Shown here piece after piece: positions 1 through 64,000 of a DNA stretch of 64,000 nt. Under the pieces are notes generated by a model. The model was not told where the DNA came from, searched no databases, and saw nothing but the letters and a program-made list of their open reading frames with translations. Origin of the DNA: an uncultured Opitutia bacterium (GTDB lineage Bacteria > Verrucomicrobiota > Verrucomicrobiia > Opitutales > UBA953); NCBI GenBank assembly GCA_903840355.1, contig CAIMFJ010000008.1, forward strand, positions 62,001 through 126,000, in the 5' to 3' direction. The translations under genes were made by a program, and so were the position numbers. Each line of letters begins with the position of its first letter. The first letter of the stretch is position 1.

Positions 1-399
1 GGCTCTTGTCTGGTGGTGTTTAACAACCAAGCCGAGAAGATCATTGAAGCCCTCTTATGTAAAGGTGAGCCCGACTGGCCAACGAGAGGTATCCAAGGCA
101 ATGGTGAATTCGAAAAAGCCTACGCCAAGGAACGACGCCCCGACACTCAAGGTCGTGCGCTCCGCGACCTTGATTTAAAAACGCGCCTCTTTCGCTACCG
201 TTGCAGCCCACTCATCTACTCCCAGTCCTTCGCCACCCTTCCCCCGTTACTGCGCGAAATCGTCCTCCAACGCCTCGCCACCGGACTCCAAGCGGCAGAG
301 CCTACCGACGAATTTAAAAACCTTCCCGCCGACGAACGAAAAGCGATTTACGAGATCATCAAGGCCACCCTGCCCGACTTACCCAAAGAGTGGCATTGA
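1..399 (+). CDS. C-terminal end of a hypothetical secreted protein (partial)
   Basis: The reading frame is open from the first base of the window, so the gene starts upstream and only about 132 C-terminal residues are seen. It contains the stretch LDLKTRLFRYRCSPLIYS, followed by a helical, charged end that finishes in LPKEWH. From memory this tail resembles the C-terminus of large secreted planctomycete/verrucomicrobial proteins of unknown function, but I cannot test that here. It has no catalytic motif that I recognise. It converges on the SGNH hydrolase gene across a shared terminator hairpin. An internal GTG at 13 is unlikely to be the real start. Confidence 0.7.
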   Translation, partial: GSCLVVFNNQAEKIIEALLCKGEPDWPTRGIQGNGEFEKAYAKERRPDTQGRALRDLDLKTRLFRYRCSPLIYSQSFATLPPLLREIVLQRLATGLQAAEPTDEFKNLPADERKAIYEIIKATLPDLPKEWH

Positions 400-423
400 G
401 CTAGCGTTGCCAAGTGGGGCATA

Positions 424-455
424 AAAAAGGGCCAACCGTGATGGTTGGCCCTTTT
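424..455. terminator. Bidirectional intrinsic terminator
   Basis: An 11-12 bp stem (427-437 with 443-454, loop 438-442) is flanked by an A run on the left and a T run on the right. It can terminate both the partial gene from the left and the SGNH hydrolase gene arriving on the minus strand. Confidence 0.85.
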
Positions 456-472
456 GCTAAGCGGAAGAAAAA

Positions 473-1243
473 TTACTTCGCTAATTCAGCCACTTTATCG
501 CGGATTGCATCGGCCTCAATCTGGTAACCCTTGGCCGTGAGGTGCAAGAGGTCCTTCATGATTTCAGTCGATAACGTGCCATCGGCGGTGAGGAACTTCG
601 GGCCAATGTCCAAGTAGTGCACTTTCTTGCCGTCATCAAACTTCTCAATCAGCGCATTGACCTTCTTATTCTTTTCCCGGCCAGGATTGTTCTTCTCCGT
701 CGCACCCCGAGGGAAGATGGCTAAAAGTAAAATCTTGGTTTCGGGCGAGCGCTTGTGAATCGCATCGATGATATTATGAATGCCATTCGCAATCTGCTCA
801 GGGCTGTTTTCACCCACGCCGCTGTTGTTGGTACCAATCATCAATACCACCTCTTTAGGCTTAATCCCGTCGAACTCACCATTCTCAACGCGCCAGAGCA
901 CGTGTTGGGTGCGATCGCCACCAATACCGAAATTCACCGCTTTGTATTGAGCATATTCTTTATCGAACAAAGCCTTTTGACCATTCCAACCCGCGGTGAT
1001 CGAGTCGCCTAAGAACACCACTTGGGCTTCACCTTTTTTAGCGAGTTCGACAAAGGATTGATGTTGCTTGATGAAATTGCCTTGAGGTTGACCATCAGGC
1101 CCGAGTTTGGGGGCGGCCACATCCGCAGGTTGCACGGGCAACTTAACGGCGGGGGCCGCAGGTTTCTTGGGCTCATCGGCCGCCACCAAGGGGGCCACTT
1201 GCAAACAAGCCAAACCAAGCATCAAGGGAAGGTAGGATTTCAT
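473..1243 (-). CDS. Secreted SGNH/GDSL-family hydrolase
   Basis: A predicted esterase/acetylhydrolase of the SGNH superfamily, close to the PAF-acetylhydrolase-like group. All four blocks are visible: FLGDS with the nucleophile Ser near residue 81, the Gly block NFGIGGD (104-110), GTNN (137-140), and the catalytic Asp/His pair DLLH (231-234). A signal peptide (MKSYLPLMLGL, cleavage after VAA) shows export, followed by a Pro/Ala/Lys-rich linker. I placed the start at 1243 because this Met opens the signal peptide; an upstream in-frame Met at 1300 would add 19 residues that fit no signal sequence. Total 256 aa, usual for the family. Likely substrates are acetylated or acylated sugars, judging from neighbouring secreted hydrolases; that is inference. 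Confidence 0.85.
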   Translation of the reverse strand: MKSYLPLMLGLACLQVAPLVAADEPKKPAAPAVKLPVQPADVAAPKLGPDGQPQGNFIKQHQSFVELAKKGEAQVVFLGDSITAGWNGQKALFDKEYAQYKAVNFGIGGDRTQHVLWRVENGEFDGIKPKEVVLMIGTNNSGVGENSPEQIANGIHNIIDAIHKRSPETKILLLAIFPRGATEKNNPGREKNKKVNALIEKFDDGKKVHYLDIGPKFLTADGTLSTEIMKDLLHLTAKGYQIEADAIRDKVAELAK

Positions 1244-1263
1244 AGGGGTGAAGGTGCAGACAG

Positions 1264-1293
1264 AGAATTCGGGGCCAAGTTCCCTCCTGTCAA
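1264..1293 (-). promoter_or_regulatory. Candidate sigma-70 promoter for the SGNH hydrolase
   Basis: On the minus strand a perfect TTGACA lies at 1293-1288, followed after 18 bases by AATTCT (1269-1264, 3 of 6 matches to TATAAT). The -10 ends about 20 bases before the start codon at 1243. The -35 is strong and the -10 weak. Confidence 0.4.
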
Positions 1294-1344
1294 CCATCAC
1301 ATGCGCGGGCTTGCCCTGTCTGCTATCTAAAATATGAACAAGCC

Positions 1345-1755
1345 ATGACCGCCCAACCCCTCCGCTTCGTCACCCCCAGCGAAGCTCTTAAAGAAGAATA
1401 TAAAGGACGCACGAATTATTGGGTCTGCCGCCCCGACCTAACGGAAACGCAGGCTTTCCAAATTTGCCAAGCCACCTTACCGCCTGGCGAGGGCCACAAC
1501 TTCCACACCCACCCCGAATTAGAAGAAGTGATTTACGTCTTAGCAGGCGAAGTCGAACAATGGGTAGAGCAAACCAAGCGGATTCTCCGCCCAGGCGAAG
1601 TCGCGCATATTCCCGCCGGTCTAGTCCATGCGACCTTTAACGCTTCGTCCCAAGATGCGGTGATCTTGGCGATTCTCTCGCCCGGAAAAACCCAAGGGCC
1701 CTTCATGGTCGACGTCAGTCAAGCAGCGCCGTGGTGTCACTTGCGTCAGCGCTAG
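1345..1755 (+). CDS. Small cupin-domain protein
   Basis: A 136-residue single-domain cupin. Motif 1 is HNFHTHPELEE (His54, His56, Glu60/61), then a Gly in VLAGEV, and motif 2 is PGEVAHIPAGLVHATF with the metal-binding His near residue 95. All expected metal ligands are present, so it probably folds as a metal-binding beta barrel. Such proteins act as sugar isomerases, dioxygenases or small-molecule sensors, and the sequence does not decide which. No signal peptide is seen, so it is cytoplasmic. It is divergent from the SGNH gene. A TAAAAT hexamer (1328-1333) sits 11 bases before the ATG with no Shine-Dalgarno site. Confidence 0.8.
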   Translation: MTAQPLRFVTPSEALKEEYKGRTNYWVCRPDLTETQAFQICQATLPPGEGHNFHTHPELEEVIYVLAGEVEQWVEQTKRILRPGEVAHIPAGLVHATFNASSQDAVILAILSPGKTQGPFMVDVSQAAPWCHLRQR

Positions 1756-1761
1756 GCGGGC

Positions 1762-2433
1762 TTATTTTAACTCCAGAATACGCACCTGCCGGTACCAGAC
1801 GCGTTTCGCTTCGTCTTGAAAACCAATATGCCCATCGGCAGGACGCGTCTTCATGGGAGAATCTTCGAGGTTCAGCACAATCGTCCGTTGACCGTTAAAA
1901 TCGACCGAGAGATGGCGGTCTTTTAAAGTGAGGGTGTAGCGGTTCCACTCTCCGGCGGGCTTCGCCATATTTTTGGCGGGAGCCATGGCGCGGATAATCC
2001 CCCCGCAATCATGATTCCCTGGCTTAGCCAACCCGTAGGAATCTAGAATCTGCAACTCAATCCCTTGCTCAACGGGGTTAAGCGGATCGCGCACGCAGAA
2101 GAACACCCCCGAGTTTCCGGTGGGTTCAATTTTAAATTCTAAATCTAAAACATAATTCCGATACGTGCGGGTCGTGAAAAGATAAGCGTCGAAACGCTTC
2201 CAACCCGTCTCCCCGGGGCGCGGCTGCAACGTGATGCTACCCTCGGCATCGTAAACCCAGTTCCCCTTAGTCTGCCAACCCGTCAGGTCATGACCATTAA
2301 ACAAAGGTACAAATCCAGGGGCCGCGACCGCTGGGTGCTGGACGGGAATCGCGGGTACACTCGTAGGATACTCCTCAGCTCCATGAACCCACACCGCCAA
2401 CCCTAGGAAGATACTACAGCAGCAAGATTTCAT
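1762..2433 (-). CDS. Secreted DUF1080 protein (3-keto-disaccharide hydrolase family)
   Basis: The mature part is one DUF1080/LamG-like jelly-roll domain, beginning at FVPLFNGHDLTGWQ and including GNSGVFFCVRDP and QGIELQILDSYG, the characteristic core blocks. Family members are exported and act on glycosides or 3-keto-sugars. A signal peptide MKSCCCSIFLGLAVWVHG starts at 2433; its ATG overlaps the TGA of the upstream esterase (ATGA at 2433-2430), so the two are translationally coupled, which also fixes the start. An in-frame Met 15 codons upstream would put extra residues before the signal peptide. Length 223 aa, normal for a single-domain member. Substrate unknown. Confidence 0.85.
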   Translation of the reverse strand: MKSCCCSIFLGLAVWVHGAEEYPTSVPAIPVQHPAVAAPGFVPLFNGHDLTGWQTKGNWVYDAEGSITLQPRPGETGWKRFDAYLFTTRTYRNYVLDLEFKIEPTGNSGVFFCVRDPLNPVEQGIELQILDSYGLAKPGNHDCGGIIRAMAPAKNMAKPAGEWNRYTLTLKDRHLSVDFNGQRTIVLNLEDSPMKTRPADGHIGFQDEAKRVWYRQVRILELK

Positions 2434-3575
2434 AAGTTTATTTTTAATAAAGCAGTTGGACAACCCTCTAAGTCGCAACGTCCGGCCAAGCCAGTCTGAA
2501 TCGCTTCCAAGGAGCGGGGCACTTTACCTTCGAAAACTTTGCGATCCTGCACCCACACTTGCAAGGGTTGATCTAAATTCACCAAGGTATCCGCTAGTCG
2601 CAACTCCAAGCCCGACGGCACCTCGCCGGCCAATTTAATCACCTGACCAGTGACTGAAGCCGTGATTTTTTGCCCCAACTTCATCGTACCCTCAGGTACC
2701 TGCAGCCAATAAAACTGGGCGTGCCATGTACCTGTCTGCAACCAAACCACTTTGGTCGGCCAAGGCTGGCGGGTATATTTTTTCATCCAAGGCAAAGCTT
2801 CCGCATCTTGTCCGTTCATCCAGTGCGGTAAACCCGGATAAACTTTCTCCCAGTGCACATACCCTTCGGGATCCGCTTTTTGCAAGGCATCCAATTCGGC
2901 AATCTTTTCGGGCACGACTTTATTGCGTTGGTAGGCGGCATCCTCACCACCCACAAAAGCAGCAAACGGCAAATTGCGAACCCCCACCAGCGAGACGCCG
3001 TTAGGGTGTCCCGCCATCATTGCCACGGCGGCAAAACGATCTGCCATCCGCGGCGCCAATTGCCACACGCCATCACCCCCTGCCGAATACCCCATCAGAT
3101 AAACCCGATTGGGGTCGACGCCACGCACCGCCACAAAGTCATCAATCAAGCGAGCGAAGAGTGGGTCGATGTGGGGCTCATGCCATAAATTCCAATTATT
3201 CGTCGGAGCGCGTGGGGCTACGACAATCCCTTCCTCGGGAGCGTATAGCCGAATTTGATTTCGCCACTGCTGATCGTTCACATTCGCAGGCGCACCGCCA
3301 CCACCGTGCATCGAAATCCACAAAGCTCTTTTACCCTCAGGGGCTAAGTTAAACGACTTCTCTAACCAGGGCATCTTCTTGTCCTCCCAAGTTAATTGCT
3401 TAGCCGTCACTTCTTCCGTGCGTTGGGCTTTTAATTCCACCAAGCGGGCTTGATAAGCTTTTTGTAAAGCTTGCTCAGCTTGGGTCCGGGTTAAACCTTC
3501 GGCCGCGGGAAGCGACACCCACGACCACGAGAGTAAAATCATGAAACACCAAACGCGAAAGCAGCAGGGGTACAT
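2430..3575 (-). CDS. Secreted alpha/beta-hydrolase (esterase/depolymerase-like)
   Basis: Exported alpha/beta-hydrolase of about 381 residues. The oxyanion region reads LWISMHGGGGAP, and the nucleophile elbow is GYSAGG (Ser), preceded by VDPNRVYLM, as in PHB-depolymerase/esterase-type enzymes; a likely acid/His pair lies near GLPHWMNGQDAE. A hydrophobic signal segment (FRVWCFMILLSWSWVSLPAA) follows Met at 3575. I prefer that start over 3542 because a TATAGC hexamer lies 7 bases before it and because the longer n-region suits export. A C-terminal region of about 100 residues looks like a small beta domain. It forms an operon with the DUF1080 gene (ATGA overlap). Carbohydrate ester hydrolysis is a guess from that pairing. 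Confidence 0.75.
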   Translation of the reverse strand: MYPCCFRVWCFMILLSWSWVSLPAAEGLTRTQAEQALQKAYQARLVELKAQRTEEVTAKQLTWEDKKMPWLEKSFNLAPEGKRALWISMHGGGGAPANVNDQQWRNQIRLYAPEEGIVVAPRAPTNNWNLWHEPHIDPLFARLIDDFVAVRGVDPNRVYLMGYSAGGDGVWQLAPRMADRFAAVAMMAGHPNGVSLVGVRNLPFAAFVGGEDAAYQRNKVVPEKIAELDALQKADPEGYVHWEKVYPGLPHWMNGQDAEALPWMKKYTRQPWPTKVVWLQTGTWHAQFYWLQVPEGTMKLGQKITASVTGQVIKLAGEVPSGLELRLADTLVNLDQPLQVWVQDRKVFEGKVPRSLEAIQTGLAGRCDLEGCPTALLKINL

Positions 3576-3622
3576 ACTAGGTGCTATAAGGAAAAACCCG
3601 CCCAAGGGAAACATCTTAAGGG

Positions 3623-3651
3623 TTGGAAATCGAAGAAGTTATCCCCATAAA
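3623..3651 (+). promoter_or_regulatory. Candidate promoter for the S9 peptidase, leaderless geometry
   Basis: TTGGAA (3623-3628), a 17-base spacer, then CATAAA (3646-3651). The ATG follows after only 6 bases, so transcription would begin at or next to the A of the start codon at 3658. Confidence 0.45.
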
Positions 3652-3657
3652 AACCCG

Positions 3658-5610
3658 ATGCCCCGCCTTTGGTTAGTTATGCTCCTGACCTCATGGGTCT
3701 GGGCCGCGGACCCTCCTAATCAATTAGTCCTTGAAGGGATTCCGACGATTGAAGCGGGACTTAAAAAAGAACTCCAACCGTATTTAAACCTCGGCGGGGC
3801 AAGTTTTCGTGGCTGGCACCCCACTGAGCGTGCCGCCATCGTCACGACACGTGTAGGTGACTTCACCCAACTGCACGTGATGGACACTCCCTTGGGGAAA
3901 AGAAAACCGGTTACCCACGGCAACCAACCTATCAAAACGGGTTGGTCCCAACCACATGGGACTAAACTCCTTTATCAAGAAGATGCCGACGGGAACGAAA
4001 ACTTTCAGCTTCGCGTCGCCGATTTTAATAATCCGAAGGCGGAAGCCCTGCTGCTCACCGATGGCAAATCCCGCAATACGGACCCAGTATGGTCCAAGGA
4101 CGGCAAGCAAATCGCCTATGCCAGCAACCGTCGCAACGGTAAGGACAGCGACATCATCGTCACCAACCTCACGACCCCCATCGTCGATAAGGTCGTACAG
4201 CGCAATAACTCTCCAGACTGGTCGCCACTCGATTGGTTTGCGGATGGACAAAGCCTCTTACTCCGCGAATCGCAGGGACAGGAGAGTACGAAAATCTGGA
4301 AACTCAACTTAACAACCGGCGAGAGAAAATTGCTCACCAGCAGTCCCGCCTGCAAAGGGATTTTCTTCACCCAAATTCTCTTAGCCGAAAAAGAGCAAGC
4401 GGTTTACGCCCTCGCTAATTTTAACTCCGACTTCCTGAACATCGTCCGCCTCGACCTACAAACCGGCGAACTCACTGCGCTTGAAGATCAGCCCACTTGG
4501 GATGGCGAAGAATTGGCCCTTTCAGAAGATGAAAAAGTCTTGGTGGCGACGTTTAACCGCGAAGGATTCTCCGAACTCCATGCGTGGGCACTCCCGCAAG
4601 GCAAAAAAATCCGCCTCCCTGCCACACCCAGTGGCGTCGTCAGCAGTTTAAGTTTCCGCCCCCAGAGTCACGAAGTCGGCTTTAGTTTAAACTGCGAAGA
4701 CTCACCGAGCGATGCGTGGTCCGTTGATGTAGACCAAGGCTTGGTGACGCGATGGACGAACCGGCTTACTAAAACTACCCTTCCCCTCACCCCCACGGCT
4801 CCCGAAATCATCCGCGTGAAGAGTTTTGATGACTTAAGCGTCCCCGCCCTCGCCTATTACCCGGATGCGAAGAAATTCCCAGGCAAGCGGCCAGTACTCA
4901 TGATTTTTCACGGCGGCCCGGAGAGCCAATCTCGTCCTGGTTTTCGGGGGAGTTACCATTACTTTCTACAAGAGTTGGGCATCGCCCTCGTCTACCCCAA
5001 CATCCGGGGCTCGCTAGGCTATGGCCGACGCTACCTCAATCTCGACAACGGACTCTTACGTCAAAACGCCATTCGCGATGTAGCCGCAATTTTAGACTGG
5101 GTAGGGCAATCCGATCGCCTCGATGCCCAACGTATTGCTTCTGCGGGCGGGAGTTACGGTGGCTTCATGAGTTTGGCCTGCCTTACCAACTACCCCGAGC
5201 GCTTCTGTTGCGGTATTGATAGCGTGGGTATCACGAACTTCGTCACCTTCCTGCACGATACCTCCGATTACCGCCGCGGAGCTCGCCGGATGGAATATGG
5301 AGATGAACGTAAACCCGAGCTCCGAGAATTCTTAGAGTCCATTTCGCCGGCGAATCATGCAGCGCAAATCCGGGTCCCCCTCTTTATCATTCAAGGCAAG
5401 AACGACCCCCGGGTACCCTTCACCGAAGCCGAGCGGATGCGGGATGCCGTGCGCCAGCAAGGGGGGACGGTATGGTACCTTTTAGCCCAAGACGAAGGTC
5501 ATGGCTTTACCAAGAAGGCCAATGTGGACTTCCAATTTGCGGCCACGGTCTTGTTCCTCAAAACCTACTTACTACCCCCGCCGTCTCACAACGGGTCAGC
5601 CGGACGCTAA
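3658..5610 (+). CDS. Exported S9-family serine peptidase (prolyl oligopeptidase / acylaminoacyl peptidase type)
   Basis: A 650-residue secreted peptidase. The signal peptide is MPRLWLVMLLTSWVWAA. Residues about 40-390 are a WD40/TolB-like propeller with repeated DG and SPDW blades that gates access to the active site. The C-terminal alpha/beta-hydrolase domain starts near VLMIFHGGPES. Catalytic residues are visible: GGSYGG (Ser499), KNDPRVP (Asp583) and DEGHGF (His615). The start at 3658 is chosen because it opens the signal peptide; 39 in-frame codons upstream overlap the divergent esterase leader. It probably degrades oligopeptides in the periplasm. It is transcribed divergently from the esterase-DUF1080 pair. 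Confidence 0.9.
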   Translation: MPRLWLVMLLTSWVWAADPPNQLVLEGIPTIEAGLKKELQPYLNLGGASFRGWHPTERAAIVTTRVGDFTQLHVMDTPLGKRKPVTHGNQPIKTGWSQPHGTKLLYQEDADGNENFQLRVADFNNPKAEALLLTDGKSRNTDPVWSKDGKQIAYASNRRNGKDSDIIVTNLTTPIVDKVVQRNNSPDWSPLDWFADGQSLLLRESQGQESTKIWKLNLTTGERKLLTSSPACKGIFFTQILLAEKEQAVYALANFNSDFLNIVRLDLQTGELTALEDQPTWDGEELALSEDEKVLVATFNREGFSELHAWALPQGKKIRLPATPSGVVSSLSFRPQSHEVGFSLNCEDSPSDAWSVDVDQGLVTRWTNRLTKTTLPLTPTAPEIIRVKSFDDLSVPALAYYPDAKKFPGKRPVLMIFHGGPESQSRPGFRGSYHYFLQELGIALVYPNIRGSLGYGRRYLNLDNGLLRQNAIRDVAAILDWVGQSDRLDAQRIASAGGSYGGFMSLACLTNYPERFCCGIDSVGITNFVTFLHDTSDYRRGARRMEYGDERKPELREFLESISPANHAAQIRVPLFIIQGKNDPRVPFTEAERMRDAVRQQGGTVWYLLAQDEGHGFTKKANVDFQFAATVLFLKTYLLPPPSHNGSAGR

Positions 5611-5689
5611 GAGGTTTTAATTGTAAACTTTTCAACTGACGGGACCGGCCAAGTAGGTCATCCTAGCGTCACCCCTTAGTCTACCCCCT

Positions 5690-8125
5690 ATGCCCAACCT
5701 ACCTCGCTACCTCGTGGTCGTGTTTGGTTTTTTACCCGCATTTGCCCGTGCAGGTGAAGCCGACCTAAAAATCCCCGACCTCACCCAAGTCACCTTCCTG
5801 CAAGGTCAACTCACTGGCAGTACCATTCTCTGGAGTGGTCTGGCGGTTTGTATCCTCGGAATGATTTATGGTTGGTGGCAGTACCTGCAAACTCGGGCGT
5901 TACCCGTGCATGCAAGCATGGCGAAGGTTTCGCAGATTATTTGGGAGACCTGCCAAACGTACTTACTCCAACAGGGACGCTTCCTCGTCATCCTCTGGCT
6001 GCTCATCGCGGCCTGCATGACGTATTACTTTGGCGTCCTGGAACACAAAGCTTGGTCAGAAGTCGGCGTGATTCTAATCGCATCTATTTTAGGCATCCTA
6101 GGAAGCTATGGCGTCGCTTGGTTTGGCATTCGGATCAACACCGTCGCTAATTCTCGCACGGCTTTCTCCGCCCTCCGCGGGCAAGCCCTGGCGACGTTAC
6201 TCATCCCACTTAAATCAGGCATGAGCGTGGGATTACTTTTAGTGGCGATTGAATTATTTTTCATGATCGGGATTTTGCTCTTCCTCCCGCAAGCCCTCAT
6301 CGGCCCCTGCTTTATTGGCTTTGCCATTGGCGAATCACTCGGGGCCTCCGCGCTTCGTATCTGTGGCGGTATTTTTACTAAAATTGCAGACATCGGAGCC
6401 GACCTCATGAAAATCGTCTTCAAATTACCCGAAGACGATCCGCGCAACCCCGGGGTAATTGCGGATTGCACCGGCGACAATGCAGGCGACTCCGTAGGTC
6501 CAACTGCAGACGGTTTTGAAACTTACGGCGTCACGGGGGTTGCTTTAATTGCCTTCCTCGCCGTGGCACTGGCGGCTCAACCCACCCTCGCTGGCACGCT
6601 CATCATTTGGCTTTTTGCGATGCGCATTCTCATGGTGGTGACATCGGTAGTCAGCTACTGGATCAACCAGCGACTGAGCCAAGCCATTTGGGAACAAGCT
6701 CCCGATTTTAATTTTGAACAACCGCTGACTAATCTCGTGTGGATTACCTCCATTGTTTCCGTAATCGTCACTTACCTCGCGAGCTACGTCTTACTCAGTA
6801 CCTTCAAAGGTAATACAGATTTATGGTGGGTGCTCTCGACCATTATTTCACTGGGCACGATTGCTGGAGCCTTGATTCCGGAATTCACCAAAGTGTTCAC
6901 CTCGACTGAAAGTCGTCACGTGAAGGAAGTCGTCACCTCTTCTCAACAAGGCGGGGCCTCGCTGAACATTCTTTCGGGGCTCGTAGCGGGGAACTATTCC
7001 GCGTTTTGGACCGGCCTCTGTATCTTAGGGTTAATGTTCGGAGCCTACGCCTTGTCACAACACCCAGCGGCGTTGCAAATCATGCCACCCACCTTCGCCT
7101 TTGCGGGCCCCATCTTCGCCTTCGGCCTTGTCGCCTTTGGCTTCTTAGGCATGGGACCCGTCACCATCGCCGTCGACTCCTTTGGGCCCGTCACCGACAA
7201 CGCCCAGTCCGTCTACGAACTTTCGCAAATCGAGACTCAGCCTAACATCAAGAGTGAGATTAAGCAGGCGTTTGGATTTGAGCCCGATTTTTCCTCAGCT
7301 AAACACCAGCTTGAAAAAGGCGATGGGGCGGGCAACACCTTCAAGGCGACCGCCAAGCCCGTACTCATTGGCACCGCGGTAGTGGGAGCCACCACGATGG
7401 TCTTTGGCATCATTATGATGCTACAAGAACACTACCACACCCTCGACCCGAAGTTTAATGTCCTCGAGAAGTTGTCGCTCGTGCACCCCGAGGCCCTCAT
7501 GGGTCTATTGATGGGTGGTGCGGTGATCTACTGGTTCACGGGAGCATCCATGCAAGCGGTTGTCACCGGGGCCTACCGAGCGGTGGTTTATATTAAGGAT
7601 AATATGAAACTCGACGGCGCAACCGCGTCCACCGAGTCCTCCAAAGAAGTGGTGCGGATTTGCACCCAGTATGCCCAAAGCGGGATGGTGAATATTTTTA
7701 TGGGTATTTTCTGCTTGGCCCTCGCCCTGGCCCTCTTCGACCCCTTCTTCTTCATCGGGTATTTAATTGGCCTGGCTTTCTTCGGGCTCTACCAAGCCAT
7801 CTTTATGGCGAATGCCGGGGGAGCGTGGGATAACGCCAAGAAAATCGTGGAAGTGGATTTGAAGGCCAAAGGCACCCCGCTGCATGCGGCTACCGTGGTC
7901 GGCGACACCGTCGGCGATCCCTTCAAAGACACCTCTTCCGTCTCCCTTAACCCCGTGATTAAATTCACGACTCTCTTCGGACTCCTTGCCGTCGAAATTG
8001 CCCTAAAAATGCCCGCTGCTTTAAAAACCGGACTCGGGGTGCTCCTGCTTCTTGTAGGATTATGCTTTGTCTATCGCAGTTTTTACGGCATGCGAATTCC
8101 GCAGGAAGAGCAGCGGCACGACTAA
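5690..8125 (+). CDS. hppA: Membrane-bound proton-translocating pyrophosphatase
   Basis: An ion-pumping inorganic pyrophosphatase with about 16 membrane helices, 811 aa, N-terminal signal-like helix included. The substrate-binding signature is clear: DIGADLMKIVF followed by LPEDDPRNPG and GDNAGDSVG with Asp residues at the expected spacing (about residues 233-275), and the C-terminal partner GDTVGDPFKDTSS. In the loop that sets potassium dependence the sequence is GNTFKAT: the Lys at the key position is typical of potassium-independent proton pumps. Compared with the classical DVGADLVGK loop it is one residue shorter and lacks the Glu, as in a Bacteroidetes/PVC clade I remember. It converts PPi energy into a proton gradient. 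TAGTCT lies 7 bases before the ATG; no Shine-Dalgarno site. Whether it pumps sodium as well cannot be told here. Confidence 0.93.
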   Translation: MPNLPRYLVVVFGFLPAFARAGEADLKIPDLTQVTFLQGQLTGSTILWSGLAVCILGMIYGWWQYLQTRALPVHASMAKVSQIIWETCQTYLLQQGRFLVILWLLIAACMTYYFGVLEHKAWSEVGVILIASILGILGSYGVAWFGIRINTVANSRTAFSALRGQALATLLIPLKSGMSVGLLLVAIELFFMIGILLFLPQALIGPCFIGFAIGESLGASALRICGGIFTKIADIGADLMKIVFKLPEDDPRNPGVIADCTGDNAGDSVGPTADGFETYGVTGVALIAFLAVALAAQPTLAGTLIIWLFAMRILMVVTSVVSYWINQRLSQAIWEQAPDFNFEQPLTNLVWITSIVSVIVTYLASYVLLSTFKGNTDLWWVLSTIISLGTIAGALIPEFTKVFTSTESRHVKEVVTSSQQGGASLNILSGLVAGNYSAFWTGLCILGLMFGAYALSQHPAALQIMPPTFAFAGPIFAFGLVAFGFLGMGPVTIAVDSFGPVTDNAQSVYELSQIETQPNIKSEIKQAFGFEPDFSSAKHQLEKGDGAGNTFKATAKPVLIGTAVVGATTMVFGIIMMLQEHYHTLDPKFNVLEKLSLVHPEALMGLLMGGAVIYWFTGASMQAVVTGAYRAVVYIKDNMKLDGATASTESSKEVVRICTQYAQSGMVNIFMGIFCLALALALFDPFFFIGYLIGLAFFGLYQAIFMANAGGAWDNAKKIVEVDLKAKGTPLHAATVVGDTVGDPFKDTSSVSLNPVIKFTTLFGLLAVEIALKMPAALKTGLGVLLLLVGLCFVYRSFYGMRIPQEEQRHD

Positions 8126-8127
8126 CT

Positions 8128-8156
8128 CAGGGCCCCGCGTTACGCCCTGCTTTTTT
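8128..8156 (+). terminator. Intrinsic terminator of hppA
   Basis: A short stem cagggc/gccctg (8128-8133 with 8144-8149, 10-base loop) is followed by six T residues (8151-8156), just after the hppA stop codon. Confidence 0.75.
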
Positions 8157-8249
8157 AGGATAACATTTTTAAGAGCGGCACCCCCTTGCTAGCTTCGTCC
8201 CCTTGGGCAAAGTATGGGCTCACGTTCTCACCCACCCCACCACCTTCAC

Positions 8250-9044
8250 ATGGATAAAGGCATCTTTCCTCACCGTCTACCCCACACGCTGGTTCGTCGC
8301 GCGTTCCACACTCAACTTACCCTACCCGCGTTGATGGAAAAAGTCATGCAGGCGTGCGAACCGCTGCCGGTCTTTAAATCCACCTTCCTCGAGCCCCGCG
8401 GTGCCAATGCTTTTTCCCTGCAAGCCCTCGGTCTCTACCAACAGGTCCTCTTTACGTTAACCACGAAAAAGAATCAGCCCTTGCTGCTGATCGATTTCCG
8501 CGAAGGGGACCAGAAGCATGTCTTAAAATTAATCGACCTCTTAGGCACCAACCTCCAACCCCAGCGACTACAGTGTCCTTCGTGCAAGGTAGATGGACAG
8601 AAAGTTAAAGGCTATCATAACGATTTAGCCCACTACCTAACGTGGTACGCCCATACTCCTGCGGGCACCAAACACTGCTTTGCCAACTCGGCCATCGAAA
8701 GTGCCATGGGCCTTTCGTTTAAAAAGTTCTTTCAACTAGAAGTCGCCCTCGAGCAACTAGACGAAAAAGCCCTGCACTTACGCGAAGGTTTTCCCATGCC
8801 TTCTGAAAGTGTGTTTGCGACCTTTGAACGCGCCGAAAAACCTTGGATTGTCCAGTGGGAGAAGCAACGCCTCAAACTGAATTACATCCTGAAAGTGCCC
8901 TACATCCACTCCAATTTAGAGGCCTTCCTTGAAGCAGAGGGCCAAGCGGAACCCCGCGTGGACCTATTCCTGCACCTTACCTGGCATCGCCGCTACCAAC
9001 GCTATATGATCGGGTGGATTACAGAGCAAGCACCCGAAGCTTAG
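8250..9044 (+). CDS. Hypothetical cytoplasmic protein with one CxxC motif
   Basis: I do not recognise this protein (264 aa from the ATG at 8250; an ATG at 8214 would add 12 residues rich in His and Pro that look non-native). It has no signal peptide or membrane helix. One cysteine pair ([10 protein letters not shown], near residue 110-115) could bind metal together with nearby His residues in [11 protein letters not shown]. The rest is mixed alpha/beta and rich in Leu, Phe and basic residues, ending in a Trp/Arg-rich stretch [15 protein letters not shown]. It sits alone behind the hppA terminator and its stop overlaps by four bases the stop of the convergent FAD enzyme. Function unknown. Confidence 0.7.
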
Positions 9045-10531
9045 AGCCCCTCGCTCGCCTTAGCGTCACCTAACGGTCCGGCATGGGGGTCGCGCAAATA
9101 AGCATCCGCCTTCGCCGAAACAATCACGCCGTAATTAATCGTGCCCAACCAACCGGACATGATGATACCAACACTCCCGGCGTGATACAATCCGCCGACT
9201 TGCTCAGGCAAACGCATCGAAACCTTCAGACCTTCAAACTTGGTGCCGAAAGAAGTCCCACCCACATGGCGCACATAACGTTGCACCGTGCGGGGCGTCG
9301 CCGCTTCGACAAAATCTACTTTGCGCCGGATGTCGGGGATGAAACGCTCTAAGCCCTGGAAAGATTCTTCAATGACGCGTTGTTTATTGGCTTGGTAGTC
9401 CGCCTCACTCAAGTTGGCCCAATCCTCCCAACGCTGGTTAATCGAAGTCACGATTGCATGGTGCGGCACCTTCGTTTGGGGGCGCGTATCAGGATAATAA
9501 ACCGAGTACGTCCGTGAGGTCGTATGGAAGTCGACTAACTCCCGACTCGAAAAGGGTTGAGCGGACGAGGTAAACACCAAGTCACCCATCATCGGAATAC
9601 TATCCCCTTCCCGCACGCCCATGTAGACCTGGCAGGAAGAAGTATTCACTCGAACGGCTTGAGCCTCCGCCACAAAAGCGGGCGTGAACGCTTCCGGTCC
9701 GGTGATTTTTAAGACCGTATCTTTAATATTAGCATTCGAAACCACCACCCCGCACGACACGGTAGCCTCTTCGCCTAAGCGCGTACCCCGCAAACGCACC
9801 CCCTGAACCCGCGGAGTGCCCTGGGCGTCACGCTCCACGAGGACTTTTTCCACAAGGACATTACGACGAATATCGACGCCGTTCGCCTTCATTTCCGCCG
9901 TCATCAAATTAATCATTAAATCCGTGCCGCCTTGGAAAATGAACACGCCCTTTGACATGAAGTTCGAGAAAACAATCCCGAACGTGATAGCGGGGTCTTC
10001 TAAGGTCGAACCATTGGCGTAGGCAATTGGTTCGAGCAACAGTCGCTGCACGTCAGAACGTCCGGGGAAAAATTCTTCAAACAATTCCCGCGTCGTTCGC
10101 TGATCATGGTCGTAATAATTCATCGCCCGCAAGTGGGCGAAGAACGCCTCCACCGTGGCGGCGGGTAATTTAAACTGTTCGATTAGAATTCGCGTAAAAT
10201 CCTCCCGATCAAACGTCGTCCGCACTTCAAAGTCTGGATTAATAAAACGCACATCCTTCAATTGATGAATGCGATCCGAAATATCCTTCGACCAATACCG
10301 CCGGGTAGACTTAATCATCCCGTGCGGGAAACCGTGCAGCGAAATATCAAAAATATGTCCCCCAGGACGCTTAAAGAAAGTCGCCAAGCCACCCAATTGG
10401 TAATGGTGCTCGAGCAAGAGGACTTTGCGTCCAAACTTAGCGAGGTTGTTCGCCGCCGTCATCCCGCCCAAGCCGGCCCCAATCACCACGGCGTCGTAAT
10501 GCGGAAGAAGCTGATCAAAGGGAGAAGGCAT
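9041..10531 (-). CDS. FAD-dependent oxidoreductase, carotenoid desaturase/isomerase family
   Basis: A 496-residue flavoprotein of the phytoene desaturase / carotenoid isomerase (CrtI/CrtISO, retinol saturase) superfamily. The N-terminal dinucleotide fold is [20 protein letters not shown] (residues about 15-34) followed by the ribose-binding Glu in LLLEHH; a second flavin contact appears at the end as LYHAGSVG. Start taken at 10531 because it gives a short N-terminus before the Rossmann strand; the alternative at 10558 adds nine residues. No other carotenoid gene is nearby, so the substrate could be a polyprenoid, a fatty acyl compound or something else. Its stop overlaps the convergent hypothetical gene by 4 bases. 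Confidence 0.82.
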
Positions 10532-10623
10532 AAACCAAGGAAGGCATTGGTAAAACAAAGCTAGGGCAAAGGGGAAGCCTTAACCTCACCGTCCGGGCGA
10601 AGTTAACCGACTGCCCGCACCCC

Positions 10624-11427
10624 TTACCGTTGGGCGACCAGAGTTAAGCGCCAACTCCTTCCGGTGCGTCGCAGGGTTAATTTTTTACCAAATAACCGCT
10701 GCAAATGAGCGGACGTGAGAACTTGCCGGAGCGGGCCCGCAGCTAGAGCCTTGCCTTGTTGCAAAAGCAGGGCGTGGCTAAAGAGCGGTACAATTTCTTC
10801 CACATGGTGCGTGACCAAAATCAACGAAGTGTGGGGCGCCAAGCGGGGGAGTTTTTGTAACATTACCAAAAAGTCTTCGCGGGCTGCAGGATCCAAACCT
10901 GCGCAGGGTTCGTCCAAAATAAGCAAAGGCGGCGAAGCAACCAACGCCCGGGCAATCAACACCCGTTGACGCTCCCCTTGCGAGAGATGACCCCAAGGAC
11001 GCATGGCTAGGCTCCCCACCCCCAGCTGGCGTAAAAATTGACGAGCTTTATAAACCCGTTGGCGCCGAGGTTTTTGCCAAAGGTTAATCAACCCATCAAA
11101 GCCACCCACGACGACGTGCAATGCGGGCTCACTAGGTTGAATCATCGCCGCAACCGCAGGCCCCGCCAAACCGATGTGACGGCGTAACTCGCGCCAATCG
11201 CTCCGTCCAAACGTTTCACCCAAGACGGCCATGGTTCCCGACGTCGGTGCAAAATACCCCGTCAAGGCCGCCAACAAAGAGGACTTTCCCGCCCCATTCG
11301 GTCCCAACAAGACCCAATGCTCACCAGGCTGCATCGTCCAATCCAACCCGCGCAAAATGGCCTTACCCTCGCGGGCAATGCGGAGGCGCTGCACTTGTAA
11401 AACGGGTACGGTAGCGGAAGCAGTCAC
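10624..11427 (-). CDS. Stand-alone ABC-type ATPase
   Basis: An ABC transporter ATP-binding protein, 267 aa, GTG start. Walker A is GPNGAGKSS, the signature LSQGERQRVLIARAL, Walker B LLILDEP, and the switch His is in LVTHHVEEI, so it should hydrolyse ATP. The region between Walker A and the signature (GGFDGLINLWQKP) recalls the YlmA/ModF-like single-domain ATPases that are often encoded without a permease; indeed no membrane or binding protein gene lies beside it. The next gene downstream on the same strand is the FAD enzyme, 92 bases away. Cargo unknown; a non-transport role is possible. Confidence 0.85.
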   Translation of the reverse strand: MTASATVPVLQVQRLRIAREGKAILRGLDWTMQPGEHWVLLGPNGAGKSSLLAALTGYFAPTSGTMAVLGETFGRSDWRELRRHIGLAGPAVAAMIQPSEPALHVVVGGFDGLINLWQKPRRQRVYKARQFLRQLGVGSLAMRPWGHLSQGERQRVLIARALVASPPLLILDEPCAGLDPAAREDFLVMLQKLPRLAPHTSLILVTHHVEEIVPLFSHALLLQQGKALAAGPLRQVLTSAHLQRLFGKKLTLRRTGRSWRLTLVAQR

Positions 11428-11480
11428 CCCTTTTCCGTAAACCCTCTTAAAGAATCTTCCAAGTCACAAAGACCTCTTTC

Positions 11481-11509
11481 TTGCACGACCACCTCAAAAC
11501 CGCTAGGAT
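11481..11509 (+). promoter_or_regulatory. Candidate promoter, leaderless geometry
   Basis: TTGCAC (11481-11486), a 17-base spacer and TAGGAT (11504-11509, 4 of 6 matches) precede the ATG at 11516 by only 6 bases. This mirrors the arrangement at 3623-3658. Confidence 0.4.
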
Positions 11510-11515
11510 GTAACG

Positions 11516-12199
11516 ATGCGTCGGGGCCTTTGCTTGATTCTCGGACTACTCAGTGCCACGAGCCTCGTCGCACAAAGTGTCGCTTCAGAACAAGACTTAC
11601 ACGAGCTCACGTTGTTAAAACAAAAAATTGCGGCGAGCGATCGCGTTGTGCCAGTCCCAAGCGCACCACGGATAGAGGCCACCCCGTCCACTAATGACCT
11701 AGCAGAACTTGAAGCGCTTAAAGCGAAAGTGCGCCAAAATAACCTTACGCCCGACGCCCCCATCCAGGCCCCGCTTAAAGTACAAATCATTCGCGCTGAT
11801 GAACAAAATAGCGGATTTGAGTTAGTGCTCATCCTTGATCACGCCGTGCCCGCCCCTGCCGTGATTCGGGCCAGTGGCCACGCGGTCGGCGAAAAAATTT
11901 CTTACTCCGGCATTTTTGAAGGCGCCGCCAAATTCGAAGGAGCCTACTACCCTTTCTTGAAATCAACGCAGGCGGGGGAGAAGCATGCTAAAACTATTAA
12001 CCCAAATCTAGTTGGGAAAACCAATCTTCCTAACGGTGAGACCGCCAAACCCGATCACCCCGAAGGGTCGATGGAAGATTTCACTCAGGCCGAAATTATA
12101 TTTATTTTAATTGGAGTCATCTTGCTTACCTTTGTGGTACTCAGGGCCAAAGCGAGTTGGCGAGAAAAACACTCTCGGCGCCAGCGACGGACCCACTAA
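11516..12199 (+). CDS. Hypothetical exported protein with C-terminal membrane anchor
   Basis: Not recognised. Visible parts, in order: a signal peptide (MRRGLCLILGLLSATSLVAQ), two short heptad-like segments (DLHELTLLKQKI and DLAELEALKAKV) separated by a Pro-rich linker, a central beta-rich stretch starting at LKVQIIRADEQNSGFELVLI, and a single hydrophobic helix (IIFILIGVILLTFVVL) near residues 192-210 followed by a very basic tail. This topology places the bulk outside the cytoplasm, tethered by its C-terminus. The alpha/beta-hydrolase gene starts 4 bases after its stop, so the two probably form an operon. Confidence 0.7.
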   Translation: MRRGLCLILGLLSATSLVAQSVASEQDLHELTLLKQKIAASDRVVPVPSAPRIEATPSTNDLAELEALKAKVRQNNLTPDAPIQAPLKVQIIRADEQNSGFELVLILDHAVPAPAVIRASGHAVGEKISYSGIFEGAAKFEGAYYPFLKSTQAGEKHAKTINPNLVGKTNLPNGETAKPDHPEGSMEDFTQAEIIFILIGVILLTFVVLRAKASWREKHSRRQRRTH

Positions 12200-12202
12200 C
12201 CC

Positions 12203-13060
12203 ATGCTAAGGGTGAAGTTTTATCCTTTAATCATCGGGGTCTTATCCCTGCCTGGGTGGTTACTCGCCGTTAACCAAAACGCGGAGGAAACCCTCACTGG
12301 AGCAGGCCTAAAAACTCAAGCATCCCGCACCACCACCGCACCTCAACTGGTAACAGCATCCAAACAAGGGGCCCCACTCAATCCACAGGATCCGCCCACG
12401 GCACTACAGGCCACCCTGCCAACGGAAACCTTGGTGCGCATTACCTGCGACTATCACAGCAGCCCCCAACAACCTAAACTCACGAGCACGTATCACTATC
12501 GCCTCTGGCTGCCAGCAAGCTTCTCCCCCACGAATTCTAAAAAATGGAAAGTCCTCTTCATCGCTTCACCGCAGGGCAATGCCGACCTTGGTTCGATGGC
12601 AGATTGGATTAAGCATCACGAGTATGTCGCCGTGGCCTTAGAAGAATCGCGCAATGGCCCCGCCGAACCCGTGGTCGGAAATTTCCTCGCTGCCCACGAC
12701 GACCTCATCCAACGAATCCACGTCGCTGAAGGGCAGAAAATCTGCACCGGCTTTTCAGGCGGCGCCCGCGCCTGCTCTACCTTCGTCACGTTGCGCCCGG
12801 GCTTTGGAGGACTGATCTTGCAAGGGGCGGGCTGTGCGATGCGACAACCCGACGGGACTTATGATATTAAAGGGATGAACCTGCGCGGGGTAGCGGTGAC
12901 CATGGGAAAGCAGGATGCGAATCATAATGAAATTGGGCTATTAAGTCGCAGTTTCGGGTCTCAGCTCCAAATTTTGGAATTCGCAGGCGGGCATCAATGG
13001 GCTCCGGCTGAAGTGATAGCCCAAGCCCTTGATGGGGTGGACCAAAAACTTGGCCCGTAA
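12203..13060 (+). CDS. Secreted alpha/beta-hydrolase-fold protein
   Basis: A 285-residue exported protein with a signal peptide (MLRVKFYPLIIGVLSLPGWLLA), a Thr/Ala/Pro-rich spacer, then an alpha/beta-hydrolase fold. The nucleophile elbow reads CTGFSGGARA and is preceded by RIHVAEGQKI, similar to secreted PHB-depolymerase-like esterases. A late His is present in FAGGHQWAP and an acid could be the Asp in KQDANHNE. The catalytic set therefore looks complete, but the substrate is unknown. It begins 4 bases after the preceding membrane-anchored protein, which may present or hold it at the surface (inference). Confidence 0.72.
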   Translation: MLRVKFYPLIIGVLSLPGWLLAVNQNAEETLTGAGLKTQASRTTTAPQLVTASKQGAPLNPQDPPTALQATLPTETLVRITCDYHSSPQQPKLTSTYHYRLWLPASFSPTNSKKWKVLFIASPQGNADLGSMADWIKHHEYVAVALEESRNGPAEPVVGNFLAAHDDLIQRIHVAEGQKICTGFSGGARACSTFVTLRPGFGGLILQGAGCAMRQPDGTYDIKGMNLRGVAVTMGKQDANHNEIGLLSRSFGSQLQILEFAGGHQWAPAEVIAQALDGVDQKLGP

Positions 13061-13116
13061 TTTCGCTAGCCTGAGATTGCCAGGAACGCCTGGCCTTGCC
13101 TGAGTGTCTTACCCGT

Positions 13117-14163
13117 ATGAAATTCCTGCTGTCTCTCTGCTCGCTCGTGCTCGTGGCTCAAGCTGCGACACCCGAAACGACGCTCAAGTTCAACGATCCC
13201 AAGCCGCAAGCATACAGCCTCAGTGCCCGGGCGAGCGAAGTCGATCCACGCTGCAAGTCGCACCCCGAAGTCGGCTTCGTGCTCGAAGCAGGCGGCAAGC
13301 CTGCGGACGTCGAGCATGCCAACGTTGACACCCGCGTGACGCCCAAAGGCCAACTCGTCGTCTGGCTCATGGGTCACAGCCAACCCTTAGCCGACAAAGT
13401 GAATAGCTATGGGCTACACTACATCCAAGTCGCTTACGCACGTGAATGGTTTGCGAAACTCAACAGCGAGCCCCTCGATGACTCGCAGCATCTCGGCAAC
13501 ATTCGCCTCGAAGCCCTCACGGGTACCGATGCCAGCAAGTCCATTGATATTCCCGTACCGGACAGCATGAAGGAACGCGCTTTTCAATTGGTAAAACACT
13601 TGGACAAGACCAATCCTCAAGGACACTGGGAGTTTTTCCTCAATAAAGACGGCCAAAGCCTCGACTGGGAAAAAGTGATTATCTCGGGAGCTTCGCACGG
13701 CGCCACCAGTGCAGCACGTTTTGCCATCGCGCAAAAAGTTGCACGTTGCGTGATGTTCTGTGGTCCGCGCGACCAATTAGAAACTTGGCAAGGCTTGCCT
13801 TCCGCCACGCCTGCCAATCGCTTCTTTGGCTACAGCCACGTCCTCGATGGCGGCTGGACGGGCGACCACTACCCTCGCTCGTGGTTACTTTTAGGATTAA
13901 ATAAATTTGGTCCCATCGTGAATACCGATGAAGCCAAAGCTCCTTACGGTAACAGCCGTCGCTTGATCACCAAGTATGACGTGAAGGGTGATCCCAACAA
14001 AGCCCACGGCTTCGTCCAAGTGAATAAGAACGCGCCCAAAGATGCCTCGGGTAAATTTTTACAAGAAGACGTCTGGCATTACCTCTTCACCGCACCCGTG
14101 GATGTAGTAGGCCAGCCTGTCCCCGCAGAGCCCGAGACGCGGATGGATTTACGGAAGAAATAA
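13117..14163 (+). CDS. Secreted alpha/beta-hydrolase-like protein
   Basis: A 348-residue exported protein: signal peptide MKFLLSLCSLVLVAQAA from the ATG at 13117 (an ATG seven codons upstream precedes the signal and is less likely). The motif VIISGASHGATSAARFA provides a GxSxG nucleophile elbow, and a His in NKAHGFVQVNK may complete the triad. From memory it resembles the BPSS1187 family of uncharacterised hydrolases, but that is not verified. It lies in the third position of a row of secreted hydrolases, 56 bases after the previous one, and ends at a strong terminator. Confidence 0.7.
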   Translation: MKFLLSLCSLVLVAQAATPETTLKFNDPKPQAYSLSARASEVDPRCKSHPEVGFVLEAGGKPADVEHANVDTRVTPKGQLVVWLMGHSQPLADKVNSYGLHYIQVAYAREWFAKLNSEPLDDSQHLGNIRLEALTGTDASKSIDIPVPDSMKERAFQLVKHLDKTNPQGHWEFFLNKDGQSLDWEKVIISGASHGATSAARFAIAQKVARCVMFCGPRDQLETWQGLPSATPANRFFGYSHVLDGGWTGDHYPRSWLLLGLNKFGPIVNTDEAKAPYGNSRRLITKYDVKGDPNKAHGFVQVNKNAPKDASGKFLQEDVWHYLFTAPVDVVGQPVPAEPETRMDLRKK

Positions 14164-14185
14164 GTTTCGTTGCCTCCACCCCCAC

Positions 14186-14215
14186 GCCCTCCACATTAAC
14201 GGAGGGCTTTTTTTT
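14186..14215 (+). terminator. Intrinsic terminator abutting the trmD start codon
   Basis: A 7-bp GC stem (14186-14192 with 14201-14207, 8-base loop) is followed by eight T residues (14208-14215). The GTG start of trmD is at 14219, three bases after the T run. Confidence 0.85.
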
Positions 14216-14218
14216 ACC

Positions 14219-14896
14219 GTGTCTATCCGCATCGATCTCCTCACCCTCTTTCCGGGCATGGCCGACGGGTTCCTCCAAGAATCGGTGATTGGCCGGGCCA
14301 TTGAGAAGGGTCTCATCCAGTTCAAGGCCCATGACCTAAGGTCGTATTCTAAGGATAAACACCGCCGGGTCGACGATGAGCCCTATGGGGGCGGCCCAGG
14401 CATGCTAATGACCTGCCAGCCCCTTTTTGATGCCGTAGACGCCCTCGCCACCCCCCAGTGCGAGGTCATTTACCTGTGTCCAGACGGCGAGACCCTTACC
14501 AACCCCTTAGCCCGGGAATTAGCCCAAAAAAGCCACTTAATCCTCGTTTCTGGGCACTATGAGGGCATCGACCAGCGCTTCCGGGACCGTAAAGTAACCC
14601 GGGAAATCTCCATCGGGGACTACGTCCTAACGAACGGTACCCTACCCGCCTGCGTGCTCGTTGATTGCCTCGGTCGGCAGATCCCCGGAGTACTTGGTGA
14701 GGAAAACTCCTTGACGGGTGATAGTTACAACGGCAAGTTGCTCGCCTTTCCGCAGTTCACCCGACCCGCTGTTTATGATGGTCTCGAGGTGCCCCCGGTC
14801 CTCCTCGGAGGTAACCACGCCGAAATCGAAAAATGGCGCCGTGAGAGGCAAATTGAGAAGACAAAGCACCGCAGGCCGGACCTACTGAAAGACTAA
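14219..14896 (+). CDS. trmD: tRNA (guanine-37-N1)-methyltransferase
   Basis: A SPOUT-class methyltransferase that makes m1G37 in tRNAs and prevents frameshifting. Conserved motifs are all present: [11 protein letters not shown] at the N-terminus, [32 protein letters not shown] and the knot segment [16 protein letters not shown]. Length 225 aa is normal. The conserved N-terminus forces a GTG start at 14219, immediately behind an intrinsic terminator, so it must be transcribed by its own very close promoter or by readthrough. rplS follows 11 bases later, as usual, but rpsP and rimM do not precede it. Confidence 0.96.
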
Positions 14897-14907
14897 GCAA
14901 CACCGCC

Positions 14908-15294
14908 ATGAGCAACCATCCCCTTATCCAATTTGCCACCCAGCCCCAGATCAAGACCGGTCGAGGCGATGCCGACTTCAAAGTTGGCGATGGCGTCAAA
15001 GTGTCGACCAAAGTTCGCGAAGGCGACAAAGAGCGCACCCAAGTTTTCTCGGGCATCGTGATCGCCCGTAAAGGCGGAGGCATCCACGCCACCTTCACCG
15101 TTCGCCGCGTTTCCTTCGGCGAAGGTGTAGAGCGCACCTTCCCCGTCCACTCGCCCAACATCGAGAAGATCGAAGTCGAGCGCGACTCCCAAGTCATGCG
15201 CGCCCGCCTCTACTACCTCCGTGGTCGCCAAGGTAAGTCGGCTACCAAGGTTAAGGAAAAGCGCTTCGACGCCGAAGCTGCCGCCGCCGAGTAA
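14908..15294 (+). CDS. rplS: 50S ribosomal protein L19
   Basis: L19, located at the 30S-50S interface. The core [51 protein letters not shown] and RARLYYLRG is fully conserved. At 128 aa it carries a short Lys/Ala/Glu-rich C-terminal tail after the core. It is co-transcribed with trmD (11-base gap) and ends at a strong terminator. The leader before the ATG (aagcaacaccgcc) contains no Shine-Dalgarno sequence. Confidence 0.97.
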
Positions 15295-15315
15295 TCTCCG
15301 GTTTACGGCTTTTGA

Positions 15316-15341
15316 AACCCCGCCCCCTGGCGGGGTTTTTT
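15316..15341 (+). terminator. Intrinsic terminator of trmD-rplS
   Basis: Stem CCCCGCC/GGCGGGG (15318-15324 with 15329-15335), 4-base loop, followed by six T residues. Confidence 0.9.
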
Positions 15342-15505
15342 ATGCCCTACAGCCCTCAACCCATTGGGCCCCTAAATATCGCCGTTTTAATGCAACCTGT
15401 GAATACATCGCTTAAACTGTTCGCTGTGAATAACTTATTCGGTGTTTTTTGGGCAATCAACCTGACGGTGAACCAATAATTTAAGTAAAATTACACGGGG
15501 AAGGC

Positions 15506-15511
15506 TTGACT
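15506..15511 (+). promoter_or_regulatory. Candidate -35 element upstream of rpsP
   Basis: The 250 bases between the rplS terminator and rpsP hold no gene. The only recognisable element is TTGACT at 15506-15511; no good TATAAT match lies 16-18 bases downstream (the best is a T-rich stretch), though TAATAC occurs at 15565-15570. Related TTGACT/TTGACC hexamers precede rpsT, tig and the PPK2 gene. Confidence 0.3.
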
Positions 15512-15593
15512 CGCCCCCCACCTCCTGCGTTTTTCAACCTTCCGCTTTGAGCCTCAGCTCGAGCTAATACATCTCCACCCACTTTTACACCTC

Positions 15594-15863
15594 ATGTTAC
15601 GCATCCGCCTCCAACGCTTCGGCACTAAAAACGAGCCCACCTACCGCCTCGTGGTCGCCGAACAAAGCATTCGCCGCGACGGTCGCTTCGTCGAAGTTCT
15701 CGGTCACTACAACCCGAGCGCTCGTGGTAAGACCACGCCTCTGGTCATCAACGTCGAACGCGTTGACCACTGGATCAAGTTAGGGGCGCAGCCTTCTGAC
15801 ACGGCGAAATCGCTCGTGAAGAAAGCCCGCGAAACCGCGGCCCCTGCTAAAGCTGCTAAGTAA
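15594..15863 (+). CDS. rpsP: 30S ribosomal protein S16
   Basis: S16, a small-subunit assembly protein. The core sequence MLRIRLQRFGTKNEPTYRLV, FVEVLGHYNP and ERVDHWIKLGAQPSDT is diagnostic; 89 aa with a short Ala/Lys-rich end. It is monocistronic here, flanked by terminators on both sides and placed downstream of trmD-rplS, whereas in most bacteria it heads the rpsP-rimM-trmD-rplS operon. The leader is pyrimidine-rich (cccacttttacacctc) without a Shine-Dalgarno site. Confidence 0.97.
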   Translation: MLRIRLQRFGTKNEPTYRLVVAEQSIRRDGRFVEVLGHYNPSARGKTTPLVINVERVDHWIKLGAQPSDTAKSLVKKARETAAPAKAAK

Positions 15864-15897
15864 TTTACACGGCGGAAACGCCCTCCCTGACGACGCT

Positions 15898-15927
15898 TCG
15901 CCCCGCACCTTGCGGGGCGATTCGTTT
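15898..15927 (+). terminator. Terminator hairpin after rpsP
   Basis: A 10-bp stem (15898-15907 with 15911-15920, 3-base loop) followed by a short T-rich stretch (ttcgttt). It separates rpsP from the convergent operon. Confidence 0.7.
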
Positions 15928-15943
15928 GGCGAGGTTGCCAGGA

Positions 15944-16210
15944 TTATTTATTTACCTTGGTCCAACCGCCTTCGCCATCCTTCTCCAATTTCTGAAAGCC
16001 GGCCTGCGATAAACGTTGGTCCGAAAAGGACTGCTTCATGGCCCCCTCCCCGTAACGAATCGTCAACGTCGGGGCATCCAAGACACGGCGACAAGGCTCA
16101 CCGGTGACTGGGTGCGTTTTAAAGTCGGTGGCGTCTAAAGGTAAATCGACCTCAAACTCTTGGCCGTCACTGCCATCAGCTTGAATCACGATGTAACGTC
16201 GGAGAGGCAT
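15944..16210 (-). CDS. FmdB-like small protein lacking zinc-binding cysteines
   Basis: An 88-residue protein whose layout follows FmdB-type zinc-ribbon proteins: MPLRRYIV in place of MPIYEYxC, EFEVDLPLDA, then THPVTGEPCRRVLDAP where canonical members have a CPxCG knuckle and RRL. Only one cysteine remains of four, so a zinc ribbon cannot form. The second half (AMKQSFSDQRLSQAGFQKLEK) is typical of verrucomicrobial relatives as I recall them. Start set at 16210, which leaves a 4-base gap after oppC; an upstream Met at 16258 would overlap it by 44 bases. Function unknown. Confidence 0.65.
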   Translation of the reverse strand: MPLRRYIVIQADGSDGQEFEVDLPLDATDFKTHPVTGEPCRRVLDAPTLTIRYGEGAMKQSFSDQRLSQAGFQKLEKDGEGGWTKVNK

Positions 16211-16214
16211 GGGC

Positions 16215-17078
16215 TTAGCGGCGACTGGCTCGAGGATCAAAGGCATCGCGCAACCCATCGCCCAAGAAGTTGAGCGATAATAAAGTTAACGCAAAGACGA
16301 CGGAGGGCGAAATCAACAACCATGGGCACTCCTCCATGATATCCGCACCTTCTTTAATCATCATCCCCCAAGAGGTCATGGGGGCCTTTAAACCCAAGCC
16401 TAGGAAGCTAACAAAGGCCTCTAGCATCATCACGCCAGGCACCGTCAACGTGGCGTAAATGGCAATAATGCCCGCGAGGTTAGGCAAGTAATGGCGCACT
16501 AAGATACCCCGTTTGCTTTGGCCCAACGCAATCGAAGCCTCCACGAATTGCCGCGACTTTAACGAGGTGGTTTCGGTGCAAATAATCCGCGCCATGGTAA
16601 GCCATGACACCCCGCCCACGGCGATAAAGACCATCCAGATGTTTTGCCCAAAGACGACCATGCACAAAATTACAATCAGCGTCAGAGGCAGCGTACTTAA
16701 AATATCAACGCCGCGCATCATCAGGCGTTCCACCGCACCGCCGAGTTCGCCGGCGATGATACCATAAAGTACGCCTACAAACAGGGCGACGCCGGTGGCA
16801 ATCAACCCGACAGAAATCGACACCATCCCGCCTTGCAACAAACGCGAGAGCACATCGCGACCCAGCAAATCGGTGCCCAACCAGTGAGATGCACAGGGAC
16901 CCACGGGACCTAAAGCCAAGTCCTGAGCCATGTAAGGATAAGGTGCAATCCAAGGCGACAGGAAGCAAACCGTGGCAACGATGGCTAAGAAAATTAAAGC
17001 GACCACCGCCGCCCGGTCGCGACAAAAGCGCTGCCAGCCCGAGGGCGTGGCCTGCATCGGTGAGCTCGTCGCACTCAT
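16215..17078 (-). CDS. oppC: Oligopeptide-type ABC transporter permease (OppC/DppC family)
   Basis: Inner-membrane permease, 287 aa, with an N-terminal helix (AAVVALIFLAIVATVCFLSP), the periplasmic segment HWLGTDLLGRDVLSRLL that defines OppC/DppC proteins, and the EAA loop EASIALGQSKRGILVRHYLP which contacts the ATPase. It pairs with OppB, whose stop it overlaps by 4 bases. No substrate-binding protein or ATPase gene is present in this operon, so those partners must be elsewhere. Imports peptides or similar solutes. Confidence 0.92.
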   Translation of the reverse strand: MSATSSPMQATPSGWQRFCRDRAAVVALIFLAIVATVCFLSPWIAPYPYMAQDLALGPVGPCASHWLGTDLLGRDVLSRLLQGGMVSISVGLIATGVALFVGVLYGIIAGELGGAVERLMMRGVDILSTLPLTLIVILCMVVFGQNIWMVFIAVGGVSWLTMARIICTETTSLKSRQFVEASIALGQSKRGILVRHYLPNLAGIIAIYATLTVPGVMMLEAFVSFLGLGLKAPMTSWGMMIKEGADIMEECPWLLISPSVVFALTLLSLNFLGDGLRDAFDPRASRR

Positions 17079-18004
17079 GCTTGTTGACCGCGGGCAATGC
17101 GCGGATCCAAGAAGGCTTTTACTAAATCAGCGCCGAGATTTAACACCAGCAAGGCGATGGCGTAAACTAACGTCGTTCCTAAAATCAACATGAAGTCGCG
17201 GTTGATAATCGCAGTCACAAACATGCGCCCCAGGCCTGGGACATCGAAGAGCGATTCCACGACAAAAGAGCCCGAGACCAAGTTCGCGGCAGCGGGACCA
17301 AGGTAAGTCACCACAGGTAATAAACCATTGCGCAAGGCGTGCAGGAACCAGACACGCCAAAGCGGCAAACCCTTGGCACGAGCCGTCCGAACATAATCCT
17401 GGGTGCCCGCTTCAATCACCTTCCCGCGGGTTAAACGCGCCAAGGGCGCGGCGGTGATCAAACCCAAGGTCACGGCTGGCAAAACGTAATGAATCGGCAA
17501 ACCCCAGCCACACGGCGGAAACCAACCCAAGTAGAGGGCGAAAAACAATGTCAGCAAAGGCCCAAGCACAAAGGATGGAATGCAAATCCCCAACAGCGAA
17601 AACCCCATCGGCACGCGATCTAAACAAGAGTTTGGCCGCGAGGCGGCCAAGACTCCCACGGGGATACCAATCACCACGGCTAATACCAAAGACACCAAGC
17701 CTAAAGCCATCGAAACTGGTATCCGCTTTTCAATGACTTCATTCACCGTCCAACCCGGGTATTTTAAGGACGGACCCAAGTCACCGTGCAAAAGATTTTT
17801 TACATAATTCCCTAACTGCACATACAAAGGCTGATCCAAACCGTAGTAGGCATTCAGTTTTTCTTGGACTTCGGCTGGCAACGGACGATCGCGGTCAAAA
17901 GGTCCACCAGGAACGGCGTGGGCCAAAAAGAAGGTCGCAGCGACGACAATCAACAATACTGGCAACATCTCCGCCAGTCGTTTGATCACGTATCGCAGGG
18001 ACAT
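17075..18004 (-). CDS. oppB: Oligopeptide-type ABC transporter permease (OppB family)
   Basis: Inner-membrane permease, 309 aa. The N-terminus MSLRYVIKRLAEMLPVLLIV, the periplasmic region FDRDRPLPAEVQEKLNAYYG and HGDLGPSLKYPGWTVNEV follow Escherichia coli OppB closely, closer than DppB. The EAA loop is YVRTARAKGLPLWRVWFLHA. It overlaps oppC by four bases and starts 27 bases after a small lipoprotein gene. Uptake of oligopeptides, perhaps murein peptides, is expected from the family. Confidence 0.93.
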   Translation of the reverse strand: MSLRYVIKRLAEMLPVLLIVVAATFFLAHAVPGGPFDRDRPLPAEVQEKLNAYYGLDQPLYVQLGNYVKNLLHGDLGPSLKYPGWTVNEVIEKRIPVSMALGLVSLVLAVVIGIPVGVLAASRPNSCLDRVPMGFSLLGICIPSFVLGPLLTLFFALYLGWFPPCGWGLPIHYVLPAVTLGLITAAPLARLTRGKVIEAGTQDYVRTARAKGLPLWRVWFLHALRNGLLPVVTYLGPAAANLVSGSFVVESLFDVPGLGRMFVTAIINRDFMLILGTTLVYAIALLVLNLGADLVKAFLDPRIARGQQA

Positions 18005-18031
18005 CAGAAAACAAAGCCGGGGGCGTAAAGT

Positions 18032-18322
18032 TTAAGGCTTGGTCGTTTGATCCGCCTTTACCTTTTTCTCCAACTCATCCGTCGAAGGAGGTGGCGGAAT
18101 CCCACGGGCCTCGGGACGCGTCCAACCCATCTTAATCGCCAACGCCTCATACTCTTGAGGGTTCAATTTACCTTCAGCTTTCAAGCGAGCCTGGCGCTCC
18201 ATGTCATCTGCTTTGCGCATCTTATCCAAATCCTCTTGGCGCGAGTTTTGATCAAACAACGAACAGCCACTTAGAAAAATGAGGGAAGAAAAAACTAGGC
18301 TAAGGGCAAAACGTGGAACCAT
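18032..18322 (-). CDS. Small hypothetical lipoprotein
   Basis: A 96-residue lipoprotein: basic n-region MVPRFALS, hydrophobic core LVFSSLIF and lipobox LSGC at residues 17-20, then a charged, helical, Lys/Glu/Asp-rich body (RQEDLDKMRKADDMERQARLK) and a Pro-rich patch near GIPPPPSTDELEKKVK. I do not recognise the body. It lies between the DCC oxidoreductase (8 bases upstream) and oppB (27 bases downstream), so it belongs to that operon and could be an envelope partner of the permease, although it is too small to be the solute-binding protein. Confidence 0.75.
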   Translation of the reverse strand: MVPRFALSLVFSSLIFLSGCSLFDQNSRQEDLDKMRKADDMERQARLKAEGKLNPQEYEALAIKMGWTRPEARGIPPPPSTDELEKKVKADQTTKP

Positions 18323-18330
18323 GGTGTTAT

Positions 18331-18723
18331 TTATTCGGCTAAATCAAATGGGCTCAAGAGCGTACATGCATTCCCCTCGCCGCCAAACTTCTTACGTCGG
18401 CGAGCTACCACGGAATAAAGGCCATCACGCCAAGCCTTGGGACAGAATTGGCCTAAAAAGCCCGCCCAAGCCCAAACCCCACCCACGGCCTGCAACATCG
18501 CCAGGATGGCATCAGATCTCGTTAAGCGATGCGAGCCCACCCAAACGACTACGGTATCAGGATCACCCCCTGGCGGTTCTTGAGCGATTTTAGCCGTTAC
18601 CCCTTGGTTTGTGGCAAATATCAGCCGACCCTCACGATTCCGGCGAGCAAACCAAACCGTCGTCGCATGACAAAGGGCACAGTCCCCGTCGATTAAGACG
18701 ATGATGGGGACATGGGTGACCAT
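18331..18723 (-). CDS. DCC-family thiol-disulfide oxidoreductase-like protein (DUF393)
   Basis: A 130-residue DUF393 protein. The defining N-terminal motif DGDCALCH (residues 13-20) carries the CxxC pair of the DCC family, and the later stretch ILAMLQAVGGVWAWAGF followed by LYSVVARRRKKFGG matches the family's second half. Biochemical role is poorly known; a thioredoxin-like thiol/disulfide function is assumed from the fold. It heads the minus-strand operon running to the FmdB-like gene. Its 5' end faces the tRNA-Tyr gene. Confidence 0.85.
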   Translation of the reverse strand: MVTHVPIIVLIDGDCALCHATTVWFARRNREGRLIFATNQGVTAKIAQEPPGGDPDTVVVWVGSHRLTRSDAILAMLQAVGGVWAWAGFLGQFCPKAWRDGLYSVVARRRKKFGGEGNACTLLSPFDLAE

Positions 18724-18845
18724 ACCTGCAAATTAACGACAAAACTAAGCATGGAAAGCCAAAGCCTTCACTGGCTTATGCATTTTCATCTGAAAGCGCT
18801 TGTCATCAGGCCAAACGAACGCCAAGTATGCCCATCCTGTTGGCC

Positions 18846-18932
18846 GGAAGGGTATCCAAGTGGCTAAAGGTCGGGGACTGTAAATCCTCTCAGCTTCGCT
18901 GTTCGTGGGTTCGAATCCCACCCCTTCCACCA
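18846..18932 (+). tRNA. tRNA-Tyr (anticodon GTA)
   Basis: Cloverleaf readable by eye: acceptor ggaaggg (18846-18852) pairs with cccttcc (18922-18928), anticodon stem gggga/tcctc encloses loop ctgtaaa with anticodon GTA at 18880-18882, a long variable arm as in bacterial tRNA-Tyr (class II), and T arm gtggg-ttcgaat-cccac (18905-18921). Discriminator A at 18929 and CCA encoded at 18930-18932. Confidence 0.95.
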
Positions 18933-18943
18933 GCAGGATTTTT

Positions 18944-18974
18944 AAAAACACTTCGTAATCACCCCGAAGTTTTT
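18944..18974 (+). terminator. Intrinsic terminator of tRNA-Tyr
   Basis: An A run precedes stem acttcg/cgaagt (18950-18955 with 18965-18970), extended by A-T pairs and followed by a T run to 18974. Confidence 0.75.
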
Positions 18975-19086
18975 AGTCGTTAGCGTGACGCTTGGGCGAA
19001 GAAACCGTGTCTTAAAAAATTGAGGTTAATTTTATGAATTTTTTATGATTTAGGGGCTGTTTTTATTAAGAAAATCGCACGCTGCC

Positions 19087-19095
19087 TGCTATACT
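19087..19095 (+). promoter_or_regulatory. Candidate extended -10 promoter of the metal-efflux operon
   Basis: TGC followed by TATACT (19090-19095, 5 of 6 matches) forms an extended -10. No -35 is recognisable in the AT-rich region upstream. The ATG at 19106 lies 10 bases after it, so the leader would be only about 3-5 bases. I see no clear metal-regulator operator. Confidence 0.45.
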
Positions 19096-19105
19096 GCAAA
19101 CGGCT

Positions 19106-20347
19106 ATGTATCCCAAAGTTTTAGTACTTTTGGCTCTGACAAATCTTGTCTCGGCTCAATCGACCTCGTTGACCCTCGACGAGGCCCGCGAGCGCACCCG
19201 GAATTTCAACCGCGACGTCATTGCGTCCAAGCAAAACTTGGAAATCACGGCTGGGGTTCACGACTCGAGTATTGAATACCCAAACCCCTCACTCGGCATC
19301 AGCTACGCCCGTCAACGCATCTGGCCCGCTAACTTCGACGATCGGGCTATCTCCCTCACTCAGCCCATCCCCGTTTCGGGTCGGCTTGGTCGTGCCGATG
19401 AAGTGGGCATTGCCCAAGAAAATGCGGCCAGATTCCGCATCACGGACACGCTCCGTCTTACGGATAATACGATTATTAAAGCCTACGCGGAAGCGGCAGC
19501 CGCCCTAGAAGCGCTCAATGCACTTAAAGCCACTGCGGCCTCTTATCGCCAAGAAGCCACCATCGCCCGCCAACGTAAGAACGCAGGTGACTTAGCCGAA
19601 ATCGATGCCGCCCGCATCACTTTAGCCGCCGAAGCGGCCCAGGTCGACGTCGACAACGCCGGGATTCGTCTCAAGGCCGCCCTCGTGGCCTTAGAAATCT
19701 ACATGGGCGTGAACGAACCCAAGGGGAATCTTGATATTAAAAATAATTTAGCAGCCCTGCGCCCCATCTGTGAAGCCATCTTCGCCACGCCGGTAGGCAC
19801 GCGCCACGATGTGGAAGCCGCCAAGCAAGATCTCCAAGCCGCCGAGGCAGGAGTGGCCTTAGAATACGCCAACCGCTGGGCTGACCCTTCGATTAGCCTG
19901 TCCTACGACCACAACTACCAAACGCCTGCCTACACGGTAGGGGTGGCGATTTCGATTCCCCTGCCCTTGCTCAATCAAAACAACGGTGCCATTCGAGCGG
20001 CTCGGGCACGAGCCACCCTAGCTAGCAGCGAACTAGGACGCACCAGCACCCAAGCCGCCGCAGATTTAGCGGATGCCGAAGCGACTTGGCGCATCACCGC
20101 TGAAAGCGATCGCCGTCACCGCCAAGTACTTTTACCCGCCGCCCAAAAAGTCGCCGAAGCTTCCCGCCAAGCCTACGAACGCGGCGGCATTGCCCTCATC
20201 GATTACCTTTCGACGACGCGCGATTATAACACGGAAAAACTGGCAGCGATTCAAGCCGCCCAAAACTTTGTCAACGCCGCCGCAGACCTTGCCGCGGCAA
20301 AAGCACAAGCTCTCGCCTACCTTAACACGATTCCTTCAAAACCATGA
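19106..20347 (+). CDS. czcC: TolC-family outer-membrane channel of a metal efflux system (CzcC-like)
   Basis: Outer-membrane factor of 413 residues. Signal peptide MYPKVLVLLALTNLVSAQ; then two repeated TolC units made of long Ala/Glu/Arg-rich helices (ENAARFRITDTLRLTDN, AAGVALEYAN...) and two beta regions (SLGISYARQR, PAYTVGVAISIPLPLLNQ), the last being the conserved pore-strand motif. It exports cations across the outer membrane together with the adaptor and RND pump encoded next. Its stop overlaps the adaptor start by four bases. The order C-B-A and the RND type mark it as CzcC/CusC-like. Confidence 0.88.
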   Translation: MYPKVLVLLALTNLVSAQSTSLTLDEARERTRNFNRDVIASKQNLEITAGVHDSSIEYPNPSLGISYARQRIWPANFDDRAISLTQPIPVSGRLGRADEVGIAQENAARFRITDTLRLTDNTIIKAYAEAAAALEALNALKATAASYRQEATIARQRKNAGDLAEIDAARITLAAEAAQVDVDNAGIRLKAALVALEIYMGVNEPKGNLDIKNNLAALRPICEAIFATPVGTRHDVEAAKQDLQAAEAGVALEYANRWADPSISLSYDHNYQTPAYTVGVAISIPLPLLNQNNGAIRAARARATLASSELGRTSTQAAADLADAEATWRITAESDRRHRQVLLPAAQKVAEASRQAYERGGIALIDYLSTTRDYNTEKLAAIQAAQNFVNAAADLAAAKAQALAYLNTIPSKP

Positions 20348-21516
20348 ACCAAAACTTTTTGCGATTCACCGCGCTGGCGGTGAGTAGCCTCTTCCTTTGC
20401 CACTGTGGCAAACATCAAGAAACGGAGGCCACCATCGCCCCTCCTGTGTTGAAGGAAGGCTTGCTCCAATTTCCCAAAGACGATCCCCGTCTAAGTTCCT
20501 TTGCGACCGCCGCCGTGTCCGCCCGCCCTGCCGTGCGCGTCAAATGGTTTGGTCGCTTAGAATGGGACGATGATCACACGGTGCGCGTGTTCTCGCCCGT
20601 GCGCGGCCGCGTCGTCGAAGTTTTAGTAAAAAACAATGACGTCGTCAAAGAGGGCGATGCCCTCGCTACAATCAGCTCGGCCGAATACGCCCAAGCGGTG
20701 GCCGATGTGACCAAAGCAGAAGCAGACTTAAGCCTTTCACAAAAGAATTTAAAACGGGCCCAAGACCTCCTCAAAATCGGGGCGATTGCCACCAAGGACC
20801 TCGAGGCTGCGGAAACGGATGAAAAAGAAAAAGTGGCGGAGTTAAAACGGGCCAAAAAGGCCATCACCTCCCTCGATAATCGAGCTGGCGATAACACCGA
20901 TTTCTTTGCCATTCGGGCACCAACCAGTGGCCGAGTCGTCGACCTCGTACTCAATCGCGGGCAACAAGTTAGCCCCGATCAAGTGCAATCTAACTTCTCA
21001 CGTCTCACCTCGCCCCTCTTCACGATTTCTGACCCACATCGCTTACGACTTATTCTAGAAGTCCCGGAAGAGCGCCTCCCCGAGTGTCGTGTCGGGACGG
21101 AAGTTGTCGTCCAAACTCGCAGCGGCGATAAAACGTACCAAGGCCGCATCACGGGGGTAGATTCCGACCTCGACGCCACCACTGGACACGGTCGCGTGCG
21201 TTGCATTGTCACCAACGATGAACTCGGCACGCTCCGTGCTGGGATGGTGGTAAAAGCGGAGTTTTCGGTCTCAACGCATGAAGCTTCAGGTGTGCTCGTG
21301 CCATCACTCGCGGTCGTGGGAGCAGAAGGCCTCCGCCACGTTTACCTTAGCGAAGGTCCCGGAAATTACCGCAAAGTAGATGTGGAACCAGCGCTGGGCG
21401 ATGCCCCCGATGGTTTAACCGCCATCACCGGTAAAATTTCTCCTGGCCAAACGATTGTGACTACTGGCTCGCTCTTGCTCGATGCTGCTTTCCAAGACGC
21501 CGCTGCCGCGAAATAA
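20344..21516 (+). CDS. czcB: RND periplasmic adaptor (CzcB-like membrane-fusion protein)
   Basis: Periplasmic adaptor, 390 aa. After an N-terminal hydrophobic signal (FLRFTALAVSSLFLCHC; the Cys could be lipidated but the His at -1 is atypical) come the barrel/lipoyl half RVFSPVRGRVVEVLVKNNDV, a coiled-coil hairpin (SLSQKNLKRAQDLLKIGAIA through EKVAELKRAKKAI), the second lipoyl half FFAIRAPTSGRVVDLVLNRG, and the beta-barrel region ending in IVTTGSLLLDAAFQ. It bridges the RND pump and the TolC channel. No His-rich metal-binding extension is seen. Gap to czcA is 3 bases. Confidence 0.9.
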   Translation: MNQNFLRFTALAVSSLFLCHCGKHQETEATIAPPVLKEGLLQFPKDDPRLSSFATAAVSARPAVRVKWFGRLEWDDDHTVRVFSPVRGRVVEVLVKNNDVVKEGDALATISSAEYAQAVADVTKAEADLSLSQKNLKRAQDLLKIGAIATKDLEAAETDEKEKVAELKRAKKAITSLDNRAGDNTDFFAIRAPTSGRVVDLVLNRGQQVSPDQVQSNFSRLTSPLFTISDPHRLRLILEVPEERLPECRVGTEVVVQTRSGDKTYQGRITGVDSDLDATTGHGRVRCIVTNDELGTLRAGMVVKAEFSVSTHEASGVLVPSLAVVGAEGLRHVYLSEGPGNYRKVDVEPALGDAPDGLTAITGKISPGQTIVTTGSLLLDAAFQDAAAAK

Positions 21517-21519
21517 TCC

Positions 21520-24500
21520 ATGAACACGTTCGTTCATTTCGTCCGCAAAAACCGCGTCATCGTACTCGGCCTCATTGCGGCTTTTATTGGTGCAGGCATC
21601 TACTCAGCCTTACGATTACCCGTCGAGGCCTTCCCCGACGTGACCAACCTCCAAGTTCAGGTCATCACACTCTGGCCTGGTCACGCCGCCGAGGAAGTTG
21701 AGAAGCTGGTTTCGATTCCCATCGAGAACGCTTTAAACGGCGTCCCCGAACGCATCCGAATTCAATCCACCTCCCAGTTCGGTTTATCGCAAGTGATGCT
21801 GACGTTTGATGACACGGCGGACGGCGAAACCGCCCGCAATCGCGTCAACCGAGAACTTCAACAGGTCAATCTGCCCCAAGGTGCCTCGGCCTCGATGGCC
21901 CCTGATGCCACGCCTATTGGCGAAATTTGCCGCTACACTTTATCCGCTCCTAGCACCTACCCGGATTGGTTACTCAAATCGATTGAAGACCACATCATCG
22001 AACGTCGGATGCGAGCCATCCCTGGCGTCGTCGATGTCGTAGGCTTTGGTGGTCCAACCAAAGAATATCAAATTATCGTCAAACCCGACCTACTTCGCCA
22101 GCACGACGTCACCATCAATCAAGTGGTAACGGCGATGCAAAATGCTAATCGCAATGCGGGGGGCTCCTTCGTTGAAATCGGGCCCGAAATGTTCGTCGTC
22201 CGTGGCCTCGGCATGTTACAAACCATGCACGACATGGAAGAAGTAGCGGTCGCCACGCGCGACACGGGAGCGGTGAAAATTAAGGACGTGGCCCAAGTTC
22301 AAATCGGGGCCAAAACACGCTTAGGTCGCGTTGGCTACCAACAACCCGGCGTGAAAGACAATGACGATACGGTCTCGGGTACGGTATTGCTTCGTCGTGG
22401 CGTCGATCCACTGCGCGTGGTACGCGATGTAGAAAACACCATTAAAGAGCTCAATGAACGCGGGCTGCCTCCTGGCGTTAAAATCGAGACTCAATATGAT
22501 CGCGGCGATTTAGTAAATCGCACCCTCTCCACGGCGGCACACAATGTCAGCGAAGGCATCATCCTTGTCATCGGCGTCCTGCTCGTGTTCTTGGGCTTCA
22601 ACCAATGGCGGGCGGCCCTTGCAGTTGGGGCGGTCATTCCCATCTCCCTATTAGGAGCCTTCTTCTTCCTCCAGATGAAGGAGATTCCCGCCAATTTGAT
22701 TTCGATTGGGGCGATTGACTTCGGTATCATCATCGATGCCGCAGTGGTGATTGTTGAATCGGTTCTGCTCATCCGTGCCCACCGCAAAATGGCCGGAGAA
22801 AAGACGTCGATTGATAACAATATGGGGGAGTCGTTCTCGGTGGTCGGGAAGCCAATTCTCTTTGCGAAGATGATTTTGCTGTGTGCCTTCGTGCCACTCT
22901 TCGCCCTGCAACGCGTCGAAGGTCGCATCTTCCGCCCCATGGCGTTCACGCTAACCTTCGCCCTGATTACGGGCACGGTGATGGCGTTCACCTTAATCCC
23001 AGCTTTGGGAGCTAAGATGTTTACCAAGGAAATTCAAACCGATCATGAAACTTGGATTGTCCGCTTCTTCAGTAAATTCTACCGCCCCATCTTAGACCGG
23101 GTGCTATTATCCCCGATGAAAACCTTGCTCGGGGCTTTTGCCGCTCTGGGTCTGGGAATTGTTTTGTTATTCTTAGCAGGTTCAGAATTTTTGCCGAAAT
23201 TAGACGAAGGAGCATTCTGGGTCCGCGTGGGGATGCCGCTCTCCATCTCGCCCACGGAATCCCAAAAAGTCGTCCTCAAGGCCCGCAATATTATCGGACA
23301 AGTCCCCGAAGTGCGCCGCATCATCAGCTACCATGGTCAACCCGACGACGGCACGGATATTAACGGCTTTGATGTCTGTGAATTCTTTGTCGACTTACGC
23401 GATCGCAGCGAATGGCGCCCTGGCTTAACGACGCCAGATATCGTTAATGAATTACAAAATAAATTAAACTCCATCCCCGGAGCGGATATTGAAATCAGCC
23501 AGCCAATTGCGGATAATGTGAATGAAGCCGTCTCTGGTATTAAGGGCGGCGAACTGGGGGTGAAAATCTTTGGCGATGACCCAGCCGTCCTAAAATCACT
23601 CGCCGAAGCGGTGGCCAAAGAAATTAAGTCCGTCGAGGGAGCGGTTGAAGTCGCCGTCGAATCGCTCGATGGTCAGCCGCAAATCCGCATTCAAGCCGAC
23701 CGCGCCGCCCTTACCGCCAACGGCATTTCCGTAAACGATTTGCAAACCGCGGTGGAGACATCGCTCAGTGGCATGGTCGCAACCCAAGTCCTCGACGGCG
23801 AAAGCCTCACCGATGTGACGGTAAAAGTAGACCGCCAATTAAAAGCGTCTCCCGAAGCCATTGGTCGCATCCCCGTGGGCACTGACGACGGTCGACGCCT
23901 CACCATTGACCGTTTGGCCAAAGTAGAGGTCGGCCAAGGATTCCAACGTATTAAGCGCGAAGAAAACCGTCGTCGTTTAGCCGTGCTCTTTGCCGCCCGC
24001 GGGCGCGACATGGGTTCCGTTGTCGCCGACGCCCAAGAGCGCGTTCAGAAGGCCGTCAAAAGACCCGCTGGCTACACCTTCCAATGGTCAGGGGCTTTTG
24101 AAAACCAACAACGCGCCGTCAGGCGCCTGGCCTGGGTCGTCCCGCTGAGCTTAGTGGCAATCTGTTTCCTGCTCTTCACCATGCTCGGGACTTTACGCCT
24201 CTCCGGCATGGTGCTGCTGGGCCTCCCCTTCACCGCTGCAGGTGGCATGGCCGCCCTCTACGTCTCGGGACTCCCGATCTCCGTTTCCTCCATGGCAGGC
24301 TTCGTGACCCTCATTGGCCTCGCCGTCCAAAACAAGTTACTACTCCTTGAACAAATCTTAGAGAACCGCACGCAGCGTATGCCCACCCCGGAAGCCGTCC
24401 GCCAAGGGGCGCAAACGCGCATGCGCGCCGTAATGATGACGGCGGGGATGGCCATCCTTGGCCTCCTCCCTGCGGCCCTCTCTCACGCCGTCGGGGCCGA

Positions 24501-24639
24501 AACAGCCAAGCCGTTCGCCACAGCCATTATCGGAGGTATGATCTTCGACATTCCGATGACTTTGCTGGTCTTCCCAGCACTGTTCAGTAAGTTTGAACCC
24601 GCTGAGTCCGAACTGCTGAATCCTAGCGAAGCCACTTAA
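21520..24639 (+). CDS. czcA: Heavy-metal efflux RND pump (CzcA family)
   Basis: Proton-driven inner-membrane exporter, 1039 aa, 12 helices with two large periplasmic loops. The helix-4 motif is IDFGIIIDAAVVIVE with Asp400, Asp406 and Glu413, matching the CzcA proton-relay residues (Asp402, Asp408, Glu415). This Asp-Phe-Gly form is that of divalent-cation pumps (zinc, cobalt, nickel), unlike the monovalent Cus type, and no Met-rich copper relay is evident. N-terminus LRLPVEAFPDVTNLQVQV and the C-terminal helix block are typical. Divalent specificity is inference from the motif. The operon continues with a two-component system 5 bases later. Confidence 0.95.
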   Translation: MNTFVHFVRKNRVIVLGLIAAFIGAGIYSALRLPVEAFPDVTNLQVQVITLWPGHAAEEVEKLVSIPIENALNGVPERIRIQSTSQFGLSQVMLTFDDTADGETARNRVNRELQQVNLPQGASASMAPDATPIGEICRYTLSAPSTYPDWLLKSIEDHIIERRMRAIPGVVDVVGFGGPTKEYQIIVKPDLLRQHDVTINQVVTAMQNANRNAGGSFVEIGPEMFVVRGLGMLQTMHDMEEVAVATRDTGAVKIKDVAQVQIGAKTRLGRVGYQQPGVKDNDDTVSGTVLLRRGVDPLRVVRDVENTIKELNERGLPPGVKIETQYDRGDLVNRTLSTAAHNVSEGIILVIGVLLVFLGFNQWRAALAVGAVIPISLLGAFFFLQMKEIPANLISIGAIDFGIIIDAAVVIVESVLLIRAHRKMAGEKTSIDNNMGESFSVVGKPILFAKMILLCAFVPLFALQRVEGRIFRPMAFTLTFALITGTVMAFTLIPALGAKMFTKEIQTDHETWIVRFFSKFYRPILDRVLLSPMKTLLGAFAALGLGIVLLFLAGSEFLPKLDEGAFWVRVGMPLSISPTESQKVVLKARNIIGQVPEVRRIISYHGQPDDGTDINGFDVCEFFVDLRDRSEWRPGLTTPDIVNELQNKLNSIPGADIEISQPIADNVNEAVSGIKGGELGVKIFGDDPAVLKSLAEAVAKEIKSVEGAVEVAVESLDGQPQIRIQADRAALTANGISVNDLQTAVETSLSGMVATQVLDGESLTDVTVKVDRQLKASPEAIGRIPVGTDDGRRLTIDRLAKVEVGQGFQRIKREENRRRLAVLFAARGRDMGSVVADAQERVQKAVKRPAGYTFQWSGAFENQQRAVRRLAWVVPLSLVAICFLLFTMLGTLRLSGMVLLGLPFTAAGGMAALYVSGLPISVSSMAGFVTLIGLAVQNKLLLLEQILENRTQRMPTPEAVRQGAQTRMRAVMMTAGMAILGLLPAALSHAVGAETAKPFATAIIGGMIFDIPMTLLVFPALFSKFEPAESELLNPSEAT

Positions 24640-24644
24640 ATCCC

Positions 24645-26114
24645 ATGACCACACCGTCCCTCGAGCCTACCAAGCTGTTAGCCGAGGGCACGTCCACTCC
24701 CCCACCGTTTCTCTTTGAGTTTATTCAAGAGAAACCGCTGCGAGGGAGGCATCTCTTAGCCAACTTAGTCAAGGTCCTGATTATCATCGGGCTCACGACC
24801 CTCGTATGCTTTTTGGCCACGCGCTGGTTAGACCTTAAACCTGAAGCCTGCTGTCTCCTTTACCTCGGAGTGACCGTGCTGTTCGGGGCGATTCTCCCAC
24901 CTCCCGCACCGTTCTTTTTAGCCATTTTCAGTTTAATCTCGTGGAACTTCTTTTTCACCGAACCCGCCTTTTCGCTCCGCATCGACACCGCAGATGAACT
25001 CATCTTACACGTCTTATTCCTGCTGATTGCGATTGTCATGAATCGCCTAACTGCGGGCTTGCGACAACGAGAACGTGAAAGTCGCCAGAACGTCGCGAAG
25101 TCCGAACTACTGCGCGAATGCCAAACGGCCTTAGCTACCGACAACACGCCCCGATTCTTAAACTTAATCTCGGCCAGCTTAGGGGGAACTGCCGAACTCC
25201 TCCCAGCCTCGACCACCCCTCCGGTCAGCGAACCCCACGTCGTATCCACCGCCCTCAACCGCGGGGTGGAAAATTTAGGTTATTTGAAAATCAAATTTTC
25301 CGACGCCCTACACCCCTCCCCCAAGGCCCACAGTTTACTAGAAGAGTTAAGCAACCTCACCTCCGCCCACCTCGAACGCCAACGCTTTGTCTTAGCAGCG
25401 GAAAAAGCTCAAAAGGCCGCCATCTCCGAGCGCCTGGGCCGAGCGCTTTTAGATAACGTCACCCACGAGGTTAAGACGCCCGTCTCCATCATGCTGGCGT
25501 CAATCCATCGCCTTCGCACCCACAGCGACCCCCGACACGCCGAAGATATTGTTAATATCAGCGAAGCCGCCAACCGCCTCGTGCGCATCACGGAAGAACT
25601 CACCCTGCTCAGCAGTGTCCAAGTACAAATGCTCCGGCCTCGCACGGAACACTGCAACGCCGGTGAATTAGTCGAAGAAATCTTGGCCAACGCTGTCCAA
25701 AACAAAATCAAGCAACGTGTGAAAGTAGAGGTCCAAGCTCCCCTCGCCTGCGTGCGGACGGACCCGCAATTTTTCAGCATCATCCTGAGCAACTTCCTCT
25801 CCAACGCCGCCCGACACTCCGCCGCCACCAGCCCGATTCTCTTACAGGTTAAAGAAGCCAATGGGCAGGTAATATTTGCGGTGACCGATCATGGTCAAGG
25901 CGTCGCCGAAACCGACCTGCCCCATATCTTCGAACGCTTTTATCGCGGCGATAATCCTGGCTCCCTCGGCTTAGGCCTCTCGATTTGCCGCGAAATTGCT
26001 GGCATCCTAGAAGCCGAATTAACCGTGCACAACCGCCCGCCCCTCGGAGCCGAATTTGCCATTCACCTCCCCGCCGCCCCCCCTTACTTTGCAAAAGAGG
26101 AGTCTTTGTCATGA
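24645..26114 (+). CDS. Sensor histidine kinase with KdpD-type DUF4118 membrane domain
   Basis: A 489-residue membrane kinase. Residues about 43-135 form the four-helix KdpD/DUF4118 region, including the tell-tale SWNFFFTEPAFSL and MNRLTAGLRQR. A GAF-like segment follows, then HisKA with the phospho-acceptor His274 in NVTHEVKTP, an N box (ILSNFLSNAARHS), G1 (VTDHGQGV) and G2 (GSLGLGLSICREI). The large N-terminal KdpD and USP domains of true KdpD proteins are absent. Sitting directly behind czcCBA and translationally coupled (ATGA) to its regulator, it most likely controls metal efflux and not potassium uptake; that is inference. Confidence 0.9.
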   Translation: MTTPSLEPTKLLAEGTSTPPPFLFEFIQEKPLRGRHLLANLVKVLIIIGLTTLVCFLATRWLDLKPEACCLLYLGVTVLFGAILPPPAPFFLAIFSLISWNFFFTEPAFSLRIDTADELILHVLFLLIAIVMNRLTAGLRQRERESRQNVAKSELLRECQTALATDNTPRFLNLISASLGGTAELLPASTTPPVSEPHVVSTALNRGVENLGYLKIKFSDALHPSPKAHSLLEELSNLTSAHLERQRFVLAAEKAQKAAISERLGRALLDNVTHEVKTPVSIMLASIHRLRTHSDPRHAEDIVNISEAANRLVRITEELTLLSSVQVQMLRPRTEHCNAGELVEEILANAVQNKIKQRVKVEVQAPLACVRTDPQFFSIILSNFLSNAARHSAATSPILLQVKEANGQVIFAVTDHGQGVAETDLPHIFERFYRGDNPGSLGLGLSICREIAGILEAELTVHNRPPLGAEFAIHLPAAPPYFAKEESLS

Positions 26115-26809
26115 ACCCACCCACCCAACGCCCGCAGCATATTTTGATTATCGATGATGAGGAGAAATTACTCCACGTCCTCGGACTCATTTTGCGCGAG
26201 CAAGGCTACCAAATCCATGAAGCGAACTCCGGACGTACGGGCCTTCAAGAAGCCGTGCGCGTGAAGCCCGACCTAATCATCTTAGATTTAGTCATGCCGG
26301 ATATCTCGGGAGCGGAAGTGGTGACCAGCCTTCGGCAATGGAGTGACACGCCCATCTTGATGCTCTCGTCGAGCGAAAGCCCGGCCGAAAAAGTGAAAAC
26401 GCTCGATGCCGGCGCGGATGATTTTATCACCAAGCCTTTTGACCCCGATGAGCTATTAGCCCGCATTCGGGCGATGCTGCGACGTAACTCCAAAAACCGT
26501 GATGAGGTCCAAAGCACCATGGGCGACCTCCAACTCGATTACGCCCAACGCACCCTCACGATTAAAAATAAAGATATTCCGTTATCGCGGACCGAGTTCG
26601 CCCTGTTGGAATTATTCTCCAAAAACTTTGGTAAACTGCTAAGCCACGAACGGATTTTACAAGAAATCTGGGGGGCCGAAGCCGACTCCCGTCGAGAATA
26701 CTTACGGGTCTACGTTTCCAGCCTGCGTCGTAAAATGACGATCCCTGAAGCCAATATCCCCAAAATCGAGACCCGCCCCAGTATCGGCTACCGGCTGACG
26801 ATGGATTAA
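26111..26809 (+). CDS. OmpR/KdpE-family response regulator
   Basis: A 232-residue two-domain regulator. The receiver carries the acidic pair in IIDDEEK, phospho-Asp59 in IILDLVMPD, the Ser/Thr switch in MLSSSES and Lys in FITKPFDPDEL. The C-terminal winged helix (LSRTEFALLELFSKNFGKLL ... REYLRVYVSSLRRKM) is OmpR/KdpE type. Start at 26111 overlaps the kinase stop as ATGA; an in-frame start farther upstream lies inside the kinase gene and adds unstructured sequence. It should bind promoter DNA upstream of the efflux operon when phosphorylated. Confidence 0.94.
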   Translation: MNPPTQRPQHILIIDDEEKLLHVLGLILREQGYQIHEANSGRTGLQEAVRVKPDLIILDLVMPDISGAEVVTSLRQWSDTPILMLSSSESPAEKVKTLDAGADDFITKPFDPDELLARIRAMLRRNSKNRDEVQSTMGDLQLDYAQRTLTIKNKDIPLSRTEFALLELFSKNFGKLLSHERILQEIWGAEADSRREYLRVYVSSLRRKMTIPEANIPKIETRPSIGYRLTMD

Positions 26810-26928
26810 GGGGGCACCCTCAGGGGTCGCTTTACGGTCTAAATCCGACCCAAAACCAGCCTAAAACGCCGAAAAAAACAAATCCGCGTTGACTACATGG
26901 GCGGGAAACGGCTTCGCTATTACCTCAC

Positions 26929-27174
26929 ATGGCCAATATCAAAGCTAACAAGAAGAGCGTGCGTCAGACCGAGCGCCGCGCCGTCCACAATAAGATTGTT
27001 CGTACTCGCCTGAAATCCCTCGTGAAGGGCATCGTCGCGGGTGCTTCCCCTGAGTCCGCAGCCCAAGTGGCTTCGGCTGCCGACAAAGCTGCTAAGTCTG
27101 GCGTGATTCACCCTAACAAGGCGAATCGCATCAAGGCTCGCTTGGCTAAGAAATTAGCGGCGGCCAAGAAGTAA
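26929..27174 (+). CDS. rpsT: 30S ribosomal protein S20
   Basis: S20, an 81-residue, lysine-rich, helical 16S rRNA-binding protein: MANIKANKKSVRQTERRAV at the N-terminus and GVIHPNKANRIKARLAKKLA at the C-terminus are diagnostic. It stands alone with a terminator behind it. A TTGACT hexamer lies at 26889-26894, 34 bases before the ATG, with no good -10 at normal spacing. The leader gctattacctcac has no Shine-Dalgarno site. The 119 bases between the response regulator and rpsT hold nothing else that I can identify. Confidence 0.97.
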   Translation: MANIKANKKSVRQTERRAVHNKIVRTRLKSLVKGIVAGASPESAAQVASAADKAAKSGVIHPNKANRIKARLAKKLAAAKK

Positions 27175-27194
27175 TGGGGCGCGTTGGTCCCAAC

Positions 27195-27225
27195 AACCCC
27201 GTCGCCGATGCGTCGGGGTTTTTTT
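27195..27225 (+). terminator. Intrinsic terminator of rpsT
   Basis: Stem aaccccg/cggggtt (27195-27201 with 27214-27220), with an internal mismatch and two more pairs, followed by T residues to 27225. Confidence 0.85.
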
Positions 27226-27277
27226 GTTTCTCACGTTGAGCACGGTTAACTCCATCGGCTTCCCGAGCGGGCTCCTC

Positions 27278-28033
27278 ATGGAGACGCCGTTACGCATCCC
27301 CATCTTGGCAACGGGCCAAGGCTGGATCGCCCTCGATAAGCCCGCCGGCGTAGCTCTCGATGATCACCCTTGGCAAAATCAAGCCCCGCACTTGGTCGGG
27401 GCCCTGCGCGTTCAACTTGCCCAACAAAAACCTGAAATCGTCAAATTAGGGCTCACCGAACCTGGAGCTGTCGTGGGTCCCGAACCCGAAGCAGCTGGTA
27501 TCTCGATTATTGCGGATCGTACCAGCGTCCTCAGCGCATGGCGCGAAGCCGTCGGCTCGGGTGCTTTCGTCTTTCATTTTGAATTCATCGCCCGCACTGA
27601 AGACGCCCCTGAAGATGGCGGGCTTTGTGATTTACCCATCGGGATGGACGACGCGGAACAACGCGCCTTCGTCTCCCATAAACATGGCAAACTTGCGACG
27701 ACCCGTTTTGAAGCAGGGCGAGCCTGCGGGCGCTGGAGAATCTGGACCGCACACACGCCTTACCATCGCCGTGATCAAGTACGCCTACATGCGGCTGAAG
27801 CCGGCTTACGCATTGCCGGAGAACTTAAATACGGTCGCTCTGGAAGAGTCACCCTGACTGACACCACGCCACGAGGGCGTTTAAATAAAGGCGAAGACAA
27901 GCCCCTCCATCGCGGTCTGTTATTACGACTCGCTCGGCTCGAAGGTAAAGTAAACGGGCAAGTGATTGCCGTCACCGCTCCGCGGCCTGATGATTTTGAG
28001 ACCGTCGTAAAGCGTCTATCTCGCGGAATCTGA
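27278..28033 (+). CDS. RluA/RsuA-like pseudouridine-synthase homolog with altered active site
   Basis: A 251-residue protein that follows the pseudouridine synthase layout: WIALDKPAGVALDDHPW (motif I region), HKHGKLATTRFE, HTPYHRRDQVRLHAAEAG (as in HTGRxHQIRxH), LRIAGELKYG and LHRGLLLRLA. At the place where active enzymes have RLDxxTSG it reads VVGPEPEAAGISII, so the catalytic Asp and preceding Arg are missing. It is probably catalytically dead or changed. Start at 27278 gives a natural N-terminus; a TTG upstream would read into the rpsT terminator. It converges, with no gap, on the flavin reductase gene. Confidence 0.7.
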   Translation: METPLRIPILATGQGWIALDKPAGVALDDHPWQNQAPHLVGALRVQLAQQKPEIVKLGLTEPGAVVGPEPEAAGISIIADRTSVLSAWREAVGSGAFVFHFEFIARTEDAPEDGGLCDLPIGMDDAEQRAFVSHKHGKLATTRFEAGRACGRWRIWTAHTPYHRRDQVRLHAAEAGLRIAGELKYGRSGRVTLTDTTPRGRLNKGEDKPLHRGLLLRLARLEGKVNGQVIAVTAPRPDDFETVVKRLSRGI

Positions 28034-28645
28034 TTAGTTGCGGGGCGAAGCCAAAGTAAAGCGCTCCACCGTACGCACATAACCATCAGGACTATTCAAA
28101 CGTCCAATGGGCACATAATTGGCATAGTTAACATGCCAAGTGTCGGGATGGGCTACCCCCTCGCGTACATGCGCCAATAGTAATTCTAAAACCACTAACC
28201 GATTTTCGCCATAGCGGCGAATGTCCATCACCCGGGCCTCTAACGCCACGGGACAATCGACAATAATGGGAGGCCGCACCAGTTCAGCGGGACGCGTGCG
28301 TAGGCCAGCAAAAGTGATTTCGCTCTGCCCTGGCGGCAAACTGCGAGCACATTGCACCATGGCTTGGGCCACGGGTTCATCGCAAAGGTGAATCACGGCC
28401 TCGCCATTCTGCATCAAATTCGCAGCCGTGTCTTTGGGCGTCCCATCATCGCGATCACCCGGAGCCAAAACTGCCATGGGAGGCTCCGTGCCCATGACAT
28501 TAAAAAACGAAAAGGGTGCAGCGTTGACGTTGCCTTGAGCGTCGAGGGTCGTGACCAAGGCAATCGGACGCGGCACCACAAGGCCGGCTAAGAGTTTATA
28601 AGCTAAGCCACCGGCATTGGCCGTGAGATCGAAACGTAGACTCAT
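28034..28645 (-). CDS. Flavin reductase / FMN-binding split-barrel protein
   Basis: A 203-residue member of the flavin-reductase-like (flavoredoxin) family: an FMN-binding split barrel. Motifs seen are YKLLAGLVVPRPIALVTT, the FMN contact NAAPFSFFNVMG, and KDTAANLMQNGEAVIHL, all typical of the group. It probably reduces FMN with NAD(P)H or serves as an FMN protein. It is the last gene of the minus-strand operon ileS-dksA-like-lspA and overlaps lspA by 4 bases; its stop touches the stop of the convergent pseudouridine-synthase-like gene. Confidence 0.85.
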   Translation of the reverse strand: MSLRFDLTANAGGLAYKLLAGLVVPRPIALVTTLDAQGNVNAAPFSFFNVMGTEPPMAVLAPGDRDDGTPKDTAANLMQNGEAVIHLCDEPVAQAMVQCARSLPPGQSEITFAGLRTRPAELVRPPIIVDCPVALEARVMDIRRYGENRLVVLELLLAHVREGVAHPDTWHVNYANYVPIGRLNSPDGYVRTVERFTLASPRN

Positions 28646-29229
28646 TTTAAAGGGGCCTGATCTTCTCCAGCGTGCGAGGCAATGGCTGCCCGACGAGTGG
28701 CATCATGACGATAAGCCAATAAGAGATAAAGCCCCACGCCGACACAGATACAAGCATCCGCGACGTTAAAAGCGGGAAAGCGATAATAAGGCAGGTGGAT
28801 ATCTAAGAAATCCACCACCAGCCGACGCATGACCCCTTGAGCATCCGTCCATCCAAACAAACGATCATGCACGTTCCCCAGAATACCCCCCACGAATAAT
28901 CCGAAGGCCCATTGACCGCCGGGAAGCTCTCGCAACAAGGGACGGCGACTCCACCACACAAAGCCTAAGACCAAGAAAGCGAGAATTAGCAGGAATGGCT
29001 GTACTTGGTATTGTGAGCCCATGCCCCAGGCTGCGCCCTTATTCCCCACGTGTACCAACCAAAACCAGGACGTTAAATGAATGGGCAACTGCTCAAGGTT
29101 TTCCTCAAAGTAGGTGCCAAAAGGAATATGGTGGACCACCAGATACTTGGACCACCAGTCGAGGGCAATCGACAGGAAGGCCACGATCCAAAACGTCCGA
29201 TAAGATCGAAACCTAGCGAGCATGTTCAA
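28642..29229 (-). CDS. lspA: Lipoprotein signal peptidase (signal peptidase II)
   Basis: Inner-membrane aspartyl peptidase that removes signal peptides of lipoproteins, 195 aa with four helices. Conserved blocks: HVGNKGAAWGM (normally NxGAAFS), GGILGNVHDR, then the catalytic Asp140 in VVDFLDIHLP and Asp158 in FNVADACICVG. It lies 5 bases after the DksA-like gene and two genes after ileS, the common ileS-lspA linkage. At least one lipoprotein substrate is encoded in this window (18032-18322). Confidence 0.93.
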   Translation of the reverse strand: MNMLARFRSYRTFWIVAFLSIALDWWSKYLVVHHIPFGTYFEENLEQLPIHLTSWFWLVHVGNKGAAWGMGSQYQVQPFLLILAFLVLGFVWWSRRPLLRELPGGQWAFGLFVGGILGNVHDRLFGWTDAQGVMRRLVVDFLDIHLPYYRFPAFNVADACICVGVGLYLLLAYRHDATRRAAIASHAGEDQAPLK

Positions 29230-29234
29230 CGGAC

Positions 29235-30407
29235 TCAGCTGTCGCTGGGTTCGTCTTCGCCGCCACCACCACCAGTGCCAAAGCCCACTTCGTCACTGAT
29301 TTCGCCCAAGGGATTACCAGCACCCCGACGGCGGTGTGCCCGACGATTGCGTTCTAGTTCCTTTTGACCATCTAAGGAATAACGCGTAAAGGGTACGGCC
29401 ATTAAACGTGCATGAGGAATGGGCTTCTGCGTAATTTCGCAAATCCCATAGGTCCCGCGCTTCATACTTTCAATCGCATCGGCAATATCCTTGAGTGCTT
29501 CTTGCTCGTTAGAAATGAGCGACAACGCAAAGTCGCGATCAGCCGTGTCCGTGCCGGCATCCGCCAAATGCTGCGAATAACCCGAAAGGTCTCCGGCATC
29601 ATCTTTACCATTTTTCTTCAAAGCTTCTTCCGAGTGGAAAGCGACGCCCTTCTGCAAGGCTTCACGCATGTCGACGAGTAAGCGGTAGTAGCGACGGAAT
29701 TTTTCGGGAATCTGTTTAGACTCTTCAATCGGATCGCCGCCGGTCTTGGAAAAATTACCCCCCAGTAAATCGTCAATCGATGCCGCCGCGACATTATGAG
29801 TGCGCGTGCCTTGGCTACGAGCAGCGGCGGCGGCTTTCTCGCGAGCCTTACGCTCTTCTTCAGGCACCCAAAGGTTTAACTTAGAGCCAGCCTTTTTGCG
29901 GGTCGCCAAGTATTCCTTAACATCAGCAATCGTGTAAAACTGCAACTTGGGACGGGGAACCACCACCAAGGCATCATCATCTCCCTTATCCTTACGGTGT
30001 TTATCTAAAAGATGTTTTTGGGCTTCATGGGTTGCTTTGCTTTCCTCTGATCCCTTTGCAACTCCCTTGGCTTTATTACCAGTAGCTGACTTATTTCCAG
30101 CTGCCTTAACTTCTGCGGCCTTACTGGTGCCAGACTTGCCTTTAACCGGTTCAGGGGACTTCCCTTTCCCGGTAGTAGGCTGCTTAGTGGGCATGGTGGC
30201 CTTGGTGAGTGCGGTTGCCTTAGTGAGTGTCTTAGCAGATGCACCCTTGGCAGTCGTGCCTCTAACTTCAGGTTTTTTAGCCGAGACGGGCTTGGTCGGG
30301 GCTGCCTTGCCTACCTTGGACGGAAGAACTTTTTTCTTATCCACTGACGCCGCCTTAGATGCGGGACCTTTGGCTTTGGACTTAGAGGAGGGAGTTTTTT
30401 TGGACAT
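29235..30407 (-). CDS. DksA/TraR-like protein with long basic histone-like N-terminus
   Basis: A 390-residue protein in two parts. Residues about 1-145 are low-complexity, rich in Lys, Ala, Ser, Thr and Pro (SKSKAKGPASKAASVDKKK and similar), like histone H1-type tails. The C-terminal half is a DksA/TraR module: helical hairpin with the acidic tip DTADRDF (DPVDRA in DksA), then GTYGICEITQKPIPHARL and PFTRYSLDGQ where DksA has its zinc finger. Only one of four zinc cysteines remains. It may bind RNA polymerase through its secondary channel, with the tail binding nucleic acid. Embedded in the ileS-lspA operon (gaps of 6 and 5 bases). Confidence 0.82.
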   Translation of the reverse strand: MSKKTPSSKSKAKGPASKAASVDKKKVLPSKVGKAAPTKPVSAKKPEVRGTTAKGASAKTLTKATALTKATMPTKQPTTGKGKSPEPVKGKSGTSKAAEVKAAGNKSATGNKAKGVAKGSEESKATHEAQKHLLDKHRKDKGDDDALVVVPRPKLQFYTIADVKEYLATRKKAGSKLNLWVPEEERKAREKAAAAARSQGTRTHNVAAASIDDLLGGNFSKTGGDPIEESKQIPEKFRRYYRLLVDMREALQKGVAFHSEEALKKNGKDDAGDLSGYSQHLADAGTDTADRDFALSLISNEQEALKDIADAIESMKRGTYGICEITQKPIPHARLMAVPFTRYSLDGQKELERNRRAHRRRGAGNPLGEISDEVGFGTGGGGGEDEPSDS

Positions 30408-30413
30408 CGAGGA

Positions 30414-33233
30414 TTAAAGAGTTTGGTATTTTGCGAGAAGGACTTCCCGGCAACGAGGAGATACCATACCGAAACGGCCGGCGTCCACAAGTGCGGGAAA
30501 GTATTTCCACGAACGGGGGCAACGGACCCCGGGGGCTTTCATAGCCTTGATTTCCAAATTGGCACCCTTTTGAGGCACTAAAGTCACCGCCGAGAGCACC
30601 CACATATCTTCTAGCTCCGCCTGACAAGTGGTCAAAAGCACGAAATCAGGGTCTTGCGGATCACCCGTGACGACGGCGGCCGCATCGAGTGATAGGCTGA
30701 TTTCCCCAGCTTGGCGCATCTTCTCTAACTGGACATTTACCTGGCCGACCAAGACCTGCAAGCGCTCTACTTTAGTGTGGGCATCTAAGGCCTTCTCATC
30801 TTCCCAAGCCGCCGGGATGGTGGGCCAATCTTCGAGGTGGATGCTCGTGGTCGCCCCATACTCCGTTTGTGTCTGGAAATGCGACCAAGCTTCATCCGCC
30901 GTCATCGACAAGAAGGGAGCCAAAAGCTTAAGGTAAACTTCTAAAACTTGGCGCATCACCGTCTGCGACGAACGGCGAAGCGGGTCATTCGGCACCGTCA
31001 CCTGCAAGCGATTTTTGAGGACCTTGAAGTAGGTGGCTGACAAGACATTAGAAGTGAAATTAGCCAACGCGGCCTTCGCTTGGTGGAACTCGTAGACTTC
31101 CGAAGCCTCGGTGACAGCCCGCACGAGTTTGGCTAATTCAACCAAGACCCAACGATCAATGCGCTCGCACTGAGCTAACGGTACGGCATCGGTAGCGGCA
31201 TTGAAATCACTCGTATAACCTAACAAGAAGTAGATGGTGTTGCGGAACATCCGATACTCTTCGCTGATGTTCTTAAAGATACTGTCCGCCACGGGCACAT
31301 CTTTCTGGAAGTTCTGCGAGGCCACCCAAAGGCGCACGATCTCGGCACCGTAAGTCTTCACGTAGACATCGGCAGTTTGCGGCTTCGCGTCGGACTTCGA
31401 AATCTTTTCGCGCTTTTCATTCACCACGAAACCGTGCGTGACCACGGCCTTGTAGGGCGCGGCGTGTTTCACGGCGACACTCGTCCACAAGGACGACTGG
31501 AACCAGCCACGGTGTTGGTCGGAGCCTTCGAGGTATAAATCAGCGGGCCAATGCAAGTCAGGGTGCTTAGCACAAACCGCTAAATGGCTCGTCCCGGAAT
31601 CGATCCACACATCTAAGGTGTCTAAACCCTTACGTAAATCCTTAGGCCAAGCAGTAGGCACAGGAGCCCCTTCCAGCAAGGTTTCGACGGACGAGGCCCA
31701 CCACCAATCGGCACCGTGTTCGGCAACCTTTTGGGCGACGTGGCGGATGACGCCGGCATCCAAGTAGGACTCTCCTGTAGAAGGAGAATAGAAAGACGGA
31801 ATCGGCACGCCCCAAGCACGTTGACGCGAGATGCACCAATCTGGGCGGGTCGAAACAGCCGCGCGAATACGGTTTTCACCTTCAGCGGGAATCCATTGGA
31901 CTTTTCCAATCGCATCCAAGGCCGCGTTGCGCAGGCCATGGCGATCCAAGCCGACAAACCATTGGTCCAAGGCACGGAAGACAACGGGGGATTTAGAACG
32001 CCAGCAGTGAGGGTAAGAATGCTTCAAGCCCTGCACCTTGAGCAGGTGGCCGCTTTCTTTTAGCAGTTCCAGCACGGCGATATTGCCAGGATTTTTGCCT
32101 TCCACTTCTAACACCGAAACCCCGACCAAGCGAGCGGGCACGCGACCGTCATCGACATACGTGCCATCATCTTTCACGGGACAATAAACTTCTAATCCAT
32201 ACTTCACGCCAGTGTGGTAGTCTTCTAAACCGTGACCCGGAGCCGTGTGCACACAACCCGTACCGGCTTTATCTTCAACGTAATCCGCCAAGACGATGGG
32301 CGCATCGCGCTCGATGAAAGGGTGACGCGTCACGAGACCTTCTAAAGTTTTGCCTAGACCACGCCAGCCATCCACGGCATCCGTTAATTCGCAGGCTTGC
32401 ACGAAGCTATCACGCAAAGCGGCTGCGACTAAGAACGAGCGGCCCCCATGGCGCACTTCGACATACTCCAAGGCGGGGTTAACCGCGATGGCCAAGTTAG
32501 CAGGCAACGTCCAAGGCGTGGTGGTCCAGATTACCACCGAAAGCGGGTGAGCCGCCGTGATACCGCGACTGGCAGGATTGGGCACGGGGAAGCCGACCCA
32601 GATCGACGTGGAACGTTTTTCCAAGTGTTCCACTTCGGCTTCTGCCAAAGCGGTCTGACAAGGGATGGACCAATACACTGGCTTCTTGGAGCGGTAAACC
32701 AAACCCCGATCCACAAAGGTCGCAAAGGATTTCAAGATCTCTGCTTCATAGCCAGGATCCATCGTCCGATACTCCGACTTCCAATCAGCCAAGATGCCGA
32801 GGCGTAAGAATTGTTCACGTTGCTTCTCGATAAAGGCTGCCGAAAAATCTGCACAGGCCTTACGTACCCCCAAGGCATCTAAAGACTTCTTCGAGGCCTG
32901 GATTTCTTTCATCACCTTAAACTCGATAGGCAAACCATGACAGTCCCAGCCAGGCACATAAGGCGTGCGCCAGCCCCGCATGGATTTATAACGCAAGATC
33001 GTATCCTTTAATAATTTATTTAAAGCGGTACCGATGTGGACGTCGCCATTGGTGAACGGCGGACCATCGTGAAGCACGAAGACCGGGCAACCCTGGCGCT
33101 TGGCTTGAATTTGCTCATAGAGACCGCTTTTGGCCCAGTGTGCCACGCGGACAGGCTCCCGCTCCACCAGACCAGCTCGCATCGGAAAGCCGGTGGTGCA
33201 TTTATTTAAAGTATCTTTGAAATCGATTTCCAT
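30414..33233 (-). CDS. ileS: Isoleucyl-tRNA synthetase
   Basis: Class I aminoacyl-tRNA synthetase, 939 aa. HIGH motif in GPPFTNGDVHIGTALNKLL, the editing (CP1) domain with VVIWTTTPWTLPANLAI and DYVEDKAGTGCVHTAPGHG, KMSKS as KREKISKSDAK, and an anticodon-binding region. The C-terminus GVRCPRSWKYFP ... VSPRCREVL keeps two of the four cysteines of the usual zinc finger. It heads the operon ileS-dksA-like-lspA-flavin reductase. The 5' leader (33234 onward) contains two alternative hairpins. Confidence 0.96.
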   Translation of the reverse strand: MEIDFKDTLNKCTTGFPMRAGLVEREPVRVAHWAKSGLYEQIQAKRQGCPVFVLHDGPPFTNGDVHIGTALNKLLKDTILRYKSMRGWRTPYVPGWDCHGLPIEFKVMKEIQASKKSLDALGVRKACADFSAAFIEKQREQFLRLGILADWKSEYRTMDPGYEAEILKSFATFVDRGLVYRSKKPVYWSIPCQTALAEAEVEHLEKRSTSIWVGFPVPNPASRGITAAHPLSVVIWTTTPWTLPANLAIAVNPALEYVEVRHGGRSFLVAAALRDSFVQACELTDAVDGWRGLGKTLEGLVTRHPFIERDAPIVLADYVEDKAGTGCVHTAPGHGLEDYHTGVKYGLEVYCPVKDDGTYVDDGRVPARLVGVSVLEVEGKNPGNIAVLELLKESGHLLKVQGLKHSYPHCWRSKSPVVFRALDQWFVGLDRHGLRNAALDAIGKVQWIPAEGENRIRAAVSTRPDWCISRQRAWGVPIPSFYSPSTGESYLDAGVIRHVAQKVAEHGADWWWASSVETLLEGAPVPTAWPKDLRKGLDTLDVWIDSGTSHLAVCAKHPDLHWPADLYLEGSDQHRGWFQSSLWTSVAVKHAAPYKAVVTHGFVVNEKREKISKSDAKPQTADVYVKTYGAEIVRLWVASQNFQKDVPVADSIFKNISEEYRMFRNTIYFLLGYTSDFNAATDAVPLAQCERIDRWVLVELAKLVRAVTEASEVYEFHQAKAALANFTSNVLSATYFKVLKNRLQVTVPNDPLRRSSQTVMRQVLEVYLKLLAPFLSMTADEAWSHFQTQTEYGATTSIHLEDWPTIPAAWEDEKALDAHTKVERLQVLVGQVNVQLEKMRQAGEISLSLDAAAVVTGDPQDPDFVLLTTCQAELEDMWVLSAVTLVPQKGANLEIKAMKAPGVRCPRSWKYFPALVDAGRFGMVSPRCREVLLAKYQTL

Positions 33234-33250
33234 ATAGAAGGAGCGGTAAA

Positions 33251-33279
33251 ACCCTGCTTTTCCCTAAAAGTTTCAGGGT
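33251..33279 (-). promoter_or_regulatory. Possible alternative-hairpin leader of ileS
   Basis: On the minus strand ACCCTG (33279-33274) can pair with CAGGGT (33256-33251), after which four T residues and the ileS start codon follow. The same CCCTGA can instead pair with TTAGGG in between, so the two hairpins exclude each other. This could be an attenuator, but the first stem is short with a long loop. It is not a T-box: no specifier loop or TGGN motif is seen. Confidence 0.2.
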
Positions 33280-33367
33280 CGCAGAGGCTGAACGGGAAGC
33301 GACTTATGGCAAGAATAGAGATGAAGGAAAATCGACGGGATTGACAGCAGGACCAAGAACCGCACGA

Positions 33368-33640
33368 ATGAAAGACATGGATAATTTAAAGCCCAAGTTA
33401 ATCACCAAACAGGCCGTCTTCATCGACCTCGCCCTGACCTTGGTGTTTTTCGTTTGGATGACCTCCATTCTGAAGAACCACGTGCCTTGGGTCGAAGCTG
33501 GTGAAACCGCCGTGTTGCTCGGGGCTGCCTACTGTGCCGCCTGTCTCTCGGGCGTCTTCTGGATGGCCCTCTCGTTCTTCCGCATCACCCTTGCGGATCA
33601 GATTCTGCAGAAGGCGATTCAAGCCAACGAACGTCGCTAA
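33368..33640 (+). CDS. Small hypothetical inner-membrane protein
   Basis: About 90 residues with two transmembrane helices: AVFIDLALTLVFFVWMTSIL and, after a short loop (KNHVPWVEAGE), VLLGAAYCAACLSGVFWMAL. Both ends are charged. I do not recognise the family. Start is uncertain: ATGs at 33368 and 33377 are both suitable, and one further upstream at 33341 is less so. It is divergent from ileS and ends at a terminator shared with the convergent secreted protein. Confidence 0.65.
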   Translation: MKDMDNLKPKLITKQAVFIDLALTLVFFVWMTSILKNHVPWVEAGETAVLLGAAYCAACLSGVFWMALSFFRITLADQILQKAIQANERR

Positions 33641-33663
33641 TTTAAGTTCCCCTTCGACTGCCG

Positions 33664-33690
33664 AGGCCGACTTTCGTCGGCCTTATTTTT
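33664..33690. terminator. Intrinsic terminator (shared by convergent genes)
   Basis: An 8-bp stem aggccgac/gtcggcct (33664-33671 with 33676-33683, loop tttc) followed by a T-rich run. It overlaps the end of the minus-strand gene. Confidence 0.8.
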
Positions 33691-34765
33691 TATTCGAAGG
33701 TGCCGCCAAAGCGTCCGCCACTTCGCGACGCAATTCTTCGGCCAAAGTGCGCTCAATTAAGTAATCCGCCCAAATCTTATCCAGTTCGGCAGGCGAGGCG
33801 GTGTTAAAACGCTCAAGCCACGTACCAAAAAGTCTCCACGCATTATGGTATACCGGGTTCTGACGCAAAATCTCGCGACGCAAGGAGGCCAACTTGGCAT
33901 CCACCGTCGCCTTCACCACCGGCAAATCGCGGTGCGCTAACACGGCCGAACCAGAAATCGCTACATCCCCTTTGCCAAAATCAAAAACGAAACGCGTTAA
34001 GTCATCCAAAGCAATGGCCGACTCCATCATCCCCAAACTCACTGCCGGGCGCGTCCGTAATAAATCAGCCCGATGGACCAACCACCAAGACTCAGGGTCT
34101 TTGGCTAAAGCATGGATGTACTTCAGCGCGGACTGACCTTGGGCCGCGTCAATCAACACCCGGTAAGCCTCGCTCCCAAATTTACTCTCACGATGCAGGG
34201 CTCTCCAGAATAAGAACGCTTCGCGATCCGAGGCCCGTCCTTGCAGGATATCTGACACCTTAGCGACTGGCTGACTCAGCCCTTCGCGGAACCAAAAATC
34301 AACCATCGCAGGTCGTAAGAGTGCCAAGGTTTCGGCAGCCAAGGCCTGCTTCACCCAAGGCTCAAACGCATCCACAGGCTTGCCGCCTGCGATCGCAGCG
34401 CGTGCCAACCAAGTCACCGCCGCCGCCTCTGCACAACGCTGCGGGGCTTGCTCATCCTCGGTGACGCGCACGACCACCAAAACTTGCCCACCTGCGAGGC
34501 GGGCTTGGATATCCGCAAAATTTTTGAGGTCGGCAATTTCCAGGCGAGCCACGGGCGGGGGTAATTCCGGCATCCCGAGGTTGAACTGCAAGTAGCGTTG
34601 CAAAGCTTCGCAATGCGCCGCGACGAAACTTACTTGCGGTAATTTTTCGCCAAACACATGGGCAAGCGGCGTTTCATTTACAAACACCCGCGGCGGCTCG
34701 ACCACGGTTGGCTCCGGCGGAGTGGCCGCGGCCAACCACAGACATGTCGCCAACACTTTTAGCAT
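33683..34765 (-). CDS. Hypothetical secreted protein
   Basis: A 360-residue exported protein: signal peptide MLKVLATCLWLAAATPPEP, then an alpha-helical, Ala/Leu/Arg-rich body. Features seen are a conserved-looking WLARAAIAGGKPVDAFEPWV, FLFWRALHRESKFG and a C-terminal charged helix (EELRREVADALAAP). I recognise no enzymatic motif. Its start lies 3 bases after the coiled-coil protein stop, so it is almost certainly co-expressed with that gene and with trpS. An envelope role together with the coiled-coil protein is inference. Confidence 0.72.
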   Translation of the reverse strand: MLKVLATCLWLAAATPPEPTVVEPPRVFVNETPLAHVFGEKLPQVSFVAAHCEALQRYLQFNLGMPELPPPVARLEIADLKNFADIQARLAGGQVLVVVRVTEDEQAPQRCAEAAAVTWLARAAIAGGKPVDAFEPWVKQALAAETLALLRPAMVDFWFREGLSQPVAKVSDILQGRASDREAFLFWRALHRESKFGSEAYRVLIDAAQGQSALKYIHALAKDPESWWLVHRADLLRTRPAVSLGMMESAIALDDLTRFVFDFGKGDVAISGSAVLAHRDLPVVKATVDAKLASLRREILRQNPVYHNAWRLFGTWLERFNTASPAELDKIWADYLIERTLAEELRREVADALAAPSNKK

Positions 34766-34768
34766 AAA

Positions 34769-36004
34769 TCAACCACCGGTAAAATGCCCCTCATCGACTT
34801 CGACCGGCTCGCCGCCTGACAAATGCAAGGGTTCGCCCAAGGGCGTTTGATCATTCTTCCAAACTTCTACCGTAGCGGGAGCCTCAGGCTGAGGCGACAC
34901 CCACTGCCAACGTCCGATGCCAATAAAATCCATGGGCACCCCTTTATCAGGCGAAAGTCCTGGACCCGTCCCGCGCACGAATGGCTTATTTCCAATGCCA
35001 ATCATGAGGTTAATAATCAAAGCCGTACCACCACCAGGGGCCGACGACTCGGGGGATTCCGAGAGTGCCAACTCGTCGTTTGATTCCATCGGCAACTCTT
35101 CTTCTAAAAGTTCTTCGGTTTTTTTCTTAGCACGCGGACGACTAGCACGTGCGGGCTTCTCTACAGACTCTTCGGTCGTTTCGGGAGCGACCACAGGTGC
35201 TTCATCAGCCGGAGCTACCGTAGGCTCTGGTGTGGTTTCTACGGCTTTTTCTCCAGGCGTTTCTACGATAATAGTGGGCTTACGTTCACGCAGTTCCTGG
35301 ACCTCCGCCTGTAACTTTTCGAGCTGCTCTTCGAGCTTCGTGAGGGAACGCTCCGTGCGGGAGCTGGATTTCTTAAATTCTTCTTTTAAGTCCTGCCCGA
35401 CGGCGTGCGCCGCCGTCATGGCCTCACCTTGTGCACCCTTCACGGCCTCCACACTTTCGGCCAACTCATCCACTTCACCCACGGTCTCGCGCAAACTGGC
35501 CGCCAAGGCTTCCAATTTCTCCGTCATCAGTTCGTGAGCCTCTAAAGCATCTTGTCCCACCTTCGCCGTCTTTTCGGCAACCAGTAGTTTCTTTTCCAAC
35601 TCGGCCACCGTGGCCTTCAAAGCATTGATTTCCATCGAGGCCTTTTGGGCTAAATTAGTTACCGCCCCTTCGATGGCTTTCTGCTGCGTCAACTCGGCGT
35701 CGGCCACGCGGCGCGTCAAAGATTCTGATAAAGCCCGGGCATTATCGCGCACTTGATCAATTTCGGCCGCGAGGGCGGCCCGCAAGCGAGCCTGTTCGGC
35801 CAAGCGTTCTGCTTTGCTCCCTTGATCCAACATCACGGGAACCACGACAATCAACCCAGCCCCCATAATCCCCAAGAAAGCCAAGGTCGCTTCCCAGCCA
35901 TCTTTCGGGTTAAAGCCGACACACAAAATCCCGAGCACCGCAATGAAGTCGGCCGCCACGAGAAACCATTTTTCTTTTAGAAGATTTTTGAGGTCGCGCT
36001 GCAT
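34769..36004 (-). CDS. Membrane-anchored coiled-coil protein with C-terminal beta domain
   Basis: A 411-residue protein with four regions: two N-terminal helices (WFLVAADFIAVLGILCVGF; ATLAFLGIMGAGLIVVVPVM), a long coiled coil of about 170 residues (heptads from GSKAERLAEQARLRAALAAE through LEEQLEKLQAEVQELRERK), an acidic/Pro linker with a basic patch RASRPRAKKK, and a compact C-terminal domain (LIINLMIGIGNKPFVRG, FIGIGRWQWVSP) that looks like a small beta sandwich. I recall such terminal domains in other verrucomicrobial proteins but know no function. It lies 12 bases after trpS and 3 before the secreted protein. Confidence 0.75.
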   Translation of the reverse strand: MQRDLKNLLKEKWFLVAADFIAVLGILCVGFNPKDGWEATLAFLGIMGAGLIVVVPVMLDQGSKAERLAEQARLRAALAAEIDQVRDNARALSESLTRRVADAELTQQKAIEGAVTNLAQKASMEINALKATVAELEKKLLVAEKTAKVGQDALEAHELMTEKLEALAASLRETVGEVDELAESVEAVKGAQGEAMTAAHAVGQDLKEEFKKSSSRTERSLTKLEEQLEKLQAEVQELRERKPTIIVETPGEKAVETTPEPTVAPADEAPVVAPETTEESVEKPARASRPRAKKKTEELLEEELPMESNDELALSESPESSAPGGGTALIINLMIGIGNKPFVRGTGPGLSPDKGVPMDFIGIGRWQWVSPQPEAPATVEVWKNDQTPLGEPLHLSGGEPVEVDEGHFTGG

Positions 36005-36016
36005 GGGAGAAAAGGA

Positions 36017-37036
36017 TCAGCGAGGTCGTTCGACAAAGCCAACTTTGCGATAAACCTTCGATAAAGTGCGGTAAGCCGTGGCCTGCGCTTGGTCGGCGCC
36101 CGCCTTAAAAATGCGGCCTAACTCGGTGCGATCCTGCACCAAAGCCTCGTAACGCAAGCGCACGGGGTCGAGCTTCGCAATCACCGCCTCGGCGACCGCT
36201 TTCTTGAAATCACCGTACCCCTTACCAGCGAACTCACTCTCCAGCACCGCAACCTCGCGGCCGGTGCAGGCCGACATGATGGACAGCAAATTAGTCACAC
36301 CAGGCTTATCGGGACCCGCTTGCACGACCGAGCCCGAATCTGTCACCGCCGACATAATCTTCTTCCGAATCTCTTCGGGGCGATCCGTGATAAAGACCGT
36401 CGCCGCATGATTGGGGTCAGATTTTGACATCTTAGCCGTAGGGTCCTGTAAGGACATAATGCGCGAGCCTACTTTGGCAATGAAAGGTTCGGGCACCTTA
36501 AACGTATCGGAGTAGCGATGGTTAAACTTTTCAGCCAAATCCCGGGCCAACTCCAAGTGCTGCTTTTGGTCATCCCCGACGGGCACTAAAGAAGCATTAT
36601 ACAGTAAAATGTCGGCCGCCATCAGGACGGGGTAAAACAGTAAGCCCGCATCCACGGACTCTTGCTTCCGCGACTTATCCTTAAACTGCGTCATGCGCTC
36701 TAACTGACCCAAGGGGCACAAACAGCCCAACACCCAAGCCAACTCCGTATGCCCGATCACGTGAGATTGGACAAAAAGGCGGCTCTTAGCGGGGTCGAGA
36801 CCGCACGCCACATACTGGGCTAGGCAATTATAGGTATTCTCCCGAAGTTGGGCGGGGACGGGGGGGACCGTGATGGCATGCTGGTCCACGATGCCAAAGT
36901 AGCATTCGTAATCGTCCTGCATCCGACCCCAATTCAAGACCGCCCCTAGGTAATTCCCTAAGTGAAGCCGCCCGGTAGGCTGGGCACAGGTCAGCACCAC
37001 GGGCTTAGCAGGCTTTTTTTCGCTAGTTTCGCTCAT
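36017..37036 (-). CDS. trpS: Tryptophanyl-tRNA synthetase
   Basis: Class I synthetase, 339 aa. HIGH-type motif PTGRLHLGNYLGA, tryptophan pocket DQHAIT, the helix VLMAADILLYNASLVPVGDD and the KMSKS loop TAKMSKSDPN are all intact. Start at 37036 (MSETSEKKPAKP) is preferred over 37057 since it is the last Met before the conserved VLTCAQPTG. It heads an operon with two proteins of unknown function that have nothing obvious to do with translation. Confidence 0.95.
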   Translation of the reverse strand: MSETSEKKPAKPVVLTCAQPTGRLHLGNYLGAVLNWGRMQDDYECYFGIVDQHAITVPPVPAQLRENTYNCLAQYVACGLDPAKSRLFVQSHVIGHTELAWVLGCLCPLGQLERMTQFKDKSRKQESVDAGLLFYPVLMAADILLYNASLVPVGDDQKQHLELARDLAEKFNHRYSDTFKVPEPFIAKVGSRIMSLQDPTAKMSKSDPNHAATVFITDRPEEIRKKIMSAVTDSGSVVQAGPDKPGVTNLLSIMSACTGREVAVLESEFAGKGYGDFKKAVAEAVIAKLDPVRLRYEALVQDRTELGRIFKAGADQAQATAYRTLSKVYRKVGFVERPR

Positions 37037-37099
37037 TCCGATACCCCAGCGTGGCAAGGGACTCGGCAGGCTTCAAGCGGATTGGGCAGTCGGTGACGC

Positions 37100-37128
37100 T
37101 TGAAATTAACTAATCTCACCTTTAAACA
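37100..37128 (+). promoter_or_regulatory. Candidate promoter of mscS
   Basis: TTGAAA (37100-37105, 5 of 6 matches to the -35), a 17-base spacer, then TAAACA (37123-37128). The ATG is 18 bases downstream of the -10. Confidence 0.4.
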
Positions 37129-37146
37129 GGCTGACGCTCCCCTCCC

Positions 37147-38274
37147 ATGTTCCTCTCGCAAGCCGCCAACCCCCTAAATGCCGAAGCGGACAAACTGATT
37201 AAGGACTACGACTTAATTGTGCAAACCATCCAGGGCGACTTCACCCTGATAAAAGAGGCTGCGCTCTGGATTGGGGTGGCTCTTGTCGCCGGCTGGCTGA
37301 GCAAAAAGTTTTTAGCATGGATTGCGCCTAAATTCCCCGCCAGTCCGATAGCCCAAGCGGCGATTCATTCAGCGGGTAAAGCCCTGCAATTACTCATTCC
37401 AGCTTACACCTTATTTTTCTTTTTTAATAACGCCAACCTACAGGACACCCTAAAGAGTTTAGTCACTACTGAACAGCTGACCGACATTAAAAAGGTGGTC
37501 AGCATCATCGTCTGGACGGCGAACTTCTTCACCCTGTACCACTTTGTGGCTTGGCCGATTGCCTGGGCCAAAAAATTGGCCGAGCATACCGAAAATAAAC
37601 TCGATGACGTCTTAGTGCCCATGCTCGGCACCGCCAGCCGGGCTTTAGTGGTTGTTTTAGGTATCATCAAAGCGGTGGCCATCATCGACCCCACGATGGT
37701 GAACGCCTTCTTAGCCCTTTTAGGTTCAGGTGGTATTGCTATCGGTTTGGCCTCGCAAGACACCCTGAAAAACACCTTCGGGGCTATCATGCTGATCATT
37801 GATCAGCCTTTTATTATTGGGGACTTCATCAACACGGGCGCCCATGAAGGCCAAGTTGAATCACTCGGCCTCCGTTCTACGACCTTAGTCTTACTCGATG
37901 GTCAACGCCTCACGATTCCGAATAGCGACTTGGCCAATCGGCCCATCGTAAACATCACCCGTCGCGACTTTATCCGCGTGCAAGATGTAATCCACCTGGA
38001 GATGAACACGTCTTCCGAAGACGCAAAACAAGCCTTGAAAATCGTGCGCGAGTTAATGTCTAATCATGAAGGCTATGACCCTCGTCACCCACCGATGGCT
38101 CATATTCAAGAATTCAGCGATTGGGCGGTTAACCTTCGCATCATGTATTGGTACCACCCTGCCGATGGTGCCAAACAATTGGAGTATAACCAACGCCTCA
38201 TCCTGCAAATCATCGAAAGCCTCCAACAAGCAGGCATCCGCTTAGCAGCCCAAGGTCTCCCTCAAAAAACTTAA
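37147..38274 (+). CDS. MscS-family mechanosensitive ion channel
   Basis: A 375-residue inner-membrane channel with about five helices. The pore helix and beta-domain junction ALLGSGGIAIGLASQDTLKN ... GAIMLIIDQPFIIGDFI is the MscS signature, followed by the cytoplasmic beta domain (VESLGLRSTTLVLLDGQRL, IPNSDLANRPIVN). N-terminal helices are additional to the minimal MscS. It releases solutes on hypo-osmotic shock or may have a specialised conductance. The leader cgctcccctccc is a pure pyrimidine tract with one G and no Shine-Dalgarno site. gldA-like ATPase follows 11 bases later. Confidence 0.92.
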   Translation: MFLSQAANPLNAEADKLIKDYDLIVQTIQGDFTLIKEAALWIGVALVAGWLSKKFLAWIAPKFPASPIAQAAIHSAGKALQLLIPAYTLFFFFNNANLQDTLKSLVTTEQLTDIKKVVSIIVWTANFFTLYHFVAWPIAWAKKLAEHTENKLDDVLVPMLGTASRALVVVLGIIKAVAIIDPTMVNAFLALLGSGGIAIGLASQDTLKNTFGAIMLIIDQPFIIGDFINTGAHEGQVESLGLRSTTLVLLDGQRLTIPNSDLANRPIVNITRRDFIRVQDVIHLEMNTSSEDAKQALKIVRELMSNHEGYDPRHPPMAHIQEFSDWAVNLRIMYWYHPADGAKQLEYNQRLILQIIESLQQAGIRLAAQGLPQKT

Positions 38275-38285
38275 CTTTCCTACTT

Positions 38286-38990
38286 ATGGCCCTCATCGAA
38301 GCAAAAAAACTCTTCAAATCCTACGGTGCCATTCGAGCCGTGAACGACGTCTCCTTTGCCGTGAATCGCGGCGAGGTCGTTGGCTTCCTCGGACCTAATG
38401 GCGCTGGTAAATCAACCACCATGAAACTGCTCACGGGACACCTCCGGGCCGACAGCGGCCAAGCGGTCGTGGCTGGATTCGACGTGGCCGAAGAGCCCGT
38501 CCTCGCCAAAAAGCACTTGGGCTACTCGCCCGAAGGTGCTCCAGCTTACGGTGAAATGACCGTGCGGGAATTCCTGCGTTTTGCAGCCGACCTCCGCGGT
38601 TTGAGCGACCCCGCTGAAAAGGTAAAAAGTACTTTAGAACTCTGCCGCCTTACCTCGGTCGCCGCCCAAAACATCGACACCCTCTCTAAAGGTTACCGGA
38701 TGCGCGTGGGTTTTGCCCAAGCGGTCATCCATGACCCCGATGTGTTGATCTTAGACGAACCGACGGATGGCTTAGACCCGAACCAGAAGTTTGAAGTCCG
38801 CCGGATTCTCAAAGACATGGCAGCCCGTAAAGCCGTAATCGTCTCCACCCACATTCTTGAAGAAGTGGGCGAACTCTGCACCCGGGTCATCGTCATCGCT
38901 CAAGGGGGTATTCGCTGCGATGAATCACGCGAAAAGTTCCTCCAACGCGGCACCGACCTCAACCAAGTCTTCCGTCAACTCACCGCCTAA
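38286..38990 (+). CDS. ABC-2 type ATPase (GldA-like)
   Basis: A 234-residue ATP-binding protein. Walker A GPNGAGKST, Q-loop near YSPEGAPAYGEMT, signature LSKGYRMRVGFAQA with Lys in the third position as in GldA-like ATPases, Walker B VLILDEPTDGLDPNQ, and switch His in STHILEEV. It drives the permease encoded 15 bases downstream. Together with GldF-, GldG-like and DUF4340 proteins it forms the gldA/F/G-type cluster found widely outside gliding bacteria, whose substrate is unknown. Confidence 0.92.
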   Translation: MALIEAKKLFKSYGAIRAVNDVSFAVNRGEVVGFLGPNGAGKSTTMKLLTGHLRADSGQAVVAGFDVAEEPVLAKKHLGYSPEGAPAYGEMTVREFLRFAADLRGLSDPAEKVKSTLELCRLTSVAAQNIDTLSKGYRMRVGFAQAVIHDPDVLILDEPTDGLDPNQKFEVRRILKDMAARKAVIVSTHILEEVGELCTRVIVIAQGGIRCDESREKFLQRGTDLNQVFRQLTA

Positions 38991-39005
38991 TTCTTTTATA
39001 AAACC

Positions 39006-39770
39006 ATGTCCGACACTACTACTCCGGTCTCGCCCTCCAACAGCTTCGCGGCGTTTGGGGCGATCTTTCGCCGTGAATTCGCGGGCTATTTCCGCACGCC
39101 CTTGGCGTACGTCTTCCTCGCGGTCTTCAACGCGTTTGCCATCTCCTTAGCCTTCTTCGTGGGCAATCTCTACGAATCGGGCATCGCCAGCCTGGATCGT
39201 TTCTTCCTCTACCACCCTTGGCTCTGGGCCTTCCTCGCTCCAGCAGCCGGAGCTCGCCTTTGGGCTGAAGAACGTCGTCAAGGGACCCTGGAATTGCTCT
39301 TAACGTGGCCTATCACGGTCTGGCAAACGGCACTCGGCAAATTCCTCGCCGCCTGGGCCTTCCTGGCCTGTGCGTTGCTCATGACCCTTCCTATCGCCTT
39401 TACAGTGGGCTGGCTCGGTTCTCCCGATTGGGGCGTGATCCTTTCGGGTTACTTAGGCTCGCTACTCTGCGCTGGGGCTTGCTTAGGCATCGCCGCGATT
39501 GCGTCTTCGCTGACGCGCAGCCAAGTCATCGCCTTCGTCACAGGCTTCCTCGCTTGCTTCTTACTCGTGCTCGTTGGCTACGGCGTCCTCGACGAACTAC
39601 TGTCCGGAGCGTTGAGCTCTGGAACCGTCGACGAGATTCGTCGCCTGGGTCTCTGGCGCAACTTGGAGCCGTTTACCTTGGGCCTGCTCGATGCTCGCCC
39701 GGCCGCTTACTTCCTCTCCGTGGCCTTTGCCGGCCTTGGACTAAGCACCCTCATTGTCGAACGCCGCTAA
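39006..39770 (+). CDS. ABC-2 type permease (GldF-like)
   Basis: A 254-residue membrane protein with six predicted helices. The N-terminus IFRREFAGYFRTPLAYVFLAV and the stretch FLAPAAGARLWAEERRQGTLELLLTWPITV are typical of ABC-2 permeases of the GldF/CcmB-like kind. It forms the channel with the preceding ATPase. The gap to the GldG-like gene is 21 bases. Direction of transport and cargo are unknown; in Bacteroidetes GldAFG is involved in gliding/secretion, but no other gliding gene is present here. Confidence 0.9.
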   Translation: MSDTTTPVSPSNSFAAFGAIFRREFAGYFRTPLAYVFLAVFNAFAISLAFFVGNLYESGIASLDRFFLYHPWLWAFLAPAAGARLWAEERRQGTLELLLTWPITVWQTALGKFLAAWAFLACALLMTLPIAFTVGWLGSPDWGVILSGYLGSLLCAGACLGIAAIASSLTRSQVIAFVTGFLACFLLVLVGYGVLDELLSGALSSGTVDEIRRLGLWRNLEPFTLGLLDARPAAYFLSVAFAGLGLSTLIVERR

Positions 39771-39791
39771 CCCTCAGCAGCCCTTACTAAT

Positions 39792-41690
39792 ATGTCTCGC
39801 TCTCAAGCCTTCTTAGCCGCTTTTGCCGTCTTGGCCGCGGCGTTTTTCACCAACCTGCTCTTCAGCGCCTTCACGGTGCGCTCTGATTTCACCGAGGATA
39901 AAACGTTCACCCTCTCGACGGGTTCGAACAAGATCCTGAGTAAATTAGATGAGCCCGTGACGTTGGAATTCTTCGTCAGTCGCTCCGACGTAAAACTGCG
40001 TCCTTACCTGGAAAGCTACTCGCGCCGCGTGGAAACGTTGCTCCGCGAATACGCCCGGGCTTCTAATGGAAAATTAAAACTAGTTATCACGGACCCACGT
40101 CCTGACACCAAGGAAGAACAACGGGCCCAGCGCCATGGCATCAGTGGCATGCGTGCCGCCCAAGGGAATGCTTACTTGGGTTTAACGGCCCAACAAGCCG
40201 ACACCGTCAAAGCCATCACCAACCTAGACCCCAGTCGCGAGAAATTCTTGGAGTATGATATTTCCAAATTAATCGCTTCGGTCTCGCGCTTGGAACGTCC
40301 GAAATTGGCCATCATCAGCACGCTGGCGATTACCAACGAAACGCCTCCTGGTGGTGAACAACAACCCGGCCCCGCCGACTTCTTGTTAGCAGAATTGGGT
40401 CAAACATTCGAAGTGGTGACGCTCAACAATCAAGCCTCAGAATTGCCTAAGGGCACGGCGGTAGTCGCCTTGATCCACCCTCACCACCTTTCGGATAAAT
40501 TGGCCTACGCGGTCGATCAATTCCTCCTCAACGGCGGCTCAGTGTTTGCGGCGATTGACCCGCTCTCGCGCTTCCAAAAATTCCAACAAGGTAGCATGCC
40601 CTTCATGGTCGCACCGATGGCACTGGGTGCTTCGAGCGATCCTGCCCTGCTACGGGCGTGGGGCGTGAATGTCGACGTCGATGCCGTGACTGGCGATGGT
40701 GCTAGTTCCGTCGCCATCCGCGGTTCGCGCGGCGATCCCGTCCAATACCAACCCGCCTTCTCCGTAGGTGCGGACGGCTTCTCCAAAGAGTCGCCCCTGA
40801 CGGCTGACTTACGCGAATTGGCTTTCATGGAAGCGGGTGCCATCTCTCTCGTTTCTGGTGCGGAAACCCGTCTCAAACTTGAACCACTCGTTAAACTGAA
40901 CAGTCGCCAAGCTGGTGCGGTAGCAACGACGACGGCTAATGCAGGTCCGTTTGAAAAAGTGGCCTTGGGCTTTACCGCCGATGGTCGCGAGCGCATCCTT
41001 GTCGCCTCGGTCACCGGGAAATTTGTCACCGCCTTCCCCAAGGGTGCTCCAGTTGAGGCTCCGAAGGCTGACGCCAAACCTGGCGAAGCCCCTAAGCCTG
41101 CTGCCCCTGCCGGCCCCCACCTCGCTGAATCCATCAAGCCTGGTCGCTTATTCGTAGTCGCTGACTCGGACTTCATGCTCGACCCCTTCACCGTGCGCCA
41201 ACGCCAAATGAACGGTCAAGTGGTCATGGAAGCAATCAACGACAACTTGAACTTCGTCTTGAGCTCGATGGAAACCTTAGGCGGTAGCGACGAACTGGTT
41301 TCGTTGCGCTCCAAGGGTAAATCCATGCGCCCCTTCACGGTCGTGCTAAACCTCGAGCGAGCCGCCCAAATGCGCTACCAAGCGAAATTGGACGAAATCG
41401 AAAAGAAACTCGAAGAAGCCAACACCAAGATTTCCGAGTTGTCCCGCCGCACGGGCACGGACCCCACGAAGGGCTTAGTCATCACGCCCGAGATGCAGCG
41501 CGAAATCGAAAAATTCCAAGCAGAAGCTGAAAAGTTAACGGATGAGCGTCGCGAAATTCGTCGTAGTCTCAATGACGACGTGAACTCGCTCGGTCGCCGT
41601 CTCGCCGTACTCAACCTGCTTATCGGTCCCGCCGTCGCGGCCCTCTTCGGCTTGCTCTACACCCTCGCGCGTCGTCGCAAAGTTTCGTAA
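39792..41690 (+). CDS. GldG-like auxiliary ABC-transport protein
   Basis: A 632-residue protein with an N-terminal membrane helix (FLAAFAVLAAAFFTNLLFS), a GldG/ABC-transport auxiliary domain in the periplasm (FTEDKTFTLSTGSNKILSKL; EFFVSRSDVKLRPYLESYSR; VFAAIDPLSRF), an Ala/Pro/Lys-rich low-complexity insert (VEAPKADAKPGEAPKPAAPA) within the second domain, a coiled coil (LDEIEKKLEEANTKISELS) and a C-terminal helix (LNLLIGPAVAALFGLLYTLA). The fold partly resembles intraflagellar-transport/GldG domains. It is anchored at both ends, as usual for the family. Stop is 5 bases from the DUF4340 gene. Confidence 0.88.
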   Translation: MSRSQAFLAAFAVLAAAFFTNLLFSAFTVRSDFTEDKTFTLSTGSNKILSKLDEPVTLEFFVSRSDVKLRPYLESYSRRVETLLREYARASNGKLKLVITDPRPDTKEEQRAQRHGISGMRAAQGNAYLGLTAQQADTVKAITNLDPSREKFLEYDISKLIASVSRLERPKLAIISTLAITNETPPGGEQQPGPADFLLAELGQTFEVVTLNNQASELPKGTAVVALIHPHHLSDKLAYAVDQFLLNGGSVFAAIDPLSRFQKFQQGSMPFMVAPMALGASSDPALLRAWGVNVDVDAVTGDGASSVAIRGSRGDPVQYQPAFSVGADGFSKESPLTADLRELAFMEAGAISLVSGAETRLKLEPLVKLNSRQAGAVATTTANAGPFEKVALGFTADGRERILVASVTGKFVTAFPKGAPVEAPKADAKPGEAPKPAAPAGPHLAESIKPGRLFVVADSDFMLDPFTVRQRQMNGQVVMEAINDNLNFVLSSMETLGGSDELVSLRSKGKSMRPFTVVLNLERAAQMRYQAKLDEIEKKLEEANTKISELSRRTGTDPTKGLVITPEMQREIEKFQAEAEKLTDERREIRRSLNDDVNSLGRRLAVLNLLIGPAVAALFGLLYTLARRRKVS

Positions 41691-41695
41691 ACGCC

Positions 41696-42739
41696 ATGCG
41701 TACTAAAAACCTCCTCATTGGGACCCTCGTCCTGGGCCTTGCCGCCCTCAGCGCGGTTTACTTCCATCAGGAAGCCCCCGCGAGTGCTCCTGTCAAAAAA
41801 CCCCTCATCCCACTCGACACCTTAAAGAACCTCCAATCTTTAAGCATCAAAGCAAACAATCGCTCGGTGACGGTGATGTTGGAAAGCGATGGGACTTGGG
41901 CGGTGAAAGAAAAGTTTGGCTTGCCGGTCGATGTTGAAAACCGCCTGCAACCCTTACTGCTCTCGCTGCAAAAAGCCGAGAACCTCGGCATGCTCACGGC
42001 GAACCCCAAGCGCTTAGAAAAACTCGGTCTCGCTGATTCTTCCCTGACGTTAAAAGCCAAAGAAGGCAACGCGTTGGTGCTGGAAATCGGCAAACCCACC
42101 GATGATGGCGCTGGCAGTTCGGCTCGCTGGCAAGGTGAGCCCCAAGCGATTCGCACGAGCTTCCAAGGCTATTTGGAATCGGATCCGACCGCATGGATGG
42201 ACCCCGTACTCTGGAATGTAAAAGCGGAAGAAATCAAAGCCTTCCACTTCACTTTTGCGGACGGCAAGCTGGACTTCGCTCGCGCAGAAAAAGGCAAGCC
42301 CTTCACCGGTAAAGAAGGCTCGGTGCTCGAAGAACTGGCGAACAACCTCTCGGTTCTCCGCATTCAAGACGCCGTGGCCAAGGATGACAAAGATGCCGTG
42401 AAGGCTTTCGCCAAAACGTGGTCCATCCAAGTGGAGTTGTTTGATGGTGCTAAATTAACCGCCACTTTTGCCAAACTCACAGGAGCTACGCCCAACGAAA
42501 TGCCCAAACTTTTCGTGCGGGCTCAACATTCAGACGCCAAGCACAAGACCAACCTCGTGGGCGCGAAGGCTGAGTTCCAAGCCCCCTCGTGGCTGGCCGA
42601 ACAAATCCCCGACTCCTTGGCGGACTTCAAAAAGAAGGTAGAGCCTCCAGCCGCTAAACCTGGCGAAAACACCCCCAATTCGGGCCCCGTTATCAACTTC
42701 GGAGCCCCGGGAGGTGCCCCGATTCCGCTCGGGAAGTAA
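41696..42739 (+). CDS. DUF4340 domain protein
   Basis: A 347-residue membrane-anchored protein: one N-terminal helix (NLLIGTLVLGLAALSAVYF), then a beta-rich periplasmic region of two DUF4340-type repeats (SLSIKANNRSVTVMLESDGT; KLGLADSSLTLKAKEGN) and a Pro/Gly-rich C-terminal tail (KPGENTPNSGPVINFGAPGG). DUF4340 genes recurrently follow gldG-like genes, so the protein is probably a periplasmic subunit of the same export complex. It is the last gene of the operon and is followed by a strong terminator. Confidence 0.88.
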   Translation: MRTKNLLIGTLVLGLAALSAVYFHQEAPASAPVKKPLIPLDTLKNLQSLSIKANNRSVTVMLESDGTWAVKEKFGLPVDVENRLQPLLLSLQKAENLGMLTANPKRLEKLGLADSSLTLKAKEGNALVLEIGKPTDDGAGSSARWQGEPQAIRTSFQGYLESDPTAWMDPVLWNVKAEEIKAFHFTFADGKLDFARAEKGKPFTGKEGSVLEELANNLSVLRIQDAVAKDDKDAVKAFAKTWSIQVELFDGAKLTATFAKLTGATPNEMPKLFVRAQHSDAKHKTNLVGAKAEFQAPSWLAEQIPDSLADFKKKVEPPAAKPGENTPNSGPVINFGAPGGAPIPLGK

Positions 42740-42761
42740 GCCACTCCCTCAGGTCGCTGAC

Positions 42762-42794
42762 AAAAGCCCTTGCCTCCCACGGCAAGGGCTTTTT
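42762..42794 (+). terminator. Intrinsic terminator of the GldAFG-DUF4340 cluster
   Basis: A 13-bp stem aaaagcccttgcc/ggcaagggctttt (42762-42774 with 42781-42793, loop tcccac), T run to 42794. nuoA starts 12 bases later. Confidence 0.9.
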
Positions 42795-42806
42795 CGTAAA
42801 AGCGTC

Positions 42807-43199
42807 ATGGTACTCGCCGACAGCCAATCCCTCCAAACCTACTTGCCCGTCTTGGTGCAAGTCGTGCTTGGCATCTCGATCCCGGCGGGCGTCCTCATCG
42901 CTAGTCACCTGTTCGGCCAACGCGCCAAAGGAAATTATATTAAAGATAAAGCCTACGAGTGCGGGCTTCCCATGGAAGGTAAGCCCCACCCTCGTTTCGC
43001 GGTGAAGTTCTACGTCACGGCCATGCTCTTTATCTTGTTTGATATCGAAGTGGTCTTCCTCGTTCCTTGGGCCTTAGTTTACCGTGAGTTCTTAGCCACG
43101 GGCATTGCTATCACCGCCGCGACGGCCGTCTTTTTAGGAGTCCTGATTTTGGGTTTAGTCTACGAGTTTAAGCGCGGCGCCTTGGACTGGGAAAAGTAA
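42807..43199 (+). CDS. nuoA: NADH-quinone oxidoreductase subunit A
   Basis: Membrane subunit of complex I, 130 aa, three helices. The conserved loop KAYECGLPMEGKPHPRFAVK and helix 2 YVTAMLFILFDIEVVFLVPW are unmistakable. Start at 42807 because it is the last Met before the first helix and lies just past the terminator. The expected downstream nuoB, C and D are absent: two unrelated small membrane proteins follow. It is therefore a detached nuoA, either the genome's only copy or a second one. Confidence 0.94.
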   Translation: MVLADSQSLQTYLPVLVQVVLGISIPAGVLIASHLFGQRAKGNYIKDKAYECGLPMEGKPHPRFAVKFYVTAMLFILFDIEVVFLVPWALVYREFLATGIAITAATAVFLGVLILGLVYEFKRGALDWEK

Positions 43200-43247
43200 A
43201 TCGTCTAAAAGTAGGCAACCTTTTCGCGGGTTTGGGGTTTCAAAGGT

Positions 43248-43706
43248 ATGCCCCTACTCATCCCTCCTACCCTAGCCATGATGAATCCCGAAGGCGTTAA
43301 ACAGGCCTTGGGCATCGTCATCACGGGCACCCTCATCGGCGGGCTCTTAGCCGCGGCGGTTCTCTTCACCCTCCGGAACCTCTGTAAGATCTACGAGAAG
43401 GCTGGGCACGCACGCTGGAAGGCTCTCATCCCTTTCTACCAACACGTGATTTACTGTCGCATCGCAGGGCTCTCAGGTTGGTGGGCCTTACTACTTTTGC
43501 TCTGGGCCCTGCCTGGCCCCCTGAAAGCCCTCGGAATTCTAATTTATTTTGGCTGGTGGATTTGGGCCAACATCCGACTCGCTCGTCGCTTCGGCAAAAA
43601 CATTGGCTTTGGACTGGGTCTATCCGTACCTTTCCTCGACTTCTACTTCCGACTCGTCCTCGCCGAAGATCAGTCGACGTATGATAATAGTATGACACAA
43701 ATGTAA
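43248..43706 (+). CDS. DUF5684-like small membrane protein
   Basis: A 152-residue protein with four helices. The core KAGHARWKALIPFYQHVIYC, RIAGLSGWWALLLLLWALP and LARRFGKNIGFGLGL is the pattern seen in DUF5684 proteins (KAGxPGWxxLIPxYN...). Start uncertain: ATG at 43248 or tandem ATGs at 43278/43281, the latter giving a shorter N-terminus ahead of the first helix. The C-terminal tail is acidic. The related frameshifted gene lies directly downstream, so the pair arose by duplication. Confidence 0.75.
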   Translation: MPLLIPPTLAMMNPEGVKQALGIVITGTLIGGLLAAAVLFTLRNLCKIYEKAGHARWKALIPFYQHVIYCRIAGLSGWWALLLLLWALPGPLKALGILIYFGWWIWANIRLARRFGKNIGFGLGLSVPFLDFYFRLVLAEDQSTYDNSMTQM

Positions 43707-43799
43707 CCGTTCACGCGGTTATTAAATTCGCTAAATAAGATTCAAACTACCAACTTCACCTCCACACCCTCCTATGCAACACCCCTCGCCTCCTCCCTC

Positions 43800-44221
43800 T
43801 TGGCTGTTAACGAAGTCAATCCATCTTGGGCCGCTCTCGCTGCCTTCGGCGTCGTTTTCTTTGTATTCGTAGCCGTCTTGGCCATTATCGGCATCATTGC
43901 GCTATGGCGCATCTTAAAGCAGGTCAGCCTGGCTGGGCAGTACTCATCCCCATCTATAACTTAGTTGTTTTAATGCGCGTCGCTGGCTTATCGGGCTGGT
44001 GGGCCTTGGCTCCCTTAATTATGATTATCCCCATCCTTGGGGTGATTGCTTATCTCGTTTGGATTATCTGGGTCTGGCACCGTATCTCCGTTCGCTTCGG
44101 CCAAGGCGTCGGTTTCACCGTGGGCCTAATCCTGCTCCACCCCATCTTCTTACTGATTCTCGCTTTCGGTTCGGCTCAGTATCAAGCCATCCCGAGCAAC
44201 GAGCAACCTGCACAGGCCTAA
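43800..44221 (+). pseudogene. Frameshifted DUF5684-like membrane protein
   Basis: Two frames together encode one protein like its upstream neighbour. From a TTG at 43800 (an ATG at 43774 is out of frame) the first frame gives AVNEVNPSWAALAAFGVVFF and helix FVAVLAIIGIIALWRILK up to about 43919. The second frame, -1 relative, then continues AGQPGWAVLIPIYNLVVLMR through VAGLSGWWAL and ISVRFGQGVGFTVGL to the stop at 44221. The join WRILK-AGQPGW matches the family exactly. Either a one-base deletion has broken the gene, the base call is wrong, or a -1 frameshift occurs at ttaaag. Confidence 0.7.
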
Positions 44222-44240
44222 TTGGTCCAGCAGCTCAACC

Positions 44241-44268
44241 AAAAGGCCCCAAGTTAGGGGCCTTTTTT
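44241..44268 (+). terminator. Intrinsic terminator
   Basis: A 10-bp stem aaaaggcccc/ggggcctttt (44241-44250 with 44257-44266), loop aagtta, T run to 44268. It can also serve the minus-strand fumarase gene ending at 44288, because the stem begins with an A run. Confidence 0.88.
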
Positions 44269-44287
44269 ATGCGCAGTAAACGTAGGA

Positions 44288-45931
44288 TTACGGACCACAA
44301 ATACCGCAACCGCCGGGCAGGCTTTGGAAAAAATCATTCCCCTTGTCGTCCACCAAGATGAACGCTGGAAAATCAACGACTTCAATCTTCCACACCGACT
44401 CCATGCCTAATTCGGGGAAGTCGAGGACTTCTACTTTGCGGATATTTTCTTGAGCCAAAATTGCCGCCGGACCGCCGATGGATCCCAAATAAAAACCGCC
44501 ATGCTTCTTACAAGAAGCGGTGACCTCCGCGCCACGGTTGCCCTTGGCAATCATCACCAGCGAACCACCGTTTTCCTGAAAGAGGTTCACGTAACTATCC
44601 ATCCGCCCCGCAGTGGTAGGACCAAAAGAACCCGAAGGTAGTCCCGCTGGCGTCTTGGCTGGACCGGCGTAATAAACGGGGTGCTGCTTGAGGTAAGCAG
44701 GCATCCCTTCACCACGCTCTAAACGCTCCCGAATCTTGGCGTGGGCAATGTCGCGTGCCACCACCAAGGTCCCGGTGAGAGCCAAACGCGTCGTCACGGG
44801 GTGACGCGAGAGCTCAGCTTGGATTTCAGCCATGGGGCGATTTAAATTAATCGCCACGACTTTAGTAGCATCTTGGTGCTTCCGCTGGGCTTCAGGAATG
44901 AAGCGACCTGGATTCGTTTCTAATTGCTCCAACCAAATGCCGTCTTGGTCAATGCGGGCCTTGGCATTGCGATCAGCCGAACAAGAAACGGCCAAACCAA
45001 TCGGACAAGAAGCACCGTGACGCGGGAGGCGAATCACACGGACATCCAAGGCAAACCACTTGCCGCCGAACTGGGCACCGATGCCAAGTTGATGAGCAAC
45101 TTTTAAGAGTTCAGCTTCCAATGCTAAATCGCGGAATGCCCGGCCATGTTCGTTGCCCGACGTCGGTAAAGCATCATAGTAATGCGTCGAGGCCAACTTA
45201 ACCGCCTTCATGGTCGCTTCCGCTGAAGTCCCACCAATCACGAAGGCCAAGTGATAAGGCGGACAGGCAGCGGTCCCCAAGGTACGCATTTTCTCGGTCA
45301 AGAAATTGACCAAGGATTTTGGGTTTAAGACCGCCTTTGTTTCTTGATAAAGGTAACACTTATTCGCCGAACCGCCGCCCTTAGCGACGAAGAGGAATTC
45401 AAATTTTGAGCCAGCCGTAGCGGCGATATCAATCTGGGCCGGTAAATTCGTCCCCGTATTTTTTTCCGTGTAGAGGTCTAGGGGTGCGAGTTGGGAATAG
45501 CGTAGATTATTTTGCGCATACGCTTGATACACCCCCAACGATAACGCCTCGGCGTCATCGGCACCGGTCCAAACTTGCTGACCCTTCTTAGCGACAATCG
45601 AAGCCGTGCCCGTGTCCTGACAGAATGGCAGCACGCCCTTCGCGGCGACTTCTGCATTCTTCAACATCGCCAAGGCAACGGCTCGATCATTATCGCTAGC
45701 CTCAGGGTCTTGCAAGATACTGGCGACTTGCTGCAAGTGTTCCGTGCGCAGGTAAAAATTAATATCATGCAGGGCTTGATTCGCTAAAAGCGTCAAACCT
45801 GCGGGATCAACTTTCAGAATCTTCTTTCCCTCAAACTCCGTCACCGTCACGTAATCCTTCGTCAGCAAACGATACGAAGTCGTGTCCGTGCCCAAAGGAA
45901 AAGGGTCTTGGTAGAAAAATTGCGAGGCCAT
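44288..45931 (-). CDS. fumA: Class I (iron-sulfur) fumarate hydratase
   Basis: A single-chain class I fumarase, 547 aa, combining alpha and beta parts. The alpha half has [10 protein letters not shown] with a cluster Cys, [12 protein letters not shown] and [16 protein letters not shown], giving the three Cys of the 4Fe-4S cluster; the beta half has [12 protein letters not shown]-type sequence ([13 protein letters not shown]) and KGNRGAEV. It hydrates fumarate to malate in the TCA cycle and is oxygen sensitive. Monocistronic. It starts at 45931 ([14 protein letters not shown]), the usual N-terminus for this family. Confidence 0.95.
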
Positions 45932-45980
45932 CGAACCTCAATGAAACCGCTCTGAACTGCTTCGCAAATGGAAACCGCCA

Positions 45981-46793
45981 CTAACCAAGAAGTTCGTAGC
46001 GGGCGGCGACACCGAGCGTCACCGGGCCACCCGTTGCCGTCAGCACAGTTCCCTCGGCACACGCCACTGAGACCATCGCCAAGCCTTGCTGGCCAAACAC
46101 CGAGCGAACCTCGCCCACAGTTTTGTCGCCTTGTATCAAAGGGGTGCCGGCCTGCAAAACGCCTTCCGCCTGAATCCGCCTTAAAACGCGTCGCAGCGAA
46201 CCCATGGCGTGAATGCGTGCCATGACTTCCTGTCCAAGGTAGCAACCTTTCGTGTAACTCACCAAAGCGTCTAAACCTGCTTCTTGCGGAAAATCTTGAG
46301 CCCCCGCATCCATAGGCACTTGCGGCACCCCATGCTGGATGCGCATCGCTGCTAACTCAGAAACTTTAGCCTGAGTCCAAGGCATCACCCAACCTAACGG
46401 AGCCAAAACTTCCCACGCCGACACCCCCCAACGCGGAGTCGCACAAAGCTTGATGCCTGCTACCGCGGGAGCCGACGGCTGCCCCCAAAGGATTCCGCAC
46501 TGCCAAGCTACCGTCTCATCCGAGACTTCAACGTCATCAGCAATCACATTAGCTAACACGAGCTCCTGTAAGGCGGGGCTGGTTAAATGGGTACAGGTCA
46601 CCAGCCAACTGCCATCGGCCTCAGGAAACAAAGTGGTTTGGGCCAGGATTCGCCCTTTACGATTCAACCACAAAACTTCTTGAGGGCCCGGCCGACGTAA
46701 ATCAGCGGTGCACTGGCTTTGCAAATAGGTCTGAGCGTCGGAGCCCGTCACCCGTAACACTGGAACTGTACTGTAAGCAAAAAACCAAGACAT
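45981..46793 (-). CDS. ygfZ: YgfZ/GcvT-like folate-binding protein
   Basis: A 270-residue member of the YgfZ/IBA57 family, which uses tetrahydrofolate to assist repair or assembly of certain Fe-S enzymes. The signature KGCYLGQEVMAR (K-G-C-Y-x-G-Q-E) is present, preceded by the Gly-rich aldehyde-type N-terminal half with LRVTGSDAQTYLQSQCTADL. Start at 46793 overlaps the pgpA stop (TGATG). It sits next to the Fe-S fumarase gene, a possible client, though the two are separated by 49 bases. Length slightly short but complete. Confidence 0.88.
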   Translation of the reverse strand: MSWFFAYSTVPVLRVTGSDAQTYLQSQCTADLRRPGPQEVLWLNRKGRILAQTTLFPEADGSWLVTCTHLTSPALQELVLANVIADDVEVSDETVAWQCGILWGQPSAPAVAGIKLCATPRWGVSAWEVLAPLGWVMPWTQAKVSELAAMRIQHGVPQVPMDAGAQDFPQEAGLDALVSYTKGCYLGQEVMARIHAMGSLRRVLRRIQAEGVLQAGTPLIQGDKTVGEVRSVFGQQGLAMVSVACAEGTVLTATGGPVTLGVAARYELLG

Positions 46794-47278
46794 CAGATAG
46801 AAAACAGGAACGCACAAAGTTGCAGTACTAAGTTGGCGTAAAGGGCCGCAACGACGTCATCCATCACGATACCAAAACCACCGGGCAGCGCCTCGATTTT
46901 CTTAATGCCCAAAGGTTTGGTAATATCGAACAAACGGAAAAGCAGGAACCCCAGCAGAATATAAAACAGACTGATTTTACCCATTTCAGGGTCCGCGGCG
47001 CCATTACCAAAAAACACCAAGGGCATCGCCACGAACTCATCGAGAATGACTTCCGAAGGGTCTTTCTTCTTTAATAAAAAGGCCGCGACGCCACAGAGAA
47101 AAATGGCGGCGAGTACCAGTAGCGCATCAAACGCTAACTCATGCTGCCAAGCGTGAGGCCGATGATGCGTGAGCCGCACCACCACCACTGCCCACCAAAG
47201 CAGACCAGCTGCGGAACCCCAAGTACCTGGTGCCTTGAGACGACCCAAAGGGCCTAAGGTGGCGACGTCGACAATCAC
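46793..47278 (-). CDS. pgpA: Phosphatidylglycerophosphatase A
   Basis: Inner-membrane phosphatase, 161 aa, that makes phosphatidylglycerol from its phosphate, the step after PgsA. Signature blocks: LKAPGTWGSA, DPSEVILDEFVAMPL with the acidic active-site residues, and FRLFDITKPLGIKKIEALPG ... GIVMDDVVAALYANL. It overlaps pgsA by four bases upstream and shares TGATG with ygfZ downstream, so the three form one operon. Confidence 0.94.
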   Translation of the reverse strand: MIVDVATLGPLGRLKAPGTWGSAAGLLWWAVVVVRLTHHRPHAWQHELAFDALLVLAAIFLCGVAAFLLKKKDPSEVILDEFVAMPLVFFGNGAADPEMGKISLFYILLGFLLFRLFDITKPLGIKKIEALPGGFGIVMDDVVAALYANLVLQLCAFLFSI

Positions 47279-47919
47279 GAACTCAATCCCGGCAAGTGCC
47301 GACGGTGACGGATCAAATAATTAGTCCCCGAAATCACCGTCAGGGCTACCGACAACCAAAAGAGCCCCATGATGATGACTTCCCAGCGTTGATGCCACAA
47401 GACGGACAACTTCCAATGCGTCTCGTAAGCTCGCAACCCAATCAAATGCCCAATCGCAATAATCTGCAGGAACGTTTTAATTTTCCCTAAACGCTCCGCT
47501 TCTAAGACCTGCCCCTGAGCGGCGGCGACCAAGCGCAAACCCGTGATTAAAAATTCGCGCATCAAAATCAGGACTACTCCAAAAGCGGCCAACAGCGCCT
47601 TCCCGTTATGGATCGCCACATTTTGTCCGGACTCATCCCACTCCCGCACGGGCAAACAATCCGTAGCCGCCAGAGCGACCAAAAGACCCAAAATGAAGAT
47701 TTTATCGACTAAAGCGTCCATCAACCGACCAAAGTCCGACACCGCCCCGAGCTTGCGGGCGATCCAGCCATCAAAGATGTCCGTCAACGCCGCCAAGATA
47801 AACAGCGCCAAAGCTGCACTAGCCCAAACCCCCGCCCAGTAGGTCCAAAGGGCGATGACAAAGACCGCCGGCAACCGTGCGGCCGTAAGAATATTGGGAA
47901 GATGCCGAAGAAAGCGCAT
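47275..47919 (-). CDS. pgsA: CDP-diacylglycerol-glycerol-3-phosphate 3-phosphatidyltransferase
   Basis: Integral membrane CDP-alcohol phosphatidyltransferase, 214 aa, with six helices. The CAP motif is complete: DGWIARKLGAVSDFGRLMDA LVDK, i.e. D-G-x2-A-R-x8-G-x3-D-x3-D. N-terminus LRHLPNILTAARLPAVFVIA is typical. It forms phosphatidylglycerophosphate; PgpA encoded next dephosphorylates it, giving a complete two-step pathway. It is divergent from coaD with 54 bases between them, where I see no clear promoter on this strand. Confidence 0.93.
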   Translation of the reverse strand: MRFLRHLPNILTAARLPAVFVIALWTYWAGVWASAALALFILAALTDIFDGWIARKLGAVSDFGRLMDALVDKIFILGLLVALAATDCLPVREWDESGQNVAIHNGKALLAAFGVVLILMREFLITGLRLVAAAQGQVLEAERLGKIKTFLQIIAIGHLIGLRAYETHWKLSVLWHQRWEVIIMGLFWLSVALTVISGTNYLIRHRRHLPGLSS

Positions 47920-47973
47920 GCAGGCTTGCCGAAAGGATGTTCCGAGCCGAGACTAGGTCGCAACAGGAAAACG

Positions 47974-48474
47974 ATGGCCCGCCAACCTCGCATCGCCGTT
48001 TACCCCGGCACCTTCGACCCCATCACCTTGGGGCACCTCGACGTCCTCCGTCGGGCATCGCGTCTTTTCGACAAGGTGATCGTGGCCGTAGCCCCGAGTG
48101 ACACGAAAAGCCCTTGGTTTAGCACGACAGAACGTATCGCCATGGCCAAAGAGTCCTGCCGCGGCATCAAAAACGTCGAAGTTCGCCTACTCGAAGGCCT
48201 CACCGTCGAGTTCGCCCGGCACCATGGCGCGGCCGCAATCATCCGTGGCCTGCGTAAATTCAGCGATTTTGAATTCGAATTCGACCTCGCCCACGCCAAC
48301 CGGCTCATGGCGCCTGAGATTGAGACGGTCATACTCATGCCCAGCCAGGACCAGTTCGTCACTTCCTCTAGTTTTGTAAAAGACATCGCCCGGCATAAAC
48401 TCTCGCAGGTGGCCGCTTTCGTCCCGAAGTGCGTTCTACCCTACTTAAAGCGTCATTTAGCCCAAAATAGCTAA
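47974..48474 (+). CDS. coaD: Phosphopantetheine adenylyltransferase
   Basis: Penultimate enzyme of coenzyme A synthesis, 166 aa. Nucleotidyltransferase motif YPGTFDPITLGHLDVL (T/HxGH), the phosphate-contacting FDKVIVAVA, the pocket GLRKFSDFEFEFDLAHANR and the C-terminal SSSFVKDIARH are intact. Start at 47974 because it directly precedes the first beta strand; an upstream in-frame ATG (47902) lies inside the pgsA gene. It is one of few genes here with a plausible Shine-Dalgarno stretch (caggaaaacg). Confidence 0.95.
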   Translation: MARQPRIAVYPGTFDPITLGHLDVLRRASRLFDKVIVAVAPSDTKSPWFSTTERIAMAKESCRGIKNVEVRLLEGLTVEFARHHGAAAIIRGLRKFSDFEFEFDLAHANRLMAPEIETVILMPSQDQFVTSSSFVKDIARHKLSQVAAFVPKCVLPYLKRHLAQNS

Positions 48475-48573
48475 AAAAGGCCTGCCTCCGCTGTTGACCG
48501 TGGGGGGTAGTTCTATTTGCTCCGACTTTCCCCCTCACTGCGAAGCTTAAGGGGCCCTCACTTTATTACATCC

Positions 48574-49887
48574 ATGGACATTAAAATCCAAGAAACCAAC
48601 CCAACTCGCCGTAGCGTCACCGTGACCATCCCGGCCGCCGACGTCGCCTCGACCGAACAAGAGGTCCTCAAGGGCTTCACGCGCGAGGCCACCCTCCCTG
48701 GCTTCCGCCCAGGCAAGGCCCCCGTTGCCGTGGTGCGTGCTAAATACGGCAAGAACATTGCTGACGAAGTGAGCCAACGCCTCCTCGCCCGCGGTTATGA
48801 AAAAATCCGCGAAGAAAAGAGCTTCATCGTCTACACGTTAGCCGATGTGCAAAAAGACGACACGACCGTCGCCGGCAAAGACGTCGTCATCCGCTACGAA
48901 GTCGACGTGGTCCCTGAATTCAAAACCCCTAACTGGTCGACCATCCGCATCCCTACCGAAGCCGTGACGGTCACGGATGCTGACATTGAAGAACATTTGC
49001 AAAAAATCCGCGAGCAACGTGCTCGTTACGAAAAGACCGAAGATGCCGCCGCTAAGGGCGACTACGTGCGCATCGCTTACCAAGGCATGATCAACGGTCA
49101 GCCTGTCTCTGAAATCGACCCCGAAGCCAAAGCTTTTGGCGGTGCAGAATCGACCTGGGAAGAAGCTGGTGCCGAAGGCGAAATCGTCGCCGTACCCGCA
49201 ATTACCAAGGCGGTAATCGGCCTCAAGGCCGACGGCGAAACGAAAGCTGAATACACTTTCCCTGCCACGCACGAACGCGAAGTCCTCCGTGGCAAGACGG
49301 TGGTTTACACCATCAAAGCCAGTGAAGTACGTCGCAAAAACCTGCCCGCCATTGACGAAGCTTTCTTCAAGTCTGTTGGCGTCGCCAACGAAGCTGAATT
49401 GCGTGATCAACTCCGCCAAGGCATTAACTCGGCTAAGCAACAAGCCGCCGAGACCGCTCGCCGCGAAAAAGCCGTCGACGCCTTATTAGCCGGCGTGGAT
49501 TTCCCGCTGCCTGAATCGGCCGTCGAACCTGCGGCCCAAAGCTTATTCTACGAATACCTCCAGTTGCGCATGCGCAATGGCACCATGAAGCCCGAAGACA
49601 TGGCCAGCCAACAAGAGGAAATCATGGCTGAATCTCGCAAGGCCGCCGCCATCCGCGTCCGGGCTCAATTCGTCCTCTCGCGCATCGCCGAGGAAAATAA
49701 ACTCGAATTAACCCGCGAAGAACTCGGCATGGCCGTCATGCGCGCAGCCCAAACGTCCCAAACCGCTCCTGAAAAGCTGGTTAAAGACCGCCAACGCCTC
49801 GGTGAAATTCGTCGAGATGCCCTCTTAAACAAGGCCCTCGACCTCGTTTTAGCCGGAAGTGTGGAAGCCGGAGTTGAGAAAAAGTAA
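48574..49887 (+). CDS. tig: Trigger factor
   Basis: Ribosome-bound chaperone, 437 aa. N-terminal ribosome-binding domain with the loop GFRPGKAPVAVVRAKYG (the GFRxGKxP motif) near residue 45, a central FKBP-like domain (KGDYVRIAYQGMINGQPV), and a long helical C-terminal domain (RREKAVDALLAGVDFPLP onward). Start at 48574 (MDIKIQETNPTRR) is the natural N-terminus; an upstream TTG is not needed. It precedes clpP-clpX, the classical tig-clpP-clpX order. TTGACC at 48494-48499 may be a -35. Confidence 0.95.
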   Translation: MDIKIQETNPTRRSVTVTIPAADVASTEQEVLKGFTREATLPGFRPGKAPVAVVRAKYGKNIADEVSQRLLARGYEKIREEKSFIVYTLADVQKDDTTVAGKDVVIRYEVDVVPEFKTPNWSTIRIPTEAVTVTDADIEEHLQKIREQRARYEKTEDAAAKGDYVRIAYQGMINGQPVSEIDPEAKAFGGAESTWEEAGAEGEIVAVPAITKAVIGLKADGETKAEYTFPATHEREVLRGKTVVYTIKASEVRRKNLPAIDEAFFKSVGVANEAELRDQLRQGINSAKQQAAETARREKAVDALLAGVDFPLPESAVEPAAQSLFYEYLQLRMRNGTMKPEDMASQQEEIMAESRKAAAIRVRAQFVLSRIAEENKLELTREELGMAVMRAAQTSQTAPEKLVKDRQRLGEIRRDALLNKALDLVLAGSVEAGVEKK

Positions 49888-49901
49888 AACCTGAGCATAG
49901 T
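49874..49901 (+). promoter_or_regulatory. Candidate promoter of clpP-clpX
   Basis: TTGAGA (49874-49879, 5 of 6), 16-base spacer, CATAGT (49896-49901, 4 of 6). It overlaps the last codons of tig. The clpP ATG lies 19 bases downstream, preceded by a pyrimidine tract (ccttccttct). Confidence 0.4.
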
Positions 49902-49920
49902 TTCAGGTAACCTTCCTTCT

Positions 49921-50511
49921 ATGTCGTATATTATCCCTAATGTCGTTGAACGTGATGCCCGCGGTGAGCGTGCTTGGGATATTTACAGCCGCTTACTTAA
50001 GGACCGCATTATCTTCTTAGGCTCACCCATTTACGATGACGTCGCCAACGCCGTCATCGCCCAAATGCTCTTCCTGCAAATGGAAGATCCTAAGAAAGAT
50101 ATTTCGATCTACATCAACTCCCCCGGGGGCTCCATCACCGCAGGCATGGCGATTTATGACACCATGAATTTCCTGACCTGCGACGTGAACACCTATTGCA
50201 TCGGGCTCTCGGCCAGCATGGCCACGGTGCTCTTGGCAGCCGGCACGAAAGGGAAGCGCCACGCTCTGCCTAACTGCCGCGTGATGATTCACCAACCCAG
50301 CGGCGGCGCCACGGGCCAAACGTCCGACATCTCGATTGCTGCGAAAGAAATCTTACGCTGGCGCGACACGCTCAATCACGTGCTCGCCAAACACAGCGGC
50401 AAGACGCCTGCCGACTTACAACGCGACTCGGATCGCGACTTCTACATGACGGCCGAACAAGCCAAAGAATACGGCTTGGTCGACCATGTGGTGCAGCCTA
50501 AACGGGGTTAA
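49921..50511 (+). CDS. clpP: ATP-dependent Clp protease proteolytic subunit
   Basis: Serine protease forming the 14-mer barrel, 196 aa. Catalytic triad by motif: Ser99 in GLSASM, His124 in MIHQPSGG and Asp173 in SDRDFYM. N-terminal residues [17 protein letters not shown] correspond to the axial loops and [11 protein letters not shown] is the oxyanion region. It degrades proteins unfolded by ClpX, encoded 5 bases downstream. Any propeptide is very short. Confidence 0.97.
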
Positions 50512-50516
50512 GCACC

Positions 50517-51836
50517 ATGGCGAGCGACAGAGCGGAGACTTGCTCCTTTTGCGGTAAACCAGCAGCGAATGCCGGCAAACTAATTGCTGGTCCAGGCGGA
50601 GTGGGAATCTGTGACGCTTGCGTGAGCACCTGCGGTCGGTTGCTCGAGCGTGAAAAAATTAAAGAGGGCAAAGCTCCCGCAGCCCCCAACCTTCAAGAAG
50701 CCCCTGCCAAGCCTTCCCTGGCTCCAGTTAAACTCATCGCGCCCACGCAACTGCGAGTTGAATTAGATAATTACGTCATCGGCCAAGACCACGCAAAGAA
50801 AGTTTTATCGGTCGCCGTTCACAATCACTACAAGCGCGTCAACGATCGACTCAACCAACGCGACGCCAAGGCCGAGCACGTGCTGCCCGAAATTGAATTA
50901 GATAAGAGCAACGTTTTGCTCATCGGCCCTACGGGCACTGGCAAAACACTCCTCGCTAAAACGCTCGCCCGCATGCTCGATGTGCCTTTTGCCATCGCAG
51001 ATGCGACGACCTTAACCGAAGCAGGCTACGTGGGTGATGACGTCGAAAACGTCATCCTGCGTCTGCTGCAAGCCGCCGACATGAATATCGAGCGTGCAGA
51101 GCGTGGCATTATCTTCATCGACGAAATCGATAAGATTGGGCGCAAGTCGGACTCCGCTTCTATCACTCGCGATGTATCCGGCGAAGGCGTGCAACAAGCG
51201 CTGCTTAAGCTACTAGAAGGCACTATTTGCAATGTGCCACCCGCCGGCGGACGGAAGCACCCGGAACAACAATGCATCCGCGTCGATACTTCCGACATCC
51301 TCTTCATCTGCGGCGGTGCGTTCGTAGGATTAGATCGTCTCATCGCCAAACGCTCGGGCTCTAAGTCCTTGGGCTTTGTTAACGCCCCCACCAATCAGCC
51401 TACCCTTTCAGCCGAAGACATGCTGAAAGGCCTGCAGCCTGAAGATCTCTTTTCGTTTGGGATGATTCCCGAATTCATCGGTCGTCTACCGGTCATCTCG
51501 GTCCTCGAACCGCTCGACCGCAGTGCCCTCATCCGCATCTTGTCGGAACCTAAAAACGCGGCGACGAAGCAGTATCAAAAGCTCTTCGCCCTTTCTGGGG
51601 CCACGCTCGAGTTCACGCCGACCGCACTCGAAGCCATTGCGGATAAAGCCTTAGCCCTGGGCACCGGTGCACGCGGTCTGCGCAGCATCCTCGAAGGTGT
51701 TCTCCTTGAAACCATGTACAATCTGCCGAATGCAGTGCCTGGCAGTAAGTTCACCGTGACGCCCGAAGCCGTCCAAGGCCAAGCTCCGATTAGCGTGCAC
51801 GCCCCCACCCCTTCTAAAAGTCGCAAAGGCGCCTAA
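50517..51836 (+). CDS. clpX: ATP-dependent Clp protease ATP-binding subunit
   Basis: AAA+ unfoldase, 439 aa. An N-terminal C4 zinc domain is intact (CSFCGKP and CDACVSTC), unlike other zinc fingers in this window. Walker [17 protein letters not shown], pore loop GYVGDD, Walker [11 protein letters not shown], the RKH-like region GRKHPEQQ, and the C-terminal domain with [14 protein letters not shown] (sensor 2). It feeds substrates to ClpP. Gaps to clpP and hisA are 5 and 3 bases, so hisA is likely on the same transcript. Confidence 0.97.
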
Positions 51837-51839
51837 GTC

Positions 51840-52571
51840 ATGATCATTTACCCTGCCATCGATATCCGGGGAGGTCGCTGCGTCCGTTTGAGCCAAGGAC
51901 GCGATGATGCCCAAACCCATTATTACCAAAACCCCGTCGAACCTGCGGTGCAATTTGCCCAAGCTGGAGCGGCGTGGATTCACGTGGTCGACCTTGATGG
52001 CGCCTTCGGCGGTGCTCCGCTCAACTTAGGGATTCTCAAGCAAATCGCCGCTCTCGGACCGAAGATTCAATTCGGCGGTGGCATGCGCAGTCGCGAACTC
52101 GCCGAACAAGCCTTCGCTGCAGGAGCCGAACGCATCGTGCTCGGCACGCGCGCCGCAACGGATCCCAAATTTCTCCGCGAAATGGCCCAAGCTTACTCTG
52201 GCCAAAAACTCGCCGTGGGCATTGATGCCAAAGATGGTTTTGTCGCCGTGAAGGGTTGGACCGATGTCACCAAGCTCAAGGCCACCGAGTTCGCCAAAGA
52301 AGTTGCTGACCTTGGTATCTCTACGGTGATTTACACTGACATTGCCACGGATGGTATGCTCACCGGCCCCAATTGGAGTGCTTTAGAAAACTTACTCCGT
52401 GCCTGTCCCTGCCAAGTGATTGCCTCGGGCGGAGTTGCGGGAACCGACGACATTGTGCGCCTCGCCAAGTTAGCACGTACGCATAAGAACCTTACCGGGG
52501 CCATTGTCGGTAAGGCCCTTTACGAAGGCCGTTGCGACGTCCCGAGCCTACTCCAAGCCGCCAAGGCCTAA
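51840..52571 (+). CDS. hisA: HisA: ProFAR isomerase of histidine biosynthesis
   Basis: 1-(5-phosphoribosyl)-5-[(5-phosphoribosylamino)methylideneamino]imidazole-4-carboxamide isomerase, 243 aa, a TIM barrel. Catalytic Asp in YPAIDIRGGRCVRL (residue 8), second Asp in YTDIATDGMLTGPN, phosphate sites IQFGGGMRS and VIASGGVAG. It is the Amadori isomerase of histidine synthesis. It follows clpX by 3 bases; hisD and hisN lie 1-3 kb downstream, so part of the pathway is loosely grouped here. Confidence 0.95.
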   Translation: MIIYPAIDIRGGRCVRLSQGRDDAQTHYYQNPVEPAVQFAQAGAAWIHVVDLDGAFGGAPLNLGILKQIAALGPKIQFGGGMRSRELAEQAFAAGAERIVLGTRAATDPKFLREMAQAYSGQKLAVGIDAKDGFVAVKGWTDVTKLKATEFAKEVADLGISTVIYTDIATDGMLTGPNWSALENLLRACPCQVIASGGVAGTDDIVRLAKLARTHKNLTGAIVGKALYEGRCDVPSLLQAAKA

Positions 52572-52667
52572 TAGCCCCTGACACGTCGGGAAATAGTGGA
52601 AATTCCACGGAAAGGACAGCCTCCTGAGGCTTGCCAATAGATGCCTGCCACTTCAGATTTAGCCTCT

Positions 52668-53423
52668 ATGGCCTTCTTCCGCCAGTCTTTGGCTTTCCTG
52701 AGTTTTCTCGGCTTAGTTTGGGCTGCTGAAACTCCAGCGGCCAGCCCCTTAACGGCTCCGGAAATCATCGCCAAAGCCCGGGCCGCCGTCGCCAAAGAAC
52801 CCCAATACATGGCCCGCGTCCAAGGCCTACACTTGGAAGCCAATGCCTTTAGTCCCGAAGGTAAAAAATTAGGGACGACCATCTTGCAGTTAATCGCTCC
52901 GTCGAAGCGTCGCCAAATCACCTATAATCCGGAACACACCAACGAGGAGATTATCTGTTCTAATGGTCTGGAAGGCTGGGCCAAATCCACGGACATCCCT
53001 AAAGGCGTCAGCAAAGTTGCGATACTCCACTATGAAGTGGTGGCTTCGATGAAAGACATGGCGGAAAACGATTTAGCATTCTACGCCGCCCCTGCACCTG
53101 AAAGGGGTTCGGTTAACTACCTCGGCGTCCAAGAGGTGAATGGTCACCGCACGCACGCCCTAGAATACAACTACAAGAGCGGCTTTAAAATCACGCGCTA
53201 CTTCGACGCCCAAAGTTTCCTCGTCGTGGCCGCCGATCAATTAACGAGTTCTGGTAAAATCCAACGCCAACAGGTCGAAGAAATTGAATGGGTGGAGGGT
53301 TTAGCGTTTACCAAGAAAGAAACCATCTTCGTTGATGGAAAGAAATTCCTCGATGTCACCTACGATAAAATCACCATCAACCCGCAAATCGAGGCTAGCT
53401 CCTTCGCCTTCCCCGACCGCTAA
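52668..53423 (+). CDS. LolA-like outer-membrane lipoprotein-sorting family protein
   Basis: A 251-residue exported protein with signal peptide MAFFRQSLAFLSFLGLVWAA. The body resembles LolA/LolB-fold lipoprotein carriers: repeated beta strands such as LQLIAPSKRRQITYNPEH, GLEGWAKSTD and YFDAQSFLVVAADQL, the last being a typical LolA-like turn. It could carry lipoproteins or sense lipids in the periplasm. Assignment to the superfamily is moderate; the true LolA may be elsewhere. Start at 52668 opens the signal peptide. hisD begins 4 bases after its stop. Confidence 0.65.
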   Translation: MAFFRQSLAFLSFLGLVWAAETPAASPLTAPEIIAKARAAVAKEPQYMARVQGLHLEANAFSPEGKKLGTTILQLIAPSKRRQITYNPEHTNEEIICSNGLEGWAKSTDIPKGVSKVAILHYEVVASMKDMAENDLAFYAAPAPERGSVNYLGVQEVNGHRTHALEYNYKSGFKITRYFDAQSFLVVAADQLTSSGKIQRQQVEEIEWVEGLAFTKKETIFVDGKKFLDVTYDKITINPQIEASSFAFPDR

Positions 53424-53427
53424 TTCC

Positions 53428-54726
53428 ATGATTGTCCTTCAGGCTTCCGACAAAGATTTCCGCAGCAAACTCCGGGCCTTCGTGGGTCACGGTGAAGCCG
53501 CACTCGATATTAAAAATGCGGTGGCCGCGATTATTGCCGACGTCAAAGAACGCGGCGATGTGGGCGTGTTGTACCAAACCGCTCGATTCGATCATGCGAA
53601 GTTAAACATTCGTCAGCTGCGTGTGCCCACCGCCCAAATCGTCAAAGCAGCCGAGAACCTCGCCCCCGCCAAGCGCCGGGCGTTCACCGAAGCGGCTCAT
53701 TGCATTGAAGATTTTCACAAGAAGACCTTGCCTAAAAACTGGTCGGCTAAAAACCCCCACGGGGCTACCGTCGGCGAACGCTATCACGCCATTAACCGTT
53801 GCGGGCTTTACATTCCAGGCGGCCAAGTACCGCTCGTGTCCACCGTCCTGATGACTGCCCTGCCCGCCAAGGTCGCGGGTGTACCCCACCTGTGTGCCTG
53901 CACGCCGCCACAACCCGATGGCAAAATCAATCCCGACATCCTCGCCGCCCTCCACCTTTGCGGCGTGCAAGAAGTTTACGCCGTTGGCGGCGTGCAAGCC
54001 ATCGCCGCCATGGCACTCGGTACCGCCACGATTCCTGCGGTTGATAAAATCTTTGGTCCCGGTAATGCCTACGTGACGGAAGCAAAACGCCAACTCTTTG
54101 GCACCACCGGAATCGACCTCCTGCCTGGCCCCAGCGAAGTGATGATCATTGCGGATCGCACCGCAAAAGCGGATTGGGTTGCCGCCGACTTATGTGCCCA
54201 AGCGGAACACGGGTCGGGTAAAGAAAAACTCTACCTCGTGGTCGATGACGCGGAAATGGCTGATAAATGCTTAGCCATTGCCCGCCACCAAGCAACCAAC
54301 CTGAGCCACGGCGAAAAGATCCGTAAAGTTTTAGACCAAAACACCTGTGTGGTGATGGTTAAAGATATCAGCGCTGCCGCCGAAGTGGCGAACCTCGTTG
54401 CCCCCGAACACCTCGAACTGATGGTGGCCGCCGGCAAAATGACCGCACTCTCCGAAGCTATCACCACCGCTGGGGCCATGCTGATGGGGCATGAAACGCC
54501 GACGGTTTTGGGCGACTTCACCGCGGGTCCCAGCCACACCTTACCCACGAATGGCACGGGTCGCTTCTTCAGCGGCCTGCGCGTGACCGACTTCCTACGT
54601 CGCACAAGTTTAGTTCGCTACAACCAAGCCGCCTTGAAAAAGGCCCTCGGAGTCGTCGATGCTTTTGCGAGCATGGAAAAGCTCGATGCTCACGGTCGCT
54701 CACTCAAGGTACGGCTTAATCCCTAA
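53428..54726 (+). CDS. hisD: Histidinol dehydrogenase
   Basis: Zinc-dependent enzyme for the last two steps of histidine synthesis, 432 aa. Conserved segments: GLYIPGGQVPLVSTVLMTAL, VYAVGGVQAIAAMALGT, DKIFGPGNAYVTEAKR, DLLPGPSEVMIIAD and DLCAQAEHGSG (zinc ligands Gln/His), then GPSHTLPTNGTGRFFSGL. Start at 53428 (MIVLQASDKDF), 4 bases after the LolA-like gene; a frame-extended start upstream would lie inside that gene. Its stop overlaps hisN's stop by 4 bases. Confidence 0.96.
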   Translation: MIVLQASDKDFRSKLRAFVGHGEAALDIKNAVAAIIADVKERGDVGVLYQTARFDHAKLNIRQLRVPTAQIVKAAENLAPAKRRAFTEAAHCIEDFHKKTLPKNWSAKNPHGATVGERYHAINRCGLYIPGGQVPLVSTVLMTALPAKVAGVPHLCACTPPQPDGKINPDILAALHLCGVQEVYAVGGVQAIAAMALGTATIPAVDKIFGPGNAYVTEAKRQLFGTTGIDLLPGPSEVMIIADRTAKADWVAADLCAQAEHGSGKEKLYLVVDDAEMADKCLAIARHQATNLSHGEKIRKVLDQNTCVVMVKDISAAAEVANLVAPEHLELMVAAGKMTALSEAITTAGAMLMGHETPTVLGDFTAGPSHTLPTNGTGRFFSGLRVTDFLRRTSLVRYNQAALKKALGVVDAFASMEKLDAHGRSLKVRLNP

Positions 54727-55505
54727 ACCGCTGGGCCATTCAAGCGCCGCAAAACCTCCGCGTGTAGAGCCGGAGCGGCGGTAATGACGTGCCCACTTTG
54801 GCGAGCGTCACCGCCATGCCAATCGGTGACCACCGCACCCGCCCCACGCATGATGGGAATCACGGGGATTAAATCCCAAGGATTCATTACGGGGTCGACC
54901 ATGATATGAGCCCGACCACTGGCCACTAAGAGGTAACCATAACCGTCACCCCACGTGCGGGTGTACGCAACAGCTGGCACCAAATGCGACCACGCCGCTT
55001 GCGGTTGATGGGTGCGAATCATATCGAAATCCGACGACAAAACCACGGCCTGCTTGAGTGGGACTTCTTGCACCCGCACGACGCGACCATTCAGGGTGGT
55101 GGTGCGATTGTCGCCAATCACGCGTTCCCGTAAAATGGGCTGATCAATCAATCCGAGAACGGGTTGACCGCGGTAAAGTAAACCAATCAACGTCACGTAT
55201 AAAGGCACCCGGGAGAGAAAAGATTTCGTGCCATCAATCGGATCTAAAACCCAACAAAATTCGGCGTCGGTTTTTTCTGGTCCAAATTCTTCGCCCAAAA
55301 TCCCGTGGTCAGGGTAAGCCTGGTTAATCGCCGCACGCATCAACCGCTCACATTCTTTGTCGGCAACCGTCACGGGGGTACCGTCAGCTTTGATTTCGAC
55401 CGCGGTTTCAACCTGAGCATGGGCGGGGGCTAGAACCGAACGGGCTAGGTCCGCTAAACTTTCAGCAAACTTCGTTAATTCGCGCAGTTGGGCATCCGAC
55501 AGCAT
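54723..55505 (-). CDS. hisN: Histidinol-phosphate phosphatase of the inositol-monophosphatase family
   Basis: A 260-residue Mg-dependent phosphatase. IMPase motifs: ADGTPVTVADKECER, GEEFG, WVLDPIDGTKSF with the metal-binding Asp residues, and DPVMNPWDLIPVIPI. The block LYVTLIGLLYRGQPVLGLID matches HisN (histidinol-phosphatase) more than general inositol phosphatases. Closeness to hisD and hisA supports that role. Start at 55505 (MLSDAQLRELTKF); further upstream the frame runs through the divergent secreted protein's leader. Convergent with hisD (4-base overlap). Confidence 0.87.
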   Translation of the reverse strand: MLSDAQLRELTKFAESLADLARSVLAPAHAQVETAVEIKADGTPVTVADKECERLMRAAINQAYPDHGILGEEFGPEKTDAEFCWVLDPIDGTKSFLSRVPLYVTLIGLLYRGQPVLGLIDQPILRERVIGDNRTTTLNGRVVRVQEVPLKQAVVLSSDFDMIRTHQPQAAWSHLVPAVAYTRTWGDGYGYLLVASGRAHIMVDPVMNPWDLIPVIPIMRGAGAVVTDWHGGDARQSGHVITAAPALHAEVLRRLNGPAV

Positions 55506-55598
55506 GCTCAAGGGGTAAGCCCTGCCCGCCTCAAAGTCCAAGCGAAAAGGCACGAAGCCCGGCTTGAAGTAAGCAGCCAACTGCCTGATGCTCTCCGC

Positions 55599-56966
55599 AT
55601 GCGGTGCCTCCTGCTCTTCTTTTCCCTGGTGGCGGGAGCCTTCGTCCATGCGATCGAACCCTGCCGTATCGAAATCGTCGAAGCCGCCACCGGTTGGGTA
55701 GTGCCAGGCGTAGAACTTCGCACAGTGCATGGCGTTCGCTTGGTTTCTGACAACGCAGGCGTCATTGCCTTCGATCTACCTGAGCTCATGGGACAAGAGA
55801 CTTGGCTTGAAGTCATCGGTCACGGCTATGGGGTTAAGCCTGATGGTTTTGGTTACAGTGGCATCCGTCTACGACCTGAACCTGGCCATCGCTTACAAGT
55901 AAAAGTCACGCGTCAGCTGCCAGCTCAACGTTTGGGGCGCCTGACCGGTACTGGCCTCTTTGCTGAAAGTCAGAAACTGGGCGAACACCTCGAGTGGCAC
56001 GATGGCAGCATCTTGGGTTGCGACAGCATTGTGACGGCTACTTTCCAAAAGAAACTTTATTGGTTCTGGGGCGACACCAACTTAGCGCACTACCCACTGG
56101 GAATTTTTAATGTCTCGGGTGCCACGACAGAAAATTTCGTCCCGCCCACCCAACCGCCACTGGCCATAGAATATCATTATTTTACCGCCTCCTCGTCGAA
56201 GCAAAACCCACCGCGAGCACGCGGCGTCGTCGACATCCCCGGCGATGGTCCGACTTGGCTCTGGGGTGCCATTGCTTTACCCGACGCCCAAGGCAAAGAG
56301 CACCTCGTTGGTTCGGTCGTAAAAATTAAAAACGGACTCACACCCTACCGCTGGGATTTAGCCGAGTGGAATGAAGCGGAAGCTAAGTTCACCTCCATTA
56401 CCACCTTTTGGCAACAAAGCCCCACCACCCCGCACGCACCAACCGTCCCTGAAGGTCATGCCGTACGTTGGACCGACCTCAACGGCAAGGCCTGGATCCT
56501 CTTCTGCAACCCCTTCCCCATTTTGCGCTGCCCGGCTACCTACGAAGATTGGAAAAATCCCGCGACCTGGGAAAAACTCACTTCCGAGAAAAAGGCGACC
56601 ACGCCTGAGGGCACTACTATTGCCGTCCACGGAGGACATATTGCATGGCATCCGTGGAGTAAAAAGTGGCTCGCGATTTTTTCCCAAAAAGCGGGAGCGA
56701 GTTCCTTTCTCGGTGAAATCTGGCTCGCCGAAGCCCAGACTCCCACGGGTCCTTGGGTGAATGCTCGCCAAGTGGCGACGCATAAGAATTACAGTTTCTA
56801 CAATCCCATACTCCATGCAGAATTTTTCCGCGACAACTCCCCGCTCGTTTACTTTGAAGGCACATACGTCATTACCTTCTCTTCCAATCAGCAACCCACC
56901 CCGCGCTGGGATTATAATCAAGTGCTCTACCAAGTGGATTTATCGCAACCTCCATTCACCCACTAA
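55599..56966 (+). CDS. Secreted hypothetical protein, possible beta-propeller
   Basis: A 455-residue exported protein: signal peptide MRCLLLFFSLVAGAFVHA, a small beta domain (EIVEAATGWVVPGVELRTVH, reminiscent of a carboxypeptidase-regulatory-like fold), then a long region with Trp-rich, blade-like repeats (WHDGSILGCDSIV, LYWFWGDTNLAHYPLG, ARGVVDIPGDGPTWLWGAI, GGHIAWHPWSKKWLAIFSQK, EIWLAEAQTPTGPW). The last motif recurs in five-bladed propeller glycosidases of the GH43/32/62 type. From memory this protein is conserved in planctomycetes. Carbohydrate binding or cleavage is inference. DUF2071 gene follows 14 bases later. Confidence 0.72.
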   Translation: MRCLLLFFSLVAGAFVHAIEPCRIEIVEAATGWVVPGVELRTVHGVRLVSDNAGVIAFDLPELMGQETWLEVIGHGYGVKPDGFGYSGIRLRPEPGHRLQVKVTRQLPAQRLGRLTGTGLFAESQKLGEHLEWHDGSILGCDSIVTATFQKKLYWFWGDTNLAHYPLGIFNVSGATTENFVPPTQPPLAIEYHYFTASSSKQNPPRARGVVDIPGDGPTWLWGAIALPDAQGKEHLVGSVVKIKNGLTPYRWDLAEWNEAEAKFTSITTFWQQSPTTPHAPTVPEGHAVRWTDLNGKAWILFCNPFPILRCPATYEDWKNPATWEKLTSEKKATTPEGTTIAVHGGHIAWHPWSKKWLAIFSQKAGASSFLGEIWLAEAQTPTGPWVNARQVATHKNYSFYNPILHAEFFRDNSPLVYFEGTYVITFSSNQQPTPRWDYNQVLYQVDLSQPPFTH

Positions 56967-56980
56967 CCGCATCGGTTTCC

Positions 56981-57721
56981 ATGGACTCCGCCACCCAACG
57001 CCTCCTCCAAGCCCAACAACGGCCGACACGCTCCGTGGTGATGCACCAAAAGTGGGATGAATTATTTTTCTTTCACTGGCAATGCGACCCGGCGGAAGTG
57101 CAAAAAATCCTGCCACCGGGACTGACAGTCGACCTCTTTGCTGACCAAGCTCACATTGGGATTGTGGGTTTCCAAATGAATGCCGTGCGGCCGCATGGTT
57201 GTCCCGCTGTGCCTTGGCTTTCTTATTTCAACGAACTCAACGTCCGCGTCTACGTTCGCGATGCGAGTGGTGAACCTGGCGTCTGGTTTCTCTCCCTCGA
57301 TTGCGATCGAGCCCCGGCGGTTTATATCGCACGCACCTTCTTTGGCGTCCCGTACGAGCATGCCGAGATGTCCCATCATCACACCAAAACCAAGCTACAC
57401 CTCTCGGCTCGCCGGCGAGGCCAGCATACCGCAGCCGACTACACGTGGTCGCCCACGACCTCACCTCAGCCGACAACACCCGGCACGCTTGAATTTCACT
57501 TGGTCGAACGGTATAACTTTTTTGCCGTTAAAAACAGCAAGCTCGTCCGCGGCCAAGTGCATCACGCACCTTATGAAGTCAGCCTAGCGCAAGTCGAGCA
57601 GTGGAGCGAATTACCGATAGCTTGGGATCAATTCCCCACCACAGGGCGAGCCCCAGATTTAGCACATTGCTCTAAGGGCGTATCCATCGAAGCCTTCGCG
57701 TTAATCCCCGCCCATGCGTAA
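56981..57721 (+). CDS. DUF2071 (YqjF-like) protein
   Basis: A 246-residue protein of the DUF2071 family. Features: VVMHQKWDELFFFHWQCDP, the strand pair VQKILPPGLTVDLF, AHIGIVGFQMNAVRP, and ELNVRVYVRDASGEPGVWFL, which is a characteristic block for the family, followed by GVPYEHAEMSHHH. Such proteins have an acetoacetate-decarboxylase-like fold, but their function is unknown. No signal peptide. The HAD gene starts 8 bases before its stop, so the two are coupled. Confidence 0.87.
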   Translation: MDSATQRLLQAQQRPTRSVVMHQKWDELFFFHWQCDPAEVQKILPPGLTVDLFADQAHIGIVGFQMNAVRPHGCPAVPWLSYFNELNVRVYVRDASGEPGVWFLSLDCDRAPAVYIARTFFGVPYEHAEMSHHHTKTKLHLSARRRGQHTAADYTWSPTTSPQPTTPGTLEFHLVERYNFFAVKNSKLVRGQVHHAPYEVSLAQVEQWSELPIAWDQFPTTGRAPDLAHCSKGVSIEAFALIPAHA

Positions 57722-58364
57722 AGCCTTGCGAGATTATCGGCATGTGGTCTGGGACTGGAATGGCACCTTACTCGACGACACCTGGCTCTGCTGTGCAGCT
57801 TTGAATCACTTGCTAGCCCAAGATGGTCATCCCACCGTCGACCCAGTCTACTACCGCCAAATTTTTCAGTTTCCGGTCATCAAGGTTTACCAAGCCATTG
57901 GCTTCACCCCGGACGAACATTCCTTTAATGCCATGTCGGTGCGTTTTATGCACCAATATGAAATTCGTAAACAGGAATGCGCCCTACATCCAGGAGCTAA
58001 GGAGTTACTGGCACGCTTTCAACAGTGCGGGCTGACTCAATCCGTCCTCTCCGCCTACGAACGGGAATTGCTTAACACGACCCTCGAGGCGTACCAACTG
58101 ACGCCCTTTTTCATTAAAATATGCGGGGGGCACGATATCCATGCTGGTAGCAAAGAGGAACGGGCCAAAGTGCATTTGCACGATATCCAGCATGACCCCG
58201 AGGAGGTACTTTATATTGGCGACACCGCGCATGACGCCGAGGCGGCCGCCGCCATGAAAGTAGATTGTGTCTTAGTCGGCCACGGACACCAACACCCCGA
58301 TCGACTCCAAGGTCTCCAGGTACGGGTAGTGGACAATTTTTCTACCTTATTAAACGAACTTTAA
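57714..58364 (+). CDS. HAD-superfamily phosphatase (phosphoglycolate phosphatase-like)
   Basis: A 216-residue haloacid-dehalogenase hydrolase. Motif I is VVWDWNGTLLDD (nucleophile Asp), motif II the Ser in SVLSAY, motif III Lys in GSKEERAK, and motif IV YIGDTAHDAEAA. A helical cap lies between motifs I and II (type C1), as in phosphoglycolate phosphatases. Substrate is not determined. Its first codons overlap the DUF2071 gene by 8 bases. Confidence 0.87.
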   Translation: MRKALRDYRHVVWDWNGTLLDDTWLCCAALNHLLAQDGHPTVDPVYYRQIFQFPVIKVYQAIGFTPDEHSFNAMSVRFMHQYEIRKQECALHPGAKELLARFQQCGLTQSVLSAYERELLNTTLEAYQLTPFFIKICGGHDIHAGSKEERAKVHLHDIQHDPEEVLYIGDTAHDAEAAAAMKVDCVLVGHGHQHPDRLQGLQVRVVDNFSTLLNEL

Positions 58365-58451
58365 GACTGTTTCTGGGTCTCATTTAGGGGAAAGTTGGCA
58401 CTCTTTTTGTTGCCCGCTTACCCCATCCTGCTCCAATTAAACCCCTGCTTT

Positions 58452-60590
58452 ATGTTCGCCCAAACCACTGTTGATCCCAATTTTTACGATCATCCTTTTT
58501 TAATCCTCGCTCTCGCGATTCTGGTCGCGTTTGCCATTTACTTAATCCTGAAAGCCAAACCAGCGGCCGCCACGGAAGTGAGCGAAGAAATCGCCGACGT
58601 CATGCAAGCGAGCGCCGAAGGCTTTGGCTCCAACGAACAAATCTTCCCGCCCTCGAAAGAGTTCGTGGCCAAAGCCCACGTCAAAGGCATGGACGGCTAC
58701 CAAGCCTTGTACCGCCGCTCGATTGATGAACCCGAAGGTTTCTGGGCCGACGAAGCGAAAGCCCTGACCTGGTTTAAGCCCTGGGACCAAGTGCTCGATG
58801 AAAGCAAAAAGCCTTTCTTCCGCTGGTTCGTCGGCGGCCAAACCAACATCGCCTACAACTGCCTAGACGCCCAAATCACCAAAGGCCTCGGCGACAAAGT
58901 TGCCATTGTTTACGAAGGGGAGCCCACGCAAGCCGGGCAGGCTAATGAGGTGCGCAAAATCACCTACCGTGAATTGCAGGCCGAAGTTTCCCGCTTCGCC
59001 AACGTCCTCAAGAAACTCGGCCTGAAGAAAGGTGATACGGTAGCCATTTATATGCCGATGGTGCCAGAGCTCGCGATGGCCGTATTGGCCTGTGCCCGCC
59101 TCGGCATTGTCCACTCGGTGGTCTTCGGTGGCTTCTCGGCTGAATCAATTCGCGATCGCGTGAATGACGCCCAATCTAAAGCCGTCATCACGATGGACGG
59201 TGGTTATCGCCGCGGAAAATTCCTCCCGCTCAAGCAAACCGTCGACGAAGCCGTTAAAGACTGCCCGTCTATTCAAAACGTCCTTGTTTTACAACGTCAC
59301 CCCGGTAAACCCGAGACGACCTGTACCCTACAAGCACCGCGCGACCTCTGGTATCACGAGCTTGCCGCCCAAGTTTCGACGGACTGTGCCGCCGAAGCGA
59401 TGGAAGCCAACGAGATGCTCTTCTTGCTCTACACTTCTGGCTCCACCGGCAAGCCCAAGGGCATCATGCACAGCGTCGGCGGTTACATGGTGCATGCCTA
59501 TGCGACCAATAAATACGTCTTTGATTTACGAAATGATGACCTCTTCTGGTGCACGGCTGACGTCGGCTGGGTCACCGGCCACACCTACGTGGTGTATGGT
59601 CCGCTTTTAAATGGGGCGACGGTGCTAATGTACGAAGGGGCACCTGATGCGCCTGACTTCGGGCGCTTCTGGAAGATCATCCAAGATCACCGGGTGACGG
59701 TCTTCTACACCGCTCCTACGGCGATTCGCGCCTTCATGAAATGGGGCGATGAATGGGTCAAGAAACACGACCTCAGTTCCTTGCGCTTACTCGGCTCAGT
59801 CGGTGAACCAATTAACCCCGAAGCTTGGCTCTGGTATCATAAGAATATCGGCAGCGAACGTTGCCCTATCGTCGATACCTGGTGGCAAACCGAAACGGGC
59901 GGTCACATGATTACGCCCATCCCCGGTTGCACGCCTACCAAACCAGGTTCGGCAACCTTACCCTTCTTTGGTATCGATGCCGCGGTGCTCGACGAACAAG
60001 GCGAAGAAACCGATCATGGTATCTTGGCGATTCGCAAACCTTGGCCGGGCTTAACCCAAGGCATTTACGGCGACCCCCAACGTTACATTGATACCTACTG
60101 GAATCGCTGGGGTGGCAAATACTACTTCCCGGGCGATGGAGCGATTCGCGATAAAGACGGTTACTTCTGGATTACCGGCCGCGTTGATGACGTCGTCAAT
60201 GTCTCGGGTCACCGCATCGGCACCGCCGAACTGGAAGCCATTTTCATTGAAAACCCTGCGGTCGCAGAATCCGCCGTCATCGGGGTGAAACACGAACTAA
60301 AAGGCCAAGGTCTGATGGCGTTCGTCATCCTCAAGTCTGCTGCCGCGAAGAGCGTCAACGAAGCCGACTTGGCCAAGAAGTTGAACGAGATGGTCGACGT
60401 GAGGATTGGTAAATTTGCCCGTCCCGAACGCATCGTCTTCGTCCCCGACCTCCCCAAGACCCGTTCGGGCAAAATCATGCGACGCTTGTTACGCGACATC
60501 TCTGAAGGTCGCGAACTAGGCAATGTCACGACCTTGGCCGATCCCGCCGTCGTTGAGGCAATTAAAAGCAAGTTTGCGGTCAAAAACTGA
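58452..60590 (+). CDS. acs: Acetyl-CoA synthetase with N-terminal membrane helix
   Basis: AMP-forming acetyl-CoA synthetase. The catalytic body is standard: FPPSKEFVAKAHVKGMDGYQ at the usual N-terminus, LLYTSGSTGKPKGIMHS (A3), WWQTETGGHM, FPGDGAIRDKDGYFWITGR and PKTRSGKIMRR with the acetylatable catalytic Lys near residue 674. In front lie about 50 extra residues with one hydrophobic helix (FLILALAILVAFAIYLILK) followed by AKPAAATEVSEE. The frame is continuous, so from ATG 58452 the protein (712 aa) would be membrane-anchored. A shorter form could start at ATG 58602. It makes acetyl-CoA, AMP and PPi from acetate. Confidence 0.93.
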   Translation: MFAQTTVDPNFYDHPFLILALAILVAFAIYLILKAKPAAATEVSEEIADVMQASAEGFGSNEQIFPPSKEFVAKAHVKGMDGYQALYRRSIDEPEGFWADEAKALTWFKPWDQVLDESKKPFFRWFVGGQTNIAYNCLDAQITKGLGDKVAIVYEGEPTQAGQANEVRKITYRELQAEVSRFANVLKKLGLKKGDTVAIYMPMVPELAMAVLACARLGIVHSVVFGGFSAESIRDRVNDAQSKAVITMDGGYRRGKFLPLKQTVDEAVKDCPSIQNVLVLQRHPGKPETTCTLQAPRDLWYHELAAQVSTDCAAEAMEANEMLFLLYTSGSTGKPKGIMHSVGGYMVHAYATNKYVFDLRNDDLFWCTADVGWVTGHTYVVYGPLLNGATVLMYEGAPDAPDFGRFWKIIQDHRVTVFYTAPTAIRAFMKWGDEWVKKHDLSSLRLLGSVGEPINPEAWLWYHKNIGSERCPIVDTWWQTETGGHMITPIPGCTPTKPGSATLPFFGIDAAVLDEQGEETDHGILAIRKPWPGLTQGIYGDPQRYIDTYWNRWGGKYYFPGDGAIRDKDGYFWITGRVDDVVNVSGHRIGTAELEAIFIENPAVAESAVIGVKHELKGQGLMAFVILKSAAAKSVNEADLAKKLNEMVDVRIGKFARPERIVFVPDLPKTRSGKIMRRLLRDISEGRELGNVTTLADPAVVEAIKSKFAVKN

Positions 60591-60649
60591 GTATTAAAGT
60601 CCCGCTCCACCCTTGCCCCCTGAACGCGCCATTCTTAAAAAATAATCTC

Positions 60650-61168
60650 ATGAAAACCCTCCTCGCCTTCCTTTGCCTCACCCTCGGGGCTTCCGCCGCC
60701 AGCCTCAACGTCGGCGATGCCGCCCCGACGAAATTGCCCACGGCCTACCTCAAGGGCACCAAAGTCAGTTCCTTTGACCCCAAGAAAGCCTACGTGGTTG
60801 AATTCTGGGCCACTTGGTGCGGTCCCTGCAAAGAATCCATCCCTCACCTGACGGAGTTACAATCGAAGCTTAAAGATGAAGTCACCATCATCGGTGTGCA
60901 CGTTCCTACGGGCGTCGAAGCGGCTGATGCCTTTGTGAAGCAAATGGGCAAGAAGATGGATTACACCGTCGCCAAGGACACCACTGGCGCCGTGCAAAAA
61001 GCTTGGCTCGAAGCGGCCGGTCAAAACGGCATCCCCTGCTCCTTCGTCATCGTTGGCGGCAAGGTTGCCTACATCGGCCACCCCTCTGGCCTAAACGAGA
61101 AGAGCCTGAAAGAGATGATTGCGGCGGGTGAAAAGAGTGCCGACGCCAAGCCAGCGGCGAAGAAATAA
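60650..61168 (+). CDS. Exported thioredoxin-like (TlpA-type) protein
   Basis: A 172-residue periplasmic thiol-disulfide protein: signal peptide MKTLLAFLCLTLGASAA, then one thioredoxin fold with EFWATWCGPCKESIPHLTEL (CxxC active site), VHVPTGVEAADAF and a cis-Pro region GIPCSFVIVGGKV. The Lys/Ala-rich tail is short. Probably reduces or isomerises envelope disulfides. AATAAT and TAAAAA hexamers lie 3-9 bases before the ATG. A paralogue follows after a terminator, so they are tandem duplicates under separate control. Confidence 0.9.
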   Translation: MKTLLAFLCLTLGASAASLNVGDAAPTKLPTAYLKGTKVSSFDPKKAYVVEFWATWCGPCKESIPHLTELQSKLKDEVTIIGVHVPTGVEAADAFVKQMGKKMDYTVAKDTTGAVQKAWLEAAGQNGIPCSFVIVGGKVAYIGHPSGLNEKSLKEMIAAGEKSADAKPAAKK

Positions 61169-61187
61169 TTCAAGCCGACTTTCCCTG

Positions 61188-61220
61188 AAGGCTCTAGGTA
61201 CTCCACCTAGGGCCTTTTTT
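61188..61220 (+). terminator. Intrinsic terminator between the thioredoxin-like genes
   Basis: A 12-bp stem (61188-61199 with 61205-61216, 5-base loop, one G-T pair) followed by T residues to 61220. Confidence 0.9.
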
Positions 61221-61232
61221 ATTCTTTGTAGG

Positions 61233-61260
61233 TTGAGGCAACTAGAACGACTCCTACAAT
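61233..61260 (+). promoter_or_regulatory. Candidate promoter, leaderless geometry
   Basis: TTGAGG (61233-61238), 16-base spacer, TACAAT (61255-61260, 5 of 6). The ATG at 61269 is 8 bases after the -10, so the transcript would begin at or 1-2 bases before the start codon. Confidence 0.55.
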
Positions 61261-61268
61261 CTGGCTCC

Positions 61269-62387
61269 ATGCGACACCTTATTGCTTTCCTTCTCGCGAC
61301 GACTTTGGCGTGGGCTGAATTAAAAATCGAAGACGCGGCCCCCGCCACTCGACCGCAAACCATGATCAAGGGTGAAGCGGTGAAAGAATTTAAGCCCAGC
61401 GAAGTCTACGTCTTTGAATGCTGGGCAACGTGGTGCGGCCCGTGTGTAGCGGCAATCCCCCACCTCAATGACCTGCACCAAAAAATGCAAAACAAGGGCG
61501 TCACGATTATGGGCGTGAATGTCTGGGATGCCGAGAAAGACGAAGAAGCCACCAAGCGCGCCCGTGAATTCGTTGAGAAACAAGGCGATAAAATGTCCTA
61601 CCGCGTCGCCATCGGCGGTGCGGCCTTTATGAAAGATTGGCTCGAAGCAGCCAACGTCCAAGGCATCCCACATGCGTTCATCGTGAAAGACGGAAAAATT
61701 AAATGGATGGGTCACCCGATGGGCATTAACGCCGAGTTGCTGGGCAACATCATCACTGGTGCCGCAATCCCCGCCATCCTCCATACCACCGCAGCCGACG
61801 AAGAAATGGCTCAGGCTCAAGCCAAACTCGATAAGATGGGCGAAGCGATGATTCAGCTCACTAAAGCCGCCACCGACAAAACCCTTAATCCCGAAGATCA
61901 AATCGTCAAAGACACCCTTAAAGCCGTCAACGAAGCCGTGGCCATCATGCCTCCCAAAGAAGGCAAAGAAATGGGCGAGTCCCTCGCCGCCGATATCGCC
62001 CTGCTCTGCGGCGACCCCAGCAAGCGCTACGCCCTCTTCAGCAAACTAGCCGAAGAAGAGAAAGATGATGCCGAGACCCAAAATGAAATCGCTTGGCGCC
62101 TCATCACGGAAAACCGCTTCCTCAAAAAGCCTAATTTCGAATTGGCTGAAATCTGTGCCGTCCGGGCCGTCAAACTGAGCCAGGAAAAAGAGGGCGATAA
62201 ACTCGATACCCTAGCCCGCCTGCGCTGGCTCCAAAATCGCAAAACGGAGGCAGTTACGTTACAAGGAAAAGCCGTAGATGCCTCCGCTGGGACCGAGATG
62301 CAAGCTGAGTTGCTTAAAACCCTAGAAGCCATGCGCAAAGGGGAGCTTCCTAAGGCCGAAGATGCCGACGATTCCGTCGGGCGATAA
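61269..62387 (+). CDS. Exported thioredoxin-domain protein with helical C-terminal extension
   Basis: A 372-residue protein: signal peptide MRHLIAFLLATTLAWA, a TlpA-like thioredoxin domain (FECWATWCGPCVAAIPHLND, GVNVWDAEKDEEATKRA, GIPHAFIVKDGKI) to about residue 165, and then about 200 residues of helical, Glu/Ala/Lys-rich sequence with a TPR-like look (AETQNEIAWRLITENRF, ELAEICAVRAVKLSQEK). The extension is absent from the upstream paralogue and may bind partner proteins. Start at 61269 opens the signal peptide and lies just behind a good -10 element. Confidence 0.88.
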   Translation: MRHLIAFLLATTLAWAELKIEDAAPATRPQTMIKGEAVKEFKPSEVYVFECWATWCGPCVAAIPHLNDLHQKMQNKGVTIMGVNVWDAEKDEEATKRAREFVEKQGDKMSYRVAIGGAAFMKDWLEAANVQGIPHAFIVKDGKIKWMGHPMGINAELLGNIITGAAIPAILHTTAADEEMAQAQAKLDKMGEAMIQLTKAATDKTLNPEDQIVKDTLKAVNEAVAIMPPKEGKEMGESLAADIALLCGDPSKRYALFSKLAEEEKDDAETQNEIAWRLITENRFLKKPNFELAEICAVRAVKLSQEKEGDKLDTLARLRWLQNRKTEAVTLQGKAVDASAGTEMQAELLKTLEAMRKGELPKAEDADDSVGR

Positions 62388-62406
62388 CCCCACCCTCTGT
62401 CCGCTC

Positions 62407-62433
62407 AGGCCTGTGCACCCACAGGCCTTTTTT
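62407..62433 (+). terminator. Intrinsic terminator
   Basis: Stem aggcctgt/acaggcct (62407-62414 with 62421-62428, loop gcaccc), T run to 62433. Confidence 0.9.
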
Positions 62434-62509
62434 ATTTACCAACGGAGAGCCTTGACCGCTACTCCTCGCTTTCCTTTCTCTACAAGAGTCGCACTATCCC
62501 TGCACACCC

Positions 62510-63940
62510 ATGACGACCAGTCGTAGTGCCCTTGAGCGAGCCCGCTCTGCCCTCCACCTCCGCTTGCTGAAAGCCCAGCGGAACCTTACGGAGCAACGCT
62601 ACGGAGCTATGATCATCATCGGCGGTAATGATCAGTTCGCCGCATCCCAATTTGCGAACCAGCTCACTGATTGGCTCGATTCTCGCACTGTCCGCATCTG
62701 TGCTCCTGATGTTCATTCCGCCGAACTTCACGGGCGACCCTTCCTTTGGCCTTACTGGCAACAAGCCCCTGCTCACGGCCAAATCACGATTGTCGTCCAT
62801 GATTGGACCACGCGGACAGCCATCTCCGCCGCTCATGATGAAATCAGCGGTGATAAATTAAAAAGCCGGCTGAAATCGATTCGGTTATTCGAAGAATACT
62901 TAGCCGCTCAAGGCGTCGCCGTCATCAAAATCTGGATCGATTCTCCCGAAAAAACTTTACGGAAACGTTGGCGCGAAGCTCAGGGCACCGAAGCCGAAGA
63001 GTGGGCGGTAAGCCGCGATGAGTTTTTGTTAACTAAGAAAAATATTCACGCCCGCACCAAAGCCCTACGTACCGCTTCTTCAGGTAAGAACCTACCGTGG
63101 AAGGTAGTCATCGGGGGCGAAAATAAACACCGCGACCTACAAGCAGGTCTCGCCGTCGTGGAACAACTCAAGCAGCCCAGCCGTCGCAAAGCCGCCAATC
63201 GGGTTAAAAAGCCAAGCTCACGCTCTCGCGGACTCCTTGAAAGTGCCACCGCCCACCCGACGCTGGATAAAAAAGCTTACTCGTCGCAAATCGTTAAACT
63301 GCAAAATCGTTTAGGCCATTTAACGCGAATCGCCGCCCAACGCGGCGTTTCCACGGTCTTAGTCATCGAAGGTCCCGATGCTGCCGGGAAAGGCGGTGCG
63401 ATTCGTCGCCTGTGCGCCAAATTAGACACCGCCCATTACCGAGTGCACCCGACGCCAGCCCCCACGCCAGAAGAAAAGGCACGTCCTTACTTGTGGCGCT
63501 TCTGGAATAAAACCCCTTGGGCCGGACACCTCGCCATCTTCGATCGTTCTTGGTATGGTCGGGTGATGGTGGAACGGGTTGAGAAATTTGCCACCGAAGC
63601 CGAATGGGCCCGGGCCTATAGCGAAATCAACGACTACGAAGCCCGCCTCGCCGAAACCGGCATCATCGTGCTGAAAATCTGGGTCAATATTTCCAAAGGC
63701 GAACAACTTCTGCGCTTCCGCTCACGTGAAGAGTCGCCCCACAAGCGCCACAAGATGACGTCGGAAGATTACCGTAATCGCCGGAAGTGGGATGAAAATT
63801 TGAAAGCAGCGGAAGATATGATTGCCCGCACCGACACCCCTCATGCTCCTTGGGTCGTGATTTCGGGCGACGATAAACGTTACGCGCGGATGGCCGTGCT
63901 CAAGGCGACTTGCCGGGCTTTGGCGGATCGTTTCGAGTAA
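62510..63940 (+). CDS. Two-domain PPK2 family kinase (polyphosphate:AMP phosphotransferase type)
   Basis: A 476-residue protein with two PPK2-like P-loop domains in tandem, the layout of class II PPK2 enzymes (polyphosphate:AMP phosphotransferase, which turns AMP into ADP with polyphosphate). The C-terminal domain has intact motifs: Walker A EGPDAAGKGGAIRRL (about residue 285-300), Walker B AIFDRSWYGRVMVERVE and the lid SPHKRHKMTSEDYRNRR. The N-terminal domain retains only a degenerate loop (MIIIGGNDQFAASQFANQL) and is probably structural. A basic linker joins them. TTGACC lies at 62452-62457. It is monocistronic. Confidence 0.88.
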   Translation: MTTSRSALERARSALHLRLLKAQRNLTEQRYGAMIIIGGNDQFAASQFANQLTDWLDSRTVRICAPDVHSAELHGRPFLWPYWQQAPAHGQITIVVHDWTTRTAISAAHDEISGDKLKSRLKSIRLFEEYLAAQGVAVIKIWIDSPEKTLRKRWREAQGTEAEEWAVSRDEFLLTKKNIHARTKALRTASSGKNLPWKVVIGGENKHRDLQAGLAVVEQLKQPSRRKAANRVKKPSSRSRGLLESATAHPTLDKKAYSSQIVKLQNRLGHLTRIAAQRGVSTVLVIEGPDAAGKGGAIRRLCAKLDTAHYRVHPTPAPTPEEKARPYLWRFWNKTPWAGHLAIFDRSWYGRVMVERVEKFATEAEWARAYSEINDYEARLAETGIIVLKIWVNISKGEQLLRFRSREESPHKRHKMTSEDYRNRRKWDENLKAAEDMIARTDTPHAPWVVISGDDKRYARMAVLKATCRALADRFE

Positions 63941-64000
63941 ACCACTTTTGCAGCCACTGACGATGTGGACCGCTTAAAGAAGCGTGGGCCAACTCGGTCA

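Follow-up and report, generated by a model that had tools for sequence, protein, structure and literature searches.

We describe a gene from an uncultured Opitutia bacterium whose product, judged by sequence comparison, looks like a widespread, ppGpp-blind variant of the DdbA-like design: a lysine-rich N-terminal tail joined to a module predicted to have the DksA fold. The gene lies within a window of 64,000 nucleotides (the whole stretch of DNA that was analysed). The H1-plus-DksA architecture as such is already known from Streptomyces DdbA, as the accessible accounts of that protein describe it. New here are its spread through Verrucomicrobiota, a quantified selection on tail charge, one version of the tail that carries AT-hooks, and a setting that is apparently free of RelA/SpoT.

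The gene and its DksA-type module

The gene is real and well conserved. It is an open reading frame of 390 amino acids that fills its interval exactly from ATG to stop, between ileS and lspA on the same strand (Table 1). No other product of the 2.27-Mb genome, rated 99% complete, matches the DksA/TraR zinc-finger family. A relative is present in 38 of 38 genomes of the narrowest set, 167 of 177 at the level of the order and 137 of 144 at the level of the phylum, counts that include the window's own genome and, in the wider sets, its nearer kin. Elsewhere in the window, an open reading frame at 27224-28033 (plus strand) resembles RluA-type pseudouridine synthases by eye, but matches no Pfam family at E of 1 or below.

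Table 1. Positions in the window of the DksA-like gene, its neighbours and the parts of its product
Feature	Positions	Strand	Description and basis
Whole coding sequence	29235..30407	minus	DksA/TraR-superfamily protein with basic N-terminal tail; ORF; relatives begin MSKK/MPKK-like
ileS, isoleucyl-tRNA synthetase	30414..33233	minus	Pfam tRNA-synt_1; synteny; 6 bases upstream of the DksA-like gene
lspA, signal peptidase II	28642..29229	minus	Pfam Peptidase_A8; synteny; 5 bases downstream of the DksA-like gene
Basic tail, residues 1-145	29973..30407	minus	Lys/Ala/Ser/Thr-rich, net +24; composition; mostly predicted disordered
Motif A, residues 154-172 (KLQFYTIADVKEYLATRKK)	29892..29948	minus	Short helix motif; order-wide
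Motif B, residues 206-219 (consensus LGAASLADILGFNP)	29751..29792	minus	Pattern, order-wide
Predicted DksA module, residues 226-361	29325..29732	minus	Coiled coil 235-267 + 284-317, globular part, C-terminal helix from 345
HLADAG, residues 280-285	29553..29570	minus	Probable position of the DksA tip DxxDxA; alignments, weakly the model
DTADRDF, residues 287-293	29529..29549	minus	Placed within helix 2; alignments, model
zf-dskA_traR region, residues 318-353	29349..29456	minus	Pfam PF01258; one of four Cys kept
Acidic Gly-rich C-terminal tail, residues 362-390	29238..29324	minus	Strong conservation in the genus

The C-terminal part of the protein is predicted to be a DksA module. PF01258 matches with 29.7 bits against a gathering cut-off of 24.9. 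The AlphaFold2 model of the whole length (pLDDT 54.6, pTM 0.30) is too poor for a fold search, and the module was therefore modelled alone. The resulting model of residues 226-366 has a pLDDT of 79.1 and a pTM of 0.65, with the tip loop (270-285) below 50. It matches DksA2 (4ijj; Foldseek E 8.7e-6, VIA Z 12.0) and E. coli DksA (1tjl; VIA-align Z 12.3 over 122 residues at 3.5 A). VIA matches ranked beneath the DksA chains have Z of at most 9.0, except for the DksA relative 2kq9, and represent common helical arrangements. In the predicted structure, residues 226-361 adopt the DksA fold.

Membership of a named DksA family is another matter. Scores against the DksA equivalogs TIGR02420 and NF033459 are 38.3 and 41.1 bits, both under the respective cut-offs of 115.5 and 105. 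The best NCBIfam match is to YteA (TIGR02890), at 78.8 bits and under the family cut-off of 134.4. A CarD_CdnL_TRCF domain is absent among the protein's Pfam matches to E 1.

Two further conserved parts had been overlooked in the initial annotation. The first is a stretch of about 80 conserved residues that separates tail from module and holds two motifs. Motif A, which has a predicted helix at 160-172, matches a loose pattern in 44 of 48 order loci, and motif B matches its pattern in 46 of 48, with similar sequence visible by eye in the loci L081 and L082; both patterns were composed after viewing the sequences, that of motif A without a shuffled control. The motifs persist even at loci where the tail is short or non-basic (L054, L031). 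We considered whether motif B corresponds to residues 9-22 of E. coli DksA (TSSLSILAIAGVEP). This is the best profile placement, yet 1266 of 20000 shuffles of DksA equal it, and the N-terminal part of DksA is left unaligned with the motif in a profile search of the PDB; the correspondence is thus unsupported. The second overlooked part is the acidic C-tail, ending in GEDEPSDS, which is near-invariant within the genus and under more constraint than the N-terminal tail. It could counter the basic tail. Acidic C-tails are present too in 13 loci from the class's other orders.

Composition, selection and spread of the basic tail

The tail has an extreme composition. As had been stated from the sequence, about 145 Lys/Ala/Ser/Thr-rich residues precede the DksA module: these four residues make up 59% of the tail, compared with 27% across the 58 non-overlapping ORFs of the window. 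The 34 lysines (23%) are a strong enrichment over the same ORFs (binomial P 1.9e-13), aromatic residues are entirely missing, and the tail holds the most basic 60-residue segment of the 58 ORFs (net +15; the next ORF reaches +13). In the whole-length AlphaFold2 model, pLDDT stays below 50 at residues 8-119, and a helix is predicted near the tail end at 119-139. The earlier label "histone-H1-like" holds for this composition and fails for family membership, with no linker-histone H1 or Hc1 family among the protein's Pfam matches to E 1 and no Hc1 match anywhere in the genome.

At one locus, L060, nine RGRP[PR]K AT-hooks stand where other loci have K/A repeats. The AT-hook is a motif for the DNA minor groove. 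By analogy, the AT-hooks of this single locus are a possible functional swap for the repeats.

One search of the genome for other tailed proteins, of a kind that detects composition-biased tails with difficulty, returned two weak matches (E 0.06 and 0.55), both interrupted by stops. The genome's sole GreA/GreB match (contig C4 near 533975-534202) is inside an open frame of 684 amino acids, and this Gre factor thus seems also to have a long N-terminal extension.

The tail is translated, as shown by gaps in the first 330 bases, of which 125 of 131 are multiples of three among 53 same-genus pairs (identity at least 80%). Over the same pairs, the first 100 codons contain 1028 synonymous and 1205 non-synonymous differences; the codons of the module and C-tail contain 1949 and 245. 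Within the first 100 residues, 49 pairs of at least 85% identity differ in 129 of 2519 comparisons at Lys (5%), 696 of 2758 at Ala (25%) and 311 of 1527 at Pro, in alignments that favour lysine matches. Five gap-free pairs (at least 88% identity and equal length) are free of such bias, and among them Lys differs in 1 of 257 comparisons versus 29 of 251 for Ala. All these pairs share rows and are statistically non-independent.

Base composition tells a similar story over a wider range. Across 79 loci that span GC 0.36 to 0.74 (same-genus rows thinned to four, regions below 60 residues left out), the content of A+P+G before the module tracks GC (rho 0.86), while Lys is independent of it (rho -0.06), as is K+R (rho 0.06). 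Since lysines rarely change, and since Lys ignores GC while the spacer residues follow it, these comparisons indicate that selection holds the charge of the tail rather than its sequence.

The tail is widespread. We obtained 117 loci with sequence; outside the genus, most families are represented by one or a few chosen loci, which makes the sample non-random. A tail was called basic if the stretch ahead of the module was 40 residues or longer and carried a net charge of at least +10. The initial annotation had named absence of the tail from near relatives as evidence against its proposal; 23 of 25 same-genus copies have it, and the remaining two are cut by contig ends. It also occurs at 35 of the 44 remaining order loci, a selected sample, and at 31 of 47 beyond the order (6/13 in the class's other orders and 25/34 elsewhere in the phylum). 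Loci that keep the module but have no long basic tail make up 9 of the 44 from the order beyond the genus, 7 of the 13 from the class's other orders and 9 of the 34 from the rest of the phylum. With so many loci of this kind, the tail would be inessential to the function of the module. The part of the protein that precedes the module varies in length from 10 to 395 residues, the contig-truncated L023 not counted.

A single origin of the tail is doubtful. A tree of 98 rows needs at least 14 changes of the tail label, of which well-supported branches force only two. Its rows leave out the truncated loci L014, L023 and L026 and L048, a duplicate of L070, with same-genus rows thinned to seven. The duplicate is counted in the 117-locus sets and dropped from the tree, the GC test, the 116-locus residue counts and the tail census.

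lspA lies within the stretch read around the relative at 24/25 genus, 42/44 order, 0/13 class and 32/34 other phylum loci; the corresponding counts for ileS are 23/25, 42/44, 0/13 and 3/34. All are lower bounds, as the stretches cover a few kb at most and some reach contig ends. The gene for DdbA (SCO2075), a protein reportedly described by Aldridge et al. in 2013 (Nucleic Acids Res 41:4813), is presumably also located beside ileS and lspA in Streptomyces.

Among plasmid-borne relatives (four of six records), no basic tail precedes the match in proteins from Bacillus, Leptospira and a Pseudomonas fluorescens record, where this region is about 20 residues long at most. A plasmid-borne Gemmatirosa frame, of uncertain start, has no Lys-rich tail either, though it is rich in Arg towards the N-terminus. 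The record filed as a P. fluorescens plasmid (L166; NZ_CP100662.1, 15805-17719) carries a yteA-family sporulation gene with Bacillus-like neighbours, and is possibly a mislabelled contig.

Coiled-coil tip, zinc site and ppGpp setting

The DxxDxA tip of DksA very probably corresponds to H280-L-A-D283-A-G285. In a MAFFT alignment, 40 residues separate the tip Asp from the first Cys in E. coli DksA and the window protein alike, and when the protein is aligned by profile to DksA2 of Pseudomonas, HLADAG falls opposite DEADLA. Helix 2 starts at residue 284 or 285 in the models, in agreement with this register, although the support is weak because residues 270-285 fall below pLDDT 50. The equivalent helix varies in length within the superfamily, as in TraR, which keeps the register at very probable. 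The motif DTADRDF, previously read as the acidic tip, is thus very probably misplaced; the alignments put it inside helix 2. The accompanying claim that Asp replaces Ala76, and that activity may differ for this reason, rests on the same placement.

With the tip at HLADAG, the protein reads HxxDxG: Asp71 is His, Ala76 is Gly, and Asp74 is kept as D283. This pattern extends across 116 loci, where the equivalent of Asp74 is Asp in 107 and Glu in five, that of Asp71 is His in 90 and Asp in two, and that of Ala76 is Gly in 103 and Ala in two. The changes at Asp71 and Ala76 make DksA-like activity uncertain. The loss of the zinc finger noted earlier was borne out, with one of the four Cys of the C4 site retained. 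Over 117 loci, 82 have one zinc Cys, 13 have two, four have three and 18 have all four. The accessible text of PMC9239242 describes DksA-like function in other bacteria as not tied in every case to a zinc site, with DksA2 doing without it.

Enzymes of the RelA/SpoT type, and ppGpp synthesis by them, seem to be missing from the order. A search for RelA_SpoT gave no match in the window's genome. Counting that genome, 56 of the 57 order genomes searched were without a match, as were 37 of 38 among those with a completeness of 90% or more; the same search found a match in 11 of 14 control genomes. The single match among the 57 (genome G046, contig C49, 5034-5354) has an E of 6e-19 and lies in a 369-residue frame. 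A 2011 survey, in its accessible part, lists RelA/SpoT as absent from three Verrucomicrobia, 15 Chlamydiae and one Planctomycetes taxa (PMC3153485).

The residues of DksA that contact ppGpp are given as R91, L95, K98, R129 and K139 in the available text of PMC7676912. In the window protein, these site 2 residues are replaced by N, A, D, V and Q. The equivalent of Lys98 is Glu in 102 of 116 loci, Asp in two and Lys in none; Lys is found at the position of Lys139 in 14 of 117 loci, and Arg at that of Arg129 in four of 117. The homologues from Bacillus velezensis and Leptospira likewise have Glu at the position of Lys98. Bacillus subtilis, in the control list, has RelA_SpoT; Leptospira, too, has such an enzyme. 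The Lys98 change is thus better regarded as a trait of this branch of DksA proteins, and the idea that it followed from loss of RelA/SpoT is weakened. The DksA-like protein may work without the stress signal ppGpp.

Proposed action and known systems

We propose, with moderate confidence, that the protein is a two-part factor whose module acts in the secondary channel of RNA polymerase without ppGpp and whose lysine-rich tail tethers polymerase to nucleoid DNA. The DksA-type module would occupy the channel, where the retained tip aspartate D283 (= D74) would mediate its action with no requirement for ppGpp. The disordered tail would bind DNA, rather than RNA, through its charge and with little sequence preference. 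It would thereby tether the factor, and hence the polymerase, to the nucleoid, and polymerase activity would be coupled to the state of the chromosome, with a presumed effect on transcription. We favour this explanation because of the predicted fold, the spread of the tail, the selection on its charge, the lack of RelA/SpoT matches in nearly all order genomes searched and the replacement of the ppGpp contacts.

The proposed coupling is modelled on Streptomyces DdbA, as proposed there, and on Myxococcus CarD. Among tested precedents for the design, DdbA is the nearest. In the accessible accounts, it is nucleoid-associated, and its H1-like N-terminus, which binds DNA, is followed by a C-terminus of the DksA type (PMC9043899). 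Deletion of DdbA (SCO2075) affects chromosome compaction and spore resistance, and a review table has it modulating RNA polymerase "combined with ppGpp" (PMC11942623, as available). By description, the window protein has the same architecture of a basic tail, H1-like by composition, joined to a DksA-like C-terminal domain. The initial two-part reading thus stands in sequence and predicted fold, while the view that such a design would be unusual needs qualification. The systems differ in that DdbA belongs to Streptomyces and is described as ppGpp-combined, whereas the window protein belongs to an order of another phylum with RelA_SpoT unmatched in nearly all genomes searched. CarD of Myxococcus xanthus likewise joins a polymerase-binding module to a basic disordered AT-hook domain, and according to the accessible part of PMC8156234, this HMGA-like domain of CarD can be exchanged for human HMGA, for H1 or for the H1 tail. 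The AT-hooks of L060 fit this precedent. CarD differs in its polymerase module, which is of the CarD/CdnL type and binds the beta subunit, and in its reversed domain order.

Two other systems are matched through the module. The best PDB sequence match is Chlamydia trachomatis DksA (6ptg; 4e-17, profile 4.4e-24), which reads HQADQGTD at the tip, keeps one zinc Cys in the aligned stretch and comes from a group whose 15 taxa have no RelA/SpoT homologue in the accessible survey (PMC3153485). Unlike in the window protein, no more than 20 residues precede the aligned stretch of this 132-residue chain, and so there is no long tail. Bacillus YteA, the best NCBIfam match, is set apart by its score under the cut-off and by a Bacillus velezensis homologue without a basic tail. 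Among the best literature matches, in some cases the best 10 of 3,897 or 15 of 365, no title concerned a DksA tail in Verrucomicrobiota.

The tail might instead bind RNA (nascent transcript, rRNA or ribosomes) and act on elongation or on transcription-translation coupling. We consider this unlikely, even though the charge of a disordered Lys-rich region cannot by itself separate DNA from RNA. The replacement of K/A repeats by AT-hooks in L060 argues against RNA; it is the only result here that separates the two, and comes from one such locus. It is improbable that the protein is mainly a nucleoid-compacting one whose DksA-type module has no polymerase function. Replacement of Asp71 and Ala76 at the tip, loss of zinc ligands and equivalog scores far under their cut-offs would fit such a protein, but two observations would not: the strong constraint on module and C-tail (the synonymous excess given above), and loci of this phylum at which the module follows a tail that is short or not basic.

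More improbable again is that inorganic polyphosphate is what the tail binds, or what it tethers something to, as may be the case for the H1-like KPAA tail of Pseudomonas AlgP. In the available text of PMC9239181, AlgP has a K/A/P-rich disordered tail of similar composition that is needed for polyphosphate granule spacing, but AlgP appears to contact the nucleoid when polyphosphate kinases are absent. The AlgP tail also differs in being C-terminal, with no DksA module described in that text. Least probable of all is low-complexity drift, in which a ligand-free tail is kept only as a soluble spacer: the span of 10-395 residues, the quick sequence turnover and the many label changes on the tree (at least 14, with only two forced by well-supported branches) would suit it, but Lys is conserved and independent of GC.

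The two-part explanation invites a bolder extension, which we regard as doubtful: in an order apparently free of RelA/SpoT, this ppGpp-blind, ileS-lspA-linked DksA homologue would have become a secondary-channel factor that links nucleoid and polymerase. Its variable charged tail, made of K/A repeats or, in one lineage, of AT-hooks, would sense how dense or supercoiled the DNA is, in place of an alarmone.

Judging by the distribution described here, the H1-plus-DksA design that Streptomyces is reported to have is also common in a second phylum. This raises the question of what role a DksA-type factor has in bacteria that are seemingly unable to make ppGpp. Furthermore, the natural variation of 10 to 395 residues before the module provides a ready series for studying the effects of a tail on a polymerase factor.
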